Positions 1 to 64,000 of a stretch of 64,000 bases of DNA are shown piece after piece. The stretch is from Kordiimonas sp. (GTDB lineage: Bacteria > Pseudomonadota > Alphaproteobacteria > Sphingomonadales > Emcibacteraceae): positions 186,001 to 250,000 of the forward strand of contig PADB01000012.1 of NCBI GenBank assembly GCA_002700365.1. The letters are read 5' to 3'. A program made the position numbers and the translations under genes. The notes under the pieces were generated by a model, which made no database searches, had not been told where the DNA came from, and saw only the letters and a program-made list of their open reading frames with translations. How positions within the stretch are numbered: position 1 is the first letter of the stretch; the number at the start of each line of letters is the position of its first letter.

Positions 1-1044
1 GCCAGCGAATTTAACCGCGCCGTTCAGGCCAAAAGGCAGCCGGGTTCGGCTTTTAAGCCCTTTGTGTATGCGGCGGCATTAGATAATGGTTTCACCCCAT
101 CCAATTTAATTTTGGATGCGCCATTTGTAATAGATCAGGGTTATGGAATGGGCAAATGGAAGCCTTCGAACTACTCTGACAAGTTTTATGGCCCCAGTAC
201 GCTTCGATTGGGTTTGGAAAGGTCACGCAATTTGATGACCGTGCGGTTAGCGCAATATATCGGCATGGAAAAGGTTGCGGAATATGCTGACCGTTTCGGG
301 ATCATGCAGAATATGCCACCGATTTTATCAATGTCACTGGGCGCGGGGGAGACAACATTACTTAAATTAACGACAGCCTATAGCATGCTGGTAAATGGCG
401 GGAAAAAGATATCCCCAAGTCTTATAGATCGCATTCAAGACCGATGCGGAAAGACAATTATGCGTCATGAACAACGCGATTGTGAACAGTGCCGTGTTGA
501 GATGTGGGATTTTCAGCCGGAGCCCGCTTTAGATGATGAACGTGAACAGGTACTGGATAAGGTCACAGCGTATCAAATTGTCTCTATGTTAAAGGGTGTC
601 GTGGACCGGGGCACAGGACGCCGTATAGCGGCAGTGGGGAAGCCGTTGGCGGGTAAAACAGGCACAACAAATGATAGTGCGGACACGTGGTTTGTCGGAT
701 TTTCCCCTGATTTGGTCGTAGGGGTATTTGTCGGTTTTGATGTGCCGCGTACTTTGGGTGAAAAAGAAACAGGTTCGTCTGTGCCGGCACCGATCTTCCG
801 TGATTTTATGAAAGACGCATTAGCAGACCAAAAAGCAATACCTTTTCGGGTTCCCGAAGGGGTGCGTCTGGTCAGGGTTAACCCAAAAACAGGTGCCACG
901 GCGCAGGCCGGAGAGAGAGGTGCCATATTAGAGGCGTTTAGGACCGGCACCGAGCCCTATGGCGACAATATTGTTCTTGATGGGCCGGGAAGTTTAATGG
1001 ATACGAAAACGGGCTTGCGTACAGGTACGGGTGGGCTGTATTAA
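1..1044 (+). CDS. Penicillin-binding protein 1A, C-terminal transpeptidase part (5' truncated by window)
   Basis: This is the 3' part of a class A penicillin-binding protein, the periplasmic enzyme that polymerises and cross-links peptidoglycan. The reading frame is open from base 1 with no start, so the N-terminal membrane anchor and glycosyltransferase domain lie outside the window. All three transpeptidase motifs are visible: the nucleophile motif SAFK with Ser encoded at 46-48, an SRN triad (in RSRNLM), and KTGTT at 655-669. The visible part is 347 residues, which matches the usual length from the catalytic serine to the C-terminus in PBP1A. The frame ends in TAA 43 bases before prfB; PBP1A followed by prfB on the same strand is a common alphaproteobacterial order. 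I have not given a symbol because mrcA and ponA are both used for this family. Confidence 0.93.
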   Translation, partial: ASEFNRAVQAKRQPGSAFKPFVYAAALDNGFTPSNLILDAPFVIDQGYGMGKWKPSNYSDKFYGPSTLRLGLERSRNLMTVRLAQYIGMEKVAEYADRFGIMQNMPPILSMSLGAGETTLLKLTTAYSMLVNGGKKISPSLIDRIQDRCGKTIMRHEQRDCEQCRVEMWDFQPEPALDDEREQVLDKVTAYQIVSMLKGVVDRGTGRRIAAVGKPLAGKTGTTNDSADTWFVGFSPDLVVGVFVGFDVPRTLGEKETGSSVPAPIFRDFMKDALADQKAIPFRVPEGVRLVRVNPKTGATAQAGERGAILEAFRTGTEPYGDNIVLDGPGSLMDTKTGLRTGTGGLY

Positions 1045-1087
1045 AACGTCTACTGTAAATATTCTTATTAAAGGTTGGCAAAAAATA

Positions 1088-2216
1088 ATGAAGGCGGAAA
1101 CCATTGCCGTTGTTGACAAAATCCAGCAGTCTTTGGCACTGCTGAGGAGGCATCTTTGACTGGGATCAGGCCCTTGACCGTCTGGATGAGCTAAACGCAC
1201 TCGCAGAAGATCCTGAACTGTGGAACGATCCCGCGCAGGCCCAGAAAATGATGCGTGAGCGCACCAATCTGGAACAGGCGATCAATGCCTGTAAGCATGT
1301 GTCGCAAGAACTACAGGATAATATTGATCTCATTGAGCTTGGGGAGCTTGAAGAAGACAATTCTGTGGTAAGAGACGCGGAAGAGGCATTAGAGCATTTG
1401 CAGAATGAAGCCGAAAAAATGGAATTGCTTACCTTGTTGTCAGGTGAGGCAGATGGCAATGACTGTTTCGTTGAAATTCATTCAGGAGCCGGCGGCACAG
1501 AAAGCCAGGACTGGGCCCAGATGTTGTTACGTATGTATCAGCGTTGGGCAGAAGCCCATGGTCATAAAGTTGAGTTAATGGAATATAGCAGCGGCGAAGA
1601 AGCCGGCATTAAATCGGCAACTTTGCAAGTTAAGGGTGAGCAGTCCTATGGATGGTTGAAGACGGAAAGTGGTGTCCATCGATTGGTGCGTATTTCGCCT
1701 TTTGATTCAAATGCCCGCCGTCATACAAGTTTTGCAAGCGTTTGGGTCTATCCCGTAGTCGATGATAATATCGAAGTTGATATTAACGAAAAAGATTTAC
1801 GTGTCGATACGTACCGGGCGTCCGGGGCGGGGGGGCAACACGTCAATACAACAGACAGTGCCGTGCGGATTACACATATTCCCACGAATATCGTGGTGCA
1901 ATGCCAGAATGAAAGATCGCAGCATAAAAACAGGGCAACGGCGATGTCTATGCTAAAGGCCCGGCTATATGAAGCCGAATTACAAAAGCGCGAAGAAGCG
2001 GCGAATGCTGAAAATGCGACAAAGACAGAAATTGGATGGGGGCACCAAATCCGTTCATATGTATTGCAACCGTATCAGATGGTGAAGGACCTGCGTACAG
2101 GCATTGAATCAGGGCAACCGGATAAAGTGTTGAACGGTGACTTAGACCCGTTTTTAAGTGCCGCATTAGCCGCACGGGTGCATGGCACCACAAATGAGGT
2201 CGATGATTTAGACTAA
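1088..2216 (+). CDS. prfB: Peptide chain release factor 2, expressed by programmed +1 frameshift
   Basis: RF2 recognises UGA and UAA in the ribosomal A site and triggers peptide release. The gene is in two frames: a 23-codon leader from ATG 1088 ends at TGA 1157-1159, and the rest of the protein runs in the +1 frame from GAC 1158 to TAA 2216, giving about 375 residues. The leader plus body reproduces the RF2 N-terminus without a gap. The UGA/UAA-reading tripeptide SPF is near residue 203 and the catalytic GGQ motif near residue 248, close to the E. coli positions. An ATG at 1248 begins a long in-frame segment but would remove the N-terminal helices, so it is not the start. No independent promoter is evident, so it may be read with the upstream PBP gene. 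Confidence 0.95.
1145..1160 (+). promoter_or_regulatory. prfB autoregulatory +1 frameshift site
   Basis: An internal Shine-Dalgarno AGGAGG (1145-1150) is followed by CAT CTT TGA C. This has the same spacing as the E. coli prfB site (SD, three bases, CUU UGA C). When RF2 is scarce, ribosomes pause at the UGA and slip from CUU to UUU, continuing in the +1 frame, so the protein sets its own level. The TGA is codon 24 of the leader. Confidence 0.93.
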
Positions 2217-2244
2217 GTTTGGCTGATGGTGTTCTGAAATAGAG

Positions 2245-2278
2245 ATGGCCCTTCCTCATGATAATGATGCAGGGCCAT
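2245..2278. terminator. Hairpin between convergent prfB and bactofilin genes
   Basis: A perfect 8-bp inverted repeat (ATGGCCCT at 2245-2252, AGGGCCAT at 2271-2278) encloses an 18-base loop that can itself pair weakly. It lies in the 114-base gap between two converging genes, where a bidirectional terminator is expected. There is no clear T-run on either side, so termination is inferred from position and stem only. Confidence 0.4.
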
Positions 2279-2330
2279 ACGCGGAAGAAATCGTATCAGG
2301 CGGTTACTGAACCGCGTATATCATAAAAAA

Positions 2331-2765
2331 TCAGGAGGCTTTGCCTTCAACCTTATCAGGCGTACCGTTAACAGTTTTTAGTGGTTTGCCATTCTCATCC
2401 GCACCATGGGAGAGCTTGCCTTCAATTTGTGCGCCGGCTTCAACGCTCAGGCTTTCATGCCAAAGATCCCCAGTGACATTGGCGGCTTTTTCGATGCGGA
2501 TCGTACGGCTGCGAATTTGGCCATTGACAGTTCCACGTACGATGACGCTATCGGCAACAATTGCCCCGGTCACAGAACCTTCTTCGCCAATAATAAGAGA
2601 GGCACTTTTAATGTCACCTTCGACATTCCCGTCCAGCTGGATTTCACCAAGCGTGGTGATATTGCCCTGAATACGTACATCCGAACCAATGATTGAAGGG
2701 GCATTATTATTACGTGACATGGTTGGGCTAGCTACTGGTTTGTTGTTGCTGGATTTTGAGAACAT
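2331..2765 (-). CDS. Bactofilin (polymer-forming cytoskeletal protein)
   Basis: Bactofilins self-assemble into filaments that scaffold cell-wall enzymes at defined sites. The 144-residue protein has a short disordered N-terminus (about 1-25) and then a DUF583 right-handed beta-helix with regularly spaced hydrophobic and Gly residues from about 25 to 120 (GDIKSASLIIG, GAIVADSVIVRG, GQIRSRTIRIE). The C-terminal tail is charged. The start codon lies 38 bases inside the 3' end of the M23 peptidase gene, so the two are translationally linked. Bactofilin-M23 pairs are known in other bacteria, where the peptidase acts at a site marked by the filament; the same relation is inferred here. Confidence 0.93.
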   Translation of the reverse strand: MFSKSSNNKPVASPTMSRNNNAPSIIGSDVRIQGNITTLGEIQLDGNVEGDIKSASLIIGEEGSVTGAIVADSVIVRGTVNGQIRSRTIRIEKAANVTGDLWHESLSVEAGAQIEGKLSHGADENGKPLKTVNGTPDKVEGKAS

Positions 2766-4071
2766 GCTCTGCTGCCTTAAAGAATTTCATTGGATTACGT
2801 GGTTTCCCATCAAACCAAATTTCATAATGCAGATGAGGGCCGGTACTGCGCCCTGTGCTTCCCATCAATCCAATGATTTGTTTTGTCGTAACATGGTCGC
2901 CTTTACGTACTTTTAATTTACCAAGGTGGCCATAGCGGGTTTTAAAACCATTGCCATGATTGATCTCGATAAAATTGCCATATGCACCATTACGGCCTGA
3001 ATAGGTGACGACACCAGATGCGGGGGCCATAATTGGTGTTTTCCACCAGCCGGCCAAGTCAATACCGTGGTGGCGGGCGCGACGTTTGGTAACAGGGTCT
3101 TTACGAATGCCAAAGTGGCTGGACACATAATAACGTTCAACGGGTATAATCACTGGCATGCTGGCCAATGCGGCCTTCAAATCATCTAAGCGGGACTGAT
3201 CGTTCATTAATTGCGTGAATGTTTTTGCCGCCCTGGTTTGCTGAGCGATATCCTCAGCAGTGCCAAATTGGTGCAGAAGATCTATCGGTCCACCTTTACC
3301 CATGTAGGGTGATACATTCTCATCTAGCAGTTCTAAAATTTGTTGTGACTGGAGGCCCGCGGTCTTTAGCGTTTGTTCAATGGAATGAAGACGCCCGGCG
3401 ATTTTCTGGATTAATCTTTCAGCCTGTTGATTTTGTTGGGTCTCTAAATGCAAAAGAGTAGACTTGGCCTGGCGCAACTGTGACAGGCTATCATATTCGG
3501 CATCTTCTGCGTGGGCTGTAGAGAAAAAGCGGCTAAGCAATGCTGGTTTTCTAACAGACGGGGCTGTTGTTGCATGGGATTGTGGCCCGGTCGATTGCTG
3601 TGGCGAGGCATTGGGTTGCGTTCCGGGGCTTTTCTGTTCTTGAGGGGTAGAATTCTGCGTTGTTGCGTCTTCTGCAGGGGACTCTATAGCAGATGTAGTA
3701 TTACCATGTTCCGCATTAAGGAGTTCTTCAAGATAGGCCTGACGTTGTGTAAGCTGTTTGGTGGTGTCCTGAATTTCATTATGCAGCGTTTCAAAGTCCT
3801 GCTGTAAACTCTGGTATGAATTTGTCAGTGATGAGATTTCCTGATCTTTTGAAATCAGGACATTGTCTTTACTGATGAAACTGTAGGAGGACAGGCCTAC
3901 CCAAACCAGAATCCCCGCAGCGACAAAAGACAATAGCAATTGTGTGCGAGATGAAAGAGAGACAAAGCGCACTACACCATTCGCTCTGAAATAGAGCTGA
4001 CGTTCTGGAAAATGACGTGAGATAAAATCTCTTATTTTATGGTTAGAAGACGCGATCTTTCGATCCTTCAA
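2728..4071 (-). CDS. M23 family metallopeptidase (LytM-type) with N-terminal membrane anchor and coiled coil
   Basis: A predicted peptidoglycan DD-endopeptidase of 447 residues. It has a cytoplasmic basic N-terminus, one membrane segment at about 40-65, a long coiled-coil and Gln/Thr/Pro-rich region through about residue 300, and a C-terminal LytM domain. The zinc-binding motifs are visible: HFGIRKDP and HHGIDLA for the first half, then GPHLHYEIW carrying the HxH pair, so the enzyme looks catalytically intact. It overlaps the bactofilin start by 38 bases and belongs to the same transcript. The layout matches M23 enzymes that work with bactofilins in cell-shape control (for example LmdC). Substrate and localisation are inferred. 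Confidence 0.92.
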   Translation of the reverse strand: MKDRKIASSNHKIRDFISRHFPERQLYFRANGVVRFVSLSSRTQLLLSFVAAGILVWVGLSSYSFISKDNVLISKDQEISSLTNSYQSLQQDFETLHNEIQDTTKQLTQRQAYLEELLNAEHGNTTSAIESPAEDATTQNSTPQEQKSPGTQPNASPQQSTGPQSHATTAPSVRKPALLSRFFSTAHAEDAEYDSLSQLRQAKSTLLHLETQQNQQAERLIQKIAGRLHSIEQTLKTAGLQSQQILELLDENVSPYMGKGGPIDLLHQFGTAEDIAQQTRAAKTFTQLMNDQSRLDDLKAALASMPVIIPVERYYVSSHFGIRKDPVTKRRARHHGIDLAGWWKTPIMAPASGVVTYSGRNGAYGNFIEINHGNGFKTRYGHLGKLKVRKGDHVTTKQIIGLMGSTGRSTGPHLHYEIWFDGKPRNPMKFFKAAEHVLKIQQQQTSS

Positions 4072-4171
4072 ACTTTAATTAACTCATTGCAAAATATGGA
4101 TAGTGCAAATATTTCGGCATTTCATACTATAATGGTTAATATAGCAATAAAATTCCGTTTCGATGCCGATA

Positions 4172-4990
4172 TTAAATGACCAGCGGTTGATAATATTCTT
4201 CGCTGAGGCCAGCTTCTTTGCGTGCAACCGTGTTAAAAGGGGCGCGAAGTTTGCCTTTGAAGTATGTGCGGACTTTTTGTTGATAGGTTTCAGCAGGCGT
4301 AAGGTTTCGCTGTTGGCAGATGTGACAAAACCATTTGTGCCCGGCTCTGACATGACGAATTTCATCTTCATAAATTTCATGTAAGAGAGCAGCCGTTGTA
4401 TGGTCGTCGAATTTCTGCATCCGTTGAACAGTATCAGGCGTAACGTCAAGGCCGCGCGCTTCAAGCACAAGAGGGACAACCGCCAGCCGACCAAGGACAT
4501 CACGCGACGTATCGATGGCGGTTTGCCATAATCCATCATGTGCGGGCAGGTCACCGTAAGAGGAAGAAAAATCGTTTAAGCGATTTTGTAAATAAGTGAA
4601 GTGACGCGCTTCATCATCGGCCACACGGACCCAGTCTGTAAAAAAGTCACGGGGCATGCCATGGCCGAAGCGTGCTATCAGGTCCCATGCCAAATCAATG
4701 GCATTTAATTCTATATGGGCAAGCGCATGTAGGAGAGCAATTCTGTTGCTAATACTTTCTCCACCTCCGCGACGAGGCATATCCCGTGGCCACCTGAGTT
4801 CGGGGATGCGCGGCCGCGCGGGCCGTGTTGGTAATGAAAGGGCGTCTTCATCTTCTGCCCTGAAACTCATGACATCATTCTTTTGCCATAAGTCGTAATA
4901 CAGATGTGTCAGCGCGACTTTTTCTTCTGCCGCGGGGGTGTTTAGAACATGACAGGCAGCATGGCGCAGTGATTTAATAGGCTCTGGCAT
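4172..4990 (-). CDS. DUF455 family ferritin-like protein
   Basis: A 272-residue member of the DUF455 family, which has a four-helix ferritin-like fold. The expected metal-ligand pattern is visible as helices with Glu and His: LAHIELNAIDLA, DDEARHF, LVLEARGLDV and YEDEIRHVRAGH. No signal peptide or membrane segment is present, so it is probably cytosolic. Its biochemical role is not established; some family members are linked to tRNA hydroxylase-like ferritin proteins, but I would not transfer that. It is the third gene of the glnE-bcp-DUF455 unit, 8 bases after bcp, and ends 100 bases before the M23 peptidase gene. Confidence 0.85.
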   Translation of the reverse strand: MPEPIKSLRHAACHVLNTPAAEEKVALTHLYYDLWQKNDVMSFRAEDEDALSLPTRPARPRIPELRWPRDMPRRGGGESISNRIALLHALAHIELNAIDLAWDLIARFGHGMPRDFFTDWVRVADDEARHFTYLQNRLNDFSSSYGDLPAHDGLWQTAIDTSRDVLGRLAVVPLVLEARGLDVTPDTVQRMQKFDDHTTAALLHEIYEDEIRHVRAGHKWFCHICQQRNLTPAETYQQKVRTYFKGKLRAPFNTVARKEAGLSEEYYQPLVI

Positions 4991-4998
4991 GGGTGTTT

Positions 4999-5472
4999 TT
5001 ATAGTGCTTGTACAGCAGCAAGAACAGCATCCGCATGGCCTTTAACACGTACTTTGCGCCAGATTTGTTGTATTATCCCTTTACCATCAATAAGAAAGGT
5101 GCTGCGTTCAATGCCCATATAGGTACGGCCATAGTTCTTTTTTTCAACCCAGACGCCGTAAGCTTCGCAAAGTGTGCCATCTTCATCGGATAAGAGCGGG
5201 ATATTGAGGTCATTTTTAGCAATGAAGTTTTGATGGCGTTTCTGGCTGTCCTTTGAGACGCCAATGACGACAGTATTACATTTTTCAAACTCGGATTTTA
5301 GGCCTGTGAAGTCTATGGCTTCGGTTGTGCAACCGGGAGTGCTGTCTTTGGGATAAAAGTATAGGACGACATTTTTTCCCGCATAATCAGAGAGAGAAAT
5401 TTCTGCGCCATTTTCATTGGGTACGGTAAATGCTGGGGCGGGGGATCCGTTTTCTAACATATTAATCACCAT
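4999..5472 (-). CDS. bcp: Thioredoxin-dependent thiol peroxidase (BCP-type peroxiredoxin)
   Basis: A peroxiredoxin that reduces hydroperoxides using a reactive cysteine. The 157-residue protein has the AhpC/TSA fold with the peroxidatic Cys at residue 48 in YPKDSTPGCTTEA. The CX4C resolving Cys found in E. coli BCP is absent (residue 53 is Ile); other Cys residues in FEKCN and GTLCEA might resolve, or the enzyme may be of the 1-Cys type. It sits 10 bases downstream of glnE and 8 bases upstream of the DUF455 gene, so it is in one operon with them. The start could be the Met at residue 1 or 5. Confidence 0.93.
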   Translation of the reverse strand: MVINMLENGSPAPAFTVPNENGAEISLSDYAGKNVVLYFYPKDSTPGCTTEAIDFTGLKSEFEKCNTVVIGVSKDSQKRHQNFIAKNDLNIPLLSDEDGTLCEAYGVWVEKKNYGRTYMGIERSTFLIDGKGIIQQIWRKVRVKGHADAVLAAVQAL

Positions 5473-5482
5473 GTTTCTAATG

Positions 5483-8400
5483 TTACGAGGAGGCCGATGG
5501 TTTTATGGGAAAACCAAGCGGTGTCATAGGTGAGAGAGGTAGTATTTCTGCGGCGGGTTTGGCAATAATTTCTTCATATAATCGCGTCACGGTGTTCTGG
5601 GCTTCGATGAGCTGGGGCTCTATTTCATCAAAGTTTTCGGTCTTCATCGCGAAAGTTAATGCTTTTTTCAAGTTAGCAGGGGCATCTTGCGGACTGAAAC
5701 GATCATCCGTACATAGCCGGATTAATAATTGCGCATCCCGCATATACATACAAGCCTGGAGCAGCTGTTCCCCGTCCTGCGGATCCATTAATCCGGCACG
5801 CAAAAGGTTTTGTATCGCGGTGACGGTATTGGCCGCGATGATGTCCGGAGCGTTTTGTGCATGTTTTAAGCTGAGATACTGACAAATAAATTCCACGTCT
5901 ACTAACCCGCCGCGACAATGCTTTAAGGACCAAATATTATCTGTGCCGAATTCCGTCCGTAAACGTTCACGCATTTTGTGCGTTTCAAACAGTAAATTAT
6001 CCAGATGTCTGTGATCGTGACAAAGAATGGACTGTACGGTCTGATTAATTTTATCTGTGAGAGCAGGGGTACCCATACAGACACGTCCCCGTGTCAAGGC
6101 CATATGCTCCCATGTCCATGCGCTTTCCAATTGATATTGACGGAACGCATCCAGACTGACGGCAATTGGACCCGCGTTGCCCGATGGACGCAGCCTCATA
6201 TCAACTTCATATAGTCTGCCTTCCCCGGTAAGTGCGGTGATTGCATTGATGAAATTTTGGCTCAGTCGGGAGTAATAATGATTTGTGCTAAGTGACTTCT
6301 TGCCATCAGAATAAGGGTTGTCTTCAGGCATGTCATAAATGAAGACTAGATCAAGGTCAGACTGTGGCGTGAGTTCGCGTCCTCCGAATTTACCAAGTGC
6401 GAGAATGGCCATACTGGCACCGGCAATACGGCCATGACGAATGGCAAATTCTTCTTCGACTTTGTTGAAGAGGGCGGTAATGACAACATCTGCTACGTTA
6501 GTGAGAGCATGGCCAACGGTAGCGGCATCAACAGTATTACGAAGAATTTGTACACCGATCTGGAACTTTTGCTCATTCGCCCATTTTCGGCAGATGTCCA
6601 GGACGTCTTGGAAATCGCGTGCCGTTTGCAACTGGATGTTTAGTGTATCTTCCAAGGTTACTTTGTCGGGAAAGTCCGTAAAGAATTTGGGATGTAATAC
6701 GGCATCCAGTAAGAGGGGGTGTTTTGATAGTCCCTCGGCAAGCGCGGGTGAGATGCTGAGAATTTCAGATAATAACTCCAGTAACCATGGATGCGCGTTT
6801 ATCAGCGAGAAAAGTTGCACACCGGAAGGGAGTTTGGATAAAAAATTATCGAATTTTCGTAGAGATGCATCAGCATCACCAGTTTTGGAAAAAGCATCAA
6901 GAACGGCGGGGATCAAAGGGGAAAGAATGTCACGGGCACGTTGTGTGCGGCAGGCACGATATCGCCCACGAAACCACCCGGCAATAAGCGCATAGCTGGC
7001 ATCGACATCTTTTAGACCGTGTTGCTCCAGGTAATCCAGTGTCTCTGGTGTTGGCGTATCAAGGTTGAAGTTATAGACGGCCTGAGAGGATTTATCCTCA
7101 TCAGCGTCAGAGGTGTGGGTGTCTTTCAGAAGTCCTTCATAGAGATCATGTACACGATGGAAATGTCCTAGCGCTACATCGCTGAATTCTTCAAGACTGT
7201 TATAGCCCATAAAAGTTGCTATATGCTGCACGCCTTCCTCCGTATCGGGAAGTGCGTGGGTCTGTTCGTCATTAACCATTTGAATGCGATGTTCCAGGCG
7301 GCGTAAAAAAATGTATGATTGTTTAAGCTCATTATAATCTTGTGTGCTGATTTTACCGCTTTGTTCCAAAGCATGAAGGGCATCCAAGGTCGGGGCGACG
7401 CGCAAGGAAGGTTCGCGTCCGCCGGAAATTAATTGATATATTTGGGCAAAGAATTCTATTTCCCGGATACCACCGCGCCCTAATTTTACATCATGACCTT
7501 TGATCTGGATTTCTCCGTGGCGATGATGTCTATGGATCTGCTTTTTAATATTATGGATATCTTGCAGGGCCGCATAATCCAGATGTTTACGCCACACAAA
7601 ACCTGTCAGGCGCTTTAGAAATTCTTGCCCGGCCTTTATGTCACCCGCAATAGGCCGGGCTTTTATCATGGCGGACCGTTCCCAGTTCAGCCCAATACTT
7701 TGATAATAGATTTCAGCAGCGTCGGTAGAAATAGCAACGGGGGTTGCTCCCGGGTCTGGTCTTAAACGCAAGTCTGTACGAAAAACATAACCGTCTTCGG
7801 TCCATTCCTGCATAATTTTGACTAATGACTGTGTTAGTTTAATAAAACAGTCCTGATGGCTGCGCTTTCCAGTGTAGTTGATAACATGGGTGTCATAGAG
7901 GACGATTAAATCAATATCACTGGAGTAGTTTAGTTCACCCCAACTTGTTTTCCCCATTCCCAGAACAAAATACCCTGTATTCTGCGCCAATTCCGGGGTG
8001 GCACGTAGTTGTTGGTCATTCGGCCAATGTTCAGGTATCGCAAGGTCGCCTTTATCCATAGCGGCGCGCAGGAGGTGGCTGACTGTTAATTGTGTGGCTA
8101 AAATTGCAAAATCCGACAGTGTTTGCGTAATTTCCAGAAGTGACCAGCTTTCTGTAATATCTGCAATGGCGGTCAGTAGGGCAATATAAGCCTTGGCCTG
8201 GCGCAATGCTTTCATGATGCTTACCCGGTCTATCAAGTCCGGTATATCCTGGCGCATGTTTTCAAAGAATTGATCTCGTAATAGATCAAGATCCGTGGTT
8301 AACATGGGTGTTAAATTTTCACCGCCTCGAAAAATTAATTTGGTCAGATAGGGACTGTTACCGAAAATAGAGAGTAATAATTTTTGTCCTTCTTCGGTTT

Positions 8401-8521
8401 TAATGAGATTACTTAATTCTGTTAATCCTGCATTTAATGTCTGTTCGATAAAATCGTTATACTTGACTTGTGCTTGATTACCGTCAAAAGCTTGGGGGAC
8501 GTTACGGACGTCAAGGATCAT
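5483..8521 (-). CDS. glnE: Bifunctional glutamine synthetase adenylyltransferase/adenylyl-removing enzyme
   Basis: GlnE adds AMP to, and removes it from, a tyrosine of glutamine synthetase in response to PII and glutamine, linking enzyme activity to nitrogen status. The 1012-residue protein has the expected two nucleotidyltransferase domains: the adenylyl-removing one near residues 180-270 (GELNYSSDIDLIVLYD) and the adenylylating one near 680-780 (GGRELTPQSDLDLVFIYD), each with the paired Asp metal ligands, separated by helical linker. Length is normal for the family. It is the first gene of a minus-strand operon with bcp and the DUF455 gene. It diverges from the AsmA-like gene across an 83-base gap that must hold both promoters. 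Confidence 0.96.
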   Translation of the reverse strand: MILDVRNVPQAFDGNQAQVKYNDFIEQTLNAGLTELSNLIKTEEGQKLLLSIFGNSPYLTKLIFRGGENLTPMLTTDLDLLRDQFFENMRQDIPDLIDRVSIMKALRQAKAYIALLTAIADITESWSLLEITQTLSDFAILATQLTVSHLLRAAMDKGDLAIPEHWPNDQQLRATPELAQNTGYFVLGMGKTSWGELNYSSDIDLIVLYDTHVINYTGKRSHQDCFIKLTQSLVKIMQEWTEDGYVFRTDLRLRPDPGATPVAISTDAAEIYYQSIGLNWERSAMIKARPIAGDIKAGQEFLKRLTGFVWRKHLDYAALQDIHNIKKQIHRHHRHGEIQIKGHDVKLGRGGIREIEFFAQIYQLISGGREPSLRVAPTLDALHALEQSGKISTQDYNELKQSYIFLRRLEHRIQMVNDEQTHALPDTEEGVQHIATFMGYNSLEEFSDVALGHFHRVHDLYEGLLKDTHTSDADEDKSSQAVYNFNLDTPTPETLDYLEQHGLKDVDASYALIAGWFRGRYRACRTQRARDILSPLIPAVLDAFSKTGDADASLRKFDNFLSKLPSGVQLFSLINAHPWLLELLSEILSISPALAEGLSKHPLLLDAVLHPKFFTDFPDKVTLEDTLNIQLQTARDFQDVLDICRKWANEQKFQIGVQILRNTVDAATVGHALTNVADVVITALFNKVEEEFAIRHGRIAGASMAILALGKFGGRELTPQSDLDLVFIYDMPEDNPYSDGKKSLSTNHYYSRLSQNFINAITALTGEGRLYEVDMRLRPSGNAGPIAVSLDAFRQYQLESAWTWEHMALTRGRVCMGTPALTDKINQTVQSILCHDHRHLDNLLFETHKMRERLRTEFGTDNIWSLKHCRGGLVDVEFICQYLSLKHAQNAPDIIAANTVTAIQNLLRAGLMDPQDGEQLLQACMYMRDAQLLIRLCTDDRFSPQDAPANLKKALTFAMKTENFDEIEPQLIEAQNTVTRLYEEIIAKPAAEILPLSPMTPLGFPIKPSASS

Positions 8522-8604
8522 CGGAAGCTGCCTTATATGGGAATGATTTATACAAAAATGACGTGTTCAAAACCTGTCGTCAAGACATGTCATAGGAATG
8601 AATT

Positions 8605-11600
8605 ATGAAGAAGGCCATTAGAGGAACATCTCTGACAGTTAAAGCCTTTTTCCTGTTAATGGGGTTGAGTGTGGTCGGGCTGGCTATACTGGGGTGGAGA
8701 TTAAGTTATGGTTATATTTCCCTCACCCCGATTGCCCCTTATATAGAAGCGGCGATTAGTGACGAAAATCAGGGCATCCGTATTTCATTTGAGGAAGTGC
8801 GTTTAACATGGCGACCGGCGCATGAGAACCCTGCGGGGCATGCCAGCCTGGAGCTACGCCTTACTGAACTTAAGATGCGGGATGATCGGGGGAATATGAT
8901 CGCGTCTTTGCCTGAAGGTGGAATGCAAATCAGCGGGTTGGCGCTTATGCGGGGCATTTTGGCGCCAACCGTTGTCGATTTGTCCGGGCTTTCATTACAT
9001 TACATGTTAGACGAGGCTATCTGGCAAACAGAAGGTGAGACGGATATTGCAGAACTGTTCCAGAATATCATTTTGGAGCTACAAAAATCTGAGGATTTAT
9101 TTGCGCGCTTATTTCGGCAAATGTTATTGCCCCCTGACCGGACGAAAGCGGAAGGATACTTAAGAACAGTCAGTATTGGTCATGCTAATTTGTTTCTTGA
9201 GGACGAATTAACAAGGCAGACATGGTCATTTCCCGATACGCTGTTGCAACTGGATCGCATTCCTGATGGTGTTGAGCTGACATTGGATGGGCGGGCCGTT
9301 ATTGCCGTGCCAGATACAGATGCGGCTGATAAAAAAATTACTATTCCGACTGTTCTCACAGTAGATCAAAACCGTCAAAGCCAGATGACGCGCATACGTT
9401 GGCAGTTTGAAGGGGTAAACCCGTGGGCAGTCGCCGGCAAAATACCTGCATTGTCGATGTTGAAAATCGTTGATGGCCCGATTAGCGGGTTCATTGAGGT
9501 CTTCATGGGGAAGGAGTTTATTCCAGAATCTTTGTTATTTGATTTTGGCGGTGGCAGTGGAGAAGTGAATTATAAGGAGTTATTTCCACAATCCGTCCCT
9601 TTTGATGAGTTTGTCGTTTCCGGACGTTATGAGCGCACGGCGCAGCGGCTGCAACTTGATAATATTTACTTAGCGTTTGGTGAGAGCCGTATCGAAGGGA
9701 ATGGCCTTGTTTTAGGAGATATAAAGGCACCGGATGTGAGTTTGTTACTGCGATTAAATAAAATTAATGTTCAAACTTTGCCATCTTATTTTCCTTATAC
9801 CCGGGCGACACGCGGGGCTTATAATTGGATTACACAAAATATGGACGCAGGGGTTGTGCGCGATGGGGACGTCACCCTGCGTCTTACGCCGCAAATGTGG
9901 GAAAGTGGTATATTTCCTGACGATGCGCTGGACTTCCGTTTTAAGCTGGACAATGTCACGGCGCATTATTTGCGGCCGATGCCACCTATTACAGAGGGGC
10001 GGGGTTATGCCCGCCTGGGGCTGGATGAATTCTCTCTTATTTTGGATGCGGGACGCATTAATGATCTTACGCTTGGCGAGTCAAAGGTTCTGTTCAGCCA
10101 AATTGGCCAGCGTAATAAGGGGCTTGCCGATATAACAGTAAACCTATCGGGCGAGCTGGAAGAAATTCTCCGGGTTATAGATTATAAGCCCCTGGAGTAT
10201 CCAAAGAAATTTGGCATTACCCCCGATGATGTAGGGGGGCGGGGGCAAGCAACTCTAATTCTTGCTTTCCCATTGCTAAAAAAGATCAGTCTTGATGATG
10301 TGGATTTTAAGCTTAAGGCGACTGTGGATGATTTTGCTTACCCAAGTCTTACGGAGAGCTTTTCTTTAGGCGATGGCACATTAACTCTTCAGGCAACACG
10401 TTCAGATTTATTCGCAAAAGGACCCGTGAGCATAAATGGAGTGCCCATGCAGCTTTCCTGGCGGGAAAATTTTGATGGTCGTGAAAACTGGACAACCCAG
10501 TATCGTATTCGCGGCACTGTGGCCCCAGAACAATGGGGATCATTACATATGCCATTTGAAGGATACATTCACGACCCTGCGGAATTGTCTGTGGCTTTGG
10601 ATGGTCGTCGTGGTCTTCCGGAAATCGGCAATGGTAAATTGGATTTCTCTGGAGCCTCCGCTTCATTTCCGCAACTCGGTTGGGTAAAAGAGAAGGGGGG
10701 CTCAGCAGATGTGGTCTTCGATCTTGTTTTTTCACCAGAAGAAGTGCGAACAAATAATATCGCATTACGCGCTGCCGGGTTAGAGGCCGATGCCAGCCTT
10801 GTCATTGATCGTCACGGTCTAGCGTCGCTTGAATTGCCGCGGCTCTTTATGGCGAAAAACCTTTTTTCTTTGAGCCTGCGTCGCGGAAACGATGCTATCT
10901 ACGATGTGTATGTGCAGGCCAAAGAATTTGATACCTTACCTTTGCTGACTTCTCTGTTTTCTCCCGAGGTGGAAAATAGCAATAGTAAAACTAGCACAAC
11001 CACGCTTGCCGATATGCGACTTCATGCCCAGGCAGATATACTCTATGCGGATGATGGGATGGAAATGTCCCAGGCCGTTGGCAGGGGAACTTATCTGAAT
11101 GGGGTGTGGACAGAGGCCGCCTTGTCTGGGCGATGGGGGACAGATAAAACTATCTCTCTTTCCCTAACACCGCAGGCCACTGGGCAACAACAGCTCAAGA
11201 TAAATTCGAATGACGCGGGACAAGTCATGCGGGGATTGGGGATATATGCCAGTGGTGTCGATGGGACACTGGATATCGAGGCAAATGTTCGCCAATTCGA
11301 GGGGCGGTCCACCATGGGGGGCAAGGTTAAAATTGATAAATTCAGGGTTATTAATTCCCCAAGTTTTGCCAGTATGCTGACGGACCGTTCCATGGAAAGG
11401 ATATCAGATACTCTGGAACGAGAAGGTATCAGCTTTGACAAGTTACGCGCGGATTTCCGCTTTTTTGATGGCATACTGGAAATTGATAAAGCGCGTGTTT
11501 ACGGGGCGCAATTAGGGCTAACGCTGAATGGGCAGGTGGATCAGCGCTATGATGAATTAAACCTCAAGGGGACATTGGTGCCTGCCTATGGGTTGAATTC

Positions 11601-11961
11601 TTTATTGGGCAATGTGCCGCTTATTGGTGATTTATTGATGGGTGGGAAAGGCAAGGGATTATTTGCTGTCAATTTTCGTGTCCGCGGCAGCGTGAATAAA
11701 CCGGATGTTATTGTTAATCCACTATCGGCTATTGCGCCCGGCTTTCTGCGTGAGGTTTTTGGCGTGTTTGATTCAGATCCGAAAACAAAGCGTGAAAAAG
11801 AACAAAAAGGGCAACAAATCGAACAGCATCGTGGTGCCAATACGCCGGTCCATCCCCCGCAGGAACAAAAACAAGGCGAGCAAGGCACAGAGGGGAAAAC
11901 GCCGTTAAGCCCAGCTTTCTTACCGGAAGACATTACTATACAATCGTTGCCGCCGCGATAA
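8605..11961 (+). CDS. YhdP/AsmA-like protein with DUF3971 and AsmA C-terminal region
   Basis: A 1118-residue protein with a single N-terminal membrane helix at about residues 12-32, followed by a very long beta-rich periplasmic region. The DUF3971 segment and the AsmA_2-type C-terminus (about 950-1080, containing NLKGTLVPAYGLNSLLG and GDLLMGGKGKGLFAVNFRV) place it with the AsmA-like bridge proteins that move phospholipids between inner and outer membranes in Gram-negative bacteria. That function is known for relatives, not shown here. The C-terminal tail (from about 1070) is low-complexity and Gln/Lys-rich. ATG 8605 follows an AGGA Shine-Dalgarno at a good distance. It converges with tyrS, leaving 26 bases between the stops. 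Confidence 0.88.
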   Translation: MKKAIRGTSLTVKAFFLLMGLSVVGLAILGWRLSYGYISLTPIAPYIEAAISDENQGIRISFEEVRLTWRPAHENPAGHASLELRLTELKMRDDRGNMIASLPEGGMQISGLALMRGILAPTVVDLSGLSLHYMLDEAIWQTEGETDIAELFQNIILELQKSEDLFARLFRQMLLPPDRTKAEGYLRTVSIGHANLFLEDELTRQTWSFPDTLLQLDRIPDGVELTLDGRAVIAVPDTDAADKKITIPTVLTVDQNRQSQMTRIRWQFEGVNPWAVAGKIPALSMLKIVDGPISGFIEVFMGKEFIPESLLFDFGGGSGEVNYKELFPQSVPFDEFVVSGRYERTAQRLQLDNIYLAFGESRIEGNGLVLGDIKAPDVSLLLRLNKINVQTLPSYFPYTRATRGAYNWITQNMDAGVVRDGDVTLRLTPQMWESGIFPDDALDFRFKLDNVTAHYLRPMPPITEGRGYARLGLDEFSLILDAGRINDLTLGESKVLFSQIGQRNKGLADITVNLSGELEEILRVIDYKPLEYPKKFGITPDDVGGRGQATLILAFPLLKKISLDDVDFKLKATVDDFAYPSLTESFSLGDGTLTLQATRSDLFAKGPVSINGVPMQLSWRENFDGRENWTTQYRIRGTVAPEQWGSLHMPFEGYIHDPAELSVALDGRRGLPEIGNGKLDFSGASASFPQLGWVKEKGGSADVVFDLVFSPEEVRTNNIALRAAGLEADASLVIDRHGLASLELPRLFMAKNLFSLSLRRGNDAIYDVYVQAKEFDTLPLLTSLFSPEVENSNSKTSTTTLADMRLHAQADILYADDGMEMSQAVGRGTYLNGVWTEAALSGRWGTDKTISLSLTPQATGQQQLKINSNDAGQVMRGLGIYASGVDGTLDIEANVRQFEGRSTMGGKVKIDKFRVINSPSFASMLTDRSMERISDTLEREGISFDKLRADFRFFDGILEIDKARVYGAQLGLTLNGQVDQRYDELNLKGTLVPAYGLNSLLGNVPLIGDLLMGGKGKGLFAVNFRVRGSVNKPDVIVNPLSAIAPGFLREVFGVFDSDPKTKREKEQKGQQIEQHRGANTPVHPPQEQKQGEQGTEGKTPLSPAFLPEDITIQSLPPR

Positions 11962-11987
11962 GGGGGGTGATGTTAAAAGTCCTGCAT

Positions 11988-13262
11988 TCAGACGGGTTTG
12001 ACTAATATATGCCGCTTTTTGCCAGCGGATAATTTTATACTGCCCTGATCGTTCAGTTGTGCCATTGAGATGACACATTCTGTGTCGCTAATTTTTTCAT
12101 CATTAACGCGTGCGCCACCCTGATTAATCAATCTGCGGGCCTCTCCCTTTGATGTCGCGAGTCCGGCTTGCATATAAAGATCAAGGATGCCAATCCCTTC
12201 CTGTAGGTGACTGGCCGAAATATCAGTACTGGGCAGATCAGCACCCAAGCTCTTTTCTTCAAAGGCCTTGCGAGCGGCTTCTTCTGCATGAAGGGCGGCT
12301 TCGCGGCCGTGACAAAGAGTTGTGGCTTCATTTGCCAGGATCTTTTTTGCGTCATTAATTTCAGCCCCTTGAAGGGCTTCCAGACGTGTGATTTCATCTA
12401 ATGGCAGTTCAGTAAAGAGGCGAAGGAAGCGACCAACATCCGCATCATCCGTATTGCGCCAAAATTGCCAGTATTCGTAGGCTGAGCGCATATCTTCGTT
12501 CAGCCAAACCGCCCCGCCGGCTGTTTTCCCCATTTTTGTGCCATTGGCCGTTGTAATTAGGGGTGATGTCAGGCCAAAAACCTCATTACCTTCGACGCGT
12601 CGGGTCAGTTCAATACCATTAATAATATTACCCCATTGGTCGGATCCGCCGATTTGTAGTGCGCAGTTATGCTGGCGGTTCAGTTCCAGGAAGTCATAGG
12701 CCTGCAAAATCATATAATTAAATTCTAAAAATGTCATGGGCTGCTCACGTTCCAGCCGGAGCTTGACACTTTCAAAAGTTAGCATGCGATTAATGGTAAA
12801 ATGTGTGCCCATGTCGCGTAAAAAATCAATATAATTTAGTTGGTCAAGCCAGTCGGCGTTATTGACCATAACCGCATCGGTCGTCCCTTCTCCAAAAGTG
12901 AGAAATTTACGAAAGACCTGACGAATTCCGTCCATATTGGATTGAATTTGGTCGTCAGTTAGCATTTTACGGCTTTCATCACGGCCTGTCGGATCACCAA
13001 TGCGCGTTGTGCCGCCGCCCATCAGAACAATGGGTTTATGACCGCTTTGCTGCAAATGACGCAACATCATGATTTGCACCAGACTTCCGACATGCAAGCT
13101 GTTCGCTGTGCAGTCAAAACCGATATACGCGACGATGGGCCCCTTTGAGAGTTTCTGGTCTAACCCTTCCAGATTTGTACACTGGTGAACGTAATCACGT
13201 TCCAGGAGAGTTTGCAGAAAATCTGATGTGATATTTTGTGCTGTCAGGTTTGTCTGGGTCAT
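11988..13262 (-). CDS. tyrS: Tyrosine--tRNA ligase
   Basis: Charges tRNA-Tyr with tyrosine. The chosen start at 13262 gives 424 residues, the normal length for the E. coli-type enzyme. The class I signature HIGH appears as HVGS in [10 protein letters not shown], and the KMSKS loop as KMGKT ([10 protein letters not shown]). A C-terminal S4 RNA-binding domain occupies about residues 355-424. The reading frame stays open for 71 more codons upstream, but that stretch includes a hydrophobic run unlike any TyrRS N-terminus and would overlap anmK, so it is not used. The gene diverges from anmK and converges with the AsmA-like gene. Confidence 0.96.
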
Positions 13263-13390
13263 GTCACGATTATGCAGGCTGCTTATTATTTGAAGAAATG
13301 CTATTACTATAATTACAATAAGGAGCTTGATGTAACATATATGATGTGTGGACATAAGTCTTAATTTACGTGGTGGAGTGCAGCACAAAA

Positions 13391-14509
13391 ATGGTGTGGG
13401 CAATTGGTCTAATGAGTGGCACCTCTCTAGATGGTGTTGACGCTGCGATATTGGACACGGACGGGGTGAGAGCACAGCGTGTTGGAGTACCTGTATTTTG
13501 TCCCTATACCGAAGAGGAGCAAGATATTCTGCGCCAAGCCATTAAAGTCGCGATCGCTCATGAAACGCCGATTTCGCAAGAACCTGCGATTGTTGAAGCG
13601 AAAAATATTATTACGGAGCGACACATTCACTCAGTTAATGTATTGCTTGATAAAAATAATATAACTGACTCTAAAATAGATGTTATTGGATTTCACGGAC
13701 AAACCGTTTGTCACCGTCCCGACATGGGGTGGACATGGCAATTGGGGGATGCTGAACGTCTTGCCGAAGAAACAGGTATCCCGGTGATATCGGCATTACG
13801 TCAAGATGATATTGCTGCGGGGGGGCAAGGAGCACCATTAGTGCCTATATATCATCAGGCGATGATACAGGCAGCAGACCCACAGGACGCTGCCGCAGCG
13901 GTTGTTAATATAGGTGGGGTTGCGAATGTAACATGGGTTGGCCGTGAAGGTACGGATGAACTAATAGCCTTTGATGTTGGGCCGGGTAACGCCTTACTCA
14001 ACGACTGGATTAAATTTCATACTGGCGCGGAATATGACCGTAATGGGGAAATCGCAAGTCGTGGACAGGTAAATGCGGATTTATTAGCGCAGATGATGAA
14101 ACATTCGTATTTTGCGCAGCCTATTCCAAAGTCGTTGGATCGTGAGACATTTTCTAATTTTCTTCGGGAGGATAGTGTAGGGGCATTGTCATTAGAAGAT
14201 GGGGCTGCAACATTAACGGCCTTTACGGTAGCGGCTATCGGTCATGCCGCACGAAATTTTCCGGCATTGCCTGAAGTTTGGTATATATGCGGCGGTGGTG
14301 CAAAAAATCCATATATGATGCGACAATTGGCCAATGGATTGCCCGGCACTGTTGCGCCAGTCGAAGCTATCGGTGGGGATAGCACGTTCATGGAAGCAGA
14401 AGCGTTTGCATATTTGGCTGTGCGGGCATTACGGGGCAAGCCAATTACATTTCCGTTAACAACAGGGGTTCCCCATGCGATTACAGGGGGAACATTATAT
14501 CAGCCATAG
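13391..14509 (+). CDS. anmK: Anhydro-N-acetylmuramic acid kinase
   Basis: Converts 1,6-anhydro-MurNAc from cell-wall turnover to MurNAc-6-phosphate, allowing peptidoglycan recycling. The 372-residue product has the ASKHA-type kinase signatures: an N-terminal phosphate loop with [12 protein letters not shown], a central [24 protein letters not shown], and a late GGGAKNP adenosine motif. I chose ATG 13391 because GGTGGAG lies 12 bases upstream and because the family starts just before GLMSGTS; GTG at 13370 would add seven residues. The tyrS-anmK divergent arrangement is common in alphaproteobacteria. Confidence 0.95.
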
Positions 14510-14562
14510 CGGATAGTGGCGCAGGGCAGCGGTTATGCAGTATGGAGCCGTCGGCCCTTATA

Positions 14563-15204
14563 CTAGTAACCTAGACGCTGTTTAAGATAGTCATCCACGT
14601 TAACGACTAATTCTTTCATATGATCTTCATAATAATGGTTGGCGTTTTCGACCTTATTATAATCGATCGTGATGCCCTTTTGGCTTTGTAATTTGTCGAC
14701 CAGTTTTTGTACTGAGTTTTCTTCGACAATTTCATCTTTTGTGCCCTGAAGGATCAGCCCGGAGGAGGGACAGGGGGCAAGAAAACTGAAATCATATAAA
14801 TTAGCAGGAGGTGAGATGGATAAAAAGCCTTGTATTTCCGGGCGTCTCATCAAAAGCTGCATACCAATCCAAGCCCCGAAGGAGAAACCAGCTACCCAGC
14901 AAGTGGGGGCATCTTTATTCAATGATTGCAGCCAGTCCAATGCAGCGGCGGCATCGCTCAATTCGCCGACACCGTTATCAAATACTCCTTCACTGTGGCC
15001 GACACTGCGGAAGTTGAAGCGAAGTACGGCAAAGCCCCGGCGCGTAAATGAATGATAAAGGTAATAGACAACCTTATTATTCATTGTCCCGCCAAATTGC
15101 GGGTGGGGATGAAGAATAAGAGCAATCGGGGAGTTTTCTTCTTTACCAGCCTGATAACGGCCTTCGAGACGGCCTTCAGGGCCTTGGAATATGACTTCAG
15201 GCAT
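14563..15204 (-). CDS. Alpha/beta hydrolase (COG2945-type)
   Basis: A 213-residue alpha/beta-hydrolase-fold protein. The N-terminal strand region carries the family's HPHPQFGGTMNNKVV motif and the nucleophile elbow is GFSFG (Ser near residue 105). A later Asp (GTKDEIV) and His (ENANHYYED) complete a plausible catalytic triad. No signal peptide. The substrate is unknown. It is transcribed away from the cysE/cysteine-desulfurase operon; relatives are often found next to cysteine desulfurase or Suf genes in alphaproteobacteria, so a link to iron-sulfur metabolism is possible but unproven. Confidence 0.85.
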   Translation of the reverse strand: MPEVIFQGPEGRLEGRYQAGKEENSPIALILHPHPQFGGTMNNKVVYYLYHSFTRRGFAVLRFNFRSVGHSEGVFDNGVGELSDAAAALDWLQSLNKDAPTCWVAGFSFGAWIGMQLLMRRPEIQGFLSISPPANLYDFSFLAPCPSSGLILQGTKDEIVEENSVQKLVDKLQSQKGITIDYNKVENANHYYEDHMKELVVNVDDYLKQRLGY

Positions 15205-15326
15205 AGTTTCTCGCTAGCTTCTGATTAATATTTACCGTAAGGGGGGCGATGTGCAGATAGCCCACAGCGCGATGGTATCTTATATATCGCTTTAAACGTT
15301 TGCTATCTAGTTGTTTTTTGCATTTC

Positions 15327-15355
15327 TTGACGATCCGTAGGCGCAAGCATATATA
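15327..15355 (+). promoter_or_regulatory. Sigma-70-type promoter candidate for the cysE-desulfurase-ferredoxin operon
   Basis: TTGACG at 15327-15332 and TATATA at 15350-15355 are separated by 17 bases, close to the housekeeping consensus. It would give a 5' leader of about 108 bases before cysE. No clear IscR site was identified. Confidence 0.55.
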
Positions 15356-15469
15356 ATAAGCACTTAATAATGAACAAAGTGACTTCCGTCATTCAGGTAA
15401 AAAGACTTTGTGTGATATACTGCGGGACTAAATGCAGACTGGCGAATAAGCCGGATTACAGGATTGTAT

Positions 15470-16222
15470 ATGTTCAAGAATTTACGCCATGACATCGATG
15501 CGGTAATGCAGCGTGACCCTGCAGCGCGTTCTAAGCTCGAAGTTCTATTGGCTTATCCAAGCATACATGCCTTAATGTTTTACCGCCTGGCGCATTGGCT
15601 CTGGAAGCATGAATTATATGTGCTGGGGCGTTTTGTATCGCACTTAGGGCGTATGTTTACCGGGATTGAGATCCATCCCGGTGCTGTTATCGGTCGTGGT
15701 GTTTTTATAGATCATGGCATGGGTGTTGTCATTGGTGAGACGGCAGTTGTTGGCGATAATGTGACCTTATACCAAGGGGTGACTTTGGGGGGTACGTCTC
15801 TGGAAAAAGGGAAAAGACACCCAACACTGGAGAACGGTGTTATCGTTGGTGCTGGCGCAAAGGTTCTAGGCCCCATTCTCGTTGGGCAGAATGCGCGTAT
15901 TGGCTCTAATGCTGTTGTCGTTAAGCAAGTCCCTGCAGATGTTTCTGTGGTGGGTATTCCGGGTAAGGTTGTGCAAAACGTCGGACAAAAGACGGAAAAT
16001 GCCGATCAGGACTTTTGTGCCTATGGTCTGCCTACTGATGATATTCCTGATCCTATTGCGCGGTCCTTGGAAGGAATGTTTGATATGATCTGTTCTCTAA
16101 AATCACGGATCGAAGAATTAGAGTCGGAGTTGGCCGAGAGTGAAGCTAGACTGACGGCAATTAAACAAAAAGACAGCCAGGCTGAAGATAAGCCCAAAAA
16201 GCCTCGTTTGTCCTCACAATAG
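15470..16222 (+). CDS. cysE: Serine O-acetyltransferase
   Basis: Makes O-acetylserine from serine and acetyl-CoA, the first step of cysteine synthesis. The 250-residue protein has an N-terminal helical domain (about 1-65) and a left-handed beta-helix of hexapeptide repeats (about 65-175) with the catalytic motif [19 protein letters not shown] and [13 protein letters not shown]. The C-terminus beyond about 180 is longer than in the minimal enzyme, charged and Lys-rich, and predicted disordered or helical. ATG 15470 lies 8 bases after an AGGA Shine-Dalgarno; a TTG two codons earlier is less likely. It is first in an operon that supplies and then uses cysteine for sulfur transfer. Confidence 0.94.
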
Positions 16223-16237
16223 TGTTTCAAAAAGAAT

Positions 16238-17368
16238 ATGAATAAGGCGCATTTGTATCTTGATAATAATGCAACGGCACCCGTGCGGCCTGAGGTTATA
16301 GAAGAAGTTTGCCGTGTGCTGGAGATGGGCGGTAATCCGTCATCAGTGCATTATAAGGGCCGCTCTGCACTTCATATTCTGGAAAATGCGCGAAAGAAGA
16401 TTGCGGCGGCTATCGGGGCGGATAGCGAGCAGATTATTTTTACCAGCGGTGGAACAGAAGCCAACAATTTGGCGCTAAAAGGGGTTGTGGGACGGTCTTG
16501 CCTTTTGGTGGGAGCAACGGAGCATGATGCGGTATTGCAGTCTGCCGCTAACCTTGACCGGGATGTAGTTATTTTACCCGTTGACAATAATGGTCTGGTC
16601 GTACGGGAGGCTTTGCTAGATGCGATAGATCAGCGCGGCGGTGTCAACTGTCTTGTATCTGTGATGTTGGCGAATAATGAAACAGGCGTTATTCAGCCTG
16701 TTGCAGAGCTTTGTCGTGCCGCGAAAGAACGAGGGGCTCTTTTCCATACAGATGCCGTACAGGCATTGGGGAAAATGCCACTGGATTTTAATGGCCTTGG
16801 CGTTGATATGATGAGTTTGTCTGCCCATAAGATGGGGGGACCGCAAGGTGTGGGTGCGCTGGTTATACGGGAGAATGTGCCCATTCGCGCGCTTATGGAG
16901 GGCGGCGGACAGGAGCGACGTCGCCGTTCAGGGACAGAGAATTTACCAGCCATTGCCGGTTTTGCGAAGGCGACAGACTTTCTGATGGAGTTAATAGAGA
17001 CAACAAAAGAAATGGGCTGCTGGCGCGATCGTTTTGAAGAAAAAATAACGACTTCCTGCCCTAAGCTTATTGTGCATGGCCAGCAGGTGGCAAGATTGCC
17101 TAATTCCAGTTGTATAAGCATGCCTGGCGTGGCCAGTGAAACAATTGTAATGGCCATGGATCTCGCGGGTATTTGTATCAGTGCGGGGTCGGCCTGTTCT
17201 TCAGGTAAGGTCAAGGCATCGCATGTATTGAAGGCAATGGGGATGAAGGATGCTGTTGCGGGAAGTTCAATTCGTGTAAGTCTGGGCTGGCAAAATCAGG
17301 AACAGGACCTGGATGTCATGCAGCAAAAACTTTTGACGTTATATCAGCAAAAAGTAAAAGCAGAATAG
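16238..17368 (+). CDS. Cysteine desulfurase family protein (first of a tandem pair)
   Basis: A 376-residue PLP-dependent class V aminotransferase-fold enzyme. The PLP lysine is K198 in SLSAHKMGGPQG and the active-site cysteine is C320 in ISAGSACSSG, so the desulfurase chemistry (cysteine to alanine plus a persulfide) looks intact. It is NifS/IscS-like. It starts 15 bases after cysE and ends 2 bases before the second desulfurase gene. The two proteins share the fold but differ clearly in sequence, so this is not a recent duplication. Its separate role, for example a different sulfur acceptor, is not known. Confidence 0.9.
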   Translation: MNKAHLYLDNNATAPVRPEVIEEVCRVLEMGGNPSSVHYKGRSALHILENARKKIAAAIGADSEQIIFTSGGTEANNLALKGVVGRSCLLVGATEHDAVLQSAANLDRDVVILPVDNNGLVVREALLDAIDQRGGVNCLVSVMLANNETGVIQPVAELCRAAKERGALFHTDAVQALGKMPLDFNGLGVDMMSLSAHKMGGPQGVGALVIRENVPIRALMEGGGQERRRRSGTENLPAIAGFAKATDFLMELIETTKEMGCWRDRFEEKITTSCPKLIVHGQQVARLPNSSCISMPGVASETIVMAMDLAGICISAGSACSSGKVKASHVLKAMGMKDAVAGSSIRVSLGWQNQEQDLDVMQQKLLTLYQQKVKAE

Positions 17369-17370
17369 AA

Positions 17371-18525
17371 ATGGCATCGCGTCCAGCCTATTTGGATTAT
17401 CAGGCAACAACACCTCTAGACCCACGTGTGCTGGAAGTGATGATGCCTTATCTGACGGAAAAGTTTGGCAACCCCCATTCCGTTAATCACGCCTTTGGTT
17501 GGGAGGCGGAGGCTGGCGTAGAAGTTGCCCGGGGCCAGATTGCAAACCTTATTAATGTTGAACCCCGGGATATCATTTTTACATCTGGGGCGACAGAAGC
17601 CAACAACATGGCCATTAAGGGAATTGCTTTTGCCCTCCATCCACGTAAATCCCATGTTATCACACAGGAAACGGAGCATAAATGTGTGCTTGAATCTGTT
17701 CGGGCTTTAGAAAATATGGGATTGCGGGTAACAATTTTACCTGTTGACCATGAAGGGCTGGTAGACCCTGAAAGGCTGGCGGCAGAGATAACGGAGCAGA
17801 CAGGCCTTGTGTCTATTATGGCAGTAAATAATGAAATAGGGACGATACAACCTCTTTCAGAAATTGGTGCTGTATGTAAAGCAAGAGATGTGGTTTTCCA
17901 TTGTGACGCAGTACAGGGCGTTGGCCGTATACCTATTGATATTCAGGGTATGCATATTGATGCCATGAGTCTTTCAGGACATAAAATTTATGGGCCGAAA
18001 GGCATTGGTGCACTCTATTTGCGGAGAACAAAAAATCCGGTTCCTCTTTTGCCAATTTTAAATGGTGGAGGACAGGAAGGGGGTTTGCGCCCCGGTACGT
18101 TGTCACCGGCTTTATGTGCGGGAATGGGGGCGGCGTGTGAATTCATGCTACGCGAAGGTCCGGACGAGCTGCTGCGTATAGAGGCTTTGGGGAAGAGGTT
18201 TTGGCAAGAATTAAGTAGTGATTTGCCTGAGGCGCAATTGAATGGCAGTCTTCAGTCGCGTTACTGGGGTAATTTGAATATTTCCTTTTCGGGGATTAAG
18301 GCAGATCGGTTATTATCCCGATTAAAGACGATTGCTCTTTCTTCGGGATCTGCATGTGCAACAGACGATGCAAATGCGTCATACGTCTTGAAAGCAATTG
18401 GTCTGGAGCATGGACGCGCGGAAGCGTCAATTCGTATTGGTATCGGTCGTCAGACAACAGTAGAAGAAATGTCGGCGGCGCGGGAGGAGATTATCAGTGC
18501 TGTAACAACCTTACGTTCTTCTTAA
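17371..18525 (+). CDS. Cysteine desulfurase, IscS family (second of a tandem pair)
   Basis: A 384-residue IscS-type cysteine desulfurase. Visible features are the substrate-site YLDYQATTPLDP near the N-terminus, the PLP lysine K205 in LSGHKIYGPKG and the persulfide cysteine C329 in SSGSACATDD. It starts 2 bases after the preceding desulfurase and its stop codon overlaps the Shine-Dalgarno of the ferredoxin gene (AAGGAGA at 18524-18530). No iscU, hscA or sufBCD is in the window, so the scaffold that receives the sulfur must be elsewhere. The match to IscS is closer than for the upstream paralogue. Confidence 0.92.
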   Translation: MASRPAYLDYQATTPLDPRVLEVMMPYLTEKFGNPHSVNHAFGWEAEAGVEVARGQIANLINVEPRDIIFTSGATEANNMAIKGIAFALHPRKSHVITQETEHKCVLESVRALENMGLRVTILPVDHEGLVDPERLAAEITEQTGLVSIMAVNNEIGTIQPLSEIGAVCKARDVVFHCDAVQGVGRIPIDIQGMHIDAMSLSGHKIYGPKGIGALYLRRTKNPVPLLPILNGGGQEGGLRPGTLSPALCAGMGAACEFMLREGPDELLRIEALGKRFWQELSSDLPEAQLNGSLQSRYWGNLNISFSGIKADRLLSRLKTIALSSGSACATDDANASYVLKAIGLEHGRAEASIRIGIGRQTTVEEMSAAREEIISAVTTLRSS

Positions 18526-18536
18526 GGAGACTATAC

Positions 18537-18869
18537 GTGGCTGATATAATATTTGTGCTTGCTGATGGCGAAACACAAAAAAAGATAAGTGCAGAGCAGG
18601 GGGAAACTCTCCTGGATCTCGCACATAAAGGACAATTGGATGTGGAGGGCACCTGCGAGGGGTCGATGGCCTGTTCAACGTGTCATATGATTATTGATGA
18701 AAATTACTTTGATATGTTACCTGCGCCAAGTGATGAAGAAGAGTATTTACTGGACCTGACGTTCGGTTTGAAGCCCACATCGCGTTTAGGTTGTCAGGTC
18801 GTCGTTACTGAAGAAGCGGATGGAATGAAAGTCTATTTACCAGAAGCAAGCCGAAATATGATGCTGTGA
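18537..18869 (+). CDS. [2Fe-2S] ferredoxin, adrenodoxin/ISC type
   Basis: A 110-residue plant/adrenodoxin-fold ferredoxin. The cluster ligands follow the ISC-type spacing: C40, C46, C49 in GTCEGSMACSTCH and C86 in SRLGCQ. Start is GTG 18537, preceded by a strong AAGGAGA at 18524-18530; the frame stays open upstream within iscS but without a better start. As the last gene of the cysE-desulfurase operon it most likely donates electrons to iron-sulfur cluster assembly, as Fdx does in ISC systems. It converges with the enoyl-CoA hydratase gene, leaving only 12 bases between stops. Confidence 0.93.
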   Translation: MADIIFVLADGETQKKISAEQGETLLDLAHKGQLDVEGTCEGSMACSTCHMIIDENYFDMLPAPSDEEEYLLDLTFGLKPTSRLGCQVVVTEEADGMKVYLPEASRNMML

Positions 18870-18881
18870 CTTTTTGGTGGT

Positions 18882-19673
18882 TTATATTCCGTTAAAGACC
18901 GGTTTTCTTTTTTCATGAAAAGCGGTTAAGCCTTCTGCAAAGTCTTCGTGATAACCAGCAGTTTGTTGTGCTTTGGCTTCAATTTTCATTTGTTCGTCGA
19001 AATTGTGTTTATCAGCGGCATCGACTAACTGTCTGATCGCAACGTAAGATCGTGTGGGGCCTGACGCTAACGTTTCGGCAAGCTGATGAGCCGAGGTGTC
19101 AAGTTGTCCATTGGGCACGGTTTTATAGATAAGGCCTATCTCGACGGCCTCTTGCGCGGTAATTTCTGTATTGAGCATAAAAGTCGCCATGGCTCGGGCG
19201 CGACCGATGGTTCGCGGCAAAGTATGTGTCATGCCGCAGTCGGGAATAAGGCCTACGTCAATAAAGCCTGTCTTAAAATAAGCACTGCGCGCCGCAATCG
19301 TGATGTCACATGCTAAGGCCAATGCCATACCGGCACCAGCAGCCACACCATTCACAGCCGCGAGACTGGGCATATGGATGTGTTTCAGGCGGCGGAACAA
19401 CGGAATATAATCTTTATCAAGATGTGTTTTTAAATCTTCGGGGAAAGATGTGATGGTTGTGACGAGATCAGCACCAGCACAAAAGGCGTTCTCCTGTCCG
19501 GTGAGGATTAGCACACGTGGTGAGGGGGTAAGTGTTTCCAGCGTGTCCAGGACATTGTGAAAGTCCTTGAAAAACTGGTGATCCATTGCATTGGCTGCGG
19601 CCGGCCTTTGTAAGGTTATACAAGCAATGCGGTTGTCGTCAGTGATTGTTAAACCTACTGTGGCCGGGGTCAT
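18882..19673 (-). CDS. Enoyl-CoA hydratase/isomerase family protein
   Basis: A 263-residue crotonase-fold protein. The CoA/oxyanion segments AFCAGADL (about residues 65-72) and NGVAAGAGMALALACD (about 105-120) are present. The stretch FIDVGLIPDCGMTHTLPR resembles PaaG-type isomerases of phenylacetate breakdown (VGLVPD-G-T-LPR), where the Asp acts in catalysis, rather than the two-Glu hydratases. Without other paa genes nearby I would not assign the exact substrate. GGAGC lies 9 bases before the ATG. Upstream is the terminator of the diguanylate cyclase gene, so it likely has its own promoter. Confidence 0.88.
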   Translation of the reverse strand: MTPATVGLTITDDNRIACITLQRPAAANAMDHQFFKDFHNVLDTLETLTPSPRVLILTGQENAFCAGADLVTTITSFPEDLKTHLDKDYIPLFRRLKHIHMPSLAAVNGVAAGAGMALALACDITIAARSAYFKTGFIDVGLIPDCGMTHTLPRTIGRARAMATFMLNTEITAQEAVEIGLIYKTVPNGQLDTSAHQLAETLASGPTRSYVAIRQLVDAADKHNFDEQMKIEAKAQQTAGYHEDFAEGLTAFHEKRKPVFNGI

Positions 19674-19686
19674 AATTTATGCTCCA

Positions 19687-19730
19687 TCAAAGAAAACACC
19701 CCTTACATGGTTTCCCGATGTAGGGGGTGT
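19687..19730 (-). terminator. Rho-independent terminator of the diguanylate cyclase gene
   Basis: A 13-bp stem with one G-U pair (19696-19708 with 19718-19730) and a 9-base loop. Read on the minus strand it is followed by TTTTCTTT. It lies 32 bases after the diguanylate cyclase stop and just before the enoyl-CoA hydratase start. Confidence 0.85.
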
Positions 19731-19761
19731 GTCAATAAGTGAATGCCAAAAGATTATGACT

Positions 19762-20835
19762 TTATGCCGATTGTGCGACCTTTGCCCTCTTTGCGTCTTC
19801 TTCGGTGCGAACGCAGTCGCGTCCGGAATTTTTAGCCAGATAAAGGGCGTTATCAGCACGCTCCAGTACCGTAGACGCATCTTCACCACGGCGATATGCC
19901 GCCACACCAAATGAGATTGTGATTTTACCTAATGTTTCGCCGGTGCTTTTTTTGCGCATCACACGCTGGGATACAAAATTGCGCACGGTATTTGCCATAT
20001 CAGTTGCCGCTTCGAGGTTATAATGCGGCAGGACTGCAATAAATTCTTCTCCACCATAGCGGGCAGGGGTGCCAGAATCGCCGACTTTTGTTTTAAGACT
20101 ATGGGCAACCGCTTTTAGCACCTGATCGCCCATCTGATGGCCCCATGTATCATTGAATTTTTTAAAGTGGTCAACGTCCCCTATAAAGATAGAAAAAGAA
20201 GTGCCACTTTCTTCCGCCGCTTCAATGGCTTGCTGCAGGCTGGTTTCGAAGCATTTGCGATTACCAATATTCGTCAGCATATCGGTCATGGCTTCCTGTT
20301 GTGCAGATTTTAGATTTTGCTGGAGTAGTTTTACTTCATTTGATGACTTTTGTAGCCTGCCTTCCAGGGTTTGACTACGTTCTTTCATCTTCTGGGTGTC
20401 ACTGACCAGCTTGGTAATGAGCGCTTTTATGTCTGTGGCAGTATCTTTTGTTCCAATATTATCAAGATGCCCGGATAAGGAATTAGAAAACTCGGTTGTG
20501 TTGTCACCCGCCTGTTTTAATGTCGCTGTTATTGCGTCTAATTCATTCTGCAAATTTTCGCTGGCCTTATGAACAGCCGTTTCCTGTTTTGTCGTTGAAA
20601 AGAATTTTTCATGCAAAGAGGTGCAGATTTCTGGTGTAAATGTTGTACCTTTTTCGATTAAGCGATCAATTGCACGCACTAACGCCAGATCATCTGCGCT
20701 ACAGTAGCTGTACCATAGTTGATAATTCGCAGGTGTGGGGGGGATGTTTTGTCTACCCATTTGCGTTAATGCGGATTGTGCATAGCCATGGATTTGTGCA
20801 GACGTTTTTTTATCAATAATTGTGTGTTGTTCCAT
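19762..20835 (-). CDS. Diguanylate cyclase (GGDEF domain)
   Basis: Synthesises cyclic di-GMP from two GTP, a signal usually favouring surface attachment and exopolysaccharide. The 357-residue protein is soluble. Residues about 1-80 form a helical N-terminal domain common in alphaproteobacterial GGDEF proteins, about 85-180 is coiled coil, and the GGDEF domain follows. The active-site motif is GGEEF at 261-265 and the metal-binding FIGDVDHFKKFND is intact, so it should be active. The inhibitory RxxD site five residues before GGEEF is absent (GDSG at that place). The window also holds an exopolysaccharide locus and flagellar genes, both typical c-di-GMP targets, but no direct link is visible. 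Confidence 0.93.
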   Translation of the reverse strand: MEQHTIIDKKTSAQIHGYAQSALTQMGRQNIPPTPANYQLWYSYCSADDLALVRAIDRLIEKGTTFTPEICTSLHEKFFSTTKQETAVHKASENLQNELDAITATLKQAGDNTTEFSNSLSGHLDNIGTKDTATDIKALITKLVSDTQKMKERSQTLEGRLQKSSNEVKLLQQNLKSAQQEAMTDMLTNIGNRKCFETSLQQAIEAAEESGTSFSIFIGDVDHFKKFNDTWGHQMGDQVLKAVAHSLKTKVGDSGTPARYGGEEFIAVLPHYNLEAATDMANTVRNFVSQRVMRKKSTGETLGKITISFGVAAYRRGEDASTVLERADNALYLAKNSGRDCVRTEEDAKRAKVAQSA

Positions 20836-20949
20836 AATCCCTTACTGCCATTTTTTAGGCTGGAGAAATGCATGACATTGCATGCGGTTTTTATGGAAGC
20901 AAGAGTAACCAATCTTTCCTAAAGAAAGGCTAACGAGAGGAAAAGAGGG

Positions 20950-22455
20950 TTAAATATCCTCAGCCGCTGGTGTTTCTGTCACGGCAGTTTCGACGTTATT
21001 TTCTGAAACCGTTTTGCGCCGCCGGGGTGTTGTTGATTTCTTTTTTTCAGGGGTGGCTTTAGGTGCTGTCCGTAAGAGGAACGCTGGGACGTGGTCACCC
21101 AGCCCGACAACAGGCTTCTGTCGATTACGGCTGCCACGGCCGGTTTCTTCTTTTTCTTTGTGTTTATCTTTATTCTTTGTTGGTGTTGAGGAGGCCGAAC
21201 GTTTTTGGGGGGTGTTTATCGGCTCAGCATCAACGGCTTCTTGGGAGAGGTTTTCTTTTACCGCTTCTTCTTTTTTGGTTTTCGTTGTTTTGGATTTTGT
21301 CGTTTTTTTACGGGCTGAATTTGAAAACTCTTCAAGTTCAGCTACGGGTATTTCTTTTTTGATTAATTTATTGATAGCCTCAACAAATTTTGTTTCTTTT
21401 GGCGTAAAAATAGTGAAAGCATGTCCTTCACGACCGGCGCGTCCTGTACGGCCAATACGATGGACATAGTCTTCCGCACTGATGGGCACTTCATAATTGA
21501 AGACATGAGAAACTTCAGGGATATCCAAACCACGTGCGGCAACATCACTGGCGACAAGCAATTGAATTGTGCCATTCTTAAAGTTCTCAAGGACTTCCAT
21601 ACGCGATGATTGGTGCATGTCGCCATGTAGTTCCGCGACATTAAAGCCATGTTTCTTGAGGGATGTATTAACGACCTGTACGGTTTTTTTGCGATTGCAG
21701 AAGATAATCGCATTTTTGACATCCTGACTTTGAATCAGATGGCGTAGTGCTGCCCGTTTAGTTTTTTCATTCGGGTCATACGCTACTTTAAGCATTTTCT
21801 GCGTAATGGTGGACGCTGTAGATGAGGCGCGGGCGACTTCAATTTGTTTTGGGTCATTGAGGAAACGGTCTGTCAGTCGTTTTACTTCCTTGGGCATTGT
21901 AGCAGAAAAGAAAAGGGCCTGCATTTTCTGGGGTATAAGACTGCAGATGCGCTCAACATCGGGAATAAAGCCCATGTCTAACATACGGTCTGCTTCGTCC
22001 ACGACAAGGATTTCGACACCAGTAAGCATCAACTTCCCGCGTTCAAAATGGTCAAGCAACCGGCCGGGTGTTGCGATCAATACGTCTACACCGCGGTCTA
22101 GTTTCTTTTCCTGGTCGGCGAAAGACACACCGCCGATTAAAAGGGCCATACTGAGTTTGCTGTTTTTTCCGTATGTTTCAAAATTCTCAGCAACCTGAGC
22201 GGCAAGTTCGCGCGTTGGCTCCAGAATAAGAGAGCGGGGCATGCGTGCCCGTGCGCGCCCATGTGAGAGAACGTCAATCATCGGTAAAGTGAAAGAGGCT
22301 GTTTTACCGGTGCCCGTTTGGGCAATGCCCAGAATATCCCGTCCTTGGAGGACGTTGGGAATGGCTTGTTTCTGAATTGGGGTTGGTTCAGTATAGCCAG
22401 CATCACTTACCGCAGAAAGGACGGCGTCACTCAAACCCAATAAATTAAAACCCAT
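20950..22455 (-). CDS. DEAD-box ATP-dependent RNA helicase (RhlE-like)
   Basis: A 501-residue DEAD-box helicase, expected to unwind RNA duplexes during RNA decay or ribosome assembly. Motifs are complete: Q motif (TEPTPIQKQAIP), Walker A AQTGTGKT, PTRELA, DEAD in VVDEADRMLD, SAT (FFSATMP), and the helicase C-terminal motif VI HRIGRTGRAG. From about residue 375 the tail is Lys/Thr/Ser-rich and low-complexity, likely RNA-binding, with a short conserved VGLGDHVPAFL patch near residue 440. RhlE is the nearest type by layout, but the subfamily is not certain. Confidence 0.93.
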   Translation of the reverse strand: MGFNLLGLSDAVLSAVSDAGYTEPTPIQKQAIPNVLQGRDILGIAQTGTGKTASFTLPMIDVLSHGRARARMPRSLILEPTRELAAQVAENFETYGKNSKLSMALLIGGVSFADQEKKLDRGVDVLIATPGRLLDHFERGKLMLTGVEILVVDEADRMLDMGFIPDVERICSLIPQKMQALFFSATMPKEVKRLTDRFLNDPKQIEVARASSTASTITQKMLKVAYDPNEKTKRAALRHLIQSQDVKNAIIFCNRKKTVQVVNTSLKKHGFNVAELHGDMHQSSRMEVLENFKNGTIQLLVASDVAARGLDIPEVSHVFNYEVPISAEDYVHRIGRTGRAGREGHAFTIFTPKETKFVEAINKLIKKEIPVAELEEFSNSARKKTTKSKTTKTKKEEAVKENLSQEAVDAEPINTPQKRSASSTPTKNKDKHKEKEETGRGSRNRQKPVVGLGDHVPAFLLRTAPKATPEKKKSTTPRRRKTVSENNVETAVTETPAAEDI

Positions 22456-22588
22456 ATAACTTGCTTACTTTCTTTAATGTACGCAGAACATTACCGACAT
22501 TTCGGCCAAACATACTTTATAATTTAGGGGGCAGAATATGGAAAGTTGTACAGAAGTCAATGATACTCTTCATTTTCGGCGGAATTGC

Positions 22589-24559
22589 TTACAAATCCAG
22601 ATCGGTGACGTCTGTTGCATGTTCCTGAATAAAGTTATAGCGGTGCTCTGCTTTTCGGCCCATGAGCTGTTCAACGATATCTGATGTATTTAATCTCTGT
22701 CCTTCAGGTATCACCACGCGAAGTAAGCCACGTTTTGTTTGGTCCATGGTGGTTTCTTTTAGTTGGGCAGGTGGCATCTCACCCAGGCCCTTAAAGCGGC
22801 TGATATCTATTTTGCCTTTGGCATTAAATTCCGTCTGGAGAAGTTGGTCTTTGTGTTCATCGTCACGGGCGTAATGGATATTTCCACCTTGGGCTATTCT
22901 GTATAATGGGGGCTGCGCTAAGTACAGGTGCCCGTCCCGGATCAGTTCTGGCATTTCCTGATAGAAGAAGGTAATGAGCAGTGTCGCAATGTGTGCCCCG
23001 TCAACATCCGCATCTGTCATGATTATAACGCGCTGATAGCGCAGGGCGTCGCGATTATATTTATCCCCTTGACCGCAGCCGAGTGCCTGAAGAAGGTCTG
23101 AAATTTCCTGATTTTGACGAATTTTATCAGGAGAGGCACTTGCCACATTCAGAATTTTACCGCGAATTGGTAATATTGCCTGGGTTTTTCTATCGCGTGC
23201 CTGCTTGGCAGAACCGCCCGCAGAATCCCCTTCGACAATAAAAATTTCTGTATTATCAGCAGAATCGGTAGAACAGTCGGCCAGTTTTCCAGGGAGACGC
23301 AATTTACGGCGAGATGTTGCGGTTTTACGCTTTACTTCCTTTTCTTGCCGTCGGCGCAGGCGTTCTTCCGCGCGTTCCAAGGCCCAGGCCAATAGGTCAT
23401 TTGCCATATCAGGAGAACCACTGAGCCAATGATCGAAATGATCGCGCACAACGGTTTCAATCAGGCGCGCGGCTTCAGGTGTACTGAGTTTATCCTTGGT
23501 CTGGCCCTGAAATTGTGGATTTTTGATAAAAGCTGAAATCACACCACAAGCATTACCCAGAATATCTTCACCGGTAATCGATGCCGCTTTTTTATTGCCG
23601 ATTAATTCGGCATATGCTTTTACCCCTTTGACCAGTGCTGCGCGGACGCCGTTTTCGTGAGTGCCGCCTTGGGGGGTGGGAATTGTGTTACAATAAGACC
23701 TTGTGAAACCATCCCCATATTCCGGCCAGGTTATCGCCCATTCGACCTGTCCGGCTTCATCGGGGAGGGACGTGCGGCCATGAAAGTTTTCTGTCGTAAC
23801 GCATTGGCGTTCTTTCATGGTTTCAGTGAGATAATCATTTAATCCACCGGGGAAATGTAATGTTGCCTTTTCCGGTGTTTCATCATCTGCAAGATGCGCA
23901 GGGTTGCATTGCCAGCGGATCTCCACCCCCCGAAAGAGATAGGCTTTGGAACGTGCCATTTGGTAGAGACGTGCGGCGCGAAATTTTGCATCTTTGCCAA
24001 AAATATCCGGGTCGGGCAGGAAAGAGACCTTTGTACCACGACGGTTAGCGGTGCTCCCTTGTTTTTCCAGCGGTGTTACGGGATGTCCGCGTTCAAAAGA
24101 TTGTGCATATAATTCTTTGTTGCGTGCGACTTCTATGGTCAGTTTCTTCGAGAGGGCGTTGACGACAGAAATACCGACACCATGCAGGCCCCCGGATGTT
24201 TCATAAACTTTATTATTGAACTTTCCACCGGAGTGAAGCGTCGTCAGAATAACTTCCAGTGCAGATTTTTCAGGATATTTGGGATGGGGATCCGTTGGAA
24301 TTCCACGCCCATTGTCTGAAATAGATATGGCTCCGTCTTCCGTAAATGTAATCTCTATACGATTAGCATATCCAGCGACAGCTTCGTCCATGGCATTATC
24401 AAGTACTTCGGCGACAAGATGGTGAAGGGCGCGATCATCCGTCCCGCCTATGTACATTCCTGGCCGTAAGCGAACGGGCTCTAGCCCCTCTAATACTTCG
24501 ATATCTTTTGCTGAATAATCTTCAGTGGACGCCGTTTTTTGTTCGAAAAGATCTACCAT
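22589..24559 (-). CDS. parE: DNA topoisomerase IV subunit B
   Basis: The ATPase subunit of topoisomerase IV, which with ParC decatenates daughter chromosomes. The 656-residue protein has a GHKL ATPase domain with LDNAMDEA, ISDNGRGIP and GGLHGVGISVVNALS, then a transducer domain and the TOPRIM domain with EGDSAGGSAKQARDR and the acidic DADVDGAHI. Length and the DSAGGSA-KQARDR signature fit ParE rather than GyrB of alphaproteobacteria, which is longer. The upstream gap of 97 bases to the FAD oxidase gene should contain its promoter. Confidence 0.92.
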   Translation of the reverse strand: MVDLFEQKTASTEDYSAKDIEVLEGLEPVRLRPGMYIGGTDDRALHHLVAEVLDNAMDEAVAGYANRIEITFTEDGAISISDNGRGIPTDPHPKYPEKSALEVILTTLHSGGKFNNKVYETSGGLHGVGISVVNALSKKLTIEVARNKELYAQSFERGHPVTPLEKQGSTANRRGTKVSFLPDPDIFGKDAKFRAARLYQMARSKAYLFRGVEIRWQCNPAHLADDETPEKATLHFPGGLNDYLTETMKERQCVTTENFHGRTSLPDEAGQVEWAITWPEYGDGFTRSYCNTIPTPQGGTHENGVRAALVKGVKAYAELIGNKKAASITGEDILGNACGVISAFIKNPQFQGQTKDKLSTPEAARLIETVVRDHFDHWLSGSPDMANDLLAWALERAEERLRRRQEKEVKRKTATSRRKLRLPGKLADCSTDSADNTEIFIVEGDSAGGSAKQARDRKTQAILPIRGKILNVASASPDKIRQNQEISDLLQALGCGQGDKYNRDALRYQRVIIMTDADVDGAHIATLLITFFYQEMPELIRDGHLYLAQPPLYRIAQGGNIHYARDDEHKDQLLQTEFNAKGKIDISRFKGLGEMPPAQLKETTMDQTKRGLLRVVIPEGQRLNTSDIVEQLMGRKAEHRYNFIQEHATDVTDLDL

Positions 24560-24656
24560 ATGACACTTTTGTGCTCTGTTTATTAAAAGAGGTCAGCACT
24601 ATAGGGCATTTTTTCTACCGCCAACAACTAGATATTATCGATATTTTTCATCGTGC

Positions 24657-26045
24657 TCAGGCAAGGTCAAAGACCTTGCCGGGATTCAGGATGTTATTAG
24701 GGTCCAAAGCTTGTTTTAATGTTTTCATTAATCCGATTTCTTCTGCGGAACGGCTGAGATGGAGGTAAGGCTTTTTCTCCAGGCCGACGCCATGTTCTGC
24801 AGAGACAGAACCGCCGATGGATGCCAATGGGGAATAAATAATATGTTCAATTTTTGTATGGCTGTTGTTGTCATTGTGACCGGGACTGACGGCTAAATGC
24901 AGGTTGCCATCCCCCAGATGACCAAAAACGAAACATTGACCATCGGGAAAATTATGGCTTATTTCCCGGCGAACATTTTCTATATAACTTTCCATGTGAC
25001 GGATCGAAAGGCTGACGTCAAAATAGTAAATTGGACGAAAGCGATTACATTCATCCACGCTATCGCGCAGTGCCCATAGGTTATCTCTTTCCCGCTGGGA
25101 CTGGGCGATAACGGCATCTATTATAACGCCATTCTCAAGGGCTTCGGAAAGTACTTTTTCGAAATGGGCGAGGTCAGCTTGTTGATCTGTGCCCTGAGCT
25201 TCGATTAAGGCATAAAAGGGATGTTCAGTGCTTAAGGGAGGGGTTTTGCAATGGGGTGCCGTGGCGACCAACGCGTAGAAATCTTTCCACATCACTTCGT
25301 AAGAACTGAGCTGCCCGCCTAAGGCTTCATCAATATGATTGAGAAGTCGTGGCACATCATCGAATTTTTCAAAAGCCACCATAGCCGTATTCGCGCTTTG
25401 GGGTTTAGGGAAAAGCCGTAAGACAAAGCGCGTCATAATGCCAAGTGTACCTTCCGACCCTATGAAAAGATGTTTTAGGTCGTAACCGGCATTGTTTTTC
25501 AGCATCGTATTCATAGAGGAAATAACAGTGCCGTCCGCCAATACGGTTTCGCTTCCCAATATCAGGGCCCGTGCCATGCCATAGCGTATGACGCGGTTGC
25601 CGCCTGCGTTCGTCGCAACATTACCGCCTATTTGGCAGCTGCCGCGGGCACCAAGGTCCAGTGGAAAAAAGAGTCCAGCGTCATCTGCGGCTTTTTGGAT
25701 GTCTTCGAGTGCAGTGCCAGCAAGCACAGTTAATGTGCGCCCGATAGGGTCAATGGATTCAACGCCAGAAAGTCGTTCCAAGGAGAGCACAAGATCTTTA
25801 TCATTTGTATCTGCACCATGGACCAACCCGGTCAGCCCCCCCTGAGGAACGACGGGCTGTTTATGTGCATTGCAGAGGGCTAGGATTTGCGATACTTCGG
25901 ATGTTGTTTTAGGGCGCACAAGAACAGTAGCCTTTAAATTTTCCTGATGCCAAATGCCAGCGGACCGTGACGTTACAGCATCGTCACAGAGAAGACCTGC
26001 ATCTCCGACGATGTTGTGCAGTTGTTGGATTAAATCCCTATTCAT
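24657..26045 (-). CDS. FAD-linked oxidase (GlcD/D-2-hydroxyacid dehydrogenase-like)
   Basis: A 462-residue flavoprotein with an N-terminal PCMH FAD-binding domain (VVPQGGLTGLVHGA, then GSCQIGGNVATNAGG which binds the FAD pyrophosphate) and a C-terminal FAD-oxidase C domain ending FGHLGDGNLHLAV, SAEHGVGLEKK and DPNNILNPGKVF. This is the architecture of D-lactate, D-2-hydroxyglutarate and glycolate (GlcD) dehydrogenases; the HLGDGNLH and EHGVG metal-binding motifs are complete. The substrate cannot be told from sequence alone. The start at 26045 is preferred (AAAGAGA upstream); the frame is open 14 codons further. Confidence 0.9.
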   Translation of the reverse strand: MNRDLIQQLHNIVGDAGLLCDDAVTSRSAGIWHQENLKATVLVRPKTTSEVSQILALCNAHKQPVVPQGGLTGLVHGADTNDKDLVLSLERLSGVESIDPIGRTLTVLAGTALEDIQKAADDAGLFFPLDLGARGSCQIGGNVATNAGGNRVIRYGMARALILGSETVLADGTVISSMNTMLKNNAGYDLKHLFIGSEGTLGIMTRFVLRLFPKPQSANTAMVAFEKFDDVPRLLNHIDEALGGQLSSYEVMWKDFYALVATAPHCKTPPLSTEHPFYALIEAQGTDQQADLAHFEKVLSEALENGVIIDAVIAQSQRERDNLWALRDSVDECNRFRPIYYFDVSLSIRHMESYIENVRREISHNFPDGQCFVFGHLGDGNLHLAVSPGHNDNNSHTKIEHIIYSPLASIGGSVSAEHGVGLEKKPYLHLSRSAEEIGLMKTLKQALDPNNILNPGKVFDLA

Positions 26046-26200
26046 ACTTAATCTCTTTGTTTTTTTGTAAAAGCAACCTGATCTCATCGGTCAGAACTTT
26101 GGGCGATATTAGCATGAAAATTAAGAACGTCATTCACGAGTTATTAGAGTTTTTGTCACTTAAAATTCATTGAGAAGACATGAGGCTGTCATTGTTTTCG

Positions 26201-26206
26201 TATAAT
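26201..26206 (+). promoter_or_regulatory. -10 promoter element candidate for the 67-residue ORF
   Basis: A consensus TATAAT at 26201-26206 lies 24 bases before ATG 26230. No convincing -35 hexamer is seen at 16-18 bases upstream, so this is a weak prediction. Confidence 0.35.
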
Positions 26207-26229
26207 TTCGATAGGAAAAGTAAGGTATT

Positions 26230-26433
26230 ATGAATAAGGAAATGGCCATGGGTAGTGTCATGAGACATATTACATTAGAAAATGGTGCGCAAAGCCGTGT
26301 CGCGCAAGTATTGCTGCGTCATGCACAGCCGAAAACGCCTGACGATGCATTGCGTTTTTTGGTGGGTCGTATGGGTGTTTATGTTCTGGATAAAGAAAGT
26401 CTTGGCCGGGAAGTTAAATTATACTTTGGCTAA
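26230..26433 (+). CDS. Small hypothetical protein, 67 residues
   Basis: Not recognised. A basic soluble-looking 67-residue protein with no signal peptide or membrane segment; the central part (RVAQVLLRHAQPKTPDDALRF) is probably helical. Support for a real gene: a TATAAT box 24 bases upstream, a TAAGG Shine-Dalgarno 5 bases before ATG, and a strong rho-independent terminator 44 bases after the stop, making a self-contained transcription unit. The alternative start at 26242 or 26248 would shorten it by a few residues. The stretch could instead express a small RNA ending at the terminator. Confidence 0.6.
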   Translation: MNKEMAMGSVMRHITLENGAQSRVAQVLLRHAQPKTPDDALRFLVGRMGVYVLDKESLGREVKLYFG

Positions 26434-26476
26434 GTCTGGTGTTGTTTAGGCACGTGGTGATAATGTCGGTAAAAAC

Positions 26477-26515
26477 AAAGGGTGGCCCCTATAGAAAGGC
26501 CGCCCTTTATTTTAT
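26477..26515 (+). terminator. Rho-independent terminator after the 67-residue ORF
   Basis: An 11-bp stem (26477-26487 with 26498-26508, one U-G pair) with a 10-base loop, followed by ATTTTAT on the plus strand. The complementary strand also ends in a T-rich tract (TTTGTTTTT), so it may also serve the converging DUF4170 gene. Confidence 0.85.
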
Positions 26516-26582
26516 ATTGGGTAGAAAAGACCGTTCAGATATTAGAGCAGGCTAAAAACCAGCCTTCATCGAAAACATCTTT

Positions 26583-26804
26583 TTAGTCTTCGGCTGGCTC
26601 CAGAAGCCTGTGTAGATGTACGATTACATATTTGCTCATGGCATCGTCTACAGAAGCATGACTAGCGCCTTTCCATGCGTCATATGCTTCTTTGTAACTG
26701 GGAAATATCCCAACGACATCAAGATTACTCGTGTCCTGAAAATCAAGCCCTTGGGGGTTTTTAACTTTGCCGCCAAAAACCAGATGTAATAAGCTATCCG
26801 CCAT
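26583..26804 (-). CDS. DUF4170 domain-containing protein
   Basis: A 73-residue protein matching the small alphaproteobacterial DUF4170 family: HLVFGGKVKNPQGLDF, LDVVGIFPSYKEAYDAWKG and the C-terminal YVIVHLHRLLEP are the recognisable conserved blocks. Function is unknown. The start at 26804 has a good GAGGA Shine-Dalgarno 5 bases upstream; a Met nine codons earlier lacks one. It converges with the 67-residue ORF, with their shared intergenic terminator between them, and diverges from the ACT-domain gene. Confidence 0.85.
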   Translation of the reverse strand: MADSLLHLVFGGKVKNPQGLDFQDTSNLDVVGIFPSYKEAYDAWKGASHASVDDAMSKYVIVHLHRLLEPAED

Positions 26805-26934
26805 GTTTTCCTCTTTTACTCCGTTAAACACACTGAGGGGTTTGACGCCCTTATATCATTAGTGGCTGTCCCAGAATTTTTTATGCGTTATTATGGGTCA
26901 GCTATACATATCCTTATTTTTGTTTGAGAACAAT

Positions 26935-27480
26935 ATGCCAGACAACAGAAATTCTACGGTTCTTATTTCCATCGTTTCCCCAGATCAATTAGGACTTATT
27001 GCCGCGGTAACAGGTGTAATGTTCGATATTGGTGTCAATTTGGCTGATACGTCTTTTGCCATATTAGGGCAGGGCTGTGAATTTTCCTGTGTCGCAGAAC
27101 TTCCGGATGGGGTCTCACAACGTGCCGTGCAAAGCGAAATACAGGGATTACCCTGTATGAAGGAGGCGGATATTCTTGTTATGCCTTTCCGTTTTCAGGC
27201 GGAGAAAACACAGGCCGCTAAAATTACACATATTATTGATGTGGCGGGCGGGGATCAGCCAGGGCTTATCGCCCGACTGTCGGAAGTTTTTAATGATTAT
27301 GACGCTAATGTTGTTCTGATGAATTCAACAAAGCAGGAAAATAAAGACACCAAAGGGGAAGGGCAGTATCTGACCTGTTTTTCAGTGAGTATTCCTGAAC
27401 AAAGAGCCGAAGGATGTCTTGCCGCGATATATAATACGGCAAGTCAGCTACAGCTCAGTTGTGTACATCGTTCTTTGTAA
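26935..27480 (+). CDS. ACT-domain protein, GcvR-like
   Basis: A 181-residue protein made of two ACT domains (about 8-85 and 98-178), each with the ligand-binding Asp-Gln-x-Gly loop (SPDQLGLIAAVTG and GGDQPGLIARLSE). This is the architecture of glycine cleavage repressor GcvR, which binds glycine and modulates GcvA by protein contact; no DNA-binding domain is present. Whether it acts on a gcv system here is unknown since no gcv genes are in view. ATG 26935 is chosen with GAGAA nearby; an in-frame ATG 14 codons earlier would add a hydrophobic stretch not seen in the family. Confidence 0.85.
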   Translation: MPDNRNSTVLISIVSPDQLGLIAAVTGVMFDIGVNLADTSFAILGQGCEFSCVAELPDGVSQRAVQSEIQGLPCMKEADILVMPFRFQAEKTQAAKITHIIDVAGGDQPGLIARLSEVFNDYDANVVLMNSTKQENKDTKGEGQYLTCFSVSIPEQRAEGCLAAIYNTASQLQLSCVHRSL

Positions 27481-27515
27481 GCGTTCCGTACTGTGGTGTT
27501 GTCAATAGGGAACGC
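27481..27515. other. Inverted repeat between convergent genes
   Basis: GCGTTCC (27481-27487) and GGAACGC (27509-27515) can form a 7-bp stem right after the ACT-protein stop codon. There is no T-run, so it is only a possible weak terminator or mRNA end structure. Confidence 0.3.
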
Positions 27516-27546
27516 GACATTAGTTAGGACAGGTTAAAATACAAAA

Positions 27547-28293
27547 TTAAAGAGGCGTATTGCCAGACGGTTTTGTTGTTGGCGCTTCTGCCGTGGATTT
27601 TGCATTTTCAATGATGTCTTTCATGTATGACACCAATCCTTCTACGCCATCGGCATTGACCCGTGCGGTGAAATCATCGCGCTGGGTACGTACCATGCTA
27701 ATCCCTTCGACCTTCACATCAAGGATTTTAAAACCACCGTCTGCCTGTGGGCGTACACGCCAATCCACAGAGATCGGTTGTTTTTCTAGTTCTCCCTGTG
27801 CTCTACTGCGCACATACATATCATTCTTACCCTGCGGAATGACAGAAATGATATCTATATTCTGTTCATCAAAGTTTTGTAGCTTTGAGAAATAGAAGTT
27901 CAGCATAAAATCGGGAAACATCTTGTTGTAATCGGCAATTTGCTGTTTTGAAGCCTTTTTTACATGGCGGCCAAGTACAATTTTACTGATGCGGGGGACA
28001 TCAAAGCCGTCATTGAGGATGAGCCGAAATGCCGTAATTTTTTCGTCACGGGATGTTTGTTTATCGCGAAGGACGGTCAGGGCCTTTTCGGCAAGGCCAT
28101 CAATGAACACAGAAGCTTCCGTCTGTAATTCCGGATTTTTATTCGGGGCTACTTCTTCGGCATAGGCGATGAAGAAGAATGCGCTTATGAATGTCAATGC
28201 CATAGAGAGGAGCAAGACTGCGGTCATTAGCTTTATATATGATTTTTTGTGATCGTATTTCGCGCTAATTGTCTTTGCTTGTGGTTGTCGCAT
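27547..28293 (-). CDS. MlaC/Tgt2-family phospholipid-binding ABC transport protein
   Basis: A 248-residue exported protein of the MlaC (Tol_Tol_Ttg2) family, periplasmic lipid carriers that return misplaced phospholipids from the outer to the inner membrane. The N-terminus has a basic stretch and a hydrophobic segment (about residues 21-45) ending FFFIAYAEE, a signal peptide or anchor. The mature part has the family pattern: LAEKALTVLRD, the helix DVPRISKIVLGRHVKKAS, FMLNFYFSKLQNF and the late VDWRVRPQADGGFKILDVKVEGISM. A Pro/Thr-rich tail follows. No mlaDEF genes are adjacent, so it stands alone here. The start at 28293 has AGAGAG upstream. Confidence 0.85.
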   Translation of the reverse strand: MRQPQAKTISAKYDHKKSYIKLMTAVLLLSMALTFISAFFFIAYAEEVAPNKNPELQTEASVFIDGLAEKALTVLRDKQTSRDEKITAFRLILNDGFDVPRISKIVLGRHVKKASKQQIADYNKMFPDFMLNFYFSKLQNFDEQNIDIISVIPQGKNDMYVRSRAQGELEKQPISVDWRVRPQADGGFKILDVKVEGISMVRTQRDDFTARVNADGVEGLVSYMKDIIENAKSTAEAPTTKPSGNTPL

Positions 28294-28413
28294 TTGAACT
28301 CTCTTTTCAAAATAACGGGAGGGTCCCAAAGGTCCCCAGTCTAGCTTATTTTTAATGTATTATACATGAACGTAATTACAATGTGGGTAGCGATATTAAA
28401 GCAAGTAATTTTG

Positions 28414-28442
28414 ACGAAAAAAGGGAGCAATTAGCTCCCTTT
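28414..28442 (-). terminator. Rho-independent terminator of the cytochrome c gene
   Basis: A perfect 9-bp stem AAAGGGAGC/GCTCCCTTT (28420-28428 and 28434-28442) with a 5-base loop. On the minus strand it runs into TTTTTT then CGTCAA. It lies 41 bases after the cytochrome stop codon. Confidence 0.9.
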
Positions 28443-28482
28443 GATGCACTTCTTTGAAATATCTGGCCATAATGAAGCTGAT

Positions 28483-28860
28483 TTATTTCAGGGTTTTAAG
28501 ATAAGCAATGATATCCGCGCGATCTTTGGGTTTTTTGAGACCAGCAAAGCTCATTTTAGTGCCGGGTACTGCGGCTCGTGGTTTTAAAAGGTAAGCATCC
28601 AATGTTGCTTCGTCCCAGACCAGGCCTGATGCGATCATTGCTTTTGAATAACGAAAACCTTCAACTGTTGCGGCAGGGCGTCCGAAGATTCCATGAAGAT
28701 TAGGGCCAGCTTTGTTTTTACCACCTTCGTCAACGGTATGACATGCCCTGCATTTTTTATAGACTTTTTGTCCTGCAGCAACATCGCCATCAGCATGTGC
28801 AGTGGAGATGGCTGTAATCGTCAGGAAAGCAGCGGCAGCTAATTGTATGGCTTTTTTCAT
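28483..28860 (-). CDS. Class I cytochrome c (c2/c552 type)
   Basis: A periplasmic electron carrier of 125 residues. The first 23 residues form a Sec signal peptide ending AHA before DGDVAAG. The haem motif is CRACH (C37, C40, H41), and the distal axial ligand is Met103 in GTKMSFAGL. The size and the KAGPNLHGIFGR block place it in the mitochondrial-type cytochrome c family common in alphaproteobacteria, which carries electrons from the bc1 complex to oxidases. It is downstream of the broken symporter gene by 44 bases and ends in its own terminator. Confidence 0.94.
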   Translation of the reverse strand: MKKAIQLAAAAFLTITAISTAHADGDVAAGQKVYKKCRACHTVDEGGKNKAGPNLHGIFGRPAATVEGFRYSKAMIASGLVWDEATLDAYLLKPRAAVPGTKMSFAGLKKPKDRADIIAYLKTLK

Positions 28861-28904
28861 AAGTGATCCCTTAATGGTAAAAATACAGCGGGTATCGTGT
28901 TCAT

Positions 28905-30442
28905 TTACGATATGACTTTCTGAATTTGGCCCGTTTTGACACGGTATAGGTAAGATTTCAAGTCACGTTTAACGTCTGGTGCAAGGATGTAGAGGCCTAT
29001 AATATTAGGGATAGCCATGGCGAAGATCATTGCATCAGAAAAGTCGACGACCTTGCCAAGTCCCATTGTGGCCCCCACAATGGTGAAGCTGCAAAAAATA
29101 ACTTTATAAATGAGTTCGGAAATCTTGCTGCTTCCAAACAAATATGTCCAAGCTTTAAGGCCATAATATGACCACGTAATCATGGTGGAAAAGGCAAACA
29201 GCAATACAGCAACAGCCAGTAGATCGGGAAACCAGGAAAACACGCTTTCAAAGGCTGTAGACGTAAGGCTCACACCGTCCAGACCGTGTTGTTGATAGGC
29301 CCCGGTGACAATGATAACGAGCGCTGTCATTGTGCAAACGACGATAGTATCAATAAAAGGTTCCAATAAGGCGACAAGGCCTTCTGTGACAGGTTCGTTG
29401 GTTCGCACTGCGGCATGTGCAATCGGGGCAGAGCCGATTCCGGCTTCATTAGAAAATGTTGCCCGGCGCAGTCCTTGTATGAGCACACCAATAATCCCTC
29501 CCTGAATGCCCTCACCAGTAAAGGCACCGTAAAATATTTCGCCGAAAGCAGAGGGTATTTGTTCATATGACAGGACTAGAATTATCGCGGCTACTGTCAG
29601 ATAGAGAATGCACATAAGGGGAACCAGGCGGGCGGTGACCGCGGCTATGGAACGAATGCCGCCGATATAATTACCAAGGCGATGACAACAGCCATTAAAG
29701 CACCAAAAAGCCACCCGCGCTGATAGAAAAAACTATCGATGCCGCCTGTGACACTTTCTACTTGTTGAAAGGCCTGGTTCACCTGAAAAAGGTTTCCAGC
29801 CCCTAAAGCCCCGCCGAGGCACATGAATGCGAAAAACACGGCAAGAAAACGACCTGTTTTGGCCATGCCTTTATCTTTAAGCCCATCGCGGAGATAATAC
29901 ATGGGGCCACCGGAAATAGAGCCGTCAGGATTGGTTTGCCTGTATTTTACACCTAGCGTACATTCTACAAACTTGGAAGACATGCCCAATAATCCGGCCA
30001 ATATCATCCAAAAGGTTGCGCCGGGTCCCCCGACACTAATAGCGACGGCAACACCGGCAATGTTGCCAAGGCCGACAGTACCGGAAAGGGCAGCGCTTAA
30101 GGCCTGAAAGTGGCTGACTTCGCCCCGGTCTTCGGGCTTTGTATAATGACCTCTGACAATAGCGAGGCTTAATTTAAACTGGCGTATATTTACAAAAGAA
30201 AAATACACGCTGAAGAATGCCGCTGCTGCAATAAGCCACAAGACAATCAAGGGTACAGCCGCGCCATTGATAGTAATAGAATAAAAAATAACATTTACGA
30301 TGGGGTCTGCGATGACGGCGACAGCATTATTGATGTGGCTGTCTAAACCTTCGGTTTGGGCCAGCGCAGGTGTTTCCGCAAATAGGTAGGCCATTGTGGC
30401 GGTAATAGCGGCGTAAAGAACGTATTTAAGTCGCGATGTCAT
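28905..30442 (-). pseudogene. Sodium:alanine symporter (AGCS family) gene with a frameshift
   Basis: The two halves of an alanine/glycine:cation symporter lie in different frames. The first frame (start 30442) has a signal-like N-terminus and transmembrane helices through GLGNIAGVAVAISVGGPGA and SISGGPMYYLRDGL, then stops at 29645. The second frame picks up exactly at [17 protein letters not shown] and continues to 28905 with [14 protein letters not shown], a typical AGCS block. The break is at 29665-29670, where TATA in GATATAAT suggests a 2-base insertion (removing it restores a V-I-I-G-G-I-R-S join). No slippery heptamer supports programmed shifting. All other motifs are intact, so the lesion is recent or a sequencing error. 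Confidence 0.8.
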
Positions 30443-30603
30443 ATTTACTCTATTATTTTTATAAGAATTTTCGGGCAGAGGCATTTTTTTAACGTCAGTT
30501 TAACTAGTTTAGAGAAAAATGACAGGCACAAAGAGAAAGCTGTATCGGCAATAATGACGTTTGTCGGGTGTTTTCTGCAACATTTAACGATAGAGGCCTA
30601 GCA

Positions 30604-31728
30604 TTGTCTCAGGAACAAGACCTTAACAAAACAGATGTGGAAAAGCTTCTGCTGGACCCTACACCTGAAAACAGGGCAAAAGCTGCCGAAAAGGTAAGTT
30701 TGCAGTTTTCGCGGGGCAGCCTGACAGATAAAGAACGGGCACTGGCAGAGGATATCTTTAAGGTGATGGTACAGGACGCAGAAGTCCGGGTGCGCCAGGC
30801 CTTATCACAGAGTCTAAAGGATAATCCGGAAGTCCCCCACGACGTGGCAATTGCCCTGGCATCGGATGTTGATGATGTCTCACTTCCCATGCTGGAGTTT
30901 TCAGAAGTATTAACGGACGATGATCTGGTTGAGCTGATTGCGACACAACACCCGGAACAGCAAAAAGCGATTGCACGGCGTGAAAATGTGTCTTCGACAG
31001 TTGCCGACGCCATCATCGAAAACTCTGAAGACGAAGATGTTGTGGCAACACTGGTGTCCAATGAAAGTGCACATTTAACCGAAGGCACGATGGATAAAGT
31101 GCTGGATAAATTCGGTGAGAGTGAGAAGGTCAATGCCCCGCTTGCTGAACGGGGACAATTGCCCGTCACAATTGCGGAAAGACTTGTGACATTAGTGTCA
31201 GAGAAGGTGCGTGACCATCTGGTGACCCATCATGAGATGTCTTCCGATATGGCCATGGACCTGTTTTTAAGTGCGCGTGAACGTGCCACAGTCAGTTTAT
31301 TATCAGATGGAAGCGATGCGTTAGATGTGCAGGGCTTAATAGAACAACTTCATAGCAATGGTCGCCTGACAAGTACGCTTATATTCCGTGCATTATGTAT
31401 GGGTGATATGACATTTTTCGAAGCCGCTTTGGCTAAATTAGCGGGTATACCAAATGCCAATGCCTACCAGTTAATTCACGATCGGGGGCAATTGGGCATG
31501 GAGGCATTGTTCGAGAAATGCGGATTGCCTAAAAATATGATTGCTATAGCGCGCGCGGCTATTTCTGTTGCGAAGGACATGGTTGTAAATGGTATGGAAG
31601 AACGTGAGCGTTTTCGTCACTGTATGATTGAGCGTGTCCTAACACAGTTCGAAGATGGTTTTGACCCTGATAATCTTGACTATTTTATTGCCAAGCTGGG
31701 TGGTAATAGCACAAAAACAGCAGCGTAG
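30604..31728 (+). CDS. DUF2336 domain-containing protein
   Basis: A 374-residue all-helical protein of the alphaproteobacterial DUF2336 family. The pattern is HEAT-like: repeated segments such as DAEVRVRQALSQSLKDN, HDVAIALASDVDDVSLPML and SSTVADAIIENSEDEDVVATL. No signal peptide or membrane helix. The function is unknown; family members often sit near signalling and motility genes, as here beside a TipN-like protein, a receiver protein and flagellar genes. I prefer TTG 30604 because AGAGG lies 7 bases upstream; GTG 30568 is a possible alternative without a clear ribosome site. A strong terminator follows. Confidence 0.85.
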   Translation: MSQEQDLNKTDVEKLLLDPTPENRAKAAEKVSLQFSRGSLTDKERALAEDIFKVMVQDAEVRVRQALSQSLKDNPEVPHDVAIALASDVDDVSLPMLEFSEVLTDDDLVELIATQHPEQQKAIARRENVSSTVADAIIENSEDEDVVATLVSNESAHLTEGTMDKVLDKFGESEKVNAPLAERGQLPVTIAERLVTLVSEKVRDHLVTHHEMSSDMAMDLFLSARERATVSLLSDGSDALDVQGLIEQLHSNGRLTSTLIFRALCMGDMTFFEAALAKLAGIPNANAYQLIHDRGQLGMEALFEKCGLPKNMIAIARAAISVAKDMVVNGMEERERFRHCMIERVLTQFEDGFDPDNLDYFIAKLGGNSTKTAA

Positions 31729-31756
31729 ACAAAATCAAGAATTCATAAGAAGTTTT

Positions 31757-31787
31757 AAAAGCCACCCTCGAGGTGGCTTTTTCTTTA
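31757..31787. terminator. Bidirectional rho-independent terminator
   Basis: A 10-bp perfect stem (31757-31766 with 31772-31781) and a 5-base loop, with TTTTTCTTT on the plus strand and TTTTAAAACTT on the minus strand. It separates the converging DUF2336 and TipN-like genes. Confidence 0.92.
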
Positions 31788-31808
31788 TGGATAGTTTTGA
31801 TGCAGTTG

Positions 31809-34334
31809 CTAATTTATTTTTTCTAGAGCCTGCGCCAGAACAATATACGCTTTCCCTGTGTCTGAAGAGATCAGAGACAGTGTAAGAGGGCCGTTGGGGG
31901 CAATATGCATGGCTTGCCGCATCATGTCCTCAAATAGCCGGATATAGTCGTCCACGTCTCGTTTGAAGTCTGGATCCTGGTGATAACGAGTTGTGATAAG
32001 CGTCTTATTCTTGCGGCCTGTCAATCGGCGCAGGCGTCGCGTAAAGATAGTTTTGTCACCCTTCAGGAAATCATCCCAGGCCATGTCGGGTAAATCATCT
32101 TCGATGCTTCGGGCAATATCAATGGAAAGTGCATTAAGCTTTTCCAGAATTTGCGTGGAAAGTTCCGAGAAGGCGCGTTCTTCTTCGTGGGCTTTATGAT
32201 CCTGCTTATGCTGTTCGGCACCCATTGTGGTAGCGGGCGTAGGAAGCACAGATTGTAACTGTACGGCTTCCTTTTGCAGAGCGTTGATAAGTTGATTTAA
32301 GCCGTTTTCCTGATAGCTAATGGCGCGCAATGTCTCATCTGTGGCCTCTGTGGCACTTGCAGAGGCAAGGTAGATATTTTCTGCGGCTTGTGAGAGTTCT
32401 TGGTATAAAGCTTCGATTGATTTTTGGGCGTCCTGGCTGGCCTCTTTAATTGACTGTTTTTGTTGCAGGAAGTCAGTTTCCCTTTCGCCGCTTTCTTCAA
32501 TGGTTTCTTTTATTTCTTGTGATTGTTTGGCGGCTTTATTGATGCCTTCGGTTAAGGACCTTAAGTCCTGCATGCTCTCTTGGGAAAATTGTTTTAGATT
32601 ATCAAATGCTTCCGCAGCCTTAGCTGTTTCACTTTCCATATTGTTTATGGTCTGTTGGTATTGTGCCATTCTGGCCTGTCCATCAGAGAGCAAGCGCTCT
32701 GCTTTCTGATCTAAATCTGTATTTTGCGCGTTAAGCTGGTTGACTTCTTCCAGTTTTTCGGCGAGCTCATCTGCTTGTTGACGTACTGACGACGTTGCGA
32801 CTCTAGCTCTATTTTCCAAGGCCTTAACATGATGGGAGAAATGATCCTGTAGCAGGTTTAATTGTTGTGACAGATTTTGTTCAGTATCCAGCTGGAGGGC
32901 ATTGAGAGAGGTAATAGATTTTTGCTCGTGACGGCGTAATGTCTGTTCAAAAACGTTATTTTGCTGGGTCAGTTTATTTTCTATGTCTTGTGATAAGTGA
33001 TTGAGTTGTTCACGGGCAACATCCTGTCGCACAATTAAGGATTGAGTAAAGTCTTCGTTTCTGCGCGATAAATCCTCACAAACAGTATTACAGGTGGTCT
33101 GCAGGTCAGACAGGCGATCAAGCGTAGACTGCTGTAATTGATCCAGTTTCTGTTCCTGTAATGTAATAAAGTCATCTAATTCGTGGCGGCTTTGCTCAAT
33201 AGAACTGTTGAAGCTACGGCTGATACGCCTTGCCTGCATGCCGAAAAGCTCCCCGCTTTCTTTGGCTTGGGTCATGGCGTTCATGGCGGCCTGTGAGAGA
33301 GTTTCGGTATTTTTGCGAAGAGTGTCTTCTATAAGAGTTCCTTCCTCGCGTGTCTTATGGCTTAAAGTTGCAATGTCTTGGGCATGGAGGCCGATTTTCT
33401 GACAAACTGTTTCCGTGTCGTTACGCAGCTCCGCCATGGCATCCGAGATACTTTGCTGTTGGGTCTCTAATGATGTGATGTTTTCATGGAAATGCTTATT
33501 TGTTTGTGTTGCGGCAGTTTGCATATCTGCGGTCAGTTGGTTTAATTCTTCACCAAGCCGGCTAAGTGTGTGGGTTATTTGCTGACTGTTGTTGTTTAAG
33601 TCTTGTGTCTGTTGGCTTAACTGCTGTGTGATATCTTGTGCTTTTTGATCTGATTGATCGGCCGCATCCTGAATCAGAGAAACTAAATTTTGCAGTTTAT
33701 CACCGATTTTAATACTGCGTTGTTCCAGCTGTTCGCTTAAGAGGCGGGTATCTTGGGTCTGGGTGGCTAAATTATTTTGTAATTGTTGTGCCTGCTTTTC
33801 CGCCTTTGTCAGGGATTCAAATAAGATTGTAATCTGGCCGCTAAAACGGCCTTCCAATTCGCTAATGCGGGTCACGGCCAGGTCACTGGTCGCTTCGACG
33901 TTATGTAACTCTTTGTGCAGTGATTGCAGCATATTGTCTAAGCGTTTCTGGGCGATGTCGATGGGGGATAGCACGCCGTCTAGTCCGTGCGACAGGGCAA
34001 GCCGGTGTTCGCGTAAGGGGTCAGTGCGTAAAAAAACTAATGCAGCAAGCCAAATTGCAATAAGAGGGATACAGCCTGCGGACATATAGACGGCAATATC
34101 CTGTAGCGGCATGCTGGCTAAAGATGTCGCACCATTATAGGTGATGAAATAATAAGTGCCGGAAGACAGCCAGAATATGCTGATGACGAAGGCAGTGATT
34201 ATAGGCCAATAGCGTCTTGCAAATGAGCGAACATCAAATTGACGCTTCATATGGACCAATTTGTCATCAGAACGATCTTTAAGAGGATGAGCATGGACAA
34301 CATTATGGGGTGTTGGAGATTGGATATCGCTCAC
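31809..34334 (-). CDS. TipN-like membrane-anchored giant coiled-coil protein (polar landmark candidate)
   Basis: An 841-residue protein with two membrane helices near the N-terminus (about 44-65 and 82-103), a short loop between them, and a continuous Gln-rich coiled coil from about residue 120 to 700. The last 110 residues form a conserved globular end with DMAWDDFLKGDKTIFTRRLRRL and DTGKAYIVLAQALEKI. This is the architecture of Caulobacter TipN (two N-terminal helices, about 890 residues, large coiled coil), which marks the new pole and positions the flagellum. I infer homology from layout and from location beside signalling and flagellar genes; I cannot verify sequence identity. A methyl-accepting or Smc-like protein is less likely: neither domain is seen. 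Confidence 0.6.
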   Translation of the reverse strand: MSDIQSPTPHNVVHAHPLKDRSDDKLVHMKRQFDVRSFARRYWPIITAFVISIFWLSSGTYYFITYNGATSLASMPLQDIAVYMSAGCIPLIAIWLAALVFLRTDPLREHRLALSHGLDGVLSPIDIAQKRLDNMLQSLHKELHNVEATSDLAVTRISELEGRFSGQITILFESLTKAEKQAQQLQNNLATQTQDTRLLSEQLEQRSIKIGDKLQNLVSLIQDAADQSDQKAQDITQQLSQQTQDLNNNSQQITHTLSRLGEELNQLTADMQTAATQTNKHFHENITSLETQQQSISDAMAELRNDTETVCQKIGLHAQDIATLSHKTREEGTLIEDTLRKNTETLSQAAMNAMTQAKESGELFGMQARRISRSFNSSIEQSRHELDDFITLQEQKLDQLQQSTLDRLSDLQTTCNTVCEDLSRRNEDFTQSLIVRQDVAREQLNHLSQDIENKLTQQNNVFEQTLRRHEQKSITSLNALQLDTEQNLSQQLNLLQDHFSHHVKALENRARVATSSVRQQADELAEKLEEVNQLNAQNTDLDQKAERLLSDGQARMAQYQQTINNMESETAKAAEAFDNLKQFSQESMQDLRSLTEGINKAAKQSQEIKETIEESGERETDFLQQKQSIKEASQDAQKSIEALYQELSQAAENIYLASASATEATDETLRAISYQENGLNQLINALQKEAVQLQSVLPTPATTMGAEQHKQDHKAHEEERAFSELSTQILEKLNALSIDIARSIEDDLPDMAWDDFLKGDKTIFTRRLRRLTGRKNKTLITTRYHQDPDFKRDVDDYIRLFEDMMRQAMHIAPNGPLTLSLISSDTGKAYIVLAQALEKIN

Positions 34335-34571
34335 GAATTTTTACCTTCACTGCACTTATTTATGTGGAGCATATTAGCAACCCGTTTCTATTGCTGCAAT
34401 CATGGTGATTCAATTGAATTCAGCGAGCTTGGGCAAGGTTACGGCATGTTCCATTATTATAGGCTGTTAGATCATGCGCAGATGAGAAGGATTGCATTTG
34501 CGTGATAAAATTTGCACAATTCCGAATTATCAATCGGGGGGTTTCAAAAAGGTACAGGGAAGACGTTTAGA

Positions 34572-35123
34572 ATGGCAGATATAGACCTTAGTCGCTTAAG
34601 TATTTTACTGGCTGAAGATAGCCCTTTTTTGCGGTCTTTATTGACGAACAGTCTGAAAATTCTTGGTGTGGGTACCGTAACGACGGTTGATGATGGTGGT
34701 GAGGCGATTAAGTTTCTGCAACTTGTTAAAGAAGACCCAATGAAAGCGGGCGTGATGTCTGTGGACATCGTGTTCACCAATTGGCAGATGTCGCCAGTTG
34801 ATGGCATGATGCTTTTGCGCTGGATACGGCGTCATAAAGATTCGCCAGATCGTTTTGTCCCGGTCGTTATGGTGTCCGGTTATTCTGAACCTGATCGCGT
34901 CCGGGAAGCCCGGGACATGGGGGTGACGGAATTTATGGCTAAGCCATTTACAATCAATTCGATATCAGAAAAATTAAATTCGGTCATTTATAAGCAACGT
35001 CAATTTGTCCATAACAACAGTTATTTTGGGCCGGATAGGCGCAGGCGCAACGTTGAAATAAAGGGGGAAGACCGGCGTGTAAACACATATGATACTCCAG
35101 GGGTGGAGGTTGTCCGTGTCTAA
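34572..35123 (+). CDS. Receiver-domain protein with Asn in place of the phosphoacceptor Asp
   Basis: A 183-residue single-domain CheY-like protein. The acidic pair (E15, D16 in LLAEDSPF), the Ser/Thr switch (VVMVSGYS) and the Lys (EFMAKPF) are all present. At the phosphoacceptor position, where CheY has the Asp of a DWNMP motif, the codon is AAT (34779-34781), giving N70 in VFTNWQM. It therefore cannot be phosphorylated in the usual way. The tail after about residue 135 holds a conserved SYFGPDRRRR and GEDRR basic pattern seen in an alphaproteobacterial receiver family. ATG 34572 is chosen over an upstream in-frame ATG since it begins right before the domain and follows AGGGAAG. The Hpt gene overlaps its end. 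Confidence 0.87.
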   Translation: MADIDLSRLSILLAEDSPFLRSLLTNSLKILGVGTVTTVDDGGEAIKFLQLVKEDPMKAGVMSVDIVFTNWQMSPVDGMMLLRWIRRHKDSPDRFVPVVMVSGYSEPDRVREARDMGVTEFMAKPFTINSISEKLNSVIYKQRQFVHNNSYFGPDRRRRNVEIKGEDRRVNTYDTPGVEVVRV

Positions 35124-35652
35124 AGCTGCTGTAAAAATAAGATTTTACCGTCTTTCAAATCGGTTGAAAGAAAAAGTTGGTGGTTTGGCCCCTGCCGGAG
35201 ATGCGCCACCCGCCATTTCACAGGCCTTATTGATGCAAGCACAGGAAGCCCTGGATGACATGGCTGAAGACTATCCGGATTGGGTCATGAGCTTAATTGA
35301 TGAATTGGCAGAGATACATCGCCGGTGTGTGGACACCCCTGAACAACGCAAAGCGCATTTTGAGCGCATTAATAAAATTGCCCATGACATGAAGGGGCAG
35401 GGAGGCACTTTCGGGTATGAGTTAATTACAGACTTTGGTGATAGTCTGTATGACTTTACCGGGCCGCGTGGGGGGAAAAGTGATAATCATGTGGAAATTA
35501 TCAAGGCACATATTGACGCTATGCGTGTGGTTATCAAAGACCGTGTTCATGGTGATGGCGGTGAAACAGGACGTTTAATAAAAATGGGCCTGGAAAAAGC
35601 CATTGAAAAATATAGAGCGCAGGATAAAGACGAAGCTGCAGCCGAAGAATAA
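35116..35652 (+). CDS. Hpt-like histidine phosphotransfer protein
   Basis: A 178-residue helical protein with an Hpt-type phosphorylation motif: H90 in NKIAHDMKGQGGTFGY fits the HxxKG(x)G signature of phosphotransfer domains. No kinase or receiver domain is attached. It starts at GTG 35116, preceded by GGAGG at 35105-35109, and overlaps the receiver gene's stop by 8 bases, so the two are translationally coupled and probably work together. Because the partner lacks the phosphoacceptor Asp, phosphate is more likely exchanged with a different receiver, with the partner as a docking or regulatory subunit. This is inference. Confidence 0.8.
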   Translation: MSKAAVKIRFYRLSNRLKEKVGGLAPAGDAPPAISQALLMQAQEALDDMAEDYPDWVMSLIDELAEIHRRCVDTPEQRKAHFERINKIAHDMKGQGGTFGYELITDFGDSLYDFTGPRGGKSDNHVEIIKAHIDAMRVVIKDRVHGDGGETGRLIKMGLEKAIEKYRAQDKDEAAAEE

Positions 35653-35732
35653 TCTACTTCATCACGGGCAAAAGCCGTACCGGGGGGTGTAACTAAGATG
35701 AGTACTACTGCGGCATTGCGGCGTGTATGTAT

Positions 35733-37406
35733 TTATCCCTTGTGCGTTGCGATATATTTTTGCAGCATTTGAGCAACATTTGTAAGTGTTGTTTGCCAGC
35801 CATCTTCGTAGTTTTTAATGATAACCTGTGATCCTTCAGGGGCAAAAACAGGCTGTTTTTGTCCATAAAGCCACCAGGGTTTGTCGATTGACAGCCACCA
35901 CGTGGGGGTTCCCGCAGACATGGCTTGCATCTGGGGTGATGACGCAGGTCCTATCACCAGATCCAGATTTTGCATTAGAGCCGCGGTATTTTCAAAATCA
36001 TTCCTGAGGTCAAGGTCTTCAAAGTTATGAAGGTCAAGTCCTGTGCGTTCTGTAAAGTCGTTTATTTCAGCAGCGCAATCACCGTATTGTACATTAATGA
36101 AATTGACATTTTTTACTTTTAGGACGTCCTGCCAATGACTGAGAGATGAATAATGTTTTAATCGTTCGCCCGTGACTTTACCGCTACGCCAGCTAATGCC
36201 GATGCTCATTTTATGTGGGAGTTTGGAAATTCGCGCTGCCCACTGTTGTTTATGTGCATCGCTGGCGGTTAAATAACCGTTGTGAAACCGGGGGATTGCG
36301 TCTGTGGTTGCCATACGATAGCGGGGAATGCTTCCACATAATGTGATAAAGTCAGCTTCATTATTTACATCTGTCTCGGGATAATGGCGAATAAGCCGGC
36401 CTTCAATATTCTGCGTGACATAGGGCGTGATATCTGCGGTCGGGAAGCTGTTTTTATATAAAGGCACCAGACGGGGGTCCACGCCAATAATAAGTTTTTT
36501 GGCTTCTTGTAGCAGGGCAGGGTACATCATGGCGAATAGGATTTCATCGCCAACCCCCTGTTCTGCAGAAATAAACAATGTTTTATCGCTTAGGGGCTCA
36601 CCTTGCCAGTGAGGGACATCATATGGAAGGCGGATTGCATTTGTAGAAGCGGCGTTATTGCGCCAATCATATTCTTCCCAGCCTTTTTCAAGTTCCCCTA
36701 GTAATAGATATGTGGAGGATAGTCCCAAATGGGGGGAGACCATCTGGGGGGCGGCTTTGATGGCGCGTTGTGCCGCCGCGATGGCGTCATCATATTCTTC
36801 TTTAATACGATGTATGCCCATAAGATTGTTGTTAATGCGATAGTCATTGGGGGCAAGCCTTAGGGCTTCCAGGTAGAAGGGTTCAGCGGTGAGCACACCG
36901 TCACGTTCAGATACCACAGTGGCGAGTGTATTCCAGAGGCTACTTTCTTCAGGATGTGCAGGAAGAATGTTTTGCAGGAGGGCGATGGCTTCATCATATT
37001 GATGCAAATCACGCCAGGTGGAGGCAAGGTTATTATAACCACCTATATTTTCGGGATCCACCTGAAGCAGTATTTTGAAGAATTTTTCCGCGACTTCAGG
37101 CATATTCATATCTAATGCCGCATTACCAAGAATGTCGCAGGCGAGACTGTTTTCCAAGTCAAAGGTGAGGGCATAGCTTAGAAGATCAAGTGCCTTTTTA
37201 CGTTCGCCTAGCCGGATCAGACAGCGGGCCAGTAGTGCCAATACATAAGGGTCTTTTTCACGGTAACCCCACGCTGTATTCAGGATTGCTAGGGCCTCTT
37301 GGTATTTTGTCTGCCCATAAAGCCGTTCGCCTTTACGCAGCATTTTTAAGAATTGCTGGTCATTTTTCGGCGGAGCTATTTTTTTGGGACGCGAGGTTTT
37401 GGCCAC
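35733..37406 (-). CDS. TPR-domain glycosyltransferase, FlmG-like (flagellin modification candidate)
   Basis: A 557-residue protein with five or more tetratricopeptide repeats over about residues 15-255 and a C-terminal glycosyltransferase-B-like region from about 270 (DKTLFISAEQGVGDEILFAMMYP, GISWRSGKVTGERLKHYS, DLVIGPASSPQMQAMSAGTPTWWL). In Caulobacter a protein with this layout, FlmG, is encoded beside flbT and flaF and attaches pseudaminic acid to flagellins. The same neighbours are seen here, so the same role is likely. It diverges from flbT across a 221-base gap. No pseudaminate synthesis genes are in the window. A weak sigma-54-like element (GG and GC correctly spaced, poor -24 box) can be seen on the minus strand at about 37448-37465. 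Confidence 0.85.
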   Translation of the reverse strand: MAKTSRPKKIAPPKNDQQFLKMLRKGERLYGQTKYQEALAILNTAWGYREKDPYVLALLARCLIRLGERKKALDLLSYALTFDLENSLACDILGNAALDMNMPEVAEKFFKILLQVDPENIGGYNNLASTWRDLHQYDEAIALLQNILPAHPEESSLWNTLATVVSERDGVLTAEPFYLEALRLAPNDYRINNNLMGIHRIKEEYDDAIAAAQRAIKAAPQMVSPHLGLSSTYLLLGELEKGWEEYDWRNNAASTNAIRLPYDVPHWQGEPLSDKTLFISAEQGVGDEILFAMMYPALLQEAKKLIIGVDPRLVPLYKNSFPTADITPYVTQNIEGRLIRHYPETDVNNEADFITLCGSIPRYRMATTDAIPRFHNGYLTASDAHKQQWAARISKLPHKMSIGISWRSGKVTGERLKHYSSLSHWQDVLKVKNVNFINVQYGDCAAEINDFTERTGLDLHNFEDLDLRNDFENTAALMQNLDLVIGPASSPQMQAMSAGTPTWWLSIDKPWWLYGQKQPVFAPEGSQVIIKNYEDGWQTTLTNVAQMLQKYIATHKG

Positions 37407-37501
37407 GATGCTAATTCCTTAAAGTATAAAAATACATTCAAGAATATAAGCAAGAATTAGACCTTATTGTAAGGGGGTATTTTTCGATCGTTATTAAAAC
37501 G

Positions 37502-37517
37502 ACCTTTTTAAAAAGGT
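37502..37517. promoter_or_regulatory. Perfect 16-bp palindrome in the flmG-like/flbT divergent promoter region
   Basis: ACCTTTTTAAAAAGGT is a perfect palindrome lying 95 bases before the FlmG-like start and 110 bases before flbT. It may bind a dimeric regulator of both divergent units, or be a short terminator-like element. No known operator matches by eye. Confidence 0.4.
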
Positions 37518-37573
37518 GATTGCGTTTATGGAATTTTAACCATATTTGTTCGAAACTAGTCGAAGAAAAAAGT

Positions 37574-37589
37574 TGGCATGGTATGTGCT
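37574..37589 (+). promoter_or_regulatory. Sigma-54 -24/-12 promoter candidate for flbT
   Basis: The element TGGCATGGTATGTGCT has GG at 37575-37576 and GC at 37587-37588, the exact 12-base offset needed for RpoN, with a near-consensus TGGCA -24 half. The start site would be near 37600, about 28 bases before flbT. Sigma-54 control of flagellar genes is established in Caulobacter. Confidence 0.65.
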
Positions 37590-37627
37590 ACTTAAATTGC
37601 AGTTGGAATTAATTATAAGAAAAGCAC

Positions 37628-38053
37628 ATGGCCCTGAAATTATCTCTTAAACCGGGTGAGCAGTTTGTCGTAAACGGCGCAGTTATTTCTAATGGAGACC
37701 GGCGTACTACATTGGTCGTACAGAATAAGGTCTCCTTATTACGGGAAAAAGATATCCTTCAGGAAGGCCAGGTCACAACGCCTGCACGACGCATATATTT
37801 CCCTATCATGCTTATGTATATGGATGGGGAAAACCTGGATAAATATCATGAAGAATTTCTGTTACGTATGACGGAATTTATGAGCGTTATCCAAAATGCA
37901 GAGGCACTTGCGAACTGTGTTTCCATAAGTAATGATGTCATGAAAGGCAATTATTATCATGCTTTAATGACATGTAAGAAGTTATTCGTGTTCGAAGAAG
38001 AAAGGTTAGGTTATGTCCCTGAAAGCCTATCAGCAGACACAGAAGGCGAGTGA
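37628..38053 (+). CDS. flbT: Flagellar biosynthesis repressor FlbT
   Basis: A 141-residue FlbT protein, recognised from the N-terminal [17 protein letters not shown] and the [13 protein letters not shown] block. In Caulobacter FlbT binds the 5' untranslated region of flagellin mRNA and promotes its decay until the hook is finished, coupling flagellin synthesis to assembly. It overlaps flaF by 41 bases; flaF's Shine-Dalgarno lies inside flbT. A sigma-54 promoter candidate precedes it. The flagellin gene with a structured leader is 660 bases downstream, its likely target. Confidence 0.95.
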
Positions 38054-38426
38054 AACGCCCAGTCAGACAGAGTACCGCCTTTTTGCGGACGTAACACGGG
38101 CACTGATGGCGTCGAAGGATTGTGATAAGACCGACCCGGCCTTGCACGATGCGTTGGGCTGGAATAGACGCTTGTGGTCCACATTGGCATCGGACTGTGG
38201 TCTTGAAGGTAACCAGCTTCCTCAAGGTTTACGGGCTTCCATAATTTCCTTATCTATTTGGGTGAGCAAATACAGTTCACAAGTGGCACGGGGTGAGGAA
38301 GATATCAATGCACTGATTGATATAAATAAGACAATTATGGAAGGTTTGGCAATGCAGTCTGAATTACAGCAAGCGCAGAGTACGCAAGAGACCATTCAGA
38401 CGGAAGGCGTCACCACGCAAGCATAG
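38013..38426 (+). CDS. flaF: Flagellar biosynthesis regulator FlaF
   Basis: A 137-residue FlaF protein: the N-terminal SLKAYQQTQ and central [19 protein letters not shown] and [12 protein letters not shown] blocks are typical. FlaF acts opposite to FlbT: it is needed for flagellin secretion and translation. The ATG overlaps flbT by 41 bases, with AGGTTAGG upstream. The last 20 residues are Gln/Thr-rich and not conserved in the family. A strong terminator 48 bases after the stop isolates flbT-flaF from flagellin. Confidence 0.94.
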
Positions 38427-38473
38427 AGATGTATGAGTTAACTTTCTTGATCAACCTTGTTAACTTTTATAGG

Positions 38474-38500
38474 AAAAGCTGACCTTTGGTCAGTTTTTTT
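38474..38500 (+). terminator. Rho-independent terminator after flaF
   Basis: CTGACC (38479-38484) and GGTCAG (38488-38493) form a tight stem with a 3-base loop; the stem extends through AAAAG/TTTTT, followed by seven T (38494-38500). Confidence 0.92.
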
Positions 38501-38563
38501 ATGGGAAAGATGTGCCTATCTTATTCATAAAAGGAAGTTTTTTCCTATTGGGGCTACAGAATG

Positions 38564-38595
38564 ACGCGTTAACCTTTTCTTAAATGTTAACGCGT
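38564..38595 (+). promoter_or_regulatory. Large inverted repeat upstream of the flagellin gene
   Basis: ACGCGTTAAC (38564-38573) and GTTAACGCGT (38586-38595) form a perfect 10-bp dyad with a 12-base loop, extended by weaker pairs and followed by TTATTTT. It lies 120 bases before flagellin. It may be a DNA operator for flagellin transcription, a terminator backing up the one at 38474, or an mRNA leader structure. A second small hairpin (38673-38685) is near the ribosome site. Confidence 0.5.
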
Positions 38596-38715
38596 TATTT
38601 TAGCCCAGTCGATGAAATGGCGATCAGAAGAATTGCTCTTGTCGGCAGTATGTGGGTCAAAAATGATCCCAGGAGCAAAATGCTCTTTGTATAATCTCAG
38701 AAAGAGGATGATCAG

Positions 38716-39546
38716 ATGGGTTTTTCCGTAAATACGAATGCTGGTGCGCTTCTTGCCCTGCAAAACCTTAATGCAACAAACAAAGATCTTACAACAGTTC
38801 AAAACCGTATTAACACTGGCCTGAAAGTCGCTGGTGCTAAAGATAATGCGGCAACTTTTGCGATTGCTCAGAACCTGCGCGCGGACCTTGGTGGTCTTAA
38901 TGCAGTGCAGGGGTCAATTGACCGTGCTTTGGGTGCGACTGACGTGGCACTTGCTGCGGGTGAAGCTGTTGCTGATTTGCTGCTGCAGATGAAAGAGAAA
39001 GCTGTTGCCGCAGCTGACTCAGGTCTGGACACTGCATCACGTACGGCTCTTAACAATGACTTTACGCAGCTTCGCGATCAAATTAACTCGATCGTGAATG
39101 ATGCGTCTTTCAATGGCATTAATGCTGTTAAGGCGTCTGGTAATAACATTGTGGCCATTACAAATGACACTGGTGCTACTGAAATTACAATCACAGCGAC
39201 TGCCTTGAACCTGGGCAGCACAAACGTGACAGTTACAGCGGCAGAAGTACTGGGTGCTACACAAACAACGGCTTCTGCTGTTGTTGGTAAAATCGAAGCT
39301 TCTATTACGAATGTAAACTCTGCTCTGTCTAAACTGGGTTCAGGCGCAAAACGTCTTGAGCTGCAGCAGACTTTCGTTGGTAAACTGTCAGACACCATTG
39401 AAACCGGTATTGGTAATCTGGTTGATGCGGATCTGGCTAAAGAAAGTGCTAACTTGCAGTCATTGCAGGTTAAGCAGCAGCTGGGCCTGCAAGCGTTGTC
39501 TATCGCGAACCAGGGACCAAGTGCGGTTCTTTCACTCTTCCGATAG
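38716..39546 (+). CDS. Flagellin
   Basis: The subunit of the flagellar filament, exported by the type III flagellar apparatus. At 276 residues it is of the short alphaproteobacterial type (FljK-like). The N-terminal D0/D1 segment (SVNTNAGALLALQNLNAT) and C-terminal segment (VDADLAKESANLQSLQVKQQLG, ending SVLSLFR-like) are conserved and the central D2 part is reduced to about 80 Thr/Ala-rich residues, a plausible O-glycosylation region given the FlmG-like gene. Shine-Dalgarno AGAGGA lies 8 bases upstream. Codon choice differs from neighbours, with many preferred codons (CTG, GGT, GCT), as expected for a very highly expressed gene. Confidence 0.96.
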   Translation: MGFSVNTNAGALLALQNLNATNKDLTTVQNRINTGLKVAGAKDNAATFAIAQNLRADLGGLNAVQGSIDRALGATDVALAAGEAVADLLLQMKEKAVAAADSGLDTASRTALNNDFTQLRDQINSIVNDASFNGINAVKASGNNIVAITNDTGATEITITATALNLGSTNVTVTAAEVLGATQTTASAVVGKIEASITNVNSALSKLGSGAKRLELQQTFVGKLSDTIETGIGNLVDADLAKESANLQSLQVKQQLGLQALSIANQGPSAVLSLFR

Positions 39547-39594
39547 TATGGATTTTGAGGGGCGGGAAGCGATATTCCCGCCTCATAATCCATA
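39547..39594 (+). terminator. Long hairpin abutting the flagellin stop codon
   Basis: Immediately after the TAG, bases 39547-39568 pair with 39575-39594: an 8-bp GC-rich core GGCGGGAA/TTCCCGCC and a TATGGATT/AATCCATA base joined through a short internal bulge. There is no T-run, so it may end transcription with help from Rho or protect the abundant flagellin mRNA from 3' exonucleases. Confidence 0.7.
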
Positions 39595-39694
39595 TCGGGG
39601 AGACGTCAGATTTTAATGTTGTTTGGCACGTATTATAAATTATAAAATATCTAAGGTGATACTTGCCATAGGGCTTAATTGAGAAGAGGAAAGC

Positions 39695-40075
39695 ATGATA
39701 AACGGTATAAACACATATGGTTCGGCTGTTGCCGGGACTACTGTGGGCCGTGGTGACGTGCTTTCGGATCAAAGTCTTAAGGCCGCGACCGAAAACAGAG
39801 GTCCCACACCACAAGGAAAACAAAAAGTAGATGAACCTGCTCGGGTTGAAGATTATATAGAGCAGGCATCAGAAGTGATTAGTAGTGTTATTTCAACAGA
39901 ATTGTTGAATACGAAATTACAGATCGATCAGGATGAGCTTACAGGCCTGTTCGTCTACAAAGGCGTTGATAGAGATTCCGGTGAAGTCGTGAAGCAATAT
40001 CCGCCTGAGAAGATACTCGATTTTCTTGGCTATTATCGTGAGGCAGAAGGTCTTGTGGTAGATTCCGAAATCTAA
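39695..40075 (+). CDS. FlaG family flagellar protein
   Basis: A 126-residue protein with a variable N-terminal half and a C-terminal FlaG domain (about residues 60-120): LNTKLQIDQDELTGLFVYKGVDRDSGEVVKQ is the typical beta-hairpin block, ending with YPPEKILDFLGYYREAEG. FlaG proteins influence filament length. It lies 148 bases after flagellin and has its own AGAGGA ribosome site 3 bases before ATG and its own strong terminator. I do not give a symbol as alphaproteobacterial FlaG is divergent. Confidence 0.82.
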   Translation: MINGINTYGSAVAGTTVGRGDVLSDQSLKAATENRGPTPQGKQKVDEPARVEDYIEQASEVISSVISTELLNTKLQIDQDELTGLFVYKGVDRDSGEVVKQYPPEKILDFLGYYREAEGLVVDSEI

Positions 40076-40107
40076 AGAATTCCGCCTAAAATTCAGTTTA
40101 ATACGTT

Positions 40108-40136
40108 AAAAAGCCCGCAATTCTGCGGGCTTTTTT
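40108..40136. terminator. Bidirectional rho-independent terminator
   Basis: AAAAAGCCCGCA (40108-40119) pairs with TGCGGGCTTTTTT (40124-40136), loop ATTC. T-runs occur on both strands, so it ends both flaG and the converging epimerase gene. Confidence 0.95.
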
Positions 40137-40152
40137 GTATGTCAGAAAGGGT

Positions 40153-41256
40153 TTAAGAAGCGAGAATGTCATTCTTGATGAGTTCGCGGATACGTATGGC
40201 GGTTTGCCCATCCCAATAATCCGGTTTTTGACCTTCATTCCATTTGCCGTCGAGTACTAAATCTACATGTTCTAATAAAGCCGATGGGTTGACCAATCTG
40301 TTTGTTCCTTCGGTGACGGTAATAGGGCGTTCTGTATTTTCGCGTAAAGTCAGGCAAGGAATCCCCAGATAAGTGCTTTCTTCCTGGATGCCGCCAGAAT
40401 CCGTGATGATAAGTCTGGCATTCATGACCAAGCTCATAAATGGCGCGTAGCTTACCGGATCGACCAGTTGTATGTTGGGATGATTATTTAAAGTATCCCA
40501 TAGGCTAAAATTATTTAGGCTGCCACGTGTGCGGGGGTGTACTGCAAAGAGGATAGGAAGTTTTTCTGCGACCTTCAGGAGTTGGTCAACCAGTGTAGAA
40601 AGCGTGTCCGCTTCGTCCACATTGGAAGGACGGTGTAAAGTGACTGCGGCGTATTTTTGGGGTGTTAAGCCAAATTTTGTGGGGCTATCTTCAGCAACAA
40701 TGCGTTCGCGCAACATTTCAAAGCTGTCCATCATGATATTTCCCAGCCGTTGAATGCGACTTTCCGGATGCCCTTCACGTCGAAGGTTTTCATCTGCGTC
40801 AGGAGATGGTGTCCAGAGGTAATCGCATATTGCATCTGTAACGAGACGATTGATTTCTTCGGGCATGCGGCGATCACCGCTTCTGAGGCCCGCCTCAAGA
40901 TGGGCTGTGGGGATATGCAGCTTGGTCCCGACCATGGCGCAGGCGGCTGTTGAGTTCACATCACCGACGACTACAAGCAGGTCTGGCCTTTCTTCTTCCA
41001 GGCATATTTTTTCATAGGCAATCATCACATTGCCAGTTTGTTCGGCATGTGTGCCACTGCCTACCCCCAGATGAAAATGTGGTTGTGGCAGGGATAGATC
41101 CGCAAAAATATTATCTGACATATTTGCATCATAGTGCTGGCCCGTATGAATAATTTTTACCTGGCACCAGTCCTGATCTTTTAGTGCATGGTAGAGAGGG
41201 GCAATTTTCATAAAATTTGGACGTGCAGCAGCAATCAGATGAATAGTTTTGGTCAT
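40153..41256 (-). CDS. wecB: UDP-N-acetylglucosamine 2-epimerase (non-hydrolysing)
   Basis: Converts UDP-GlcNAc to UDP-ManNAc for surface polysaccharide. The 367-residue protein has the GT-B-like fold of the family: the N-terminal GQHYDANMS, central VVGDVNSTAA and AHLEAGLRSGDRRMPEEINR, the HRPSNVDE motif, and TDSGGIQEES near the C-terminus, all carrying expected substrate and UDP contacts. Start 41256 has AAGGG 5 bases upstream; the frame continues for 27 codons without a site. It lies next to and opposite the deacetylase gene at the edge of the XrtA locus, and probably supplies an amino sugar to that polymer or to a glycan for flagellin. Confidence 0.93.
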   Translation of the reverse strand: MTKTIHLIAAARPNFMKIAPLYHALKDQDWCQVKIIHTGQHYDANMSDNIFADLSLPQPHFHLGVGSGTHAEQTGNVMIAYEKICLEEERPDLLVVVGDVNSTAACAMVGTKLHIPTAHLEAGLRSGDRRMPEEINRLVTDAICDYLWTPSPDADENLRREGHPESRIQRLGNIMMDSFEMLRERIVAEDSPTKFGLTPQKYAAVTLHRPSNVDEADTLSTLVDQLLKVAEKLPILFAVHPRTRGSLNNFSLWDTLNNHPNIQLVDPVSYAPFMSLVMNARLIITDSGGIQEESTYLGIPCLTLRENTERPITVTEGTNRLVNPSALLEHVDLVLDGKWNEGQKPDYWDGQTAIRIRELIKNDILAS

Positions 41257-41412
41257 GAGTACCCTTAACATTAGATAATATGGTGCGGATAGAATTGTGG
41301 TTAAATAAGGAACCGTTTGGATGTTACTATCATACACCTGTGATAGGTTAATTTTTTTGCAATTGTTTTACAGTATTTAGGTTGTCATCAATAATTATTT
41401 TTACGAGGGAGC

Positions 41413-42435
41413 GTGTCGTTGCTATTTCCGTCTGCAACCCACTGTGAGATATCAGACAAATATACCGGACCCTATCTTACTGTAGTTATTGATACAGAAG
41501 AAGAATTTCCGTGGCATGAGCGCTTTAATCGTAGCAATAGGTCAGTTGACTGTATTCAACAACAATATCTAGCACAGGATATATTCCGCGAATACGGGAT
41601 TGTACCGACTTATGTCATTGATCATCCCGTGGTCGATGATGACCGTGCCGTTGAAGTTCTTAAGGAGTGGGCAGATAAGGGTGAATGTCTTATTGGGACA
41701 CATTTGCACCCTTGGGTTAACCCGCCATATGATGAAGAGGTTAATGAATATAATTCCTATCCGGGAAATCTCCCCCCTGCGTTGGAGGCGGAAAAGTTAC
41801 GCATTCTTACCGGTTATATAGAAGAGCGATTTGGCCACCGTCCTGTTGTATATAAGGCGGGACGTTATGGGGTCGGGGCGAATACAGAAAAAACACTGCA
41901 GGATCTCGGCTATCAAGTAGATTGTAGTGTTGTTCCATATACCAATCTGTCGCGCGAACAAGGGCCGGATTTCAGGGGATTGGCGGGGGAGCCTTTTTGG
42001 ATCAATAAAGAGCAGGGGTTATTTGAAGTCCCACTGACGCGGGACTTTCCGGGGTTATTATCAGGTGTTTTACCGGACCTTGGCCCACGAATATACGACC
42101 AGATAGCATCTGGCCTCTTTCTGAAATGTAGGGTGCCGGGTATCTTGGCAAGATTGGGATTGATGGAACGTATTCCTTTGACACCAGAAGGGGTAAGCGT
42201 TGAAGAGCATAAGCGGCTGACGGAATACCTTGTGAAACGACATCATCGATTTTTTAGCTATACCTATCACAGTTCAACGTTATTGGTGGGGGGCTCTCCT
42301 TACGCACAAAACGAAGCTGAGCGTAATAGTTTTGTCGAACGGATTGACAGATTTCTAGATTTTTTTGTCAATGTTTGTGGCGGACAATCGGCAACACCAC
42401 TGCAAATACGTGATATGGCATTAGAGAAGTTATAA
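41413..42435 (+). CDS. Polysaccharide deacetylase-like protein (WalW type)
   Basis: A 340-residue protein with a NodB-like TIM-barrel deacetylase fold. The catalytic Asp motif VVIDTEEEF (about residues 24-32), the metal His pair in GTHLHPW (H95, H97) and a late Arg/Gly block YKAGRYGVG are visible. No signal peptide, so it should be cytosolic or membrane-associated. It resembles WalW-like proteins of polysaccharide loci. GTG 41413 directly follows GAGGGAG with very short spacing; TTG 41419 has a better distance and may be the real start. It diverges from wecB and converges with hydrolase 1, 2 bases between stops. Confidence 0.8.
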   Translation: MSLLFPSATHCEISDKYTGPYLTVVIDTEEEFPWHERFNRSNRSVDCIQQQYLAQDIFREYGIVPTYVIDHPVVDDDRAVEVLKEWADKGECLIGTHLHPWVNPPYDEEVNEYNSYPGNLPPALEAEKLRILTGYIEERFGHRPVVYKAGRYGVGANTEKTLQDLGYQVDCSVVPYTNLSREQGPDFRGLAGEPFWINKEQGLFEVPLTRDFPGLLSGVLPDLGPRIYDQIASGLFLKCRVPGILARLGLMERIPLTPEGVSVEEHKRLTEYLVKRHHRFFSYTYHSSTLLVGGSPYAQNEAERNSFVERIDRFLDFFVNVCGGQSATPLQIRDMALEKL

Positions 42436-42437
42436 GT

Positions 42438-43316
42438 TTATTTTTTACTTAACGCAGAGATTTGCAAAAAGTCCAGTGTTGCACTAGCGGCTTCTGTTCG
42501 CCATTGTTCAGACGAGAATGTGTGGTCACTATCATTGATAAAGGCACGTTTTAATTTTGTATGAGAGAGGACGTCCTTCCAGTCAGAATCCGAGGTGATT
42601 AAATCTTCGAATTCACGCGCTGTCAGATCGTTGCCGCTATGTAATAATAAAACATGTCCTTTAAAGTCTTTCAGGCCTTGCAACATTCGTTGCGGAAAGG
42701 GGGAGCCACTATTGTCCGGATTTGGCGATTTAAACATGCCAAGCAAGCTGTTACTCGCACTTGCCAATGCTTTGGGGATGTCAATTTTCAAGGATAGTAA
42801 TTTGCGCCAAAAGGCGGGATCTTTAAATTTGGCAAAATAGTAATGCTTGACCATGGCTTTTGCATGGCTTTCTTCGGTGCGTACCCAGCTATTTGCCAGA
42901 ACAATATGACTTACAGCCGGATGTTCGGCCCCACCAAGAAGTAAGGCGGATGCCCCTTCGCATAGTCCCCACAAGGCAATATTATGCAGGGTGGGAAGCT
43001 GTTGCTGAAATTTGTCTATGGCAGCGTAAATATCAGCAGAGACATGCTCAAAACCCGGGTATTGGCCTTCGCTGTCACCTATCCCCTGATAATCAAAACG
43101 GAATACAGGAATACCATGAGAAGCAAGAAAACGGGCCATATGGACGTACTGACGATGGGCACCGATACGGTATTGCGGTCCTCCGACCACGATAATCACA
43201 CCGATTGTAGCGTTTTCAGGATGTGTAGACGCATCCGGAAAATGCGTAATACCGATGAGCTTTTTACCGCCGCTGGTGAAGCACAAGGCTTCTTCATGTG
43301 GATCGTTATGTGTCAT
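42438..43316 (-). CDS. Hydrolase 1, exosortase A system-associated (Cys-type alpha/beta hydrolase)
   Basis: A 292-residue alpha/beta-hydrolase-fold protein that fits the XrtA-locus hydrolase 1 family: the oxyanion region VVGGPQYRIGAHRQYV and DYQGIGDSEG are recognisable. The nucleophile elbow is GLCEG (C119), so the nucleophile is cysteine, as in dienelactone hydrolase. An Asp (HSGNDLTAREF) and His (NDSDHTFSS) could complete the triad. The start at 43316 lies 11 bases inside the end of hydrolase 2. Function is unknown; acyl transfer or thioester hydrolysis involving the nearby acyl carrier protein is an inference. Confidence 0.87.
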   Translation of the reverse strand: MTHNDPHEEALCFTSGGKKLIGITHFPDASTHPENATIGVIIVVGGPQYRIGAHRQYVHMARFLASHGIPVFRFDYQGIGDSEGQYPGFEHVSADIYAAIDKFQQQLPTLHNIALWGLCEGASALLLGGAEHPAVSHIVLANSWVRTEESHAKAMVKHYYFAKFKDPAFWRKLLSLKIDIPKALASASNSLLGMFKSPNPDNSGSPFPQRMLQGLKDFKGHVLLLHSGNDLTAREFEDLITSDSDWKDVLSHTKLKRAFINDSDHTFSSEQWRTEAASATLDFLQISALSKK

Positions 43317-44154
43317 TGAATACGCTCTTAACGGCCTGGAGTGTCTCATCAATCAGTAGGTTAGACCATTCGGGCTCTTGTAAGGTCCAAAAGGCAGGTC
43401 CTTTAAGTGTTTTTGCCGTGATATTTGCGGACTTTGTTTGCCATGTGGCCAAAAGCTTGTTTGCGGCAGGGGGAATTTGATCACTATCCTCGCTGCCCAT
43501 TTCAAACCAGCGTATGTTAGCTGCGGCAGGAAGGGGAAGATCAGAAAGTTGTATCTGACTGAGTTCGGATGCCATTTGCGGGGTGAGACTGTAGCCACCA
43601 ATTTCAATGGTTTGCCCCTGATCGAGTTGCTCTTGTAGAGCTTTGGTCGTGAGAGCAGTTGTATTTGAGCCCTGCGTTAGTGCCGCGGCTGTTTTAATAC
43701 GCAAGAACTGAACGATAAAGTTTTTTCCTTTTAGGACGGGTGCCCAAAGAACAAGTCGCAATGTGTCAATATGATTGGGCTGTATATTTGGGTGACGAAG
43801 GAGACCGGGCAAGAGTAATGCTCCTGTTCGTAGGCTCCAGAAGCATATTTCCGCATCGCTTTTTTGCTGTAACCAGGAAAGGGCGGATTGTAAATCACCG
43901 TGCCAAATATGGGGGTTGGCTTCGGCATAGGTGCCCTGACTATCTCCGGTGCCATAAAGGTCAGGAACCAGCACAGCATAGCCTTGCTGTGCCAACCATC
44001 GGGCCTGACGGGAAATCATATGACGGGAGCGGTTAAGTTCTTCCGCAAAAGGGGGTATAAATAGAATATTCCCTTGGCATTTTGTATCAGGGGGAGGGGG
44101 ATAATAGATACAGAATATTTTGCCGGCGACTGATGGAAGGAAGAACGGGTGCAA
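43306..44154 (-). CDS. Hydrolase 2, exosortase A system-associated (no nucleophile seen)
   Basis: A 282-residue alpha/beta-hydrolase-fold protein of the XrtA-locus hydrolase 2 family, with PPFAEELNRSRHM and DLYGTGDSQG near the N-terminus. Where the nucleophile elbow G-x-S-x-G should be, the sequence is WSLRTG, so Arg109 occupies the nucleophile position. It is probably not a standard hydrolase; it may be a binding partner of hydrolase 1, with which it overlaps by 11 bases. It ends the order ACP, hydrolase 2, hydrolase 1 on the minus strand, with 18 bases between ACP and this gene. Other family members by memory carry a similar GLR elbow. Confidence 0.83.
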   Translation of the reverse strand: MHPFFLPSVAGKIFCIYYPPPPDTKCQGNILFIPPFAEELNRSRHMISRQARWLAQQGYAVLVPDLYGTGDSQGTYAEANPHIWHGDLQSALSWLQQKSDAEICFWSLRTGALLLPGLLRHPNIQPNHIDTLRLVLWAPVLKGKNFIVQFLRIKTAAALTQGSNTTALTTKALQEQLDQGQTIEIGGYSLTPQMASELSQIQLSDLPLPAAANIRWFEMGSEDSDQIPPAANKLLATWQTKSANITAKTLKGPAFWTLQEPEWSNLLIDETLQAVKSVFNDT

Positions 44155-44172
44155 GACATTCGCCCTTTTGTT

Positions 44173-44424
44173 TTAGGCCACCAGTTTCTCATCAACGAAT
44201 AAACAGAGAGAGCCAAAGGTTTCAAAGGTTTCCGCGCTGATATCATCATCTTCAATAATGATATCAAAATATTCCTCTATTGAGGTAATGAGCATCGCAA
44301 CGGCCATTGAATCCAATTCGGGAATGTTGCCTAACAATGCTGTATCTGTGGCAATATCATTTGCCTTATCACCAATCTGCAATGTATCGCGCAGAATTTT
44401 TCTAACGTCTTCAATAACAGCCAT
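44173..44424 (-). CDS. Acyl carrier protein, exosortase A locus
   Basis: An 83-residue discrete carrier protein. The phosphopantetheine attachment site is Ser39 in PELDSMAV, and the acidic helix following (about 55-67) is typical. It is not AcpP of fatty acid synthesis, which would sit with fab genes. Being in an XrtA locus next to two alpha/beta-hydrolase-fold proteins and divergent from an AMP-forming ligase, it most likely carries a carboxylic acid or amino acid made active by that ligase. It is first in the minus-strand operon with hydrolases 2 and 1. Confidence 0.92.
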   Translation of the reverse strand: MAVIEDVRKILRDTLQIGDKANDIATDTALLGNIPELDSMAVAMLITSIEEYFDIIIEDDDISAETFETFGSLCLFVDEKLVA

Positions 44425-44577
44425 TCGACATAGCCTTTATTCTTTTACTTTTAGTGTTCTAAACTCATATGCTTTTGTACGAGCGCGGCACTTATACTAC
44501 AAGAAATCTTTTTAAGAAAGCATGAAGACGCGCAAATATATGCCGTCTAATGGTTATGCAATGAGTTGAAAATATTC

Positions 44578-44592
44578 CCCCAACTGTTGGGG
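44578..44592. promoter_or_regulatory. 15-bp dyad in the ACP/ligase divergent promoter region
   Basis: CCCCAAC-T-GTTGGGG at 44578-44592 is a perfect palindrome around a central T, midway in the 290-base intergenic gap between the minus-strand ACP unit and the plus-strand ligase unit. It looks like an operator for a regulator of both. The rest of the gap is AT-rich with no other clear feature. Confidence 0.5.
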
Positions 44593-44714
44593 AGATGGTT
44601 TGTTTATTGTTATTTCCAGATGCAAAACGTGTTTCATTCACAATTTTATAACTAATGATTTATATTGTGATGTGAAAACAACAGCATATTCATAGCGGTA
44701 TTGTATAAACGATT

Positions 44715-46301
44715 ATGACCATATTATTACCTGACCTTATAAAACAGCATGCTTTAGGGCGGCCTGATGCCGATGCGTTGTGCTTTAAGACGCAAACATT
44801 AAGCTATGCTGATTTGTGGCAGCAAATTACTGCATTTCAGCAAGGGATGTTGGCCGCAGATTTAAAACGCCACGACCGTGTTGCGATTTATCTGCCTAAA
44901 CAAATTGAAACGGTCACGGCAATGTTCGGTACTTCGGCCGCAGGGGGTGTCTTTGTTCCTGTTAACCCCGGCCTGAAAGCGCGTCAGGTCAGTTATATAA
45001 TGCAAAACTGCAATGTGCGCATATTAATCACAAGTGCGGACCGCTTAAAGGTGATGCAGGAATTTCTACATGAATGTGATGACTTGCGTCGTATTGTTAT
45101 TGTCGGGAAAATGCCAGAGGACATAGACACGCACGGCGTTGATGTCGAAAGCTGGGATGATTTTGTCATTTCTGAGCCCGATCATCAAAGAGCTGCACAT
45201 CCTGTTATTGATGCGGATATGACGGCAATACTCTATACATCGGGTAGTACCGGTATGCCAAAAGGCGTGGTGTTATCACATAGAAACATGGTTGCGGGGG
45301 CGCAAAGCGTTGCGACTTATCTAAATAATTGCCCGGAAGACGTCATTTTAAGCGTGCTGCCGCTGAGTTTTGATGCTGGTCTTAGCCAGCTAACAACCGC
45401 TTTTTACGCTGGGGCGAAAGTGGTTTTGATGAATTATTTACTGCCGCGTGATGTGATCCGTGCCGTGGCGAAAAATAAAGTGACTGGCCTGACTTTAGTG
45501 CCTCCTTTATGGGTGCAATTAGCAGAACTGGAATGGCAGGAGGAGGCTGTTTCATCCCTACGTTACATTGCGACAACAGGAGGACGGATGCCAATACCTG
45601 TGACGGAAAAGCTGTCGTCTGTACTTTCTCATTCGGATATATATTTGATGTATGGACTGACGGAAGCTTTCCGGTCGACATATCTTCCGCCTGAAGAGGT
45701 CAAAAGGCGCCCGGATTCCATAGGGCGGGCCATTCCAAATGCGGAAATTCTTGTTGTGCGTGAAGATGGCACATTATGTGGACCAGGAGAGCCGGGGGAA
45801 CTTGTGCATCGCGGGGCTCTTGTTTCCTTAGGTTATTGGAATGATATGGAACGGACAAAGGAGCGTTTTCGCCCCGCGCCCGGGCAGGTATCAGGCCTGC
45901 CAAACCCAGAGCTTGCGGTTTGGTCCGGTGACACAGTAAAAATGGATGATGAAGGATATCTTTATTTTGTTGGCCGGCGTGATGAGATGATTAAAACATC
46001 CGGCTTTCGTGTCAGCCCAACGGAACTCGAAGAGATTATTTATGCCAGCGGCCTCGTCGGTGAGGTGGCGGCTATTGGCGTAGAGGATATGCAGTTAGGT
46101 CAGGCCATTTATATTGTGGTGACGGCAAAGGACGGACATGATTTTGAGGAAGAGACACTGATCGCATTTTGCCGACAGGAAATGCCTACTTATATGGTGC
46201 CAAAACGTGTCATTTTGTGGGATGCTCTGCCCCGAAATCCAAATGGAAAAGTAGATCGCAAAAAAATAGCCGCCGATATTACGATAACAAATGACGCTTA
46301 G
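44715..46301 (+). CDS. Acyl-CoA ligase (AMP-forming), exosortase A system-associated
   Basis: A 528-residue ANL-superfamily enzyme that activates a carboxylate with ATP to an acyl-adenylate and passes it to a thiol. The P-loop YTSGSTGMPKG is near 174-184, the A5 motif YGLTEAFRST near 315, A7 WSGDTVKMDDEGY near 405, hinge KTSGFRVSPTELE near 435, and the catalytic Lys K512 in NPNGKVDRKK. It belongs to the XrtA-locus ligase family. The likely thiol acceptor is the neighbouring ACP rather than CoA. It starts the plus-strand operon followed by the decarboxylase and the Asn-synthetase-like gene. No good Shine-Dalgarno precedes ATG. Confidence 0.92.
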   Translation: MTILLPDLIKQHALGRPDADALCFKTQTLSYADLWQQITAFQQGMLAADLKRHDRVAIYLPKQIETVTAMFGTSAAGGVFVPVNPGLKARQVSYIMQNCNVRILITSADRLKVMQEFLHECDDLRRIVIVGKMPEDIDTHGVDVESWDDFVISEPDHQRAAHPVIDADMTAILYTSGSTGMPKGVVLSHRNMVAGAQSVATYLNNCPEDVILSVLPLSFDAGLSQLTTAFYAGAKVVLMNYLLPRDVIRAVAKNKVTGLTLVPPLWVQLAELEWQEEAVSSLRYIATTGGRMPIPVTEKLSSVLSHSDIYLMYGLTEAFRSTYLPPEEVKRRPDSIGRAIPNAEILVVREDGTLCGPGEPGELVHRGALVSLGYWNDMERTKERFRPAPGQVSGLPNPELAVWSGDTVKMDDEGYLYFVGRRDEMIKTSGFRVSPTELEEIIYASGLVGEVAAIGVEDMQLGQAIYIVVTAKDGHDFEEETLIAFCRQEMPTYMVPKRVILWDALPRNPNGKVDRKKIAADITITNDA

Positions 46302-46326
46302 CCGCGATGAATAAGGCAATCTCTAC

Positions 46327-47562
46327 ATGACAAAATCAAAACCAGTACATGCACCGATTGAGGGTTTTCCCGTAGAAGAGGGGGAGATAACTGTGGGCGG
46401 TATGCCCGTCAGCCGCTTGGCCCGTCGGGTGGGGTCAACGCCTTTTTTTGCTTATAGTCGTGATTTAATCACGCAACGTATTGCAAAGATGCGACGGGAG
46501 CTGCCGGACGGATTGCATATACATTATGCGATGAAAGCAAATCCGATGCCTGCCGTGGTGCAACACATAGCACCTCAGGTGGATGGATTGGATGTTGCTT
46601 CTGTCGGTGAGATGCAGGTCGCGTTGAATGCCGGTATGGCACCCGAATTAATCAGCTTTGCAGGCCCAGGAAAAACAAATGAGGAATTATCCGCAGCAAT
46701 TGCCGCCGGTGTGGTGATTAATATGGAATCCGCGGGTGAGATGCGGCGTATTGCGGCAGAAGCAAAAGTGCAAGGTTTGTGTCCAAAGGTTGCCGTTCGG
46801 GTCAACCCGGATTTTGAACTGAAGTCATCCGGTATGAAAATGGGGGGTGGCCCCAAACAATTCGGCATAGATGCGGAACAAATGCCTGAAGTACTGGCAG
46901 AATTAGCTAATTTAGAGCTGGATTTCGTAGGCTTTCATATTTTTAGCGGGTCACAAAACCTTAAGATTGAAGCCCTTCGTGAAGCACAGGAAAAAACAAT
47001 TGATCTTGCTTTGCGTCTAAGTGATCTGGCGCCAAAAGAGCCAAAGTTTGTGAATATTGGTGGCGGCTTAGGCATACCGTACTTCCCGGGTGATGTACCA
47101 TTGGACCTTCCTGCTGTGGGGGCGGGACTGGCGGAAATACTTCCTAAAATAAATAAAGAACTTCCCAATACCGATATCGTGATTGAGCTGGGACGGTATT
47201 TTGTTGGTGAAGCCGGAGTGTATGTGGCAAAAGTTGTAGACCGTAAGGTTTCCCGTGGGCAAGTCTTTCTTGTGACCGACGGAGGCTTGCACCATCAATT
47301 GGCGGCTTCGGGGAACTTTGGGCAAATCATTCGTAAAAATTATCCGGTCGCGATCGGTAATAAAATGTCAGCACCTCAAGAGGAGGTAGCAGATATTGTA
47401 GGCTGTCTATGTACACCTCTGGACCGATTGGGGGACAAAATGGAATTACCCAAGGCAGATGTTGGTGATTTGGTAGTTGTTTTTCAATCCGGTGCTTACG
47501 GCTTGTCAGCTAGCCCAACAGCATTTTTGGGACACCCTGTCCCCGCCGAAGTTCTCGTATAG
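46327..47562 (+). CDS. PLP-dependent decarboxylase, exosortase A system-associated
   Basis: A 411-residue alanine-racemase-fold decarboxylase of the DAP/ornithine decarboxylase class. The PLP lysine is K70 in HYAMKANP; other visible sites are HIFSGSQNLK, GGGLGIPYF, ELGRYFVGEAG, DIVGCLCTPLDRLG holding the active-site Cys, and a Tyr in FQSGAYG. It removes a carboxyl group from an amino acid; the substrate is not known for this XrtA-locus family. It starts 25 bases after the ligase stop and ends 18 bases before the Asn-synthetase-like gene, so all three are one operon. Confidence 0.92.
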   Translation: MTKSKPVHAPIEGFPVEEGEITVGGMPVSRLARRVGSTPFFAYSRDLITQRIAKMRRELPDGLHIHYAMKANPMPAVVQHIAPQVDGLDVASVGEMQVALNAGMAPELISFAGPGKTNEELSAAIAAGVVINMESAGEMRRIAAEAKVQGLCPKVAVRVNPDFELKSSGMKMGGGPKQFGIDAEQMPEVLAELANLELDFVGFHIFSGSQNLKIEALREAQEKTIDLALRLSDLAPKEPKFVNIGGGLGIPYFPGDVPLDLPAVGAGLAEILPKINKELPNTDIVIELGRYFVGEAGVYVAKVVDRKVSRGQVFLVTDGGLHHQLAASGNFGQIIRKNYPVAIGNKMSAPQEEVADIVGCLCTPLDRLGDKMELPKADVGDLVVVFQSGAYGLSASPTAFLGHPVPAEVLV

Positions 47563-47580
47563 TAGGGGTGGGAAGAGTAT

Positions 47581-49470
47581 ATGACAGGTATTTGCGGGTG
47601 GTGTGGCCCTTTATCCAGCCAAGAATATAATGCTGAGACGGTGATTGAGGGAATGTCATCACGGCTTATTCGTGGTGAACATGATCGCGAGATGGCCGCG
47701 CATATCAAGAGACATGCAGAAATGTCTTTGGGACTTGCTGTATTGCCTGCAACAACAGAGAATGGCCTGGCAAACAAAGACAGTTATTTCGCGGTATTGC
47801 ACGGGCTATGTCGTTGGGAAGATGATGCACTTTCACAGTTATCGAGACGTGAAAATGATGCTGCAGCCCTGATTGAAGGCTATCGTCGGTATGGCAAAGA
47901 CGTATTAAAGAAAATAAAAGGACCGTTTTCTTTAGCGTTAATTGATGCGCAGGCACAGGAAGCCCTGATTGCTATTGACCGAATGGCTATCCAGACACTT
48001 TCTTACGGTATAGGCAAAGGCGGCCAGTTTGTATTTGGCACAGTGACAGATAGCGTAAAGTCATTTCCCGAAATGACTTCTACCTTATCGGCGCAGGCAA
48101 TTTACAATTATTTATCTAACTACGTTGTGCCCGCCCCGACGGCTATTTTTGATGAGCAACAAAAATTGATGCCGGGGCAATATGTGCATTTTAACCGTGG
48201 TCGCGTGGATCTGGGGTATTACTGGCAGATGCCGTATACGTCGGCCCGTCATGGCGACAGTGATAGTTGGGTCATACGTCTTAAAGAGGTTATGGACGCC
48301 AGCTTTAAAACCAGCATTGACGGCGTACAAGTTGATAATCTCGGGTCGTTTCTAAGTGGTGGCCTAGATAGCAGCACAGTATCCGGTTTGATGAAAAAAC
48401 ATGCTGGTGGGGGGAAGACCTTTACTATTGGTTTTGATGAGCCACGTTATGATGAAAGTGCATATGCGCGCTTAGCCGCAGAGCATTTTGGCACAGAACA
48501 TTATGAATATTTTGTGCAGCCGGAAGATGTGTTGTGGGCGGCGCCTAAAATTGCTGAAGTATATGATGAGCCATACGGCAATACGTCTGCGGTACCGGCG
48601 TTGTTTTGTGCAAAAATGGCAAGAGAGCATGGCGTTGACGTGATGCTAGCCGGTGATGGAGGGGATGAAATCTTCGCCGGGAACGAGCGTTATGTCATGA
48701 TGAAACGGATCGAGCGTTACGGGCTTATCCCCAAGTCAGTCCGTAAATATGCGCTGGAGCCTCTGCTGCATATGCCAGGTGTTAATAAACTTCCCGTTGC
48801 TCATCAGGCTTATAAATTGATGAAGCGTTATCATATTCCGATGCCGGAACGTATTTATTCCTACGAATATACAGCCAATGCGACAGCATATGGAATGTTC
48901 CCGGCCGAAGTGGTGGACAATATAGATGTGACCTTACCGCGTACCTTGTCCCATGAGGTCTATGGGCGGGCAGATGCGCAGAGCATGGTGCAAAAAATGA
49001 TGTTTCTGGATTTGCAGAATGCCTTGGCGGATAATGATCTGCGTAAAGTCAACCGGATGTGCCAAATCGCGGGTGTTGAAGTGCGTTACCCTATGCTGGA
49101 AGAGCAGCTAGTGGACTTTTCTGCGACAGTACCCAGCGAAATTATGCTCCCCGGGTTGAAGCTGCGGCATTTTTTCAAGCAGGCTACGGCTGATTTCTTA
49201 CCTCAAGAAATTATCACAAAGGAAAAGCATGGTTTTGGATTGCCGTTTGCAGAATGGGTCATTCAGGACAAAGCACTTCATGAAATGGTCATGGATCATC
49301 TTAATATGATGCTGCAAAGGAATATTTTGCGCCCTGAATTCATTCAGGCCGTTCAGGAATCATGTCGAGATGATAATGACACGGGATTGCGATCTATGGG
49401 ATGGGACTTGGCCATGTTAGAGATGTGGATGCAGCTTCACTATGATGAAGGGACAGGGGATAAAGCATAA
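47581..49470 (+). CDS. Asparagine-synthetase-like protein with Thr in place of the glutaminase Cys
   Basis: A 629-residue two-domain protein. Residues about 1-210 form the Ntn glutamine amidotransferase fold and about 230-600 the ATP-pyrophosphatase synthetase domain with the P-loop SFLSGGLDSSTVSG and GDGGDEIFAGNERY. In true AsnB, residue 2 is Cys (MCGI); here the protein starts M-T-G-I-C-G, and no upstream start restores it, so glutamine hydrolysis is probably lost. Synthetases of this kind, such as beta-lactam synthetase, make amide bonds from an amine in the substrate. A GGAAGAG ribosome site precedes ATG. It ends the ligase-decarboxylase operon. Compare the intact paralogue at 59073. Confidence 0.88.
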   Translation: MTGICGWCGPLSSQEYNAETVIEGMSSRLIRGEHDREMAAHIKRHAEMSLGLAVLPATTENGLANKDSYFAVLHGLCRWEDDALSQLSRRENDAAALIEGYRRYGKDVLKKIKGPFSLALIDAQAQEALIAIDRMAIQTLSYGIGKGGQFVFGTVTDSVKSFPEMTSTLSAQAIYNYLSNYVVPAPTAIFDEQQKLMPGQYVHFNRGRVDLGYYWQMPYTSARHGDSDSWVIRLKEVMDASFKTSIDGVQVDNLGSFLSGGLDSSTVSGLMKKHAGGGKTFTIGFDEPRYDESAYARLAAEHFGTEHYEYFVQPEDVLWAAPKIAEVYDEPYGNTSAVPALFCAKMAREHGVDVMLAGDGGDEIFAGNERYVMMKRIERYGLIPKSVRKYALEPLLHMPGVNKLPVAHQAYKLMKRYHIPMPERIYSYEYTANATAYGMFPAEVVDNIDVTLPRTLSHEVYGRADAQSMVQKMMFLDLQNALADNDLRKVNRMCQIAGVEVRYPMLEEQLVDFSATVPSEIMLPGLKLRHFFKQATADFLPQEIITKEKHGFGLPFAEWVIQDKALHEMVMDHLNMMLQRNILRPEFIQAVQESCRDDNDTGLRSMGWDLAMLEMWMQLHYDEGTGDKA

Positions 49471-49668
49471 TAAATTATGTGATTCGTAATATTATTTTGT
49501 TTTTGGTATTCTTTCTCACCGTAATCGTCAAATAAGGTTAATTTTAAACGTTTATTCCTTGTGCGTTTTTGTAATAATTTAACGTTTCGTGTGTATAGTA
49601 ATTCAGTATTGCCCGCCAAATGTCCACAAAACTACGGCAGGCGCGAACTTACCTAAGGGGACTTAACA

Positions 49669-50322
49669 GTGAAAACACTGACAGAGAAAACAAAAGGTGG
49701 CATTTTAAATCTGGCTAAACTGGCTGGTGTATTAATGCTGACTGTATTGGCTGGTTGTACTGGTAACGATAATAGTTTGCCATCGGCACAGTTTGTGCCA
49801 ATTGAAGAAGGGCCGGGACCAAACTATGTTATCGGACCATTGGATAATATTCAGATATTTGTCTGGCGGAATCCGGAGTTGAGCACATCGGTAACAGTAC
49901 GCCCTGACGGTCGTTTTTCGGTTCCGTTGATTGACGATATGGTGGCGACTGGTCGTACACCAACACAATTGGCTCGTGATATCGAAGAAAAATTATCACA
50001 GTATATTCAAAGCCCGATTGTGACGGTTATTGTTGCCGGGTTCCAGGGGCCATATGCCCAGCAAGTACGTGTGGTTGGGTCAGCGACACGCCCGCAAGCC
50101 ATTGCTTATCGCGCGAATATGACATTGTTGGATGTGATGATTGCTGTTGGCGGCACAACAGAGTTTGCGGCGGGCAACCGTGCAACACTTGCCCGTGTTA
50201 TTGATGGATCTCAAAAAGAATATGGCTTGAAGATTGATAATCTTTTGAAAGATGGCGATGTGAAGGCCAATGTGAAAATCATGCCAGGGGACGTTATTAT
50301 TATCCCTGAGAGCTTCTTCTAA
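49669..50322 (+). CDS. XrtA system polysaccharide export lipoprotein (Wza/BexD-like)
   Basis: A 217-residue lipoprotein that forms the outer-membrane exit for the polysaccharide. The N-terminus is a lipoprotein signal with lipobox LAGC (Cys at about residue 29). The mature part has the poly-export domain (GPLDNIQIFVWRNPELSTSVTVR) and an SLBB domain (VRVVGSATRPQAIAY). Start is GTG with AGGGGA about 7 bases upstream. It begins the main XrtA operon. The 198-base gap before it is AT-rich and should hold the promoter, but no confident element is seen. Confidence 0.92.
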   Translation: MKTLTEKTKGGILNLAKLAGVLMLTVLAGCTGNDNSLPSAQFVPIEEGPGPNYVIGPLDNIQIFVWRNPELSTSVTVRPDGRFSVPLIDDMVATGRTPTQLARDIEEKLSQYIQSPIVTVIVAGFQGPYAQQVRVVGSATRPQAIAYRANMTLLDVMIAVGGTTEFAAGNRATLARVIDGSQKEYGLKIDNLLKDGDVKANVKIMPGDVIIIPESFF

Positions 50323-50334
50323 ATTTAATAATGT

Positions 50335-50365
50335 TACGGGATGATCGGATGGCGGTCATCCCGTA
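50335..50365 (+). other. Strong intercistronic hairpin between export lipoprotein and Wzz-like genes
   Basis: Bases 50335-50347 pair with 50353-50365 over 13 bp (one G-U pair) with a 5-base loop. No T-run follows. In a 125-base gap in an otherwise tightly spaced operon this could be a partial terminator or an mRNA-stabilising element that raises lipoprotein over Wzz expression. Confidence 0.6.
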
Positions 50366-50447
50366 CTTCTATGACACGAAACATGTGACGATAACGGTTT
50401 TTTGCGCAGATTAGTCTGTAGCAACCCTATGCTTCAAGGATAAGTAA

Positions 50448-52028
50448 ATGAACGAGATATACCAACAAGTTATCTCAATTTTGATGGCGGTGTGGCAACG
50501 GCGGACATATGGTCTGGTCGTCAGCTGGCTTGTTTGTATTGCAGGTTGGACATTTGTTGCGCAGATACCCAATCAATATGAAGCTTCCGCACGTATTCAC
50601 GTCGATACGGAAAGTATGTTGAAGCCTTTGATGAAGGGGCTAGCCGCTGAAAATAATATTTATGGCCAAATCCGTATGATGAGGGAAACGTTAATCAGTC
50701 GACCGAATATGGAAAAGGTTATTCGTATGACTGATTTGGACCTGACCGCGGAGACGGATGAGGATATCGAAGGTCTGATTAATGCCCTTAGCCGGGATAT
50801 CCGAATTGATATGCAGGCACAAAATTTGTTTAAGGTAGCTTATGGGAATACTGATCCGCAGGTTGCAAAAAAAGTTGTGCAATCGCTGTTGAATCTTTTT
50901 GTGGAAAGTAATCTGGGAGCTAACCGCAAGGATTTGGCGGGCGCAAGACGCTTTATTGATGAGCAGGTTCGCGAATATGAAGAGCAGCTTGAATTAGCGG
51001 AACGACGCTTATCCACATTTAAGCAAAAAAATATGACCTTTATGTCAGGAACTGGTGGTTATTTTGATCGTTTACAGACAGCCCGTCGGGATAAAGAGGC
51101 CGTGGAAGCAACACTCGGGGAACGTGCCCTGCATCGTGATGAGCTAAAACGGCAGTTAAATGATTTGCCGCCTTATATTGCGACAACGTCGAACTCTGGA
51201 CCAAGTATCGGGGGAGCATCACGCCCATCCGAGCTTGCGTCACGGATATCTGTTATGGAGCGGCGCCTGGATGAGCTTTACGCTGCAGGTTATAAAGAAT
51301 TGCACCCTGATGTTAAGTCGCTAGAGGCACGCCTGAAGAGTCTGCGGGATCGTTATAATGAGGAACAATCTCTCTTTTCTCAGAGGCTAGAGGACGGGGA
51401 TATTGAGGAGCTTAAAGGGGCTGGTGGCGTATCGCCAAATCCAATTTATGACCAGGTTAAAGTGCGTCTGATTGATGCCGAAGCGGAAATCGCCAGCCTG
51501 AAAGCCCGACTAGCCTTAAAAGATAATGCCGTAAAAGAATTAGAGGCATTGGCAAAACGTATCCCTGAAGTAGAGGCAGAATTAGCCCGGCTGAACCGGG
51601 ATTATGATGTGATTAAAAATAATTACAACCAGTTTTTGCAACGCCGTGAATCAGCGCGTATCGCACAGGATCTAGAAATCAAGTCTGACAAAGTACAGTT
51701 TAGAATTATTGATCCACCAGAAACACCTAGCGCACCAAGCAGCCCTAATCGTCTTCTCTTTGTTACTGCTGTATTGTTTATGGGGGTAGGTGCTGGTGCC
51801 GCGTTCGCATTCCTGTTAAGTCAGTTACGGTCGACTTATTCTACTGTGAAAAAATTACGTGATAATTTTTCCCTTCCTGTGTTGGGCAGTATTACGGCAA
51901 TTGTTACAGAAGAAGAAAAAAAGCAATATCGTCGTCGTCTTGCTGTGTTTTCGATTTTCTTTGCAGGATTGTTTATTTCATATGGCGGTGTTATTGCCAT
52001 AGAAATGTATCATTTAGCGGCATCTTGA
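50448..52028 (+). CDS. XrtA system polysaccharide chain-length determinant (Wzz/GumC family)
   Basis: A 526-residue inner-membrane polysaccharide co-polymerase that sets chain length and bridges to the exporter. It has a membrane helix near residues 21-40, a large periplasmic Wzz domain with long coiled coils (about 170-240 and 340-420), the GNR-like VDPPETPSAPSSPNRLL block before the second helix, and TM2 at about 445-465. A third hydrophobic segment at about 495-520 ends the protein. The tyrosine kinase domain is absent because it is made by the next gene, as is usual in XrtA loci. AAGGAT precedes ATG. Confidence 0.92.
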   Translation: MNEIYQQVISILMAVWQRRTYGLVVSWLVCIAGWTFVAQIPNQYEASARIHVDTESMLKPLMKGLAAENNIYGQIRMMRETLISRPNMEKVIRMTDLDLTAETDEDIEGLINALSRDIRIDMQAQNLFKVAYGNTDPQVAKKVVQSLLNLFVESNLGANRKDLAGARRFIDEQVREYEEQLELAERRLSTFKQKNMTFMSGTGGYFDRLQTARRDKEAVEATLGERALHRDELKRQLNDLPPYIATTSNSGPSIGGASRPSELASRISVMERRLDELYAAGYKELHPDVKSLEARLKSLRDRYNEEQSLFSQRLEDGDIEELKGAGGVSPNPIYDQVKVRLIDAEAEIASLKARLALKDNAVKELEALAKRIPEVEAELARLNRDYDVIKNNYNQFLQRRESARIAQDLEIKSDKVQFRIIDPPETPSAPSSPNRLLFVTAVLFMGVGAGAAFAFLLSQLRSTYSTVKKLRDNFSLPVLGSITAIVTEEEKKQYRRRLAVFSIFFAGLFISYGGVIAIEMYHLAAS

Positions 52029-52043
52029 TAGAGAGATAATAAA

Positions 52044-52982
52044 ATGGATTTGATTGAAAAAGCGGCCGCAAAGCTGAAAAAACAAGAAGAAAAAAGTCTT
52101 GTCGAAAAGGCAGCAGAAAAGACGGCAACCGCTGATGTTACAGAAGAGCCGGTGCCTGCTGCAAAGGAAGAGAGCGTTGCCTCGCCGGGCTTGACTAATA
52201 CCAGTTTGTCACAGCCAGCAAGTAAGCGCAGCCGTACAGTAGAGATTAATCTGGACCGCCTTAAGGCTATGCATATTCTCACGGGTGAGAGTGAGCCCAC
52301 GGTTACCGCCGAAGAATTTCGTTTGGTGAAACGAAGTCTTCTGTTGAATGCCTTTGCTAAGGGCGATAAGGCCGTAGATAAAGGCAATCTTGTGCTTGTG
52401 AGTAGCTCGCAGCCTAATGAAGGCAAGACCTTCTGCGCCATCAATCTGGCGATGAGTATGGCGATAGAGCGTGACCTTACCGTTTTGCTGGTTGATGCGG
52501 ATGTGAATAAACCGGATATTCCAAATTTATTGGGAATTGAGAAGGGAAAGGGGCTGAAGGGCCTAGTCGATGTTGTGGCCGATGAAAATGTAGATTTGGC
52601 CGATTGTCTGTTAAAAACAAACATTGAGAACCTGACGCTTCTCCCCGCTGGCAGAAAACATCATCAAACGACAGAGCTATTGGCTAGTGGCCGTATGGGG
52701 AATATCGTTGATGAAATTGCCCAACGTTATCCTGATCGTATTATTATTATTGACTCGCCACCTGTTCTGGCCAGCAGTGCGGCCTCTGTCCTGGCGTTGC
52801 ATGTGGGGCAGATATTATTTGTCGTAGAGGCTGAGCGCACTGAGGAGCATCAACTGAAAGAGGCTTTGTCTTTGGTGAGTTCTTGTAAGAATATCAGTTT
52901 GCTGTTGAATAAAGCTGTTTCTAACTTTGCGGATAAGACATTTGGTAAATATTATGGCTATGGCCATAATCATGACCGATAA
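52044..52982 (+). CDS. XrtA-associated tyrosine autokinase (BY-kinase, CpsD/EpsG-like)
   Basis: A 312-residue cytosolic BY-kinase that with the Wzz protein controls polymerisation. The Walker A region is SQPNEGKTFCAINLA, Walker A' VLLVDADVNKPDI, and Walker B IIIIDSPPVL. The C-terminal tail has a short Tyr cluster (YYGYGHNHDR), the expected autophosphorylation site. An N-terminal Glu/Lys/Ala-rich region of about 90 residues precedes the kinase core. It starts 15 bases after the Wzz gene with GAGAG upstream. Confidence 0.92.
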   Translation: MDLIEKAAAKLKKQEEKSLVEKAAEKTATADVTEEPVPAAKEESVASPGLTNTSLSQPASKRSRTVEINLDRLKAMHILTGESEPTVTAEEFRLVKRSLLLNAFAKGDKAVDKGNLVLVSSSQPNEGKTFCAINLAMSMAIERDLTVLLVDADVNKPDIPNLLGIEKGKGLKGLVDVVADENVDLADCLLKTNIENLTLLPAGRKHHQTTELLASGRMGNIVDEIAQRYPDRIIIIDSPPVLASSAASVLALHVGQILFVVEAERTEEHQLKEALSLVSSCKNISLLLNKAVSNFADKTFGKYYGYGHNHDR

Positions 52983-53019
52983 AAGTCTACACCATAATAT
53001 ATATTAAGCTGTGCAAGGG

Positions 53020-53031
53020 CTGGCATGCCAG
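53020..53031 (+). promoter_or_regulatory. 12-bp perfect palindrome before the beta-barrel gene
   Basis: CTGGCATGCCAG lies just upstream of the AGGGGAA ribosome site of the next gene. It could be a small hairpin affecting translation or an operator. Confidence 0.35.
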
Positions 53032-53041
53032 TAGGGGAAAT

Positions 53042-54481
53042 ATGAAAAAAGATTCAAAATATTTGATTTCTGCACTTTCTTTGACAATGGCATTGATGGC
53101 ATCTGCAGCGCCAACGAAAGCGAGCGCAGCAGAATGGCGGGTACAGCCTGCATTAAGTGTGGAAGAGACATATACTGATAATGTCGAATTGGATAATGCC
53201 GCGAAAGAAAGCGATTGGATCACAACAGTAACGCCGTCCGTTAGTATTTCGGGGCAGGGTGCACGATTGCAGGCATCAATCTTTTATAGTGCGGCTTATT
53301 TGTATTTCGCTCGTAGTGACACACAACGTGATGATTTACGTCACAACCTGAGTGCAAATTTATCCACTGAATTGATTAATGACTATCTGTTTGTTGATGC
53401 AGGCGCGGGTATTTCGCAGGAGTTTCTGGATCGCCGCGCGGCGATTTCAGGAAGTGATGCAAACATTACGGAAAACCGGGCAACGGTCCAAAACTACCGT
53501 ATCTCGCCCTATGCGGTTTACCACTTTGAAGACTTTGCCAATGCCGTCTTACGTTATCAGTTCAGCCATCAACGTTCCTCCGATGATCGCCAGATCAACA
53601 ACACAGGCGTAAGTTTTACGGATTCCACGGAACATGTGGCCTCATTTACACTGAGCAGTGGTCGGCGGTTCAATCGGTTGGGTTGGGACCTTACAACAGT
53701 ATATAGTCATGAGGACCGTTCTACGCTTTTTGAAAATAACGAAAGTTATTCTGCAACGTTAGGTCTGTCTTATCGTGTGTCGCGTTATCTGACGTTATTG
53801 GCCAGTGGCGGTTATCAGGACAATTCGGGATCGGGAGATTTGGCAAACCGAACAGGGGAGACATGGGATGTTGGATTTATACTGACACCTGGTCCGCGAA
53901 GCTCCGTTTCGGTTCGATATGGCCGTCAATATGAAGATGATAGTTTTTCGGTAAACGCAAGTTATCGTTTCTCACCGCAGACGGCACTTACAGTGACATA
54001 TCGTGATATTCTGACAACATCACAGGGGTCTTTGCGTGATCGAGTACTGGCTTCTAACGACCAGGTTGGCGAATCTGTTCGGTTTATTACATTGAATGAT
54101 GCGGTAACACGTGAAAAGCGTTGGCAGGCAGTACTTACAGGAGAGCGAGGCCGCAATAGTTTCTCAATCTCTGCTTTTCATGAAAAAGTGTTAGCAGATG
54201 CAACGGCTAATCAGGAGAAGGCATGGGGTGGGTCTGTGTCTTGGTCACGCCAAATTAATCGCCGACTGACAAGTGCTGTGTCTGCAAACTATGATAATTC
54301 TCGTTTTGAGACGGCGTTGGACGACGATATCTTCTGGAGTGCCTCTGCCTCTTTGACTTATCAAATTTCACAAAGCATCAATAGCAGCCTGCGTTATACT
54401 TACACGGACCGCGAAGGTGATATTAATACCACAGCACTGACCGAAAATTCGGTTAGTTTATCTGTTTCGGCGAGTTTCTAG
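53042..54481 (+). CDS. XrtA/PEP-CTERM-associated outer-membrane beta-barrel protein (TIGR03016-type)
   Basis: A 479-residue exported protein with a signal peptide ending near residue 29 (TKASAAEWR). The mature part is one series of amphipathic beta strands with alternating aromatic/hydrophobic and polar residues, typical of outer-membrane barrels, and ends in ENSVSLSVSASF with a terminal Phe as required for barrel assembly. Its place between the kinase and the ATPase matches the uncharacterised barrel protein in other exosortase A loci. It may help the polymer or PEP-CTERM proteins cross the outer membrane. Confidence 0.85.
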   Translation: MKKDSKYLISALSLTMALMASAAPTKASAAEWRVQPALSVEETYTDNVELDNAAKESDWITTVTPSVSISGQGARLQASIFYSAAYLYFARSDTQRDDLRHNLSANLSTELINDYLFVDAGAGISQEFLDRRAAISGSDANITENRATVQNYRISPYAVYHFEDFANAVLRYQFSHQRSSDDRQINNTGVSFTDSTEHVASFTLSSGRRFNRLGWDLTTVYSHEDRSTLFENNESYSATLGLSYRVSRYLTLLASGGYQDNSGSGDLANRTGETWDVGFILTPGPRSSVSVRYGRQYEDDSFSVNASYRFSPQTALTVTYRDILTTSQGSLRDRVLASNDQVGESVRFITLNDAVTREKRWQAVLTGERGRNSFSISAFHEKVLADATANQEKAWGGSVSWSRQINRRLTSAVSANYDNSRFETALDDDIFWSASASLTYQISQSINSSLRYTYTDREGDINTTALTENSVSLSVSASF

Positions 54482-54489
54482 GGGCGCCG

Positions 54490-55539
54490 ATGTATACGGA
54501 ATTTTATAGTCTGACGGGTCGTCCTTTCCAGCTGACGCCTGATCCGCGCTTTTATTTTGATAGCAGCACCCATAAGAAAGCGATGGCTTACCTGACATAT
54601 GGTCTTAGTCAGGAAGAAGGCTTTATCATTATTACGGGTGATATCGGGTCAGGCAAAACGACCTTGGTTGGCCATTTGTTTGACGAGCTTGATAAGGAAC
54701 AATATGTCGCAGCAAAAGTTGTGACAACACAATTAGGTGCGGATGATGTGCTACGTATGGTGGCAGCAAGTTTCGGCTTAAAAACAGAAGGTGCCGACAA
54801 GGCAACCATCCTGCAGAATATAGAACAATTTTTGCAGATGAACGCCAAAAAAGGTAAGCGTGTTGTTCTGATTATTGATGAAGTACAGAACCTGCACACG
54901 GCTGCGTTGGAAGAACTGCGGATGTTGTCCAACTTTCAGCAGGGTGACCGTGCACTGTTGCAAAGCTTTTTGTTGGGGCAACCGGAATTTAGGGATAAAT
55001 GGGCCCATGACCCTGAATTAGAACAGTTGCGTCAAAGGGTTATCGCGACACACCATTTGCAGCCGATGACATTGCCGGAAACAAAAGAATACATTGAGCA
55101 TCGCCTTAGTCTTGTGGGGTGGAAAGATGACCCGCTGTTTACAGAAGATGCCTATGAAGAAATTTTCAAATTTACCGATGGTGTGCCGCGCCGGCTGAAT
55201 ACCCTATGTTCCCGATTGTTGTTGTTCGGGGCGATCGAAGAGCTGCATGAAATTAACGGGGCGGCAGTTAAAGATGTGGTGATCGATCTTGAGAAAGATA
55301 ATGCTGCGGCGGCATCGTCAGAAATGAAAAATGCGCCGGAAGCGGAAGTCACGCGGATACGCCGGGAAAATGGCCAAAGTGCAGAGAAGACGCCAGTTCT
55401 AGATTCAGAGAGTCTGGAAGATCTTAAGGCGCGCCTGCAATTACTAGAGCAATATGTCAAAGTGCATGATGATACGATCAAGAATGCCTTGGATATTGCG
55501 TCTGACTGGTTAAAGCAAAATAGTAGTGAAAAGAGTTAG
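54490..55539 (+). CDS. XrtA/PEP-CTERM system-associated ATPase (ExeA-like)
   Basis: A 349-residue AAA ATPase. Walker A GDIGSGKTT is near residues 50-58 and Walker B VVLIIDEVQNL near 125-135, followed by arginine-rich sensor residues (DGVPRRLNTLC). The first residues MYTEFYSLTGRPFQLTPDP are characteristic of ExeA/GspA-like ATPases and of the XrtA ATPase. A C-terminal helical tail from about 290 to 345 is probably coiled coil. It starts 8 bases after the beta-barrel gene. Its role is undefined, but ExeA relatives remodel peptidoglycan-linked secretion machinery. Confidence 0.92.
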   Translation: MYTEFYSLTGRPFQLTPDPRFYFDSSTHKKAMAYLTYGLSQEEGFIIITGDIGSGKTTLVGHLFDELDKEQYVAAKVVTTQLGADDVLRMVAASFGLKTEGADKATILQNIEQFLQMNAKKGKRVVLIIDEVQNLHTAALEELRMLSNFQQGDRALLQSFLLGQPEFRDKWAHDPELEQLRQRVIATHHLQPMTLPETKEYIEHRLSLVGWKDDPLFTEDAYEEIFKFTDGVPRRLNTLCSRLLLFGAIEELHEINGAAVKDVVIDLEKDNAAAASSEMKNAPEAEVTRIRRENGQSAEKTPVLDSESLEDLKARLQLLEQYVKVHDDTIKNALDIASDWLKQNSSEKS

Positions 55540-55567
55540 GAGCTGCGGTTCAGCCGTATGACGTGTG

Positions 55568-56410
55568 ATGAGTGTGAAAATCACAAATGCCATGTCGATA
55601 GATGTGGAAGACTATTTTCAGGTTGGTGCTTTCGAAAAATGTATTTCCAGGGATGACTGGGACAGTTTGCCGCATCGCGTAGAGCAGAATACGGACCACG
55701 TTTTATCAATTATGGATGATGCCGGGGTGAAGGCGACATTTTTCACTCTGGGGTGGGTTGCGGAACGATATCCGCAGCTTATACAGCGTATTGTTGAAAA
55801 TGGACACGAGCTCGCAAGTCATGGAATGGCTCATTGGCGTGTAACAGACCAACAGCCTGAAGATTTCCGTGAAGATGTTTCTGCAACGAAAAAGCTTTTA
55901 GAGGATGTGGGCGGGCAGGCTGTCCGGGGATATCGCGCGGCTTCTTTTTCCATTGGCGAACGCAATCTTTGGGCACTGGATGTTCTGGCGGAAGAGGGAT
56001 ATTTATATAGTTCAAGTATATATCCCATTGCCCACGATCATTACGGGATGCCTACAGCCCCAAGATTTGCCTTTACGCCAATCACAGATAATCGTTTTCT
56101 GGAATTCCCTGTGACGACAGTTGAGGTAATGGGAAAAAAAGTTCCTTGTGGCGGCGGGGGGTACTTTAGGCTTTTACCCTATGGGCTGTCCAAATGGGCC
56201 ATGCAACGGGTGAATGAGAGAGATCAACAGGCGTGTATTTTTTATTTTCACCCGTGGGAAATCGACCCGGAACAGCCATATCAAAAACAAGCTCCTCTAA
56301 AATCAAAATTCCGGCATTATACAAATCTTCACATTATGGAGTCTAAACTGCGCCGTGCCCTCAAGGATTTTAACTGGGGGCGTATGGATGAGGTCTTTTT
56401 AGTTTCTTAA
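55568..56410 (+). CDS. XrtA system polysaccharide deacetylase (NodB + DUF3473)
   Basis: A 280-residue protein: NodB-type deacetylase (about 8-165) with catalytic Asp in SIDVEDYF, metal-binding His pair in ELASHGMAHW, and Arg in GYRAASFSIG, followed by a DUF3473 domain (about 200-280) with YFHPWEIDPEQP. This matches the polysaccharide deacetylase of exosortase A loci. There is no signal peptide. ATG 55568 is used; GTG 55565 is one codon earlier and neither has a clear Shine-Dalgarno, so the start is uncertain. It probably removes N-acetyl groups from the repeat unit. Confidence 0.92.
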   Translation: MSVKITNAMSIDVEDYFQVGAFEKCISRDDWDSLPHRVEQNTDHVLSIMDDAGVKATFFTLGWVAERYPQLIQRIVENGHELASHGMAHWRVTDQQPEDFREDVSATKKLLEDVGGQAVRGYRAASFSIGERNLWALDVLAEEGYLYSSSIYPIAHDHYGMPTAPRFAFTPITDNRFLEFPVTTVEVMGKKVPCGGGGYFRLLPYGLSKWAMQRVNERDQQACIFYFHPWEIDPEQPYQKQAPLKSKFRHYTNLHIMESKLRRALKDFNWGRMDEVFLVS

Positions 56411-56427
56411 TGGGATAGGGCAATAAG

Positions 56428-57459
56428 GTGCAGGTAGTACAGCTAGATCTTAACGGCGATACGCAGGCATGGGACGATTATGTGCGAAGCCATGGGGATG
56501 GTAGTTTTTGCCATTTATCCGGATGGGGGCGGGTAATCGCAAAGACATTTAATCACAAACATTATTATTTAATGGCTATCGACAAGGGTGATGTTAAAGG
56601 AGTTCTGCCGTTAACATTTATCAAAAGTATGCTGTTTGGCAGATCAATGGTATCGACCGCATTTGCCATGTATGGTGGGCCTTTGGCTGATAATCCTGAT
56701 GTTCTCTCCCTATTGGATCAAAAAGCCTGGGAATTGACGCAGAAATCCGGCGCCAAGGTATTAGAATATCGTACAAAATCCCGACTTCATGAAGATTGGG
56801 CCTGTAAAGATGATGTCTATGTGGACTTTGTCAAAGAGCTGGACGCGGATAATGAAGTCAATATGCAGGCGATACGTCGTAAACAACGGGCGATGATTCG
56901 CAAGGGTATTAAATTCGGTCTGGAGGCGGTCATAGACGATAATGCGGACCGTCTTTACAGCATGTATGCCGAAAGTGTCCGAAACCTGGGCACACCAGTA
57001 TTCAGTAAAAGATTGTTTGTCAATTTGATGGATGAATTTGGCAGAGACTGCGAAGTCCTCACGGTTTTACATGAAGGCCGCCCCATCAGTAGCGTGATGA
57101 GTTTTTATTATAATGATGCAGTTTTGCCTTATTATGGTGGGGGGACTTTTGAAGCACGGCAGTACGCGGCAAATGATTTTATGTATTGGTCGGTAATGGA
57201 ACGGGCCGTTACAGAACGGCAATGTCGAGAATTTGTCTTTGGGCGCAGTAAATTGGGAACAGGGGCCTATAATTTTAAAAAAAATTGGGGCTTTACCGCC
57301 ATTTCTTTGCAATATGAATATAAATTGGCTGATGGTGAAGTAATCCCTGACATCAGCCCGAATAACCCTAAATATCGCATGATGATTAACACGTGGCAGC
57401 GTTTGCCGTTGCAGGTTGCGAATTCTATCGGGCCCATGGTGTCGCGCTATCTGGGATAG
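56428..57459 (+). CDS. FemAB-like protein, XrtA/PEP-CTERM system-associated
   Basis: A 343-residue GNAT/FemAB-type acyltransferase. Recognisable blocks are GDGSFCHLSGWGRVI near the N-terminus, RRKQRAMIRKGIKFGLE in the middle, and FGRSKLGTGAYNFKKNWGF near the C-terminus. FemAB relatives transfer amino acids from aminoacyl-tRNA to cell-surface precursors. In XrtA loci the acceptor is unknown, but the family suggests attachment of an amino acid to the polysaccharide. Start is GTG with AGGG near; 17 bases after the deacetylase. Confidence 0.92.
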   Translation: MQVVQLDLNGDTQAWDDYVRSHGDGSFCHLSGWGRVIAKTFNHKHYYLMAIDKGDVKGVLPLTFIKSMLFGRSMVSTAFAMYGGPLADNPDVLSLLDQKAWELTQKSGAKVLEYRTKSRLHEDWACKDDVYVDFVKELDADNEVNMQAIRRKQRAMIRKGIKFGLEAVIDDNADRLYSMYAESVRNLGTPVFSKRLFVNLMDEFGRDCEVLTVLHEGRPISSVMSFYYNDAVLPYYGGGTFEARQYAANDFMYWSVMERAVTERQCREFVFGRSKLGTGAYNFKKNWGFTAISLQYEYKLADGEVIPDISPNNPKYRMMINTWQRLPLQVANSIGPMVSRYLG

Positions 57460-57497
57460 CCAAAAGAAGACTGTCCCGAGGTAAATCAGGAATAATT

Positions 57498-59054
57498 ATG
57501 GAAATGGCTGCGGAACAATCGCGTTACTTAAAAAACAAGTGGTTCATACCCACCCTTCTCTGGTTGGGGTGTGTGGCCGCTTTGACCGCGATTTTTTATA
57601 GCACAGCTGAAGGCTTAGTGCTGAAATGGTCTAATTCCACGTCCTATAACCACTGCTTTATGATTATTCCCATCAGCCTTTATCTGATATGGGACCAGAA
57701 AAACAAATACCTGCAATTTGTGCCGCAAAAAAATTATTGGTCATTGCTGTATATGTTGGTCGCGGGGTTGATCTGGCTATTAGGTGAGATCGCCGGCATT
57801 GTTTCGGCGCAGCAATTTGCTTTTGTTATGGCTTTGCAAGCTAGCATATTGGCTGTATTCGGCTGGCCTTTCTTTAAGGCGGCTCTTTTTCCCATAATGT
57901 ATTTATTTTTCATGGTGCCGTTCGGTGATTTTCTGATTCCCTACTTACAGGATTGGACCGCATGGTTTCTGGTGAAATGTCTGATATTGCTGAATATTCC
58001 TGTCTATTGGGATGGCGTATTTATTTCTATTCCAACAGGTGATTTCCATGTGGCGGAAGCATGTTCAGGATTGCGTTTTCTGACGGCGACTATCGCTGTT
58101 GGTTTTCTGATGGCCTATATGGGATTCCAGAAAACATGGAAACGCGCCATTGTCGTTTCTTTATCGTTGATTATTCCTATTATTGCGAACGGCTTTAGGG
58201 CAACAGGCATTGTGCTGATTGCATATTACACCAACCATGAATATGCGGTTGGCGTAGATCACCTGATCTATGGGTGGATTTTCTTTGCTTTTATCCTTTT
58301 GGTATTTATCGGCATAGTGATGTGGTTTGCTGATCCAATGGAGGTTACAGCAGCCTCTCTTCCAATTGATAGTGTCGGCAAAGGGCAAAATCCATGGGCT
58401 TTTTTACAGGTAATTTTGCCGTTGGTTATTCTGGCATCAGCACCCCCCTTATATGCGGGACATATTGCTGCACAACAGACCTCTGTTGCCCAGTATACGT
58501 ATAAGGTTACCCCTCCTTCAGGGTGGGGAGCCGCACCGCTAATATCACAAAAGGTTGTCTGGACTCCCCAATATGCAGGGGCGCATATTACACAACAAAC
58601 GCAGTTTATGAACGGGCAGGGGCAGGCTGTAGACTTTTACGCCGCGTATTATGCCTATCAATCCAAAGAGCGTGAGCTTGTACGCTTTGGTAATAGCGTT
58701 ATACAGCCAGCAAAGTTTTGGGATTATTCTTCAAGCAAGGTGATTTCTTTATCGCATGAGAATGTCGAAATACCGACGCGTCAGTATATCCTGAAATCGT
58801 TGACAGGGCAGAGACTGGTTTGGATGTGGTATGTCGTCGATGGCGAGATTGTGACATCAGATTTGTATATCAAGGTGCTGACGGCCAAAAATAAGCTTTT
58901 CGCTGGAACAGGAGAGGCCGGGGTGTTGGCAATATCTGTCCCATATCGTGAATTGGAGTTGGATGACGCAGTGACAACACTGAGCAGCTTTTTTCAGCAA
59001 ATGGGTCCTATAGAGAAAATGTATCGGCCAGAAATAAAATTGAGTGTCGAGTAG
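57498..59054 (+). CDS. xrtA: Exosortase A fused to EpsI domain
   Basis: The inner-membrane transpeptidase that cuts PEP-CTERM sorting signals and joins target proteins to the surface. The 518-residue protein has eight or more membrane helices in its first 300 residues. The catalytic triad is visible: C189 in HVAEACSGLRFL, R234 in NGFRATGIV and H255 in GVDHLIYGW. After about residue 310 a periplasmic EpsI-type domain (PPSGWGAAP, then a YAAYYAYQSKERELVRFGN block) follows, the fused form known as exosortase A. The start is ATG 57498 with AGGA upstream; the frame is open 35 codons earlier inside the FemAB gene. No PEP-CTERM substrate is in the window. Confidence 0.94.
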   Translation: MEMAAEQSRYLKNKWFIPTLLWLGCVAALTAIFYSTAEGLVLKWSNSTSYNHCFMIIPISLYLIWDQKNKYLQFVPQKNYWSLLYMLVAGLIWLLGEIAGIVSAQQFAFVMALQASILAVFGWPFFKAALFPIMYLFFMVPFGDFLIPYLQDWTAWFLVKCLILLNIPVYWDGVFISIPTGDFHVAEACSGLRFLTATIAVGFLMAYMGFQKTWKRAIVVSLSLIIPIIANGFRATGIVLIAYYTNHEYAVGVDHLIYGWIFFAFILLVFIGIVMWFADPMEVTAASLPIDSVGKGQNPWAFLQVILPLVILASAPPLYAGHIAAQQTSVAQYTYKVTPPSGWGAAPLISQKVVWTPQYAGAHITQQTQFMNGQGQAVDFYAAYYAYQSKERELVRFGNSVIQPAKFWDYSSSKVISLSHENVEIPTRQYILKSLTGQRLVWMWYVVDGEIVTSDLYIKVLTAKNKLFAGTGEAGVLAISVPYRELELDDAVTTLSSFFQQMGPIEKMYRPEIKLSVE

Positions 59055-59072
59055 AATGTCAGGAGTAGCCGT

Positions 59073-60995
59073 ATGTGTGGGATCGTAGGAATTTTTGATA
59101 CGCGTCAGAAGGGCGAGGTAGACATTCGATTATTGCAACGCATGAATGATGTGCAGTCTCATCGTGGACCTGACGAACAGGGAATATTCCAAAATCCAGG
59201 AATTGGCCTGGGACATCGCCGTCTATCCATCATTGATTTGTCAAGCGGACAACAACCACTTTTCAACGAAGATAAATCGGTAGTCGTCGTTTATAATGGT
59301 GAAATTTATAATTTCCCGGAATTGAGACAACAGCTATCGGGGCGCGGTTACCGCTTTTCTACACATTGTGATACTGAGGTCATCGTTAATGCATGGTCTG
59401 AATGGGGGGAAAACTGCGTAGACCATTTCCGTGGAATGTTTGCCTTTGCAATATGGGATCTGAAAAAAGAAGTTCTCTTCCTGGCCCGTGATCGCCTTGG
59501 TATTAAGCCTTTATTTTATACCCTGCAAAATGATGGTAAATTCTATTTTGCCTCTGAGCTTAAATCTATTCAGCAAGTGCAAGGTTTGGAACGTGGTTTG
59601 GACCCCCAGGCAGTGGAAGAATATTTTTCCTATGGGTACGTTCCTGATCCAAAAACAATTTATCGGAATATCTATAAGCTTCCTCCCGGTCATACGTTAA
59701 CGCTACGTCATGGACAAACCAAACTGGTTTCCCGGCAATATTGGGACATTGCCTTCAAAGATATGCCCGTAAACAGTATTGATGAGCTGGGTGAAGAGCT
59801 GATTGAACGTTTTAATGAGGCGGTTAAGATCCGTATGGTTGCAGACGTACCTTTGGGGGCGTTTCTGTCTGGTGGCGTTGATTCCAGCTCTGTCGTGGCT
59901 TTAATGGCACAAAATAATAACGAACCGATAAATACATATTCTATTGGTTTTGACCGGCCTGATTATGATGAAACAGACTTTGCGCAGGAAGTCGCAGAGC
60001 AATACCGGACCAACCATAAAGTCAGAATGGTTGATCCTAATGATTTTGGCCTGATAGATAAATTGGCAGCGATGTATGATGAGCCTTATGCGGATAGTTC
60101 AGCGATGCCGACATACCGGGTGTGCCAGTTAGCCCGTGAAAATGTCACAGTTGCTTTGTCAGGTGATGGTGGTGATGAAATATTTGCAGGATACCGTCGT
60201 CATCGTTGGCATATGAACGAAGAACGTTTGCGCAGCAGAATGCCATATGGCTTACGTAAAGGCGTGTTTGGATTAATGGGGGCGGTCTACCCGAAGATGG
60301 ACTGGGCCCCACGCTATTTGCGGGCGAAAAGCACATTTCAAGCCTTAGCTATGAGCAGTGCTGAGGCATATTTCCATAGCGTAAGCGTTGTGTCACAACG
60401 GCAACGATCCAATATGTTTAGCGCTGGACTAAAACGCGACCTACAGGGGTATAATGCTGTTAGTATATTGCAAAACCTAATAGATAATGCCCCCGTAGAA
60501 GATGATCTGGCGAAAATCCAATATGCGGATATCAAAACATATCTGCCAGGCGATATACTGACAAAAGTGGACCGGGCAAGTATGGCGCATTCTTTAGAGG
60601 TGCGCGTGCCTATTTTAGACCATAAATTTATGGAATGGTCAGCGGGTATTCCTGCTGCGCTGCGATTACAGGGGCGACAGGGCAAGTACATTTTCAAAAA
60701 AGCACTGGAGAAGCACTTGTCAGATAATATTCTCTATCGTGATAAAATGGGATTTGCCGTTCCGTTAGAAAGTTGGTTCCGCCATGAATTGCGGCAACGT
60801 GTTCAAGACACTGTAAAAAGTGAAATTCTGGCGGACACGGGATTCTTTGATATGGATAACTTGCAAAAGATTGCTGATGATCATCAGTCAGGTGCATGGA
60901 ATTATACAACAGCCATTTGGGCGTTGATGATGTTTGAGGCATCTTTGAGAAATGCAGAAGGTTATAGCCATAGCGAATTTAAGCAATCGGCATAG
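59073..60995 (+). CDS. XrtA/PEP-CTERM system amidotransferase (asparagine-synthetase-like)
   Basis: A 640-residue AsnB-like enzyme with intact glutaminase: the nucleophile Cys2 in MCGIVGIFD, the RGPDE and GHRRLSIIDL blocks, YNGEIYN, and the synthetase P-loop SGGVDSSSVV with GDGGDEIFAGYRRH. It transfers amide nitrogen from glutamine to a carboxyl, most likely on a sugar acid or other group of the exopolysaccharide; this family is always in exosortase A loci. AGGAG lies 8 bases upstream. It starts 18 bases after exosortase A. It is paralogous to the Cys-less enzyme at 47581. Confidence 0.93.
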   Translation: MCGIVGIFDTRQKGEVDIRLLQRMNDVQSHRGPDEQGIFQNPGIGLGHRRLSIIDLSSGQQPLFNEDKSVVVVYNGEIYNFPELRQQLSGRGYRFSTHCDTEVIVNAWSEWGENCVDHFRGMFAFAIWDLKKEVLFLARDRLGIKPLFYTLQNDGKFYFASELKSIQQVQGLERGLDPQAVEEYFSYGYVPDPKTIYRNIYKLPPGHTLTLRHGQTKLVSRQYWDIAFKDMPVNSIDELGEELIERFNEAVKIRMVADVPLGAFLSGGVDSSSVVALMAQNNNEPINTYSIGFDRPDYDETDFAQEVAEQYRTNHKVRMVDPNDFGLIDKLAAMYDEPYADSSAMPTYRVCQLARENVTVALSGDGGDEIFAGYRRHRWHMNEERLRSRMPYGLRKGVFGLMGAVYPKMDWAPRYLRAKSTFQALAMSSAEAYFHSVSVVSQRQRSNMFSAGLKRDLQGYNAVSILQNLIDNAPVEDDLAKIQYADIKTYLPGDILTKVDRASMAHSLEVRVPILDHKFMEWSAGIPAALRLQGRQGKYIFKKALEKHLSDNILYRDKMGFAVPLESWFRHELRQRVQDTVKSEILADTGFFDMDNLQKIADDHQSGAWNYTTAIWALMMFEASLRNAEGYSHSEFKQSA

Positions 60996-61004
60996 GTCAA
61001 AGGG

Positions 61005-61838
61005 ATGAAAAAGAATATGTCGGGTTCATTCAGGACTGCGTTTTTTATGCCGCAACAACATCTAATGTTGCTGATGGCAATATGCATTTTCATGTTCGCA
61101 AATCTGTCTTTAACGCCTGTGGCCTTTGCGGAAAGCACATTAGAAAATCTGCCGCAAATTTTGAAAAAGAATAAACCTGCTGTGGTGGCCATAGGTACGC
61201 TACATGCTATTCGGCAGCCGCCTGTTGAATTAAAGGGGACCGGCTTCGTTGTTGCTGATGGGCGACATATCGTTACTAATTCCCACGTGGTGCCCCGAAG
61301 AAGAGACCTTAACGCAAAAGAGGAAATTGTTGTACTGGTAGGCCGGGGCAATCGCCCGGATATCCGTAGGGCGACAATTATTGATCGTGACGATGTTCAT
61401 GACCTCGCCCTATTGAAAATAGAGGGAACAGCGTTGCCCCGAATGAAGTTGGGGACCGGGGCCATGATAGAAGAGGGGAGCTATGTTGGATATACAGGTT
61501 TTCCGATCGGTGCTGTGCTGGGCATGTATCCCGTTACACACCGCGGTATTATTGCCGCAGTAACGCCTATCATTATTCCGCAGCGACGCGCGCAATACTT
61601 AGACCCGGGCATGATTTTACAGCCGCGCTTTGATGTCTACCAACTGGATGCAACGGCGTATCCCGGCAACAGTGGTAGTGCAGTTTATGATTTACGCGAA
61701 GGCCGCGTTCAGGCTGTCATTAATAGTGTGAAGATTAAAGGAAGCAAGGAAAAGGCCTTGACCTCCCCGACGGGCATTACCTATGCCATTCCGGTTGTTT
61801 ACGTGCATAAACTGTTAGCTAAGAATGGCTTGAAATAG
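61005..61838 (+). CDS. Trypsin-like serine protease (no PDZ domain)
   Basis: A 277-residue exported protease of the chymotrypsin fold. The signal peptide covers about residues 1-42 (ending VAFAES). The catalytic triad is H94 in TNSHVV, D133 in DDVHDLALLK and S223 in PGNSGSAVYD. DegP/DegS-type PDZ domains are missing, so it is a stand-alone protease. It closes the XrtA operon, 9 bases after the amidotransferase, so it likely matures or removes PEP-CTERM or polysaccharide-associated proteins. The start could also be ATG 61017, which has better spacing to AAAGGG. Confidence 0.9.
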   Translation: MKKNMSGSFRTAFFMPQQHLMLLMAICIFMFANLSLTPVAFAESTLENLPQILKKNKPAVVAIGTLHAIRQPPVELKGTGFVVADGRHIVTNSHVVPRRRDLNAKEEIVVLVGRGNRPDIRRATIIDRDDVHDLALLKIEGTALPRMKLGTGAMIEEGSYVGYTGFPIGAVLGMYPVTHRGIIAAVTPIIIPQRRAQYLDPGMILQPRFDVYQLDATAYPGNSGSAVYDLREGRVQAVINSVKIKGSKEKALTSPTGITYAIPVVYVHKLLAKNGLK

Positions 61839-61872
61839 CTTGGCTAACGGCTAGCCGATATCTGGAAGCTAT
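61835..61872. terminator. Hairpin straddling the stop codons of two convergent genes
   Basis: ATAGCTT (61835-61841) pairs with AAGCTAT (61866-61872), enclosing a second inverted repeat GGCTA/TAGCC with the palindrome CGGCTAGCCG inside. It contains the stop codons of both the protease and the small membrane protein. T-rich sequence follows on the plus strand (TTTGTTTTC). Probably a bidirectional terminator. Confidence 0.5.
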
Positions 61873-62108
61873 TTGTTTTCGCCCGCGGCAGGCATGATTT
61901 TGTCTAGTTCCGCAGGATCGGCAGCCAGATCCGTTTCAGGCGCAATGAGCTGATCTGTTTCAGCAAATTCATTTTCAGGGACGCGCAAGGCACTATAGAC
62001 AGAAACGACGGCAACAACCCACCCTAAAACTGCACCAGCCACCCAGACTAATACTGAGTGCCGAAGGGAGAGCCGGTTTTGATCATTATTATCTAAATCA
62101 TTAGCCAT
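61869..62108 (-). CDS. Small single-pass membrane protein, 79 residues
   Basis: Not recognised. A 79-residue protein with a polar, Asn/Asp-rich first 15 residues, one membrane helix at about 18-40 (VLVWVAGAVLGWVVAVVSVYS), and an acidic C-terminal tail with many Glu/Asp/Ala that by the positive-inside rule probably lies in the periplasm. It has a good Shine-Dalgarno (AGGGAAA, 6 bases before ATG). Similar short membrane proteins are common in alphaproteobacteria without known function. A start-proximal Asn-Asp-Leu-Asp-Asn-Asn run is unusual but not diagnostic. Confidence 0.65.
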   Translation of the reverse strand: MANDLDNNDQNRLSLRHSVLVWVAGAVLGWVVAVVSVYSALRVPENEFAETDQLIAPETDLAADPAELDKIMPAAGENK

Positions 62109-62452
62109 ATCGGTTTCCCTGAGGTCTTTTACTCTCTAATAACATGTATAATACATTATTATGGTTAACAATTCCTTATGATCTTAAATAATTTTACTAA
62201 AAAAGAGAATAATTATTTAGTGTCATAACGGTTTACGTATTTCTTTACAAAAATGTAAAAATTAATGTCGATATCTATGTACTTACAATATTTGTGCCAA
62301 TCTTTAGAAACCCCTTATAAATCATTGTTGTAGTGCCAAGTGCGGACGTGTGCCAAGTAAGGCGCAAGACTAAGGTGTAAAGAACTCTGACATTTGCACC
62401 AAATATTAGGGGGAAAGCCGTGAAATTTTACAAAAAGGTGTAAAGTTAAACG
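62109..62452. other. AT-rich intergenic region with direct and inverted repeats
   Basis: About 344 bases without a gene, between the small membrane protein start and the phoB terminator. It contains GTGCCAAGT at 62333-62341 and 62350-62358 (17 bases apart), a related GTGCCAA at 62294-62300, AAGGTGTAAAG at 62372-62382 and 62435-62445, and the dyad ATGTAT-A-ATACAT at 62144-62156. Long A/T stretches occur at 62180-62290. It probably holds the promoter of the small membrane protein; a small RNA is possible but unproven. Confidence 0.5.
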
Positions 62453-62476
62453 AAAAAAAACTCTCCGAAGAGAGTT
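62453..62476 (-). terminator. Rho-independent terminator of phoB overlapping its stop codon
   Basis: A 7-bp stem (62459-62465 with 62470-62476) with a four-base loop that reads TTCG on the minus strand, followed by a run of T opposite 62453-62460. The start of the stem overlaps the stop codon (62475-62477). Confidence 0.9.
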
Positions 62477-63164
62477 AAATTTCTTTATCTAGTGCGTATC
62501 CCGCTGAACGAACGGTTCGGATAATATTTTTTGAGGAACCGGTATCCAGTGCTTTTCGAAGACGCCTAATATGTACGTCTACAGTGCGGGCTTCCACATA
62601 AATATCATGCCCCCATACAGCATCGAGTAGTTGTTCACGCGAAAAGACGCGGCCGGGATGTTCCATGAAATGGCGAAGCATCCGAAACTCGGTAGGACCT
62701 AAATGTATAGGTGTTCCGTCACGCATGACCTTATGGGAAGCCGTATCCATGCTGATACCGCCATATTCTAACGTCTGGCCGGACAGAGCAGGGCGTATTC
62801 TGCGTAATATGGCGTGTATGCGGGCAATAAGCTCACGCGGGGAAAAGGGCTTTGTTATGTAGTCATCTGCCCCTGTATCCAGCCCCCGGACACGGTCAGC
62901 TTCTTCTGAACGTGCTGTTAGCATTATAATTGGTACATTGCTGGTTTCGGGCTGCTTACGCAGCCGGCGGCAGATTTCAATGCCAGATAGATTAGGCAGC
63001 ATCCAATCAAGGATAATAAGGTCAGGAGGCGTTTCCGACGCCATCATCAGGCCATCTTCGCCATCCAGGGCTGTGTTGACGCTATAACCTTCCTGTTCCA
63101 GATTGTAGCGTACAAGCTCTGTAATGTTTATGTCATCCTCGACAAGAAGAATGCGCGCAGTCAT
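62475..63164 (-). CDS. phoB: Phosphate regulon response regulator PhoB
   Basis: A 229-residue OmpR/PhoB-type response regulator activating phosphate-starvation genes. The receiver domain has acidic pocket E9/D10/D11, phosphoacceptor D53 in LIILDWMLPNLSG, Thr in IIMLTAR and Lys in YITKPFSP. The winged-helix DNA-binding domain follows (about 130-229), with FRMLRHFMEHPGRVFSREQLLDAVWG. It is 41 bases after phoU on the same strand and ends the pst-phoU-phoB order. Confidence 0.95.
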   Translation of the reverse strand: MTARILLVEDDINITELVRYNLEQEGYSVNTALDGEDGLMMASETPPDLIILDWMLPNLSGIEICRRLRKQPETSNVPIIMLTARSEEADRVRGLDTGADDYITKPFSPRELIARIHAILRRIRPALSGQTLEYGGISMDTASHKVMRDGTPIHLGPTEFRMLRHFMEHPGRVFSREQLLDAVWGHDIYVEARTVDVHIRRLRKALDTGSSKNIIRTVRSAGYALDKEI

Positions 63165-63205
63165 ACAGCAGGACCCTTATTAACTATGTATATGTAACAG
63201 TTCAA

Positions 63206-63922
63206 TTATTCTTCTACATCCGGTGCGGCGGCAAGGTGGCTTTTATCCTTTTTAGGACGTTCCATATCCAGTGCCTTACCCGTTGCAATGTAATAGGCCA
63301 TTTCGGCAATATTTGTCGCATGATCACCAGCACGTTCGATGTTCTTCGCAATGAACAACATATGGGTTGCCGTCGTGATATAGTGGGGATGTTCCATCAT
63401 ATAGGTCAGCAATTCGCGGAACATGGTATTATAAATGGCATCAATTTCTTGGTCCCGGTGCCATATTTCTAAGGCAAGGTCGATATCACGGCGAATATAA
63501 GCATCAATGACATCTGTCACCATTTTGCTGGTGATATCTACCATATGGGAGAGTAAGCGCTCACTGGAGCGGATGCTGTCTGTCTCAAGCAGTACATCGA
63601 GACGTTTGGCAAAATTTTTCGCATAGTCCCCTATACGCTCCAAAGTATTAGAAATGCGAATAATTGCTATAATTTCACGTAGGTCAACAGCAACTGGTGC
63701 CCGGCGTGCGATAAACTCTACGGCACTGCGTTCAACATCGGAGTCTAAATCGTCCAGAAGCTGATCGGTGAGCCGAACTTTTTCTGCAAGCTCTGAATTG
63801 CGGTCTTGTAGTGCTGTTAATGAGTTTTGAAGCTGCGTATTAACAATGTTGGCCATTTGCACAACTTTGCTACGCATTTCGTTTAGTTCTTCATCGAATG
63901 ATGCAACAGTATGGTCAGTCAT
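63206..63922 (-). CDS. phoU: Phosphate signalling complex protein PhoU
   Basis: A 238-residue PhoU: two repeated three-helix bundles (about 10-110 and 115-215). Each half carries the metal-binding E/DxxxD pattern, ISNTLERIGDYAKNFAKR and AKNIERAGDHATNIAEMAYY. It links the Pst transporter with the PhoR-PhoB system and damps the response when phosphate is plentiful. The ATG is 57 bases after the pstB stop. The last 25 residues are Lys/Glu-rich. Confidence 0.95.
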   Translation of the reverse strand: MTDHTVASFDEELNEMRSKVVQMANIVNTQLQNSLTALQDRNSELAEKVRLTDQLLDDLDSDVERSAVEFIARRAPVAVDLREIIAIIRISNTLERIGDYAKNFAKRLDVLLETDSIRSSERLLSHMVDITSKMVTDVIDAYIRRDIDLALEIWHRDQEIDAIYNTMFRELLTYMMEHPHYITTATHMLFIAKNIERAGDHATNIAEMAYYIATGKALDMERPKKDKSHLAAAPDVEE

Positions 63923-63979
63923 TCTTTTGGCCCCATAGGATATAAAAGTTGCGATTTAGCAGAGTGTAAAAACGAACCC

Positions 63980-64000
63980 CTAGCCATAACGCCCAGTAAT
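63980..64000 (-). CDS. pstB: PstB C-terminal end (5' part outside window)
   Basis: The minus strand reads I-T-G-R-Y-G then TAG at 63980-63982. PstB, the ATPase of the phosphate ABC transporter, characteristically ends in YITGRFG, and pstB lies immediately upstream of phoU in most bacteria. Only six codons are visible, so the call rests mainly on this ending and on context. Confidence 0.7.
   Translation of the reverse strand: MTGRYG

Follow-up and report, generated by a model that had tools for sequence, protein, structure and literature searches.

A putative carrier-protein pathway for omega-aminoacyl modification of surface polysaccharide at an exosortase A locus of Kordiimonas sp.

Organization of the locus

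The window, a stretch of 64,000 nucleotides from contig PADB01000012.1 of Kordiimonas sp., carries six ORFs between 42438 and 49470, all of them open at the coordinates given below. These form two divergent units, ACP–hydrolase 2–hydrolase 1 on the minus strand and ligase–decarboxylase–Asn-synthetase-like protein on the plus strand. The features of the locus are:

42438-43352, likelier 42438..43316, minus: hydrolase 1, TIGR03100 (311.7 bits; cut-off 168.45)
43306-44154, minus: hydrolase 2, TIGR03101 (265.5 bits; cut-off 202.75)
44173-44424, minus: discrete ACP (acyl/peptidyl carrier protein), PF00550 (23.7 bits; cut-off 20.8)
44425..44714, no strand: intergenic region between the divergent units, with a perfect dyad at 44578-44592
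44715-46301, plus: ligase, TIGR03098 (768.7 bits; cut-off 592.35)
46327-47562, plus: PLP decarboxylase, TIGR03099 (623.1 bits; cut-off 478.45)
47581-49470, plus: Asn-synthetase-like protein, PF00733 (253.9 bits)
56428..57459, plus: FemAB-like GNAT, a possible transferase, TIGR03019/PF13480
57393..59054, plus: exosortase A (TIGR03109 match G000:C1:243558-244331; PF09721 E 1.5e-70)
59073-60995, strand not given: true exosortase-A amidotransferase, TIGR03108 (1032.8 bits; cut-off 816.9)

Exosortase A sits at the same locus as the six-gene cluster. For hydrolase 1 the later ATG at 43316 is a likelier start than 43352 and overlaps the stop of hydrolase 2. The ORFs, the NCBIfam/Pfam matches and the dyad agree with the six genes, divergent units and dyad described in the first-pass annotation of this DNA. 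Four of the six genes belong to the NCBIfam exosortase A families TIGR03098–03101, the curated cut-offs being exceeded by wide margins.

The exact dyad (CCCCAAC-T-GTTGGGG) between the units may be an operator or a terminator. No second exact copy was found within the window, and a role as shared operator was rejected on that account. A promoter scan of the intergenic region, with three promoter-like matches against 2.1 expected, was uninformative.

Members of TIGR03098–03101 are annotated just as "exosortase A-associated", and the models carry no mechanism. In our literature search no paper was found which assigns them a function, or which joins exosortase A, decarboxylase, ACP, ligase and PEP-CTERM; the TIGR numbers appeared only in a paper on Burkholderia cenocepacia EPS, which tests no role for Bcam1334, the TIGR03100 gene. 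In contrast to the models, we propose a shared pathway which offers these proteins a concrete job, add the ACP to it, and find that its core occurs independently of exosortase.

The ligase and the carrier protein

The half of the ligase which forms the substrate pocket (residues 200-350) has as its best match VinN (3wv4/3wvn), the standalone ANL adenylation enzyme of the vicenistatin starter unit, which charges a carrier with 3-methylaspartate and whose pocket features (D230, F231, K330, R331, S299) have been defined (PMC11253843). The alignment is gapless across the loop bearing K330/R331, which has the VinN length, and aligns Asp220, the amine-binding residue, with D230 and the loop residue Arg320 with R331. 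Both are invariant in 76/76 sequences; Lys512 is found in 75 of the 76, the remaining one having a gap. The pocket differs from that of VinN at two positions: K330 is replaced by Phe319, while the counterpart of F231 is Ala221, not a bulky residue, in the window and Tyr in 43 of 76 sequences. NCBIfam names the family acyl-CoA ligase, but a plain CoA ligase is disfavoured by the invariant amine-binding Asp. From these residues the ligase is probably a standalone amino-acid adenylation enzyme with a VinN-like pocket and VinN-type side-chain loading, and it is predicted most likely to load an acidic amino acid on the ACP.

The phosphopantetheine site proposed for the ACP, Ser39, holds up: the equivalent position is Ser in 41/41 aligned sequences, and the surrounding PELDSMAV motif is kept in relatives. 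The genome has one gene of the AcpS/Sfp superfamily (PF01648). An ACP lies near the ligase and decarboxylase in many loci; of the 47 full-length loci, 16 gave no ACP within 10 kb.

The decarboxylase

The PLP lysine had been placed at Lys70, which proved invariant in alignment A1. This protein shares PF02784, PF00278 and the PLP lysine with LysA (diaminopimelate decarboxylase, DAPDC) but not the DAPDC substrate motifs EPGR, MNDLxR and CE(T/S)GD, which are absent. Its nearest solved structure is BtrK of butirosin side-chain synthesis (E 5e-76), the best DAPDC (1e-48) being 27 orders of magnitude behind, and with BtrK it has in common the motifs KMGG, GG(M/L)HH, LCTPxD and SPxxFLxHP (DAPDC counterparts: TG, MNDLxR, CE(T/S)GD). 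In the tree, whose support values were taken after removal of two wrong-frame outgroups (L130, L134), DAPDC stand apart from BtrK plus the TIGR03099-type decarboxylases with support of 100/100. An identity as DAP, Lys, Orn or Arg decarboxylase was rejected on the motifs and the tree. The genome has a separate, normal LysA (L129). BtrK acts on glutamate bound to the carrier BtrI (PMC7857480), and VinO acts likewise after loading on VinL (PMC11284099). Two deeper BtrK-like relatives (L023, L025) have a carrier-like ORF directly upstream.

The decarboxylase is BtrK-like and is predicted to act on an ACP-bound amino acid. Since it does not resemble the lysine, ornithine or DAP enzymes, ligase and decarboxylase most likely work one after the other on a single acidic amino acid attached to the ACP, either Asp or Glu and none of Lys, Orn or Arg. 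The first-pass annotation had put forward a different order, in which the ACP receives one acid through the ligase, a free amine or diamine comes separately from the decarboxylase, and the synthetase or the Cys hydrolase couples the two. Each enzyme type that this requires is present, and a synthetase with no ammonia source would need an amine donor. Against it, the decarboxylase has no DAPDC-type substrate motifs and clusters with BtrK, which depends on a carrier, and the ligase gene, immediately upstream of the decarboxylase gene in 71/80 loci, stays tightly paired with it where synthetase and hydrolases are missing. We consider the two-substrate order very unlikely; what stands of that proposal is a small pathway built on a carrier protein and linked to surface polysaccharide, with a ligase expected to charge the ACP with an amino acid.

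With decarboxylation on the carrier as the preferred course, the amino acid itself could still be L-glutamate, which would give GABA-ACP as happens in butirosin, in place of aspartate, which would give beta-alanyl-ACP. BtrK, structurally the best match to the decarboxylase, does use glutamyl-BtrI, but the VinN-like ligase pocket, with its short loop, its Arg and a Ser/Thr close to where S299 lies, suits a substrate whose amine is beta to the carboxyl being activated, and glutamate seems to us an unlikely substrate.

Distribution of the core and the probable acceptor

The ligase–decarboxylase–ACP core is independent of exosortase. It is kept in eight genomes where the exosortase search found none, and in four actinobacteria and one alphaproteobacterium the three genes occur with no exosortase and with polysaccharide genes near them. 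The gene order in the actinobacteria and in genome G107 is ligase–decarboxylase–ACP. Co-occurrence with and without xrtA had been suggested as a check in the first-pass annotation. XrtA is present in 8/9 decarboxylase-positive genomes of a 150-genome sample (p 8e-11), and only exosortase-positive genomes have hydrolase 1 (33/39 versus 0/8; Fisher p 1e-5). Ligase, decarboxylase and ACP are not specific to exosortase genomes.

The first of these associations would suit a group placed on PEP-CTERM proteins or their anchor instead of polysaccharide. Because the core occurs without exosortase and near polysaccharide genes, as in the actinobacterial and G107 copies, the target is probably a sugar, and transfer to PEP-CTERM proteins is quite unlikely.

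Hydrolases, GNATs and the candidate transferase

One of the two hydrolases had been credited with a Cys nucleophile, and this is hydrolase 1, where the Cys is invariant (29/29); Asp230 and His265, each with conservation of 90% or more, would complete a candidate Cys-Asp-His triad. Its AlphaFold2 model (pLDDT 87.9) has the alpha/beta-hydrolase fold, with structure matches to lipase TTL (Z 24.0) and thioesterase DcsB (Z 23.1); PHA synthases, which are also Cys hydrolases, were not among the matches listed, an absence that carries no weight. Hydrolase 2 (pLDDT 92.1) was modelled with the same fold and also matched lipase TTL (Z 24.3). At its nucleophile elbow it has Arg in 30/30 sequences, with no Ser, Cys or Asp, and a catalytic role was rejected for want of this nucleophile. 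It is a probable non-catalytic partner of hydrolase 1, to which it is fused in one genome (G126; L120:7905-9743). Hydrolase 1 is proposed, from its residues and model, as an acyltransferase or an editing thioesterase for the loaded ACP.

The second of these functions leads to a housekeeping reading of the pair, in which a Cys type II thioesterase and its pseudoenzyme clear misloaded ACP and the true transferase is always a GNAT/FemAB protein. The esterase/thioesterase fold is in keeping with this, and GNATs of three groups turn up repeatedly at the locus, including where hydrolase 1 is absent. An editing enzyme should, on the other hand, track the ACP, and hydrolase 1 tracks exosortase and not all ligase–decarboxylase genomes; we regard housekeeping as a serious, if doubtful, possibility. 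A GNAT gene lies within 50 bp of the ACP, ligase or hydrolase 1 gene in 14 loci, and the GNATs beside the ACP in relatives belong to the same Pfam family as the FemAB-like GNAT at 56428..57459. GNAT genes are common in general, and the window's own homologue of GNAT362 is unlinked.

The Asn-synthetase-like protein

As had been noted, this protein lacks the glutaminase Cys: the Cys2 position is Thr, no relative has Cys there, and the glutaminase Arg and Asn positions are lost as well. The synthetase motifs SGGxDSS, GDGGDE and KHGFGLPF are intact, as in the asparagine synthetase B family and the WbpS-type uronamide synthases, from which it differs in the family-wide loss of the glutaminase site, making ammonia from glutamine very unlikely. 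A glutamine-dependent asparagine synthetase was rejected on these residues, and TIGR03108 on its score (275.1 bits against a cut-off of 816.9). It is plausibly an ATP-dependent amide synthetase with an amine donor other than glutamine.

Proposed pathway and its precedents

Taken together, gene content, family-wide active-site patterns, phylogeny and co-occurrence suggest the following substrate, on-carrier order, transferase and acceptor. The ligase would activate an acidic amino acid at its side-chain carboxyl, with L-aspartate or a 3-substituted Asp as the likeliest substrate and glutamate as the alternative, and attach it to the discrete ACP through the phosphopantetheine arm. Next, the BtrK-like decarboxylase would take the free alpha-carboxyl off the bound amino acid, leaving an omega-aminoacyl thioester, which would be beta-alanyl-ACP from Asp or 4-aminobutyryl-ACP from Glu. 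A transferase would move this group onto a surface polysaccharide or sugar precursor; in exosortase-A genomes it may be Cys hydrolase 1 with the non-catalytic hydrolase 2 and/or a GNAT, in other genomes a GNAT alone. The glutaminase-dead synthetase could form an extra ATP-driven amide, plausibly between the new amine and a carboxyl such as that of a uronic acid. Candidates for the joining enzyme are the synthetase, a GNAT and Cys hydrolase 1. To the scheme as a whole, on-carrier decarboxylation of an ACP-loaded acidic amino acid followed by transfer to polysaccharide, we give a probability of roughly 0.6.

With a BtrK-like decarboxylase and a VinN-like pocket, ligase, ACP and decarboxylase look like VinN/VinL/VinO or BtrI/BtrK. 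Butirosin offers a related decarboxylase and a discrete carrier, and differs in the ligase, which here is ANL. BtrI is loaded by BtrJ, a ligase of another type, and for this reason VinN/VinL/VinO is the closest full precedent, with a standalone adenylation enzyme, a discrete ACP and a PLP decarboxylase acting after loading; VinO is likened by role, not by sequence. The present setting is a polysaccharide one, with neither polyketide synthase nor VinM/VinK. In butirosin synthesis a sugar-type acceptor receives the side-chain product (PMC11405602); for the later butirosin enzymes no counterparts were identified here. A literature search for EPS structures containing beta-alanine returned nothing relevant.

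We suggest, tentatively, that a mobile ligase–carrier–decarboxylase cassette resembling those for natural-product starter units may decorate surface polysaccharides with beta-alanine-type groups and, joined by a synthetase free of glutaminase activity and by the pair of Cys-transferase and pseudo-hydrolase, may equip exosortase-A polysaccharides with an unrecognised class of cationic substituents in amide linkage. In that case a carrier pathway of the VinN/BtrK type would be at work outside antibiotic synthesis. TIGR03098–03101 genes are found in many floc- and biofilm-formers, among them Zoogloea, Thauera, Nitrosomonas, Massilia and Accumulibacter; if the scheme is true, the polymers of such organisms bear omega-aminoacyl (cationic) groups, which would have a bearing on floc and biofilm cohesion.

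Gene organization

The module comprises two divergent units, ACP/hydrolase 2/hydrolase 1 on the minus strand and ligase/decarboxylase/Asn-synthetase-like protein on the plus strand.

Genes of the module and the true TIGR03108 gene (window positions)
42438-43352, minus, hydrolase 1 (probable start ATG 43316), TIGR03100 over cut-off
43306-44154, minus, hydrolase 2, TIGR03101 over cut-off
44173-44424, minus, ACP
44715-46301, plus, ligase, TIGR03098 over cut-off
46327-47562, plus, decarboxylase, TIGR03099 over cut-off
47581-49470, plus, Asn-synthetase-like protein, not TIGR03108
59073-60995, true TIGR03108

TIGR03098, 03099, 03100 and 03101 are all labelled 'hypoth_equivalog' in NCBIfam. The first-pass annotation rightly placed the module in an exosortase A (XrtA) locus, since genes for export, a kinase, a deacetylase, FemAB and exosortase A follow downstream. 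Between the units lies a perfect dyad, CCCCAACTGTTGGGG (44578-44592), present once in the window and a putative operator or terminator. The adjoining 340-aa protein (41413-42435) reads as polysaccharide-deacetylase-like (start VVIDTEEEFPW) and has a homologue in a Massilia locus (L102); Pfam and NCBIfam searches gave zero matches.

Decarboxylase

BtrK, the butirosin decarboxylase, accounts for the two closest solved structures (E 5e-76 and 7e-76), against E 1e-48 for the top-scoring diaminopimelate decarboxylase (DAPDC). Residue by residue, BtrK agrees with the window protein and the latter's relatives in KMGG, LCTPxD, a His-rich GG(M/L)HH block and an SPxxFLxHP tail, in place of which seven real DAPDCs, including the LysA of the window's own genome (L129), carry TG, MNDLxR and CE(T/S)GD. 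A maximum-likelihood tree separates the DAPDCs from BtrK, all TIGR03099-type proteins and relatives (100/100) and recovers TIGR03099 as a single group (98/98); because BtrK sits on a long branch, no sister relations within the non-DAPDC side are claimed. Assignment of the window enzyme as BtrK-like is well supported.

BtrK decarboxylates glutamate bound to the carrier BtrI (PMC7857480), the vicenistatin decarboxylase VinO acts only once its substrate sits on the ACP VinL (PMC11284099), and, in two further genomes, more remote BtrK-like genes directly follow a carrier-like ORF. From these parallels we infer that decarboxylation would take place on the ACP.

One of these remote BtrK-like decarboxylases (G115, L025:1177-3945) is fused to an acyl-CoA-dehydrogenase-like C-terminal part and lies directly downstream of a carrier-like ORF (GLLNSLELVQ), probably another pathway with on-carrier decarboxylation. 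Widespread BtrK-like decarboxylases with an LCTGAD-type motif (families f18 and f21, L026-L037) adjoin a gene of ~400 residues, aminotransferase-like by reading; no carrier protein was seen beside them.

Ligase

Over residues 200-350, the substrate-binding half, the best match among all solved proteins is the vicenistatin ligase VinN, and the alignment is gapless over the loop MYGLTEAFRSTYLPP / MYGQTECKRISIMPP. According to a review, VinN recognizes its substrate through D230, which binds the amine, the bulkier F231 and S299, and K330 and R331, both in a loop shortened by one residue (PMC11253843). Among 76 sequences, drawn via the neighbouring decarboxylase and valid for this ligase family only, Asp220 (VinN D230) and Arg320 (VinN R331) are invariant, position 288 is Ser or Thr, and at position 221 33 sequences have Ala and 43 Tyr; K330 of VinN is replaced by Phe in all. 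Given this VinN-like pocket and its two invariant residues, an amino-acid adenylating enzyme is well supported, and the Arg would fit a second carboxylate. Activation of Asp via its side chain is the likeliest reading, followed by Glu; the module's conversion would then be Asp to beta-alanyl-ACP.

Asn-synthetase-like protein

As TIGR03108 this protein was rejected (275 bits; cut-off 816.9). The glutaminase Cys is missing, as the first-pass annotation had stated. All aligned relatives have also lost the Asn position and all but one the Arg position; an Asp aligned to the third glutamine-binding residue is kept in the window protein and nearest relatives but absent from most of the rest. The family retains SGGxDSS and GDGGDE as well as the lysine motif KHGFGLPF. 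A dead glutaminase is well supported by these residues, and the protein should make an amide with an amine source other than ammonia from glutamine. Since its gene stands immediately 3' of the decarboxylase in 13 loci and anywhere in only 26/80, it is accessory rather than core.

Distribution of the core

Scanning genomes with the decarboxylase alignment gave 80 loci, 71 with the ligase immediately 5' (some of the remainder are short contigs). Of 150 evenly sampled genomes, 9 have the decarboxylase, 10 have XrtA and 8 have both (Fisher p 8e-11, kinship ignored; five families involved); the ligase exceeds its cut-off in 8, every one decarboxylase-positive. Four actinobacteria and one alphaproteobacterium (G107) carry ligase, decarboxylase and ACP together, preceded by a GNAT, and an exosortase was sought and found absent in all five. 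Independence of the ligase–ACP–decarboxylase core from exosortase is well supported. The decarboxylases of these five nest within the proteobacterial family (100/99), suggesting that the cassette moved horizontally. In this set a polysaccharide-deacetylase family gene lies near the core (L107, L108, L116 and L119), with L119 surrounded by glycosyltransferase or Wzy-like genes (the Wzy-like ones under Pfam cut-off). A polysaccharide would be the destination of the transferred group.

Hydrolases

Hydrolase 1 has an invariant nucleophile Cys (29/29) with conserved Asp and His; in hydrolase 2 the nucleophile position is Arg (30/30), and its reading as a pseudo-hydrolase partner is well supported. 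Predicted models (pLDDT 87.9 and 92.1, respectively) match esterases and thioesterases at Z ~24, which is evidence for fold only. A natural 613-residue fusion, Arg-type then Cys-type (G126, L120:7905-9743), suggests that the two function jointly. Among decarboxylase-positive genomes, some of them incomplete MAGs, hydrolase 1 occurs in 33/39 with an exosortase versus 0/8 without (p 1e-5), so the hydrolases, unlike the core, are part of the exosortase-linked version of the pathway.

GNATs and ACP priming

Three GNAT groups, candidates for the transferase, recur at decarboxylase loci: PF13480, PF13444/autoinducer-synthase-like TIGR03694, and a 295-residue group without a Pfam match, called GNAT by reading and motif likeness only. 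A member is present in 35 of 66 long loci, and lies <=50 bp from the ACP, ligase or hydrolase 1 in 14. The window's locus holds a FemAB-like PF13480 protein, and its genome has PF13480 and PF13444/TIGR03694 homologues unlinked to the module. The single AcpS-superfamily gene found in this genome could prime the ACP. Far from the window, a LuxI/FeeM-like TIGR03694 acyltransferase (G000:C1:620455-621150; L139:9405-10256) has near it a gene that reads as a ThiF/E1-type protein.
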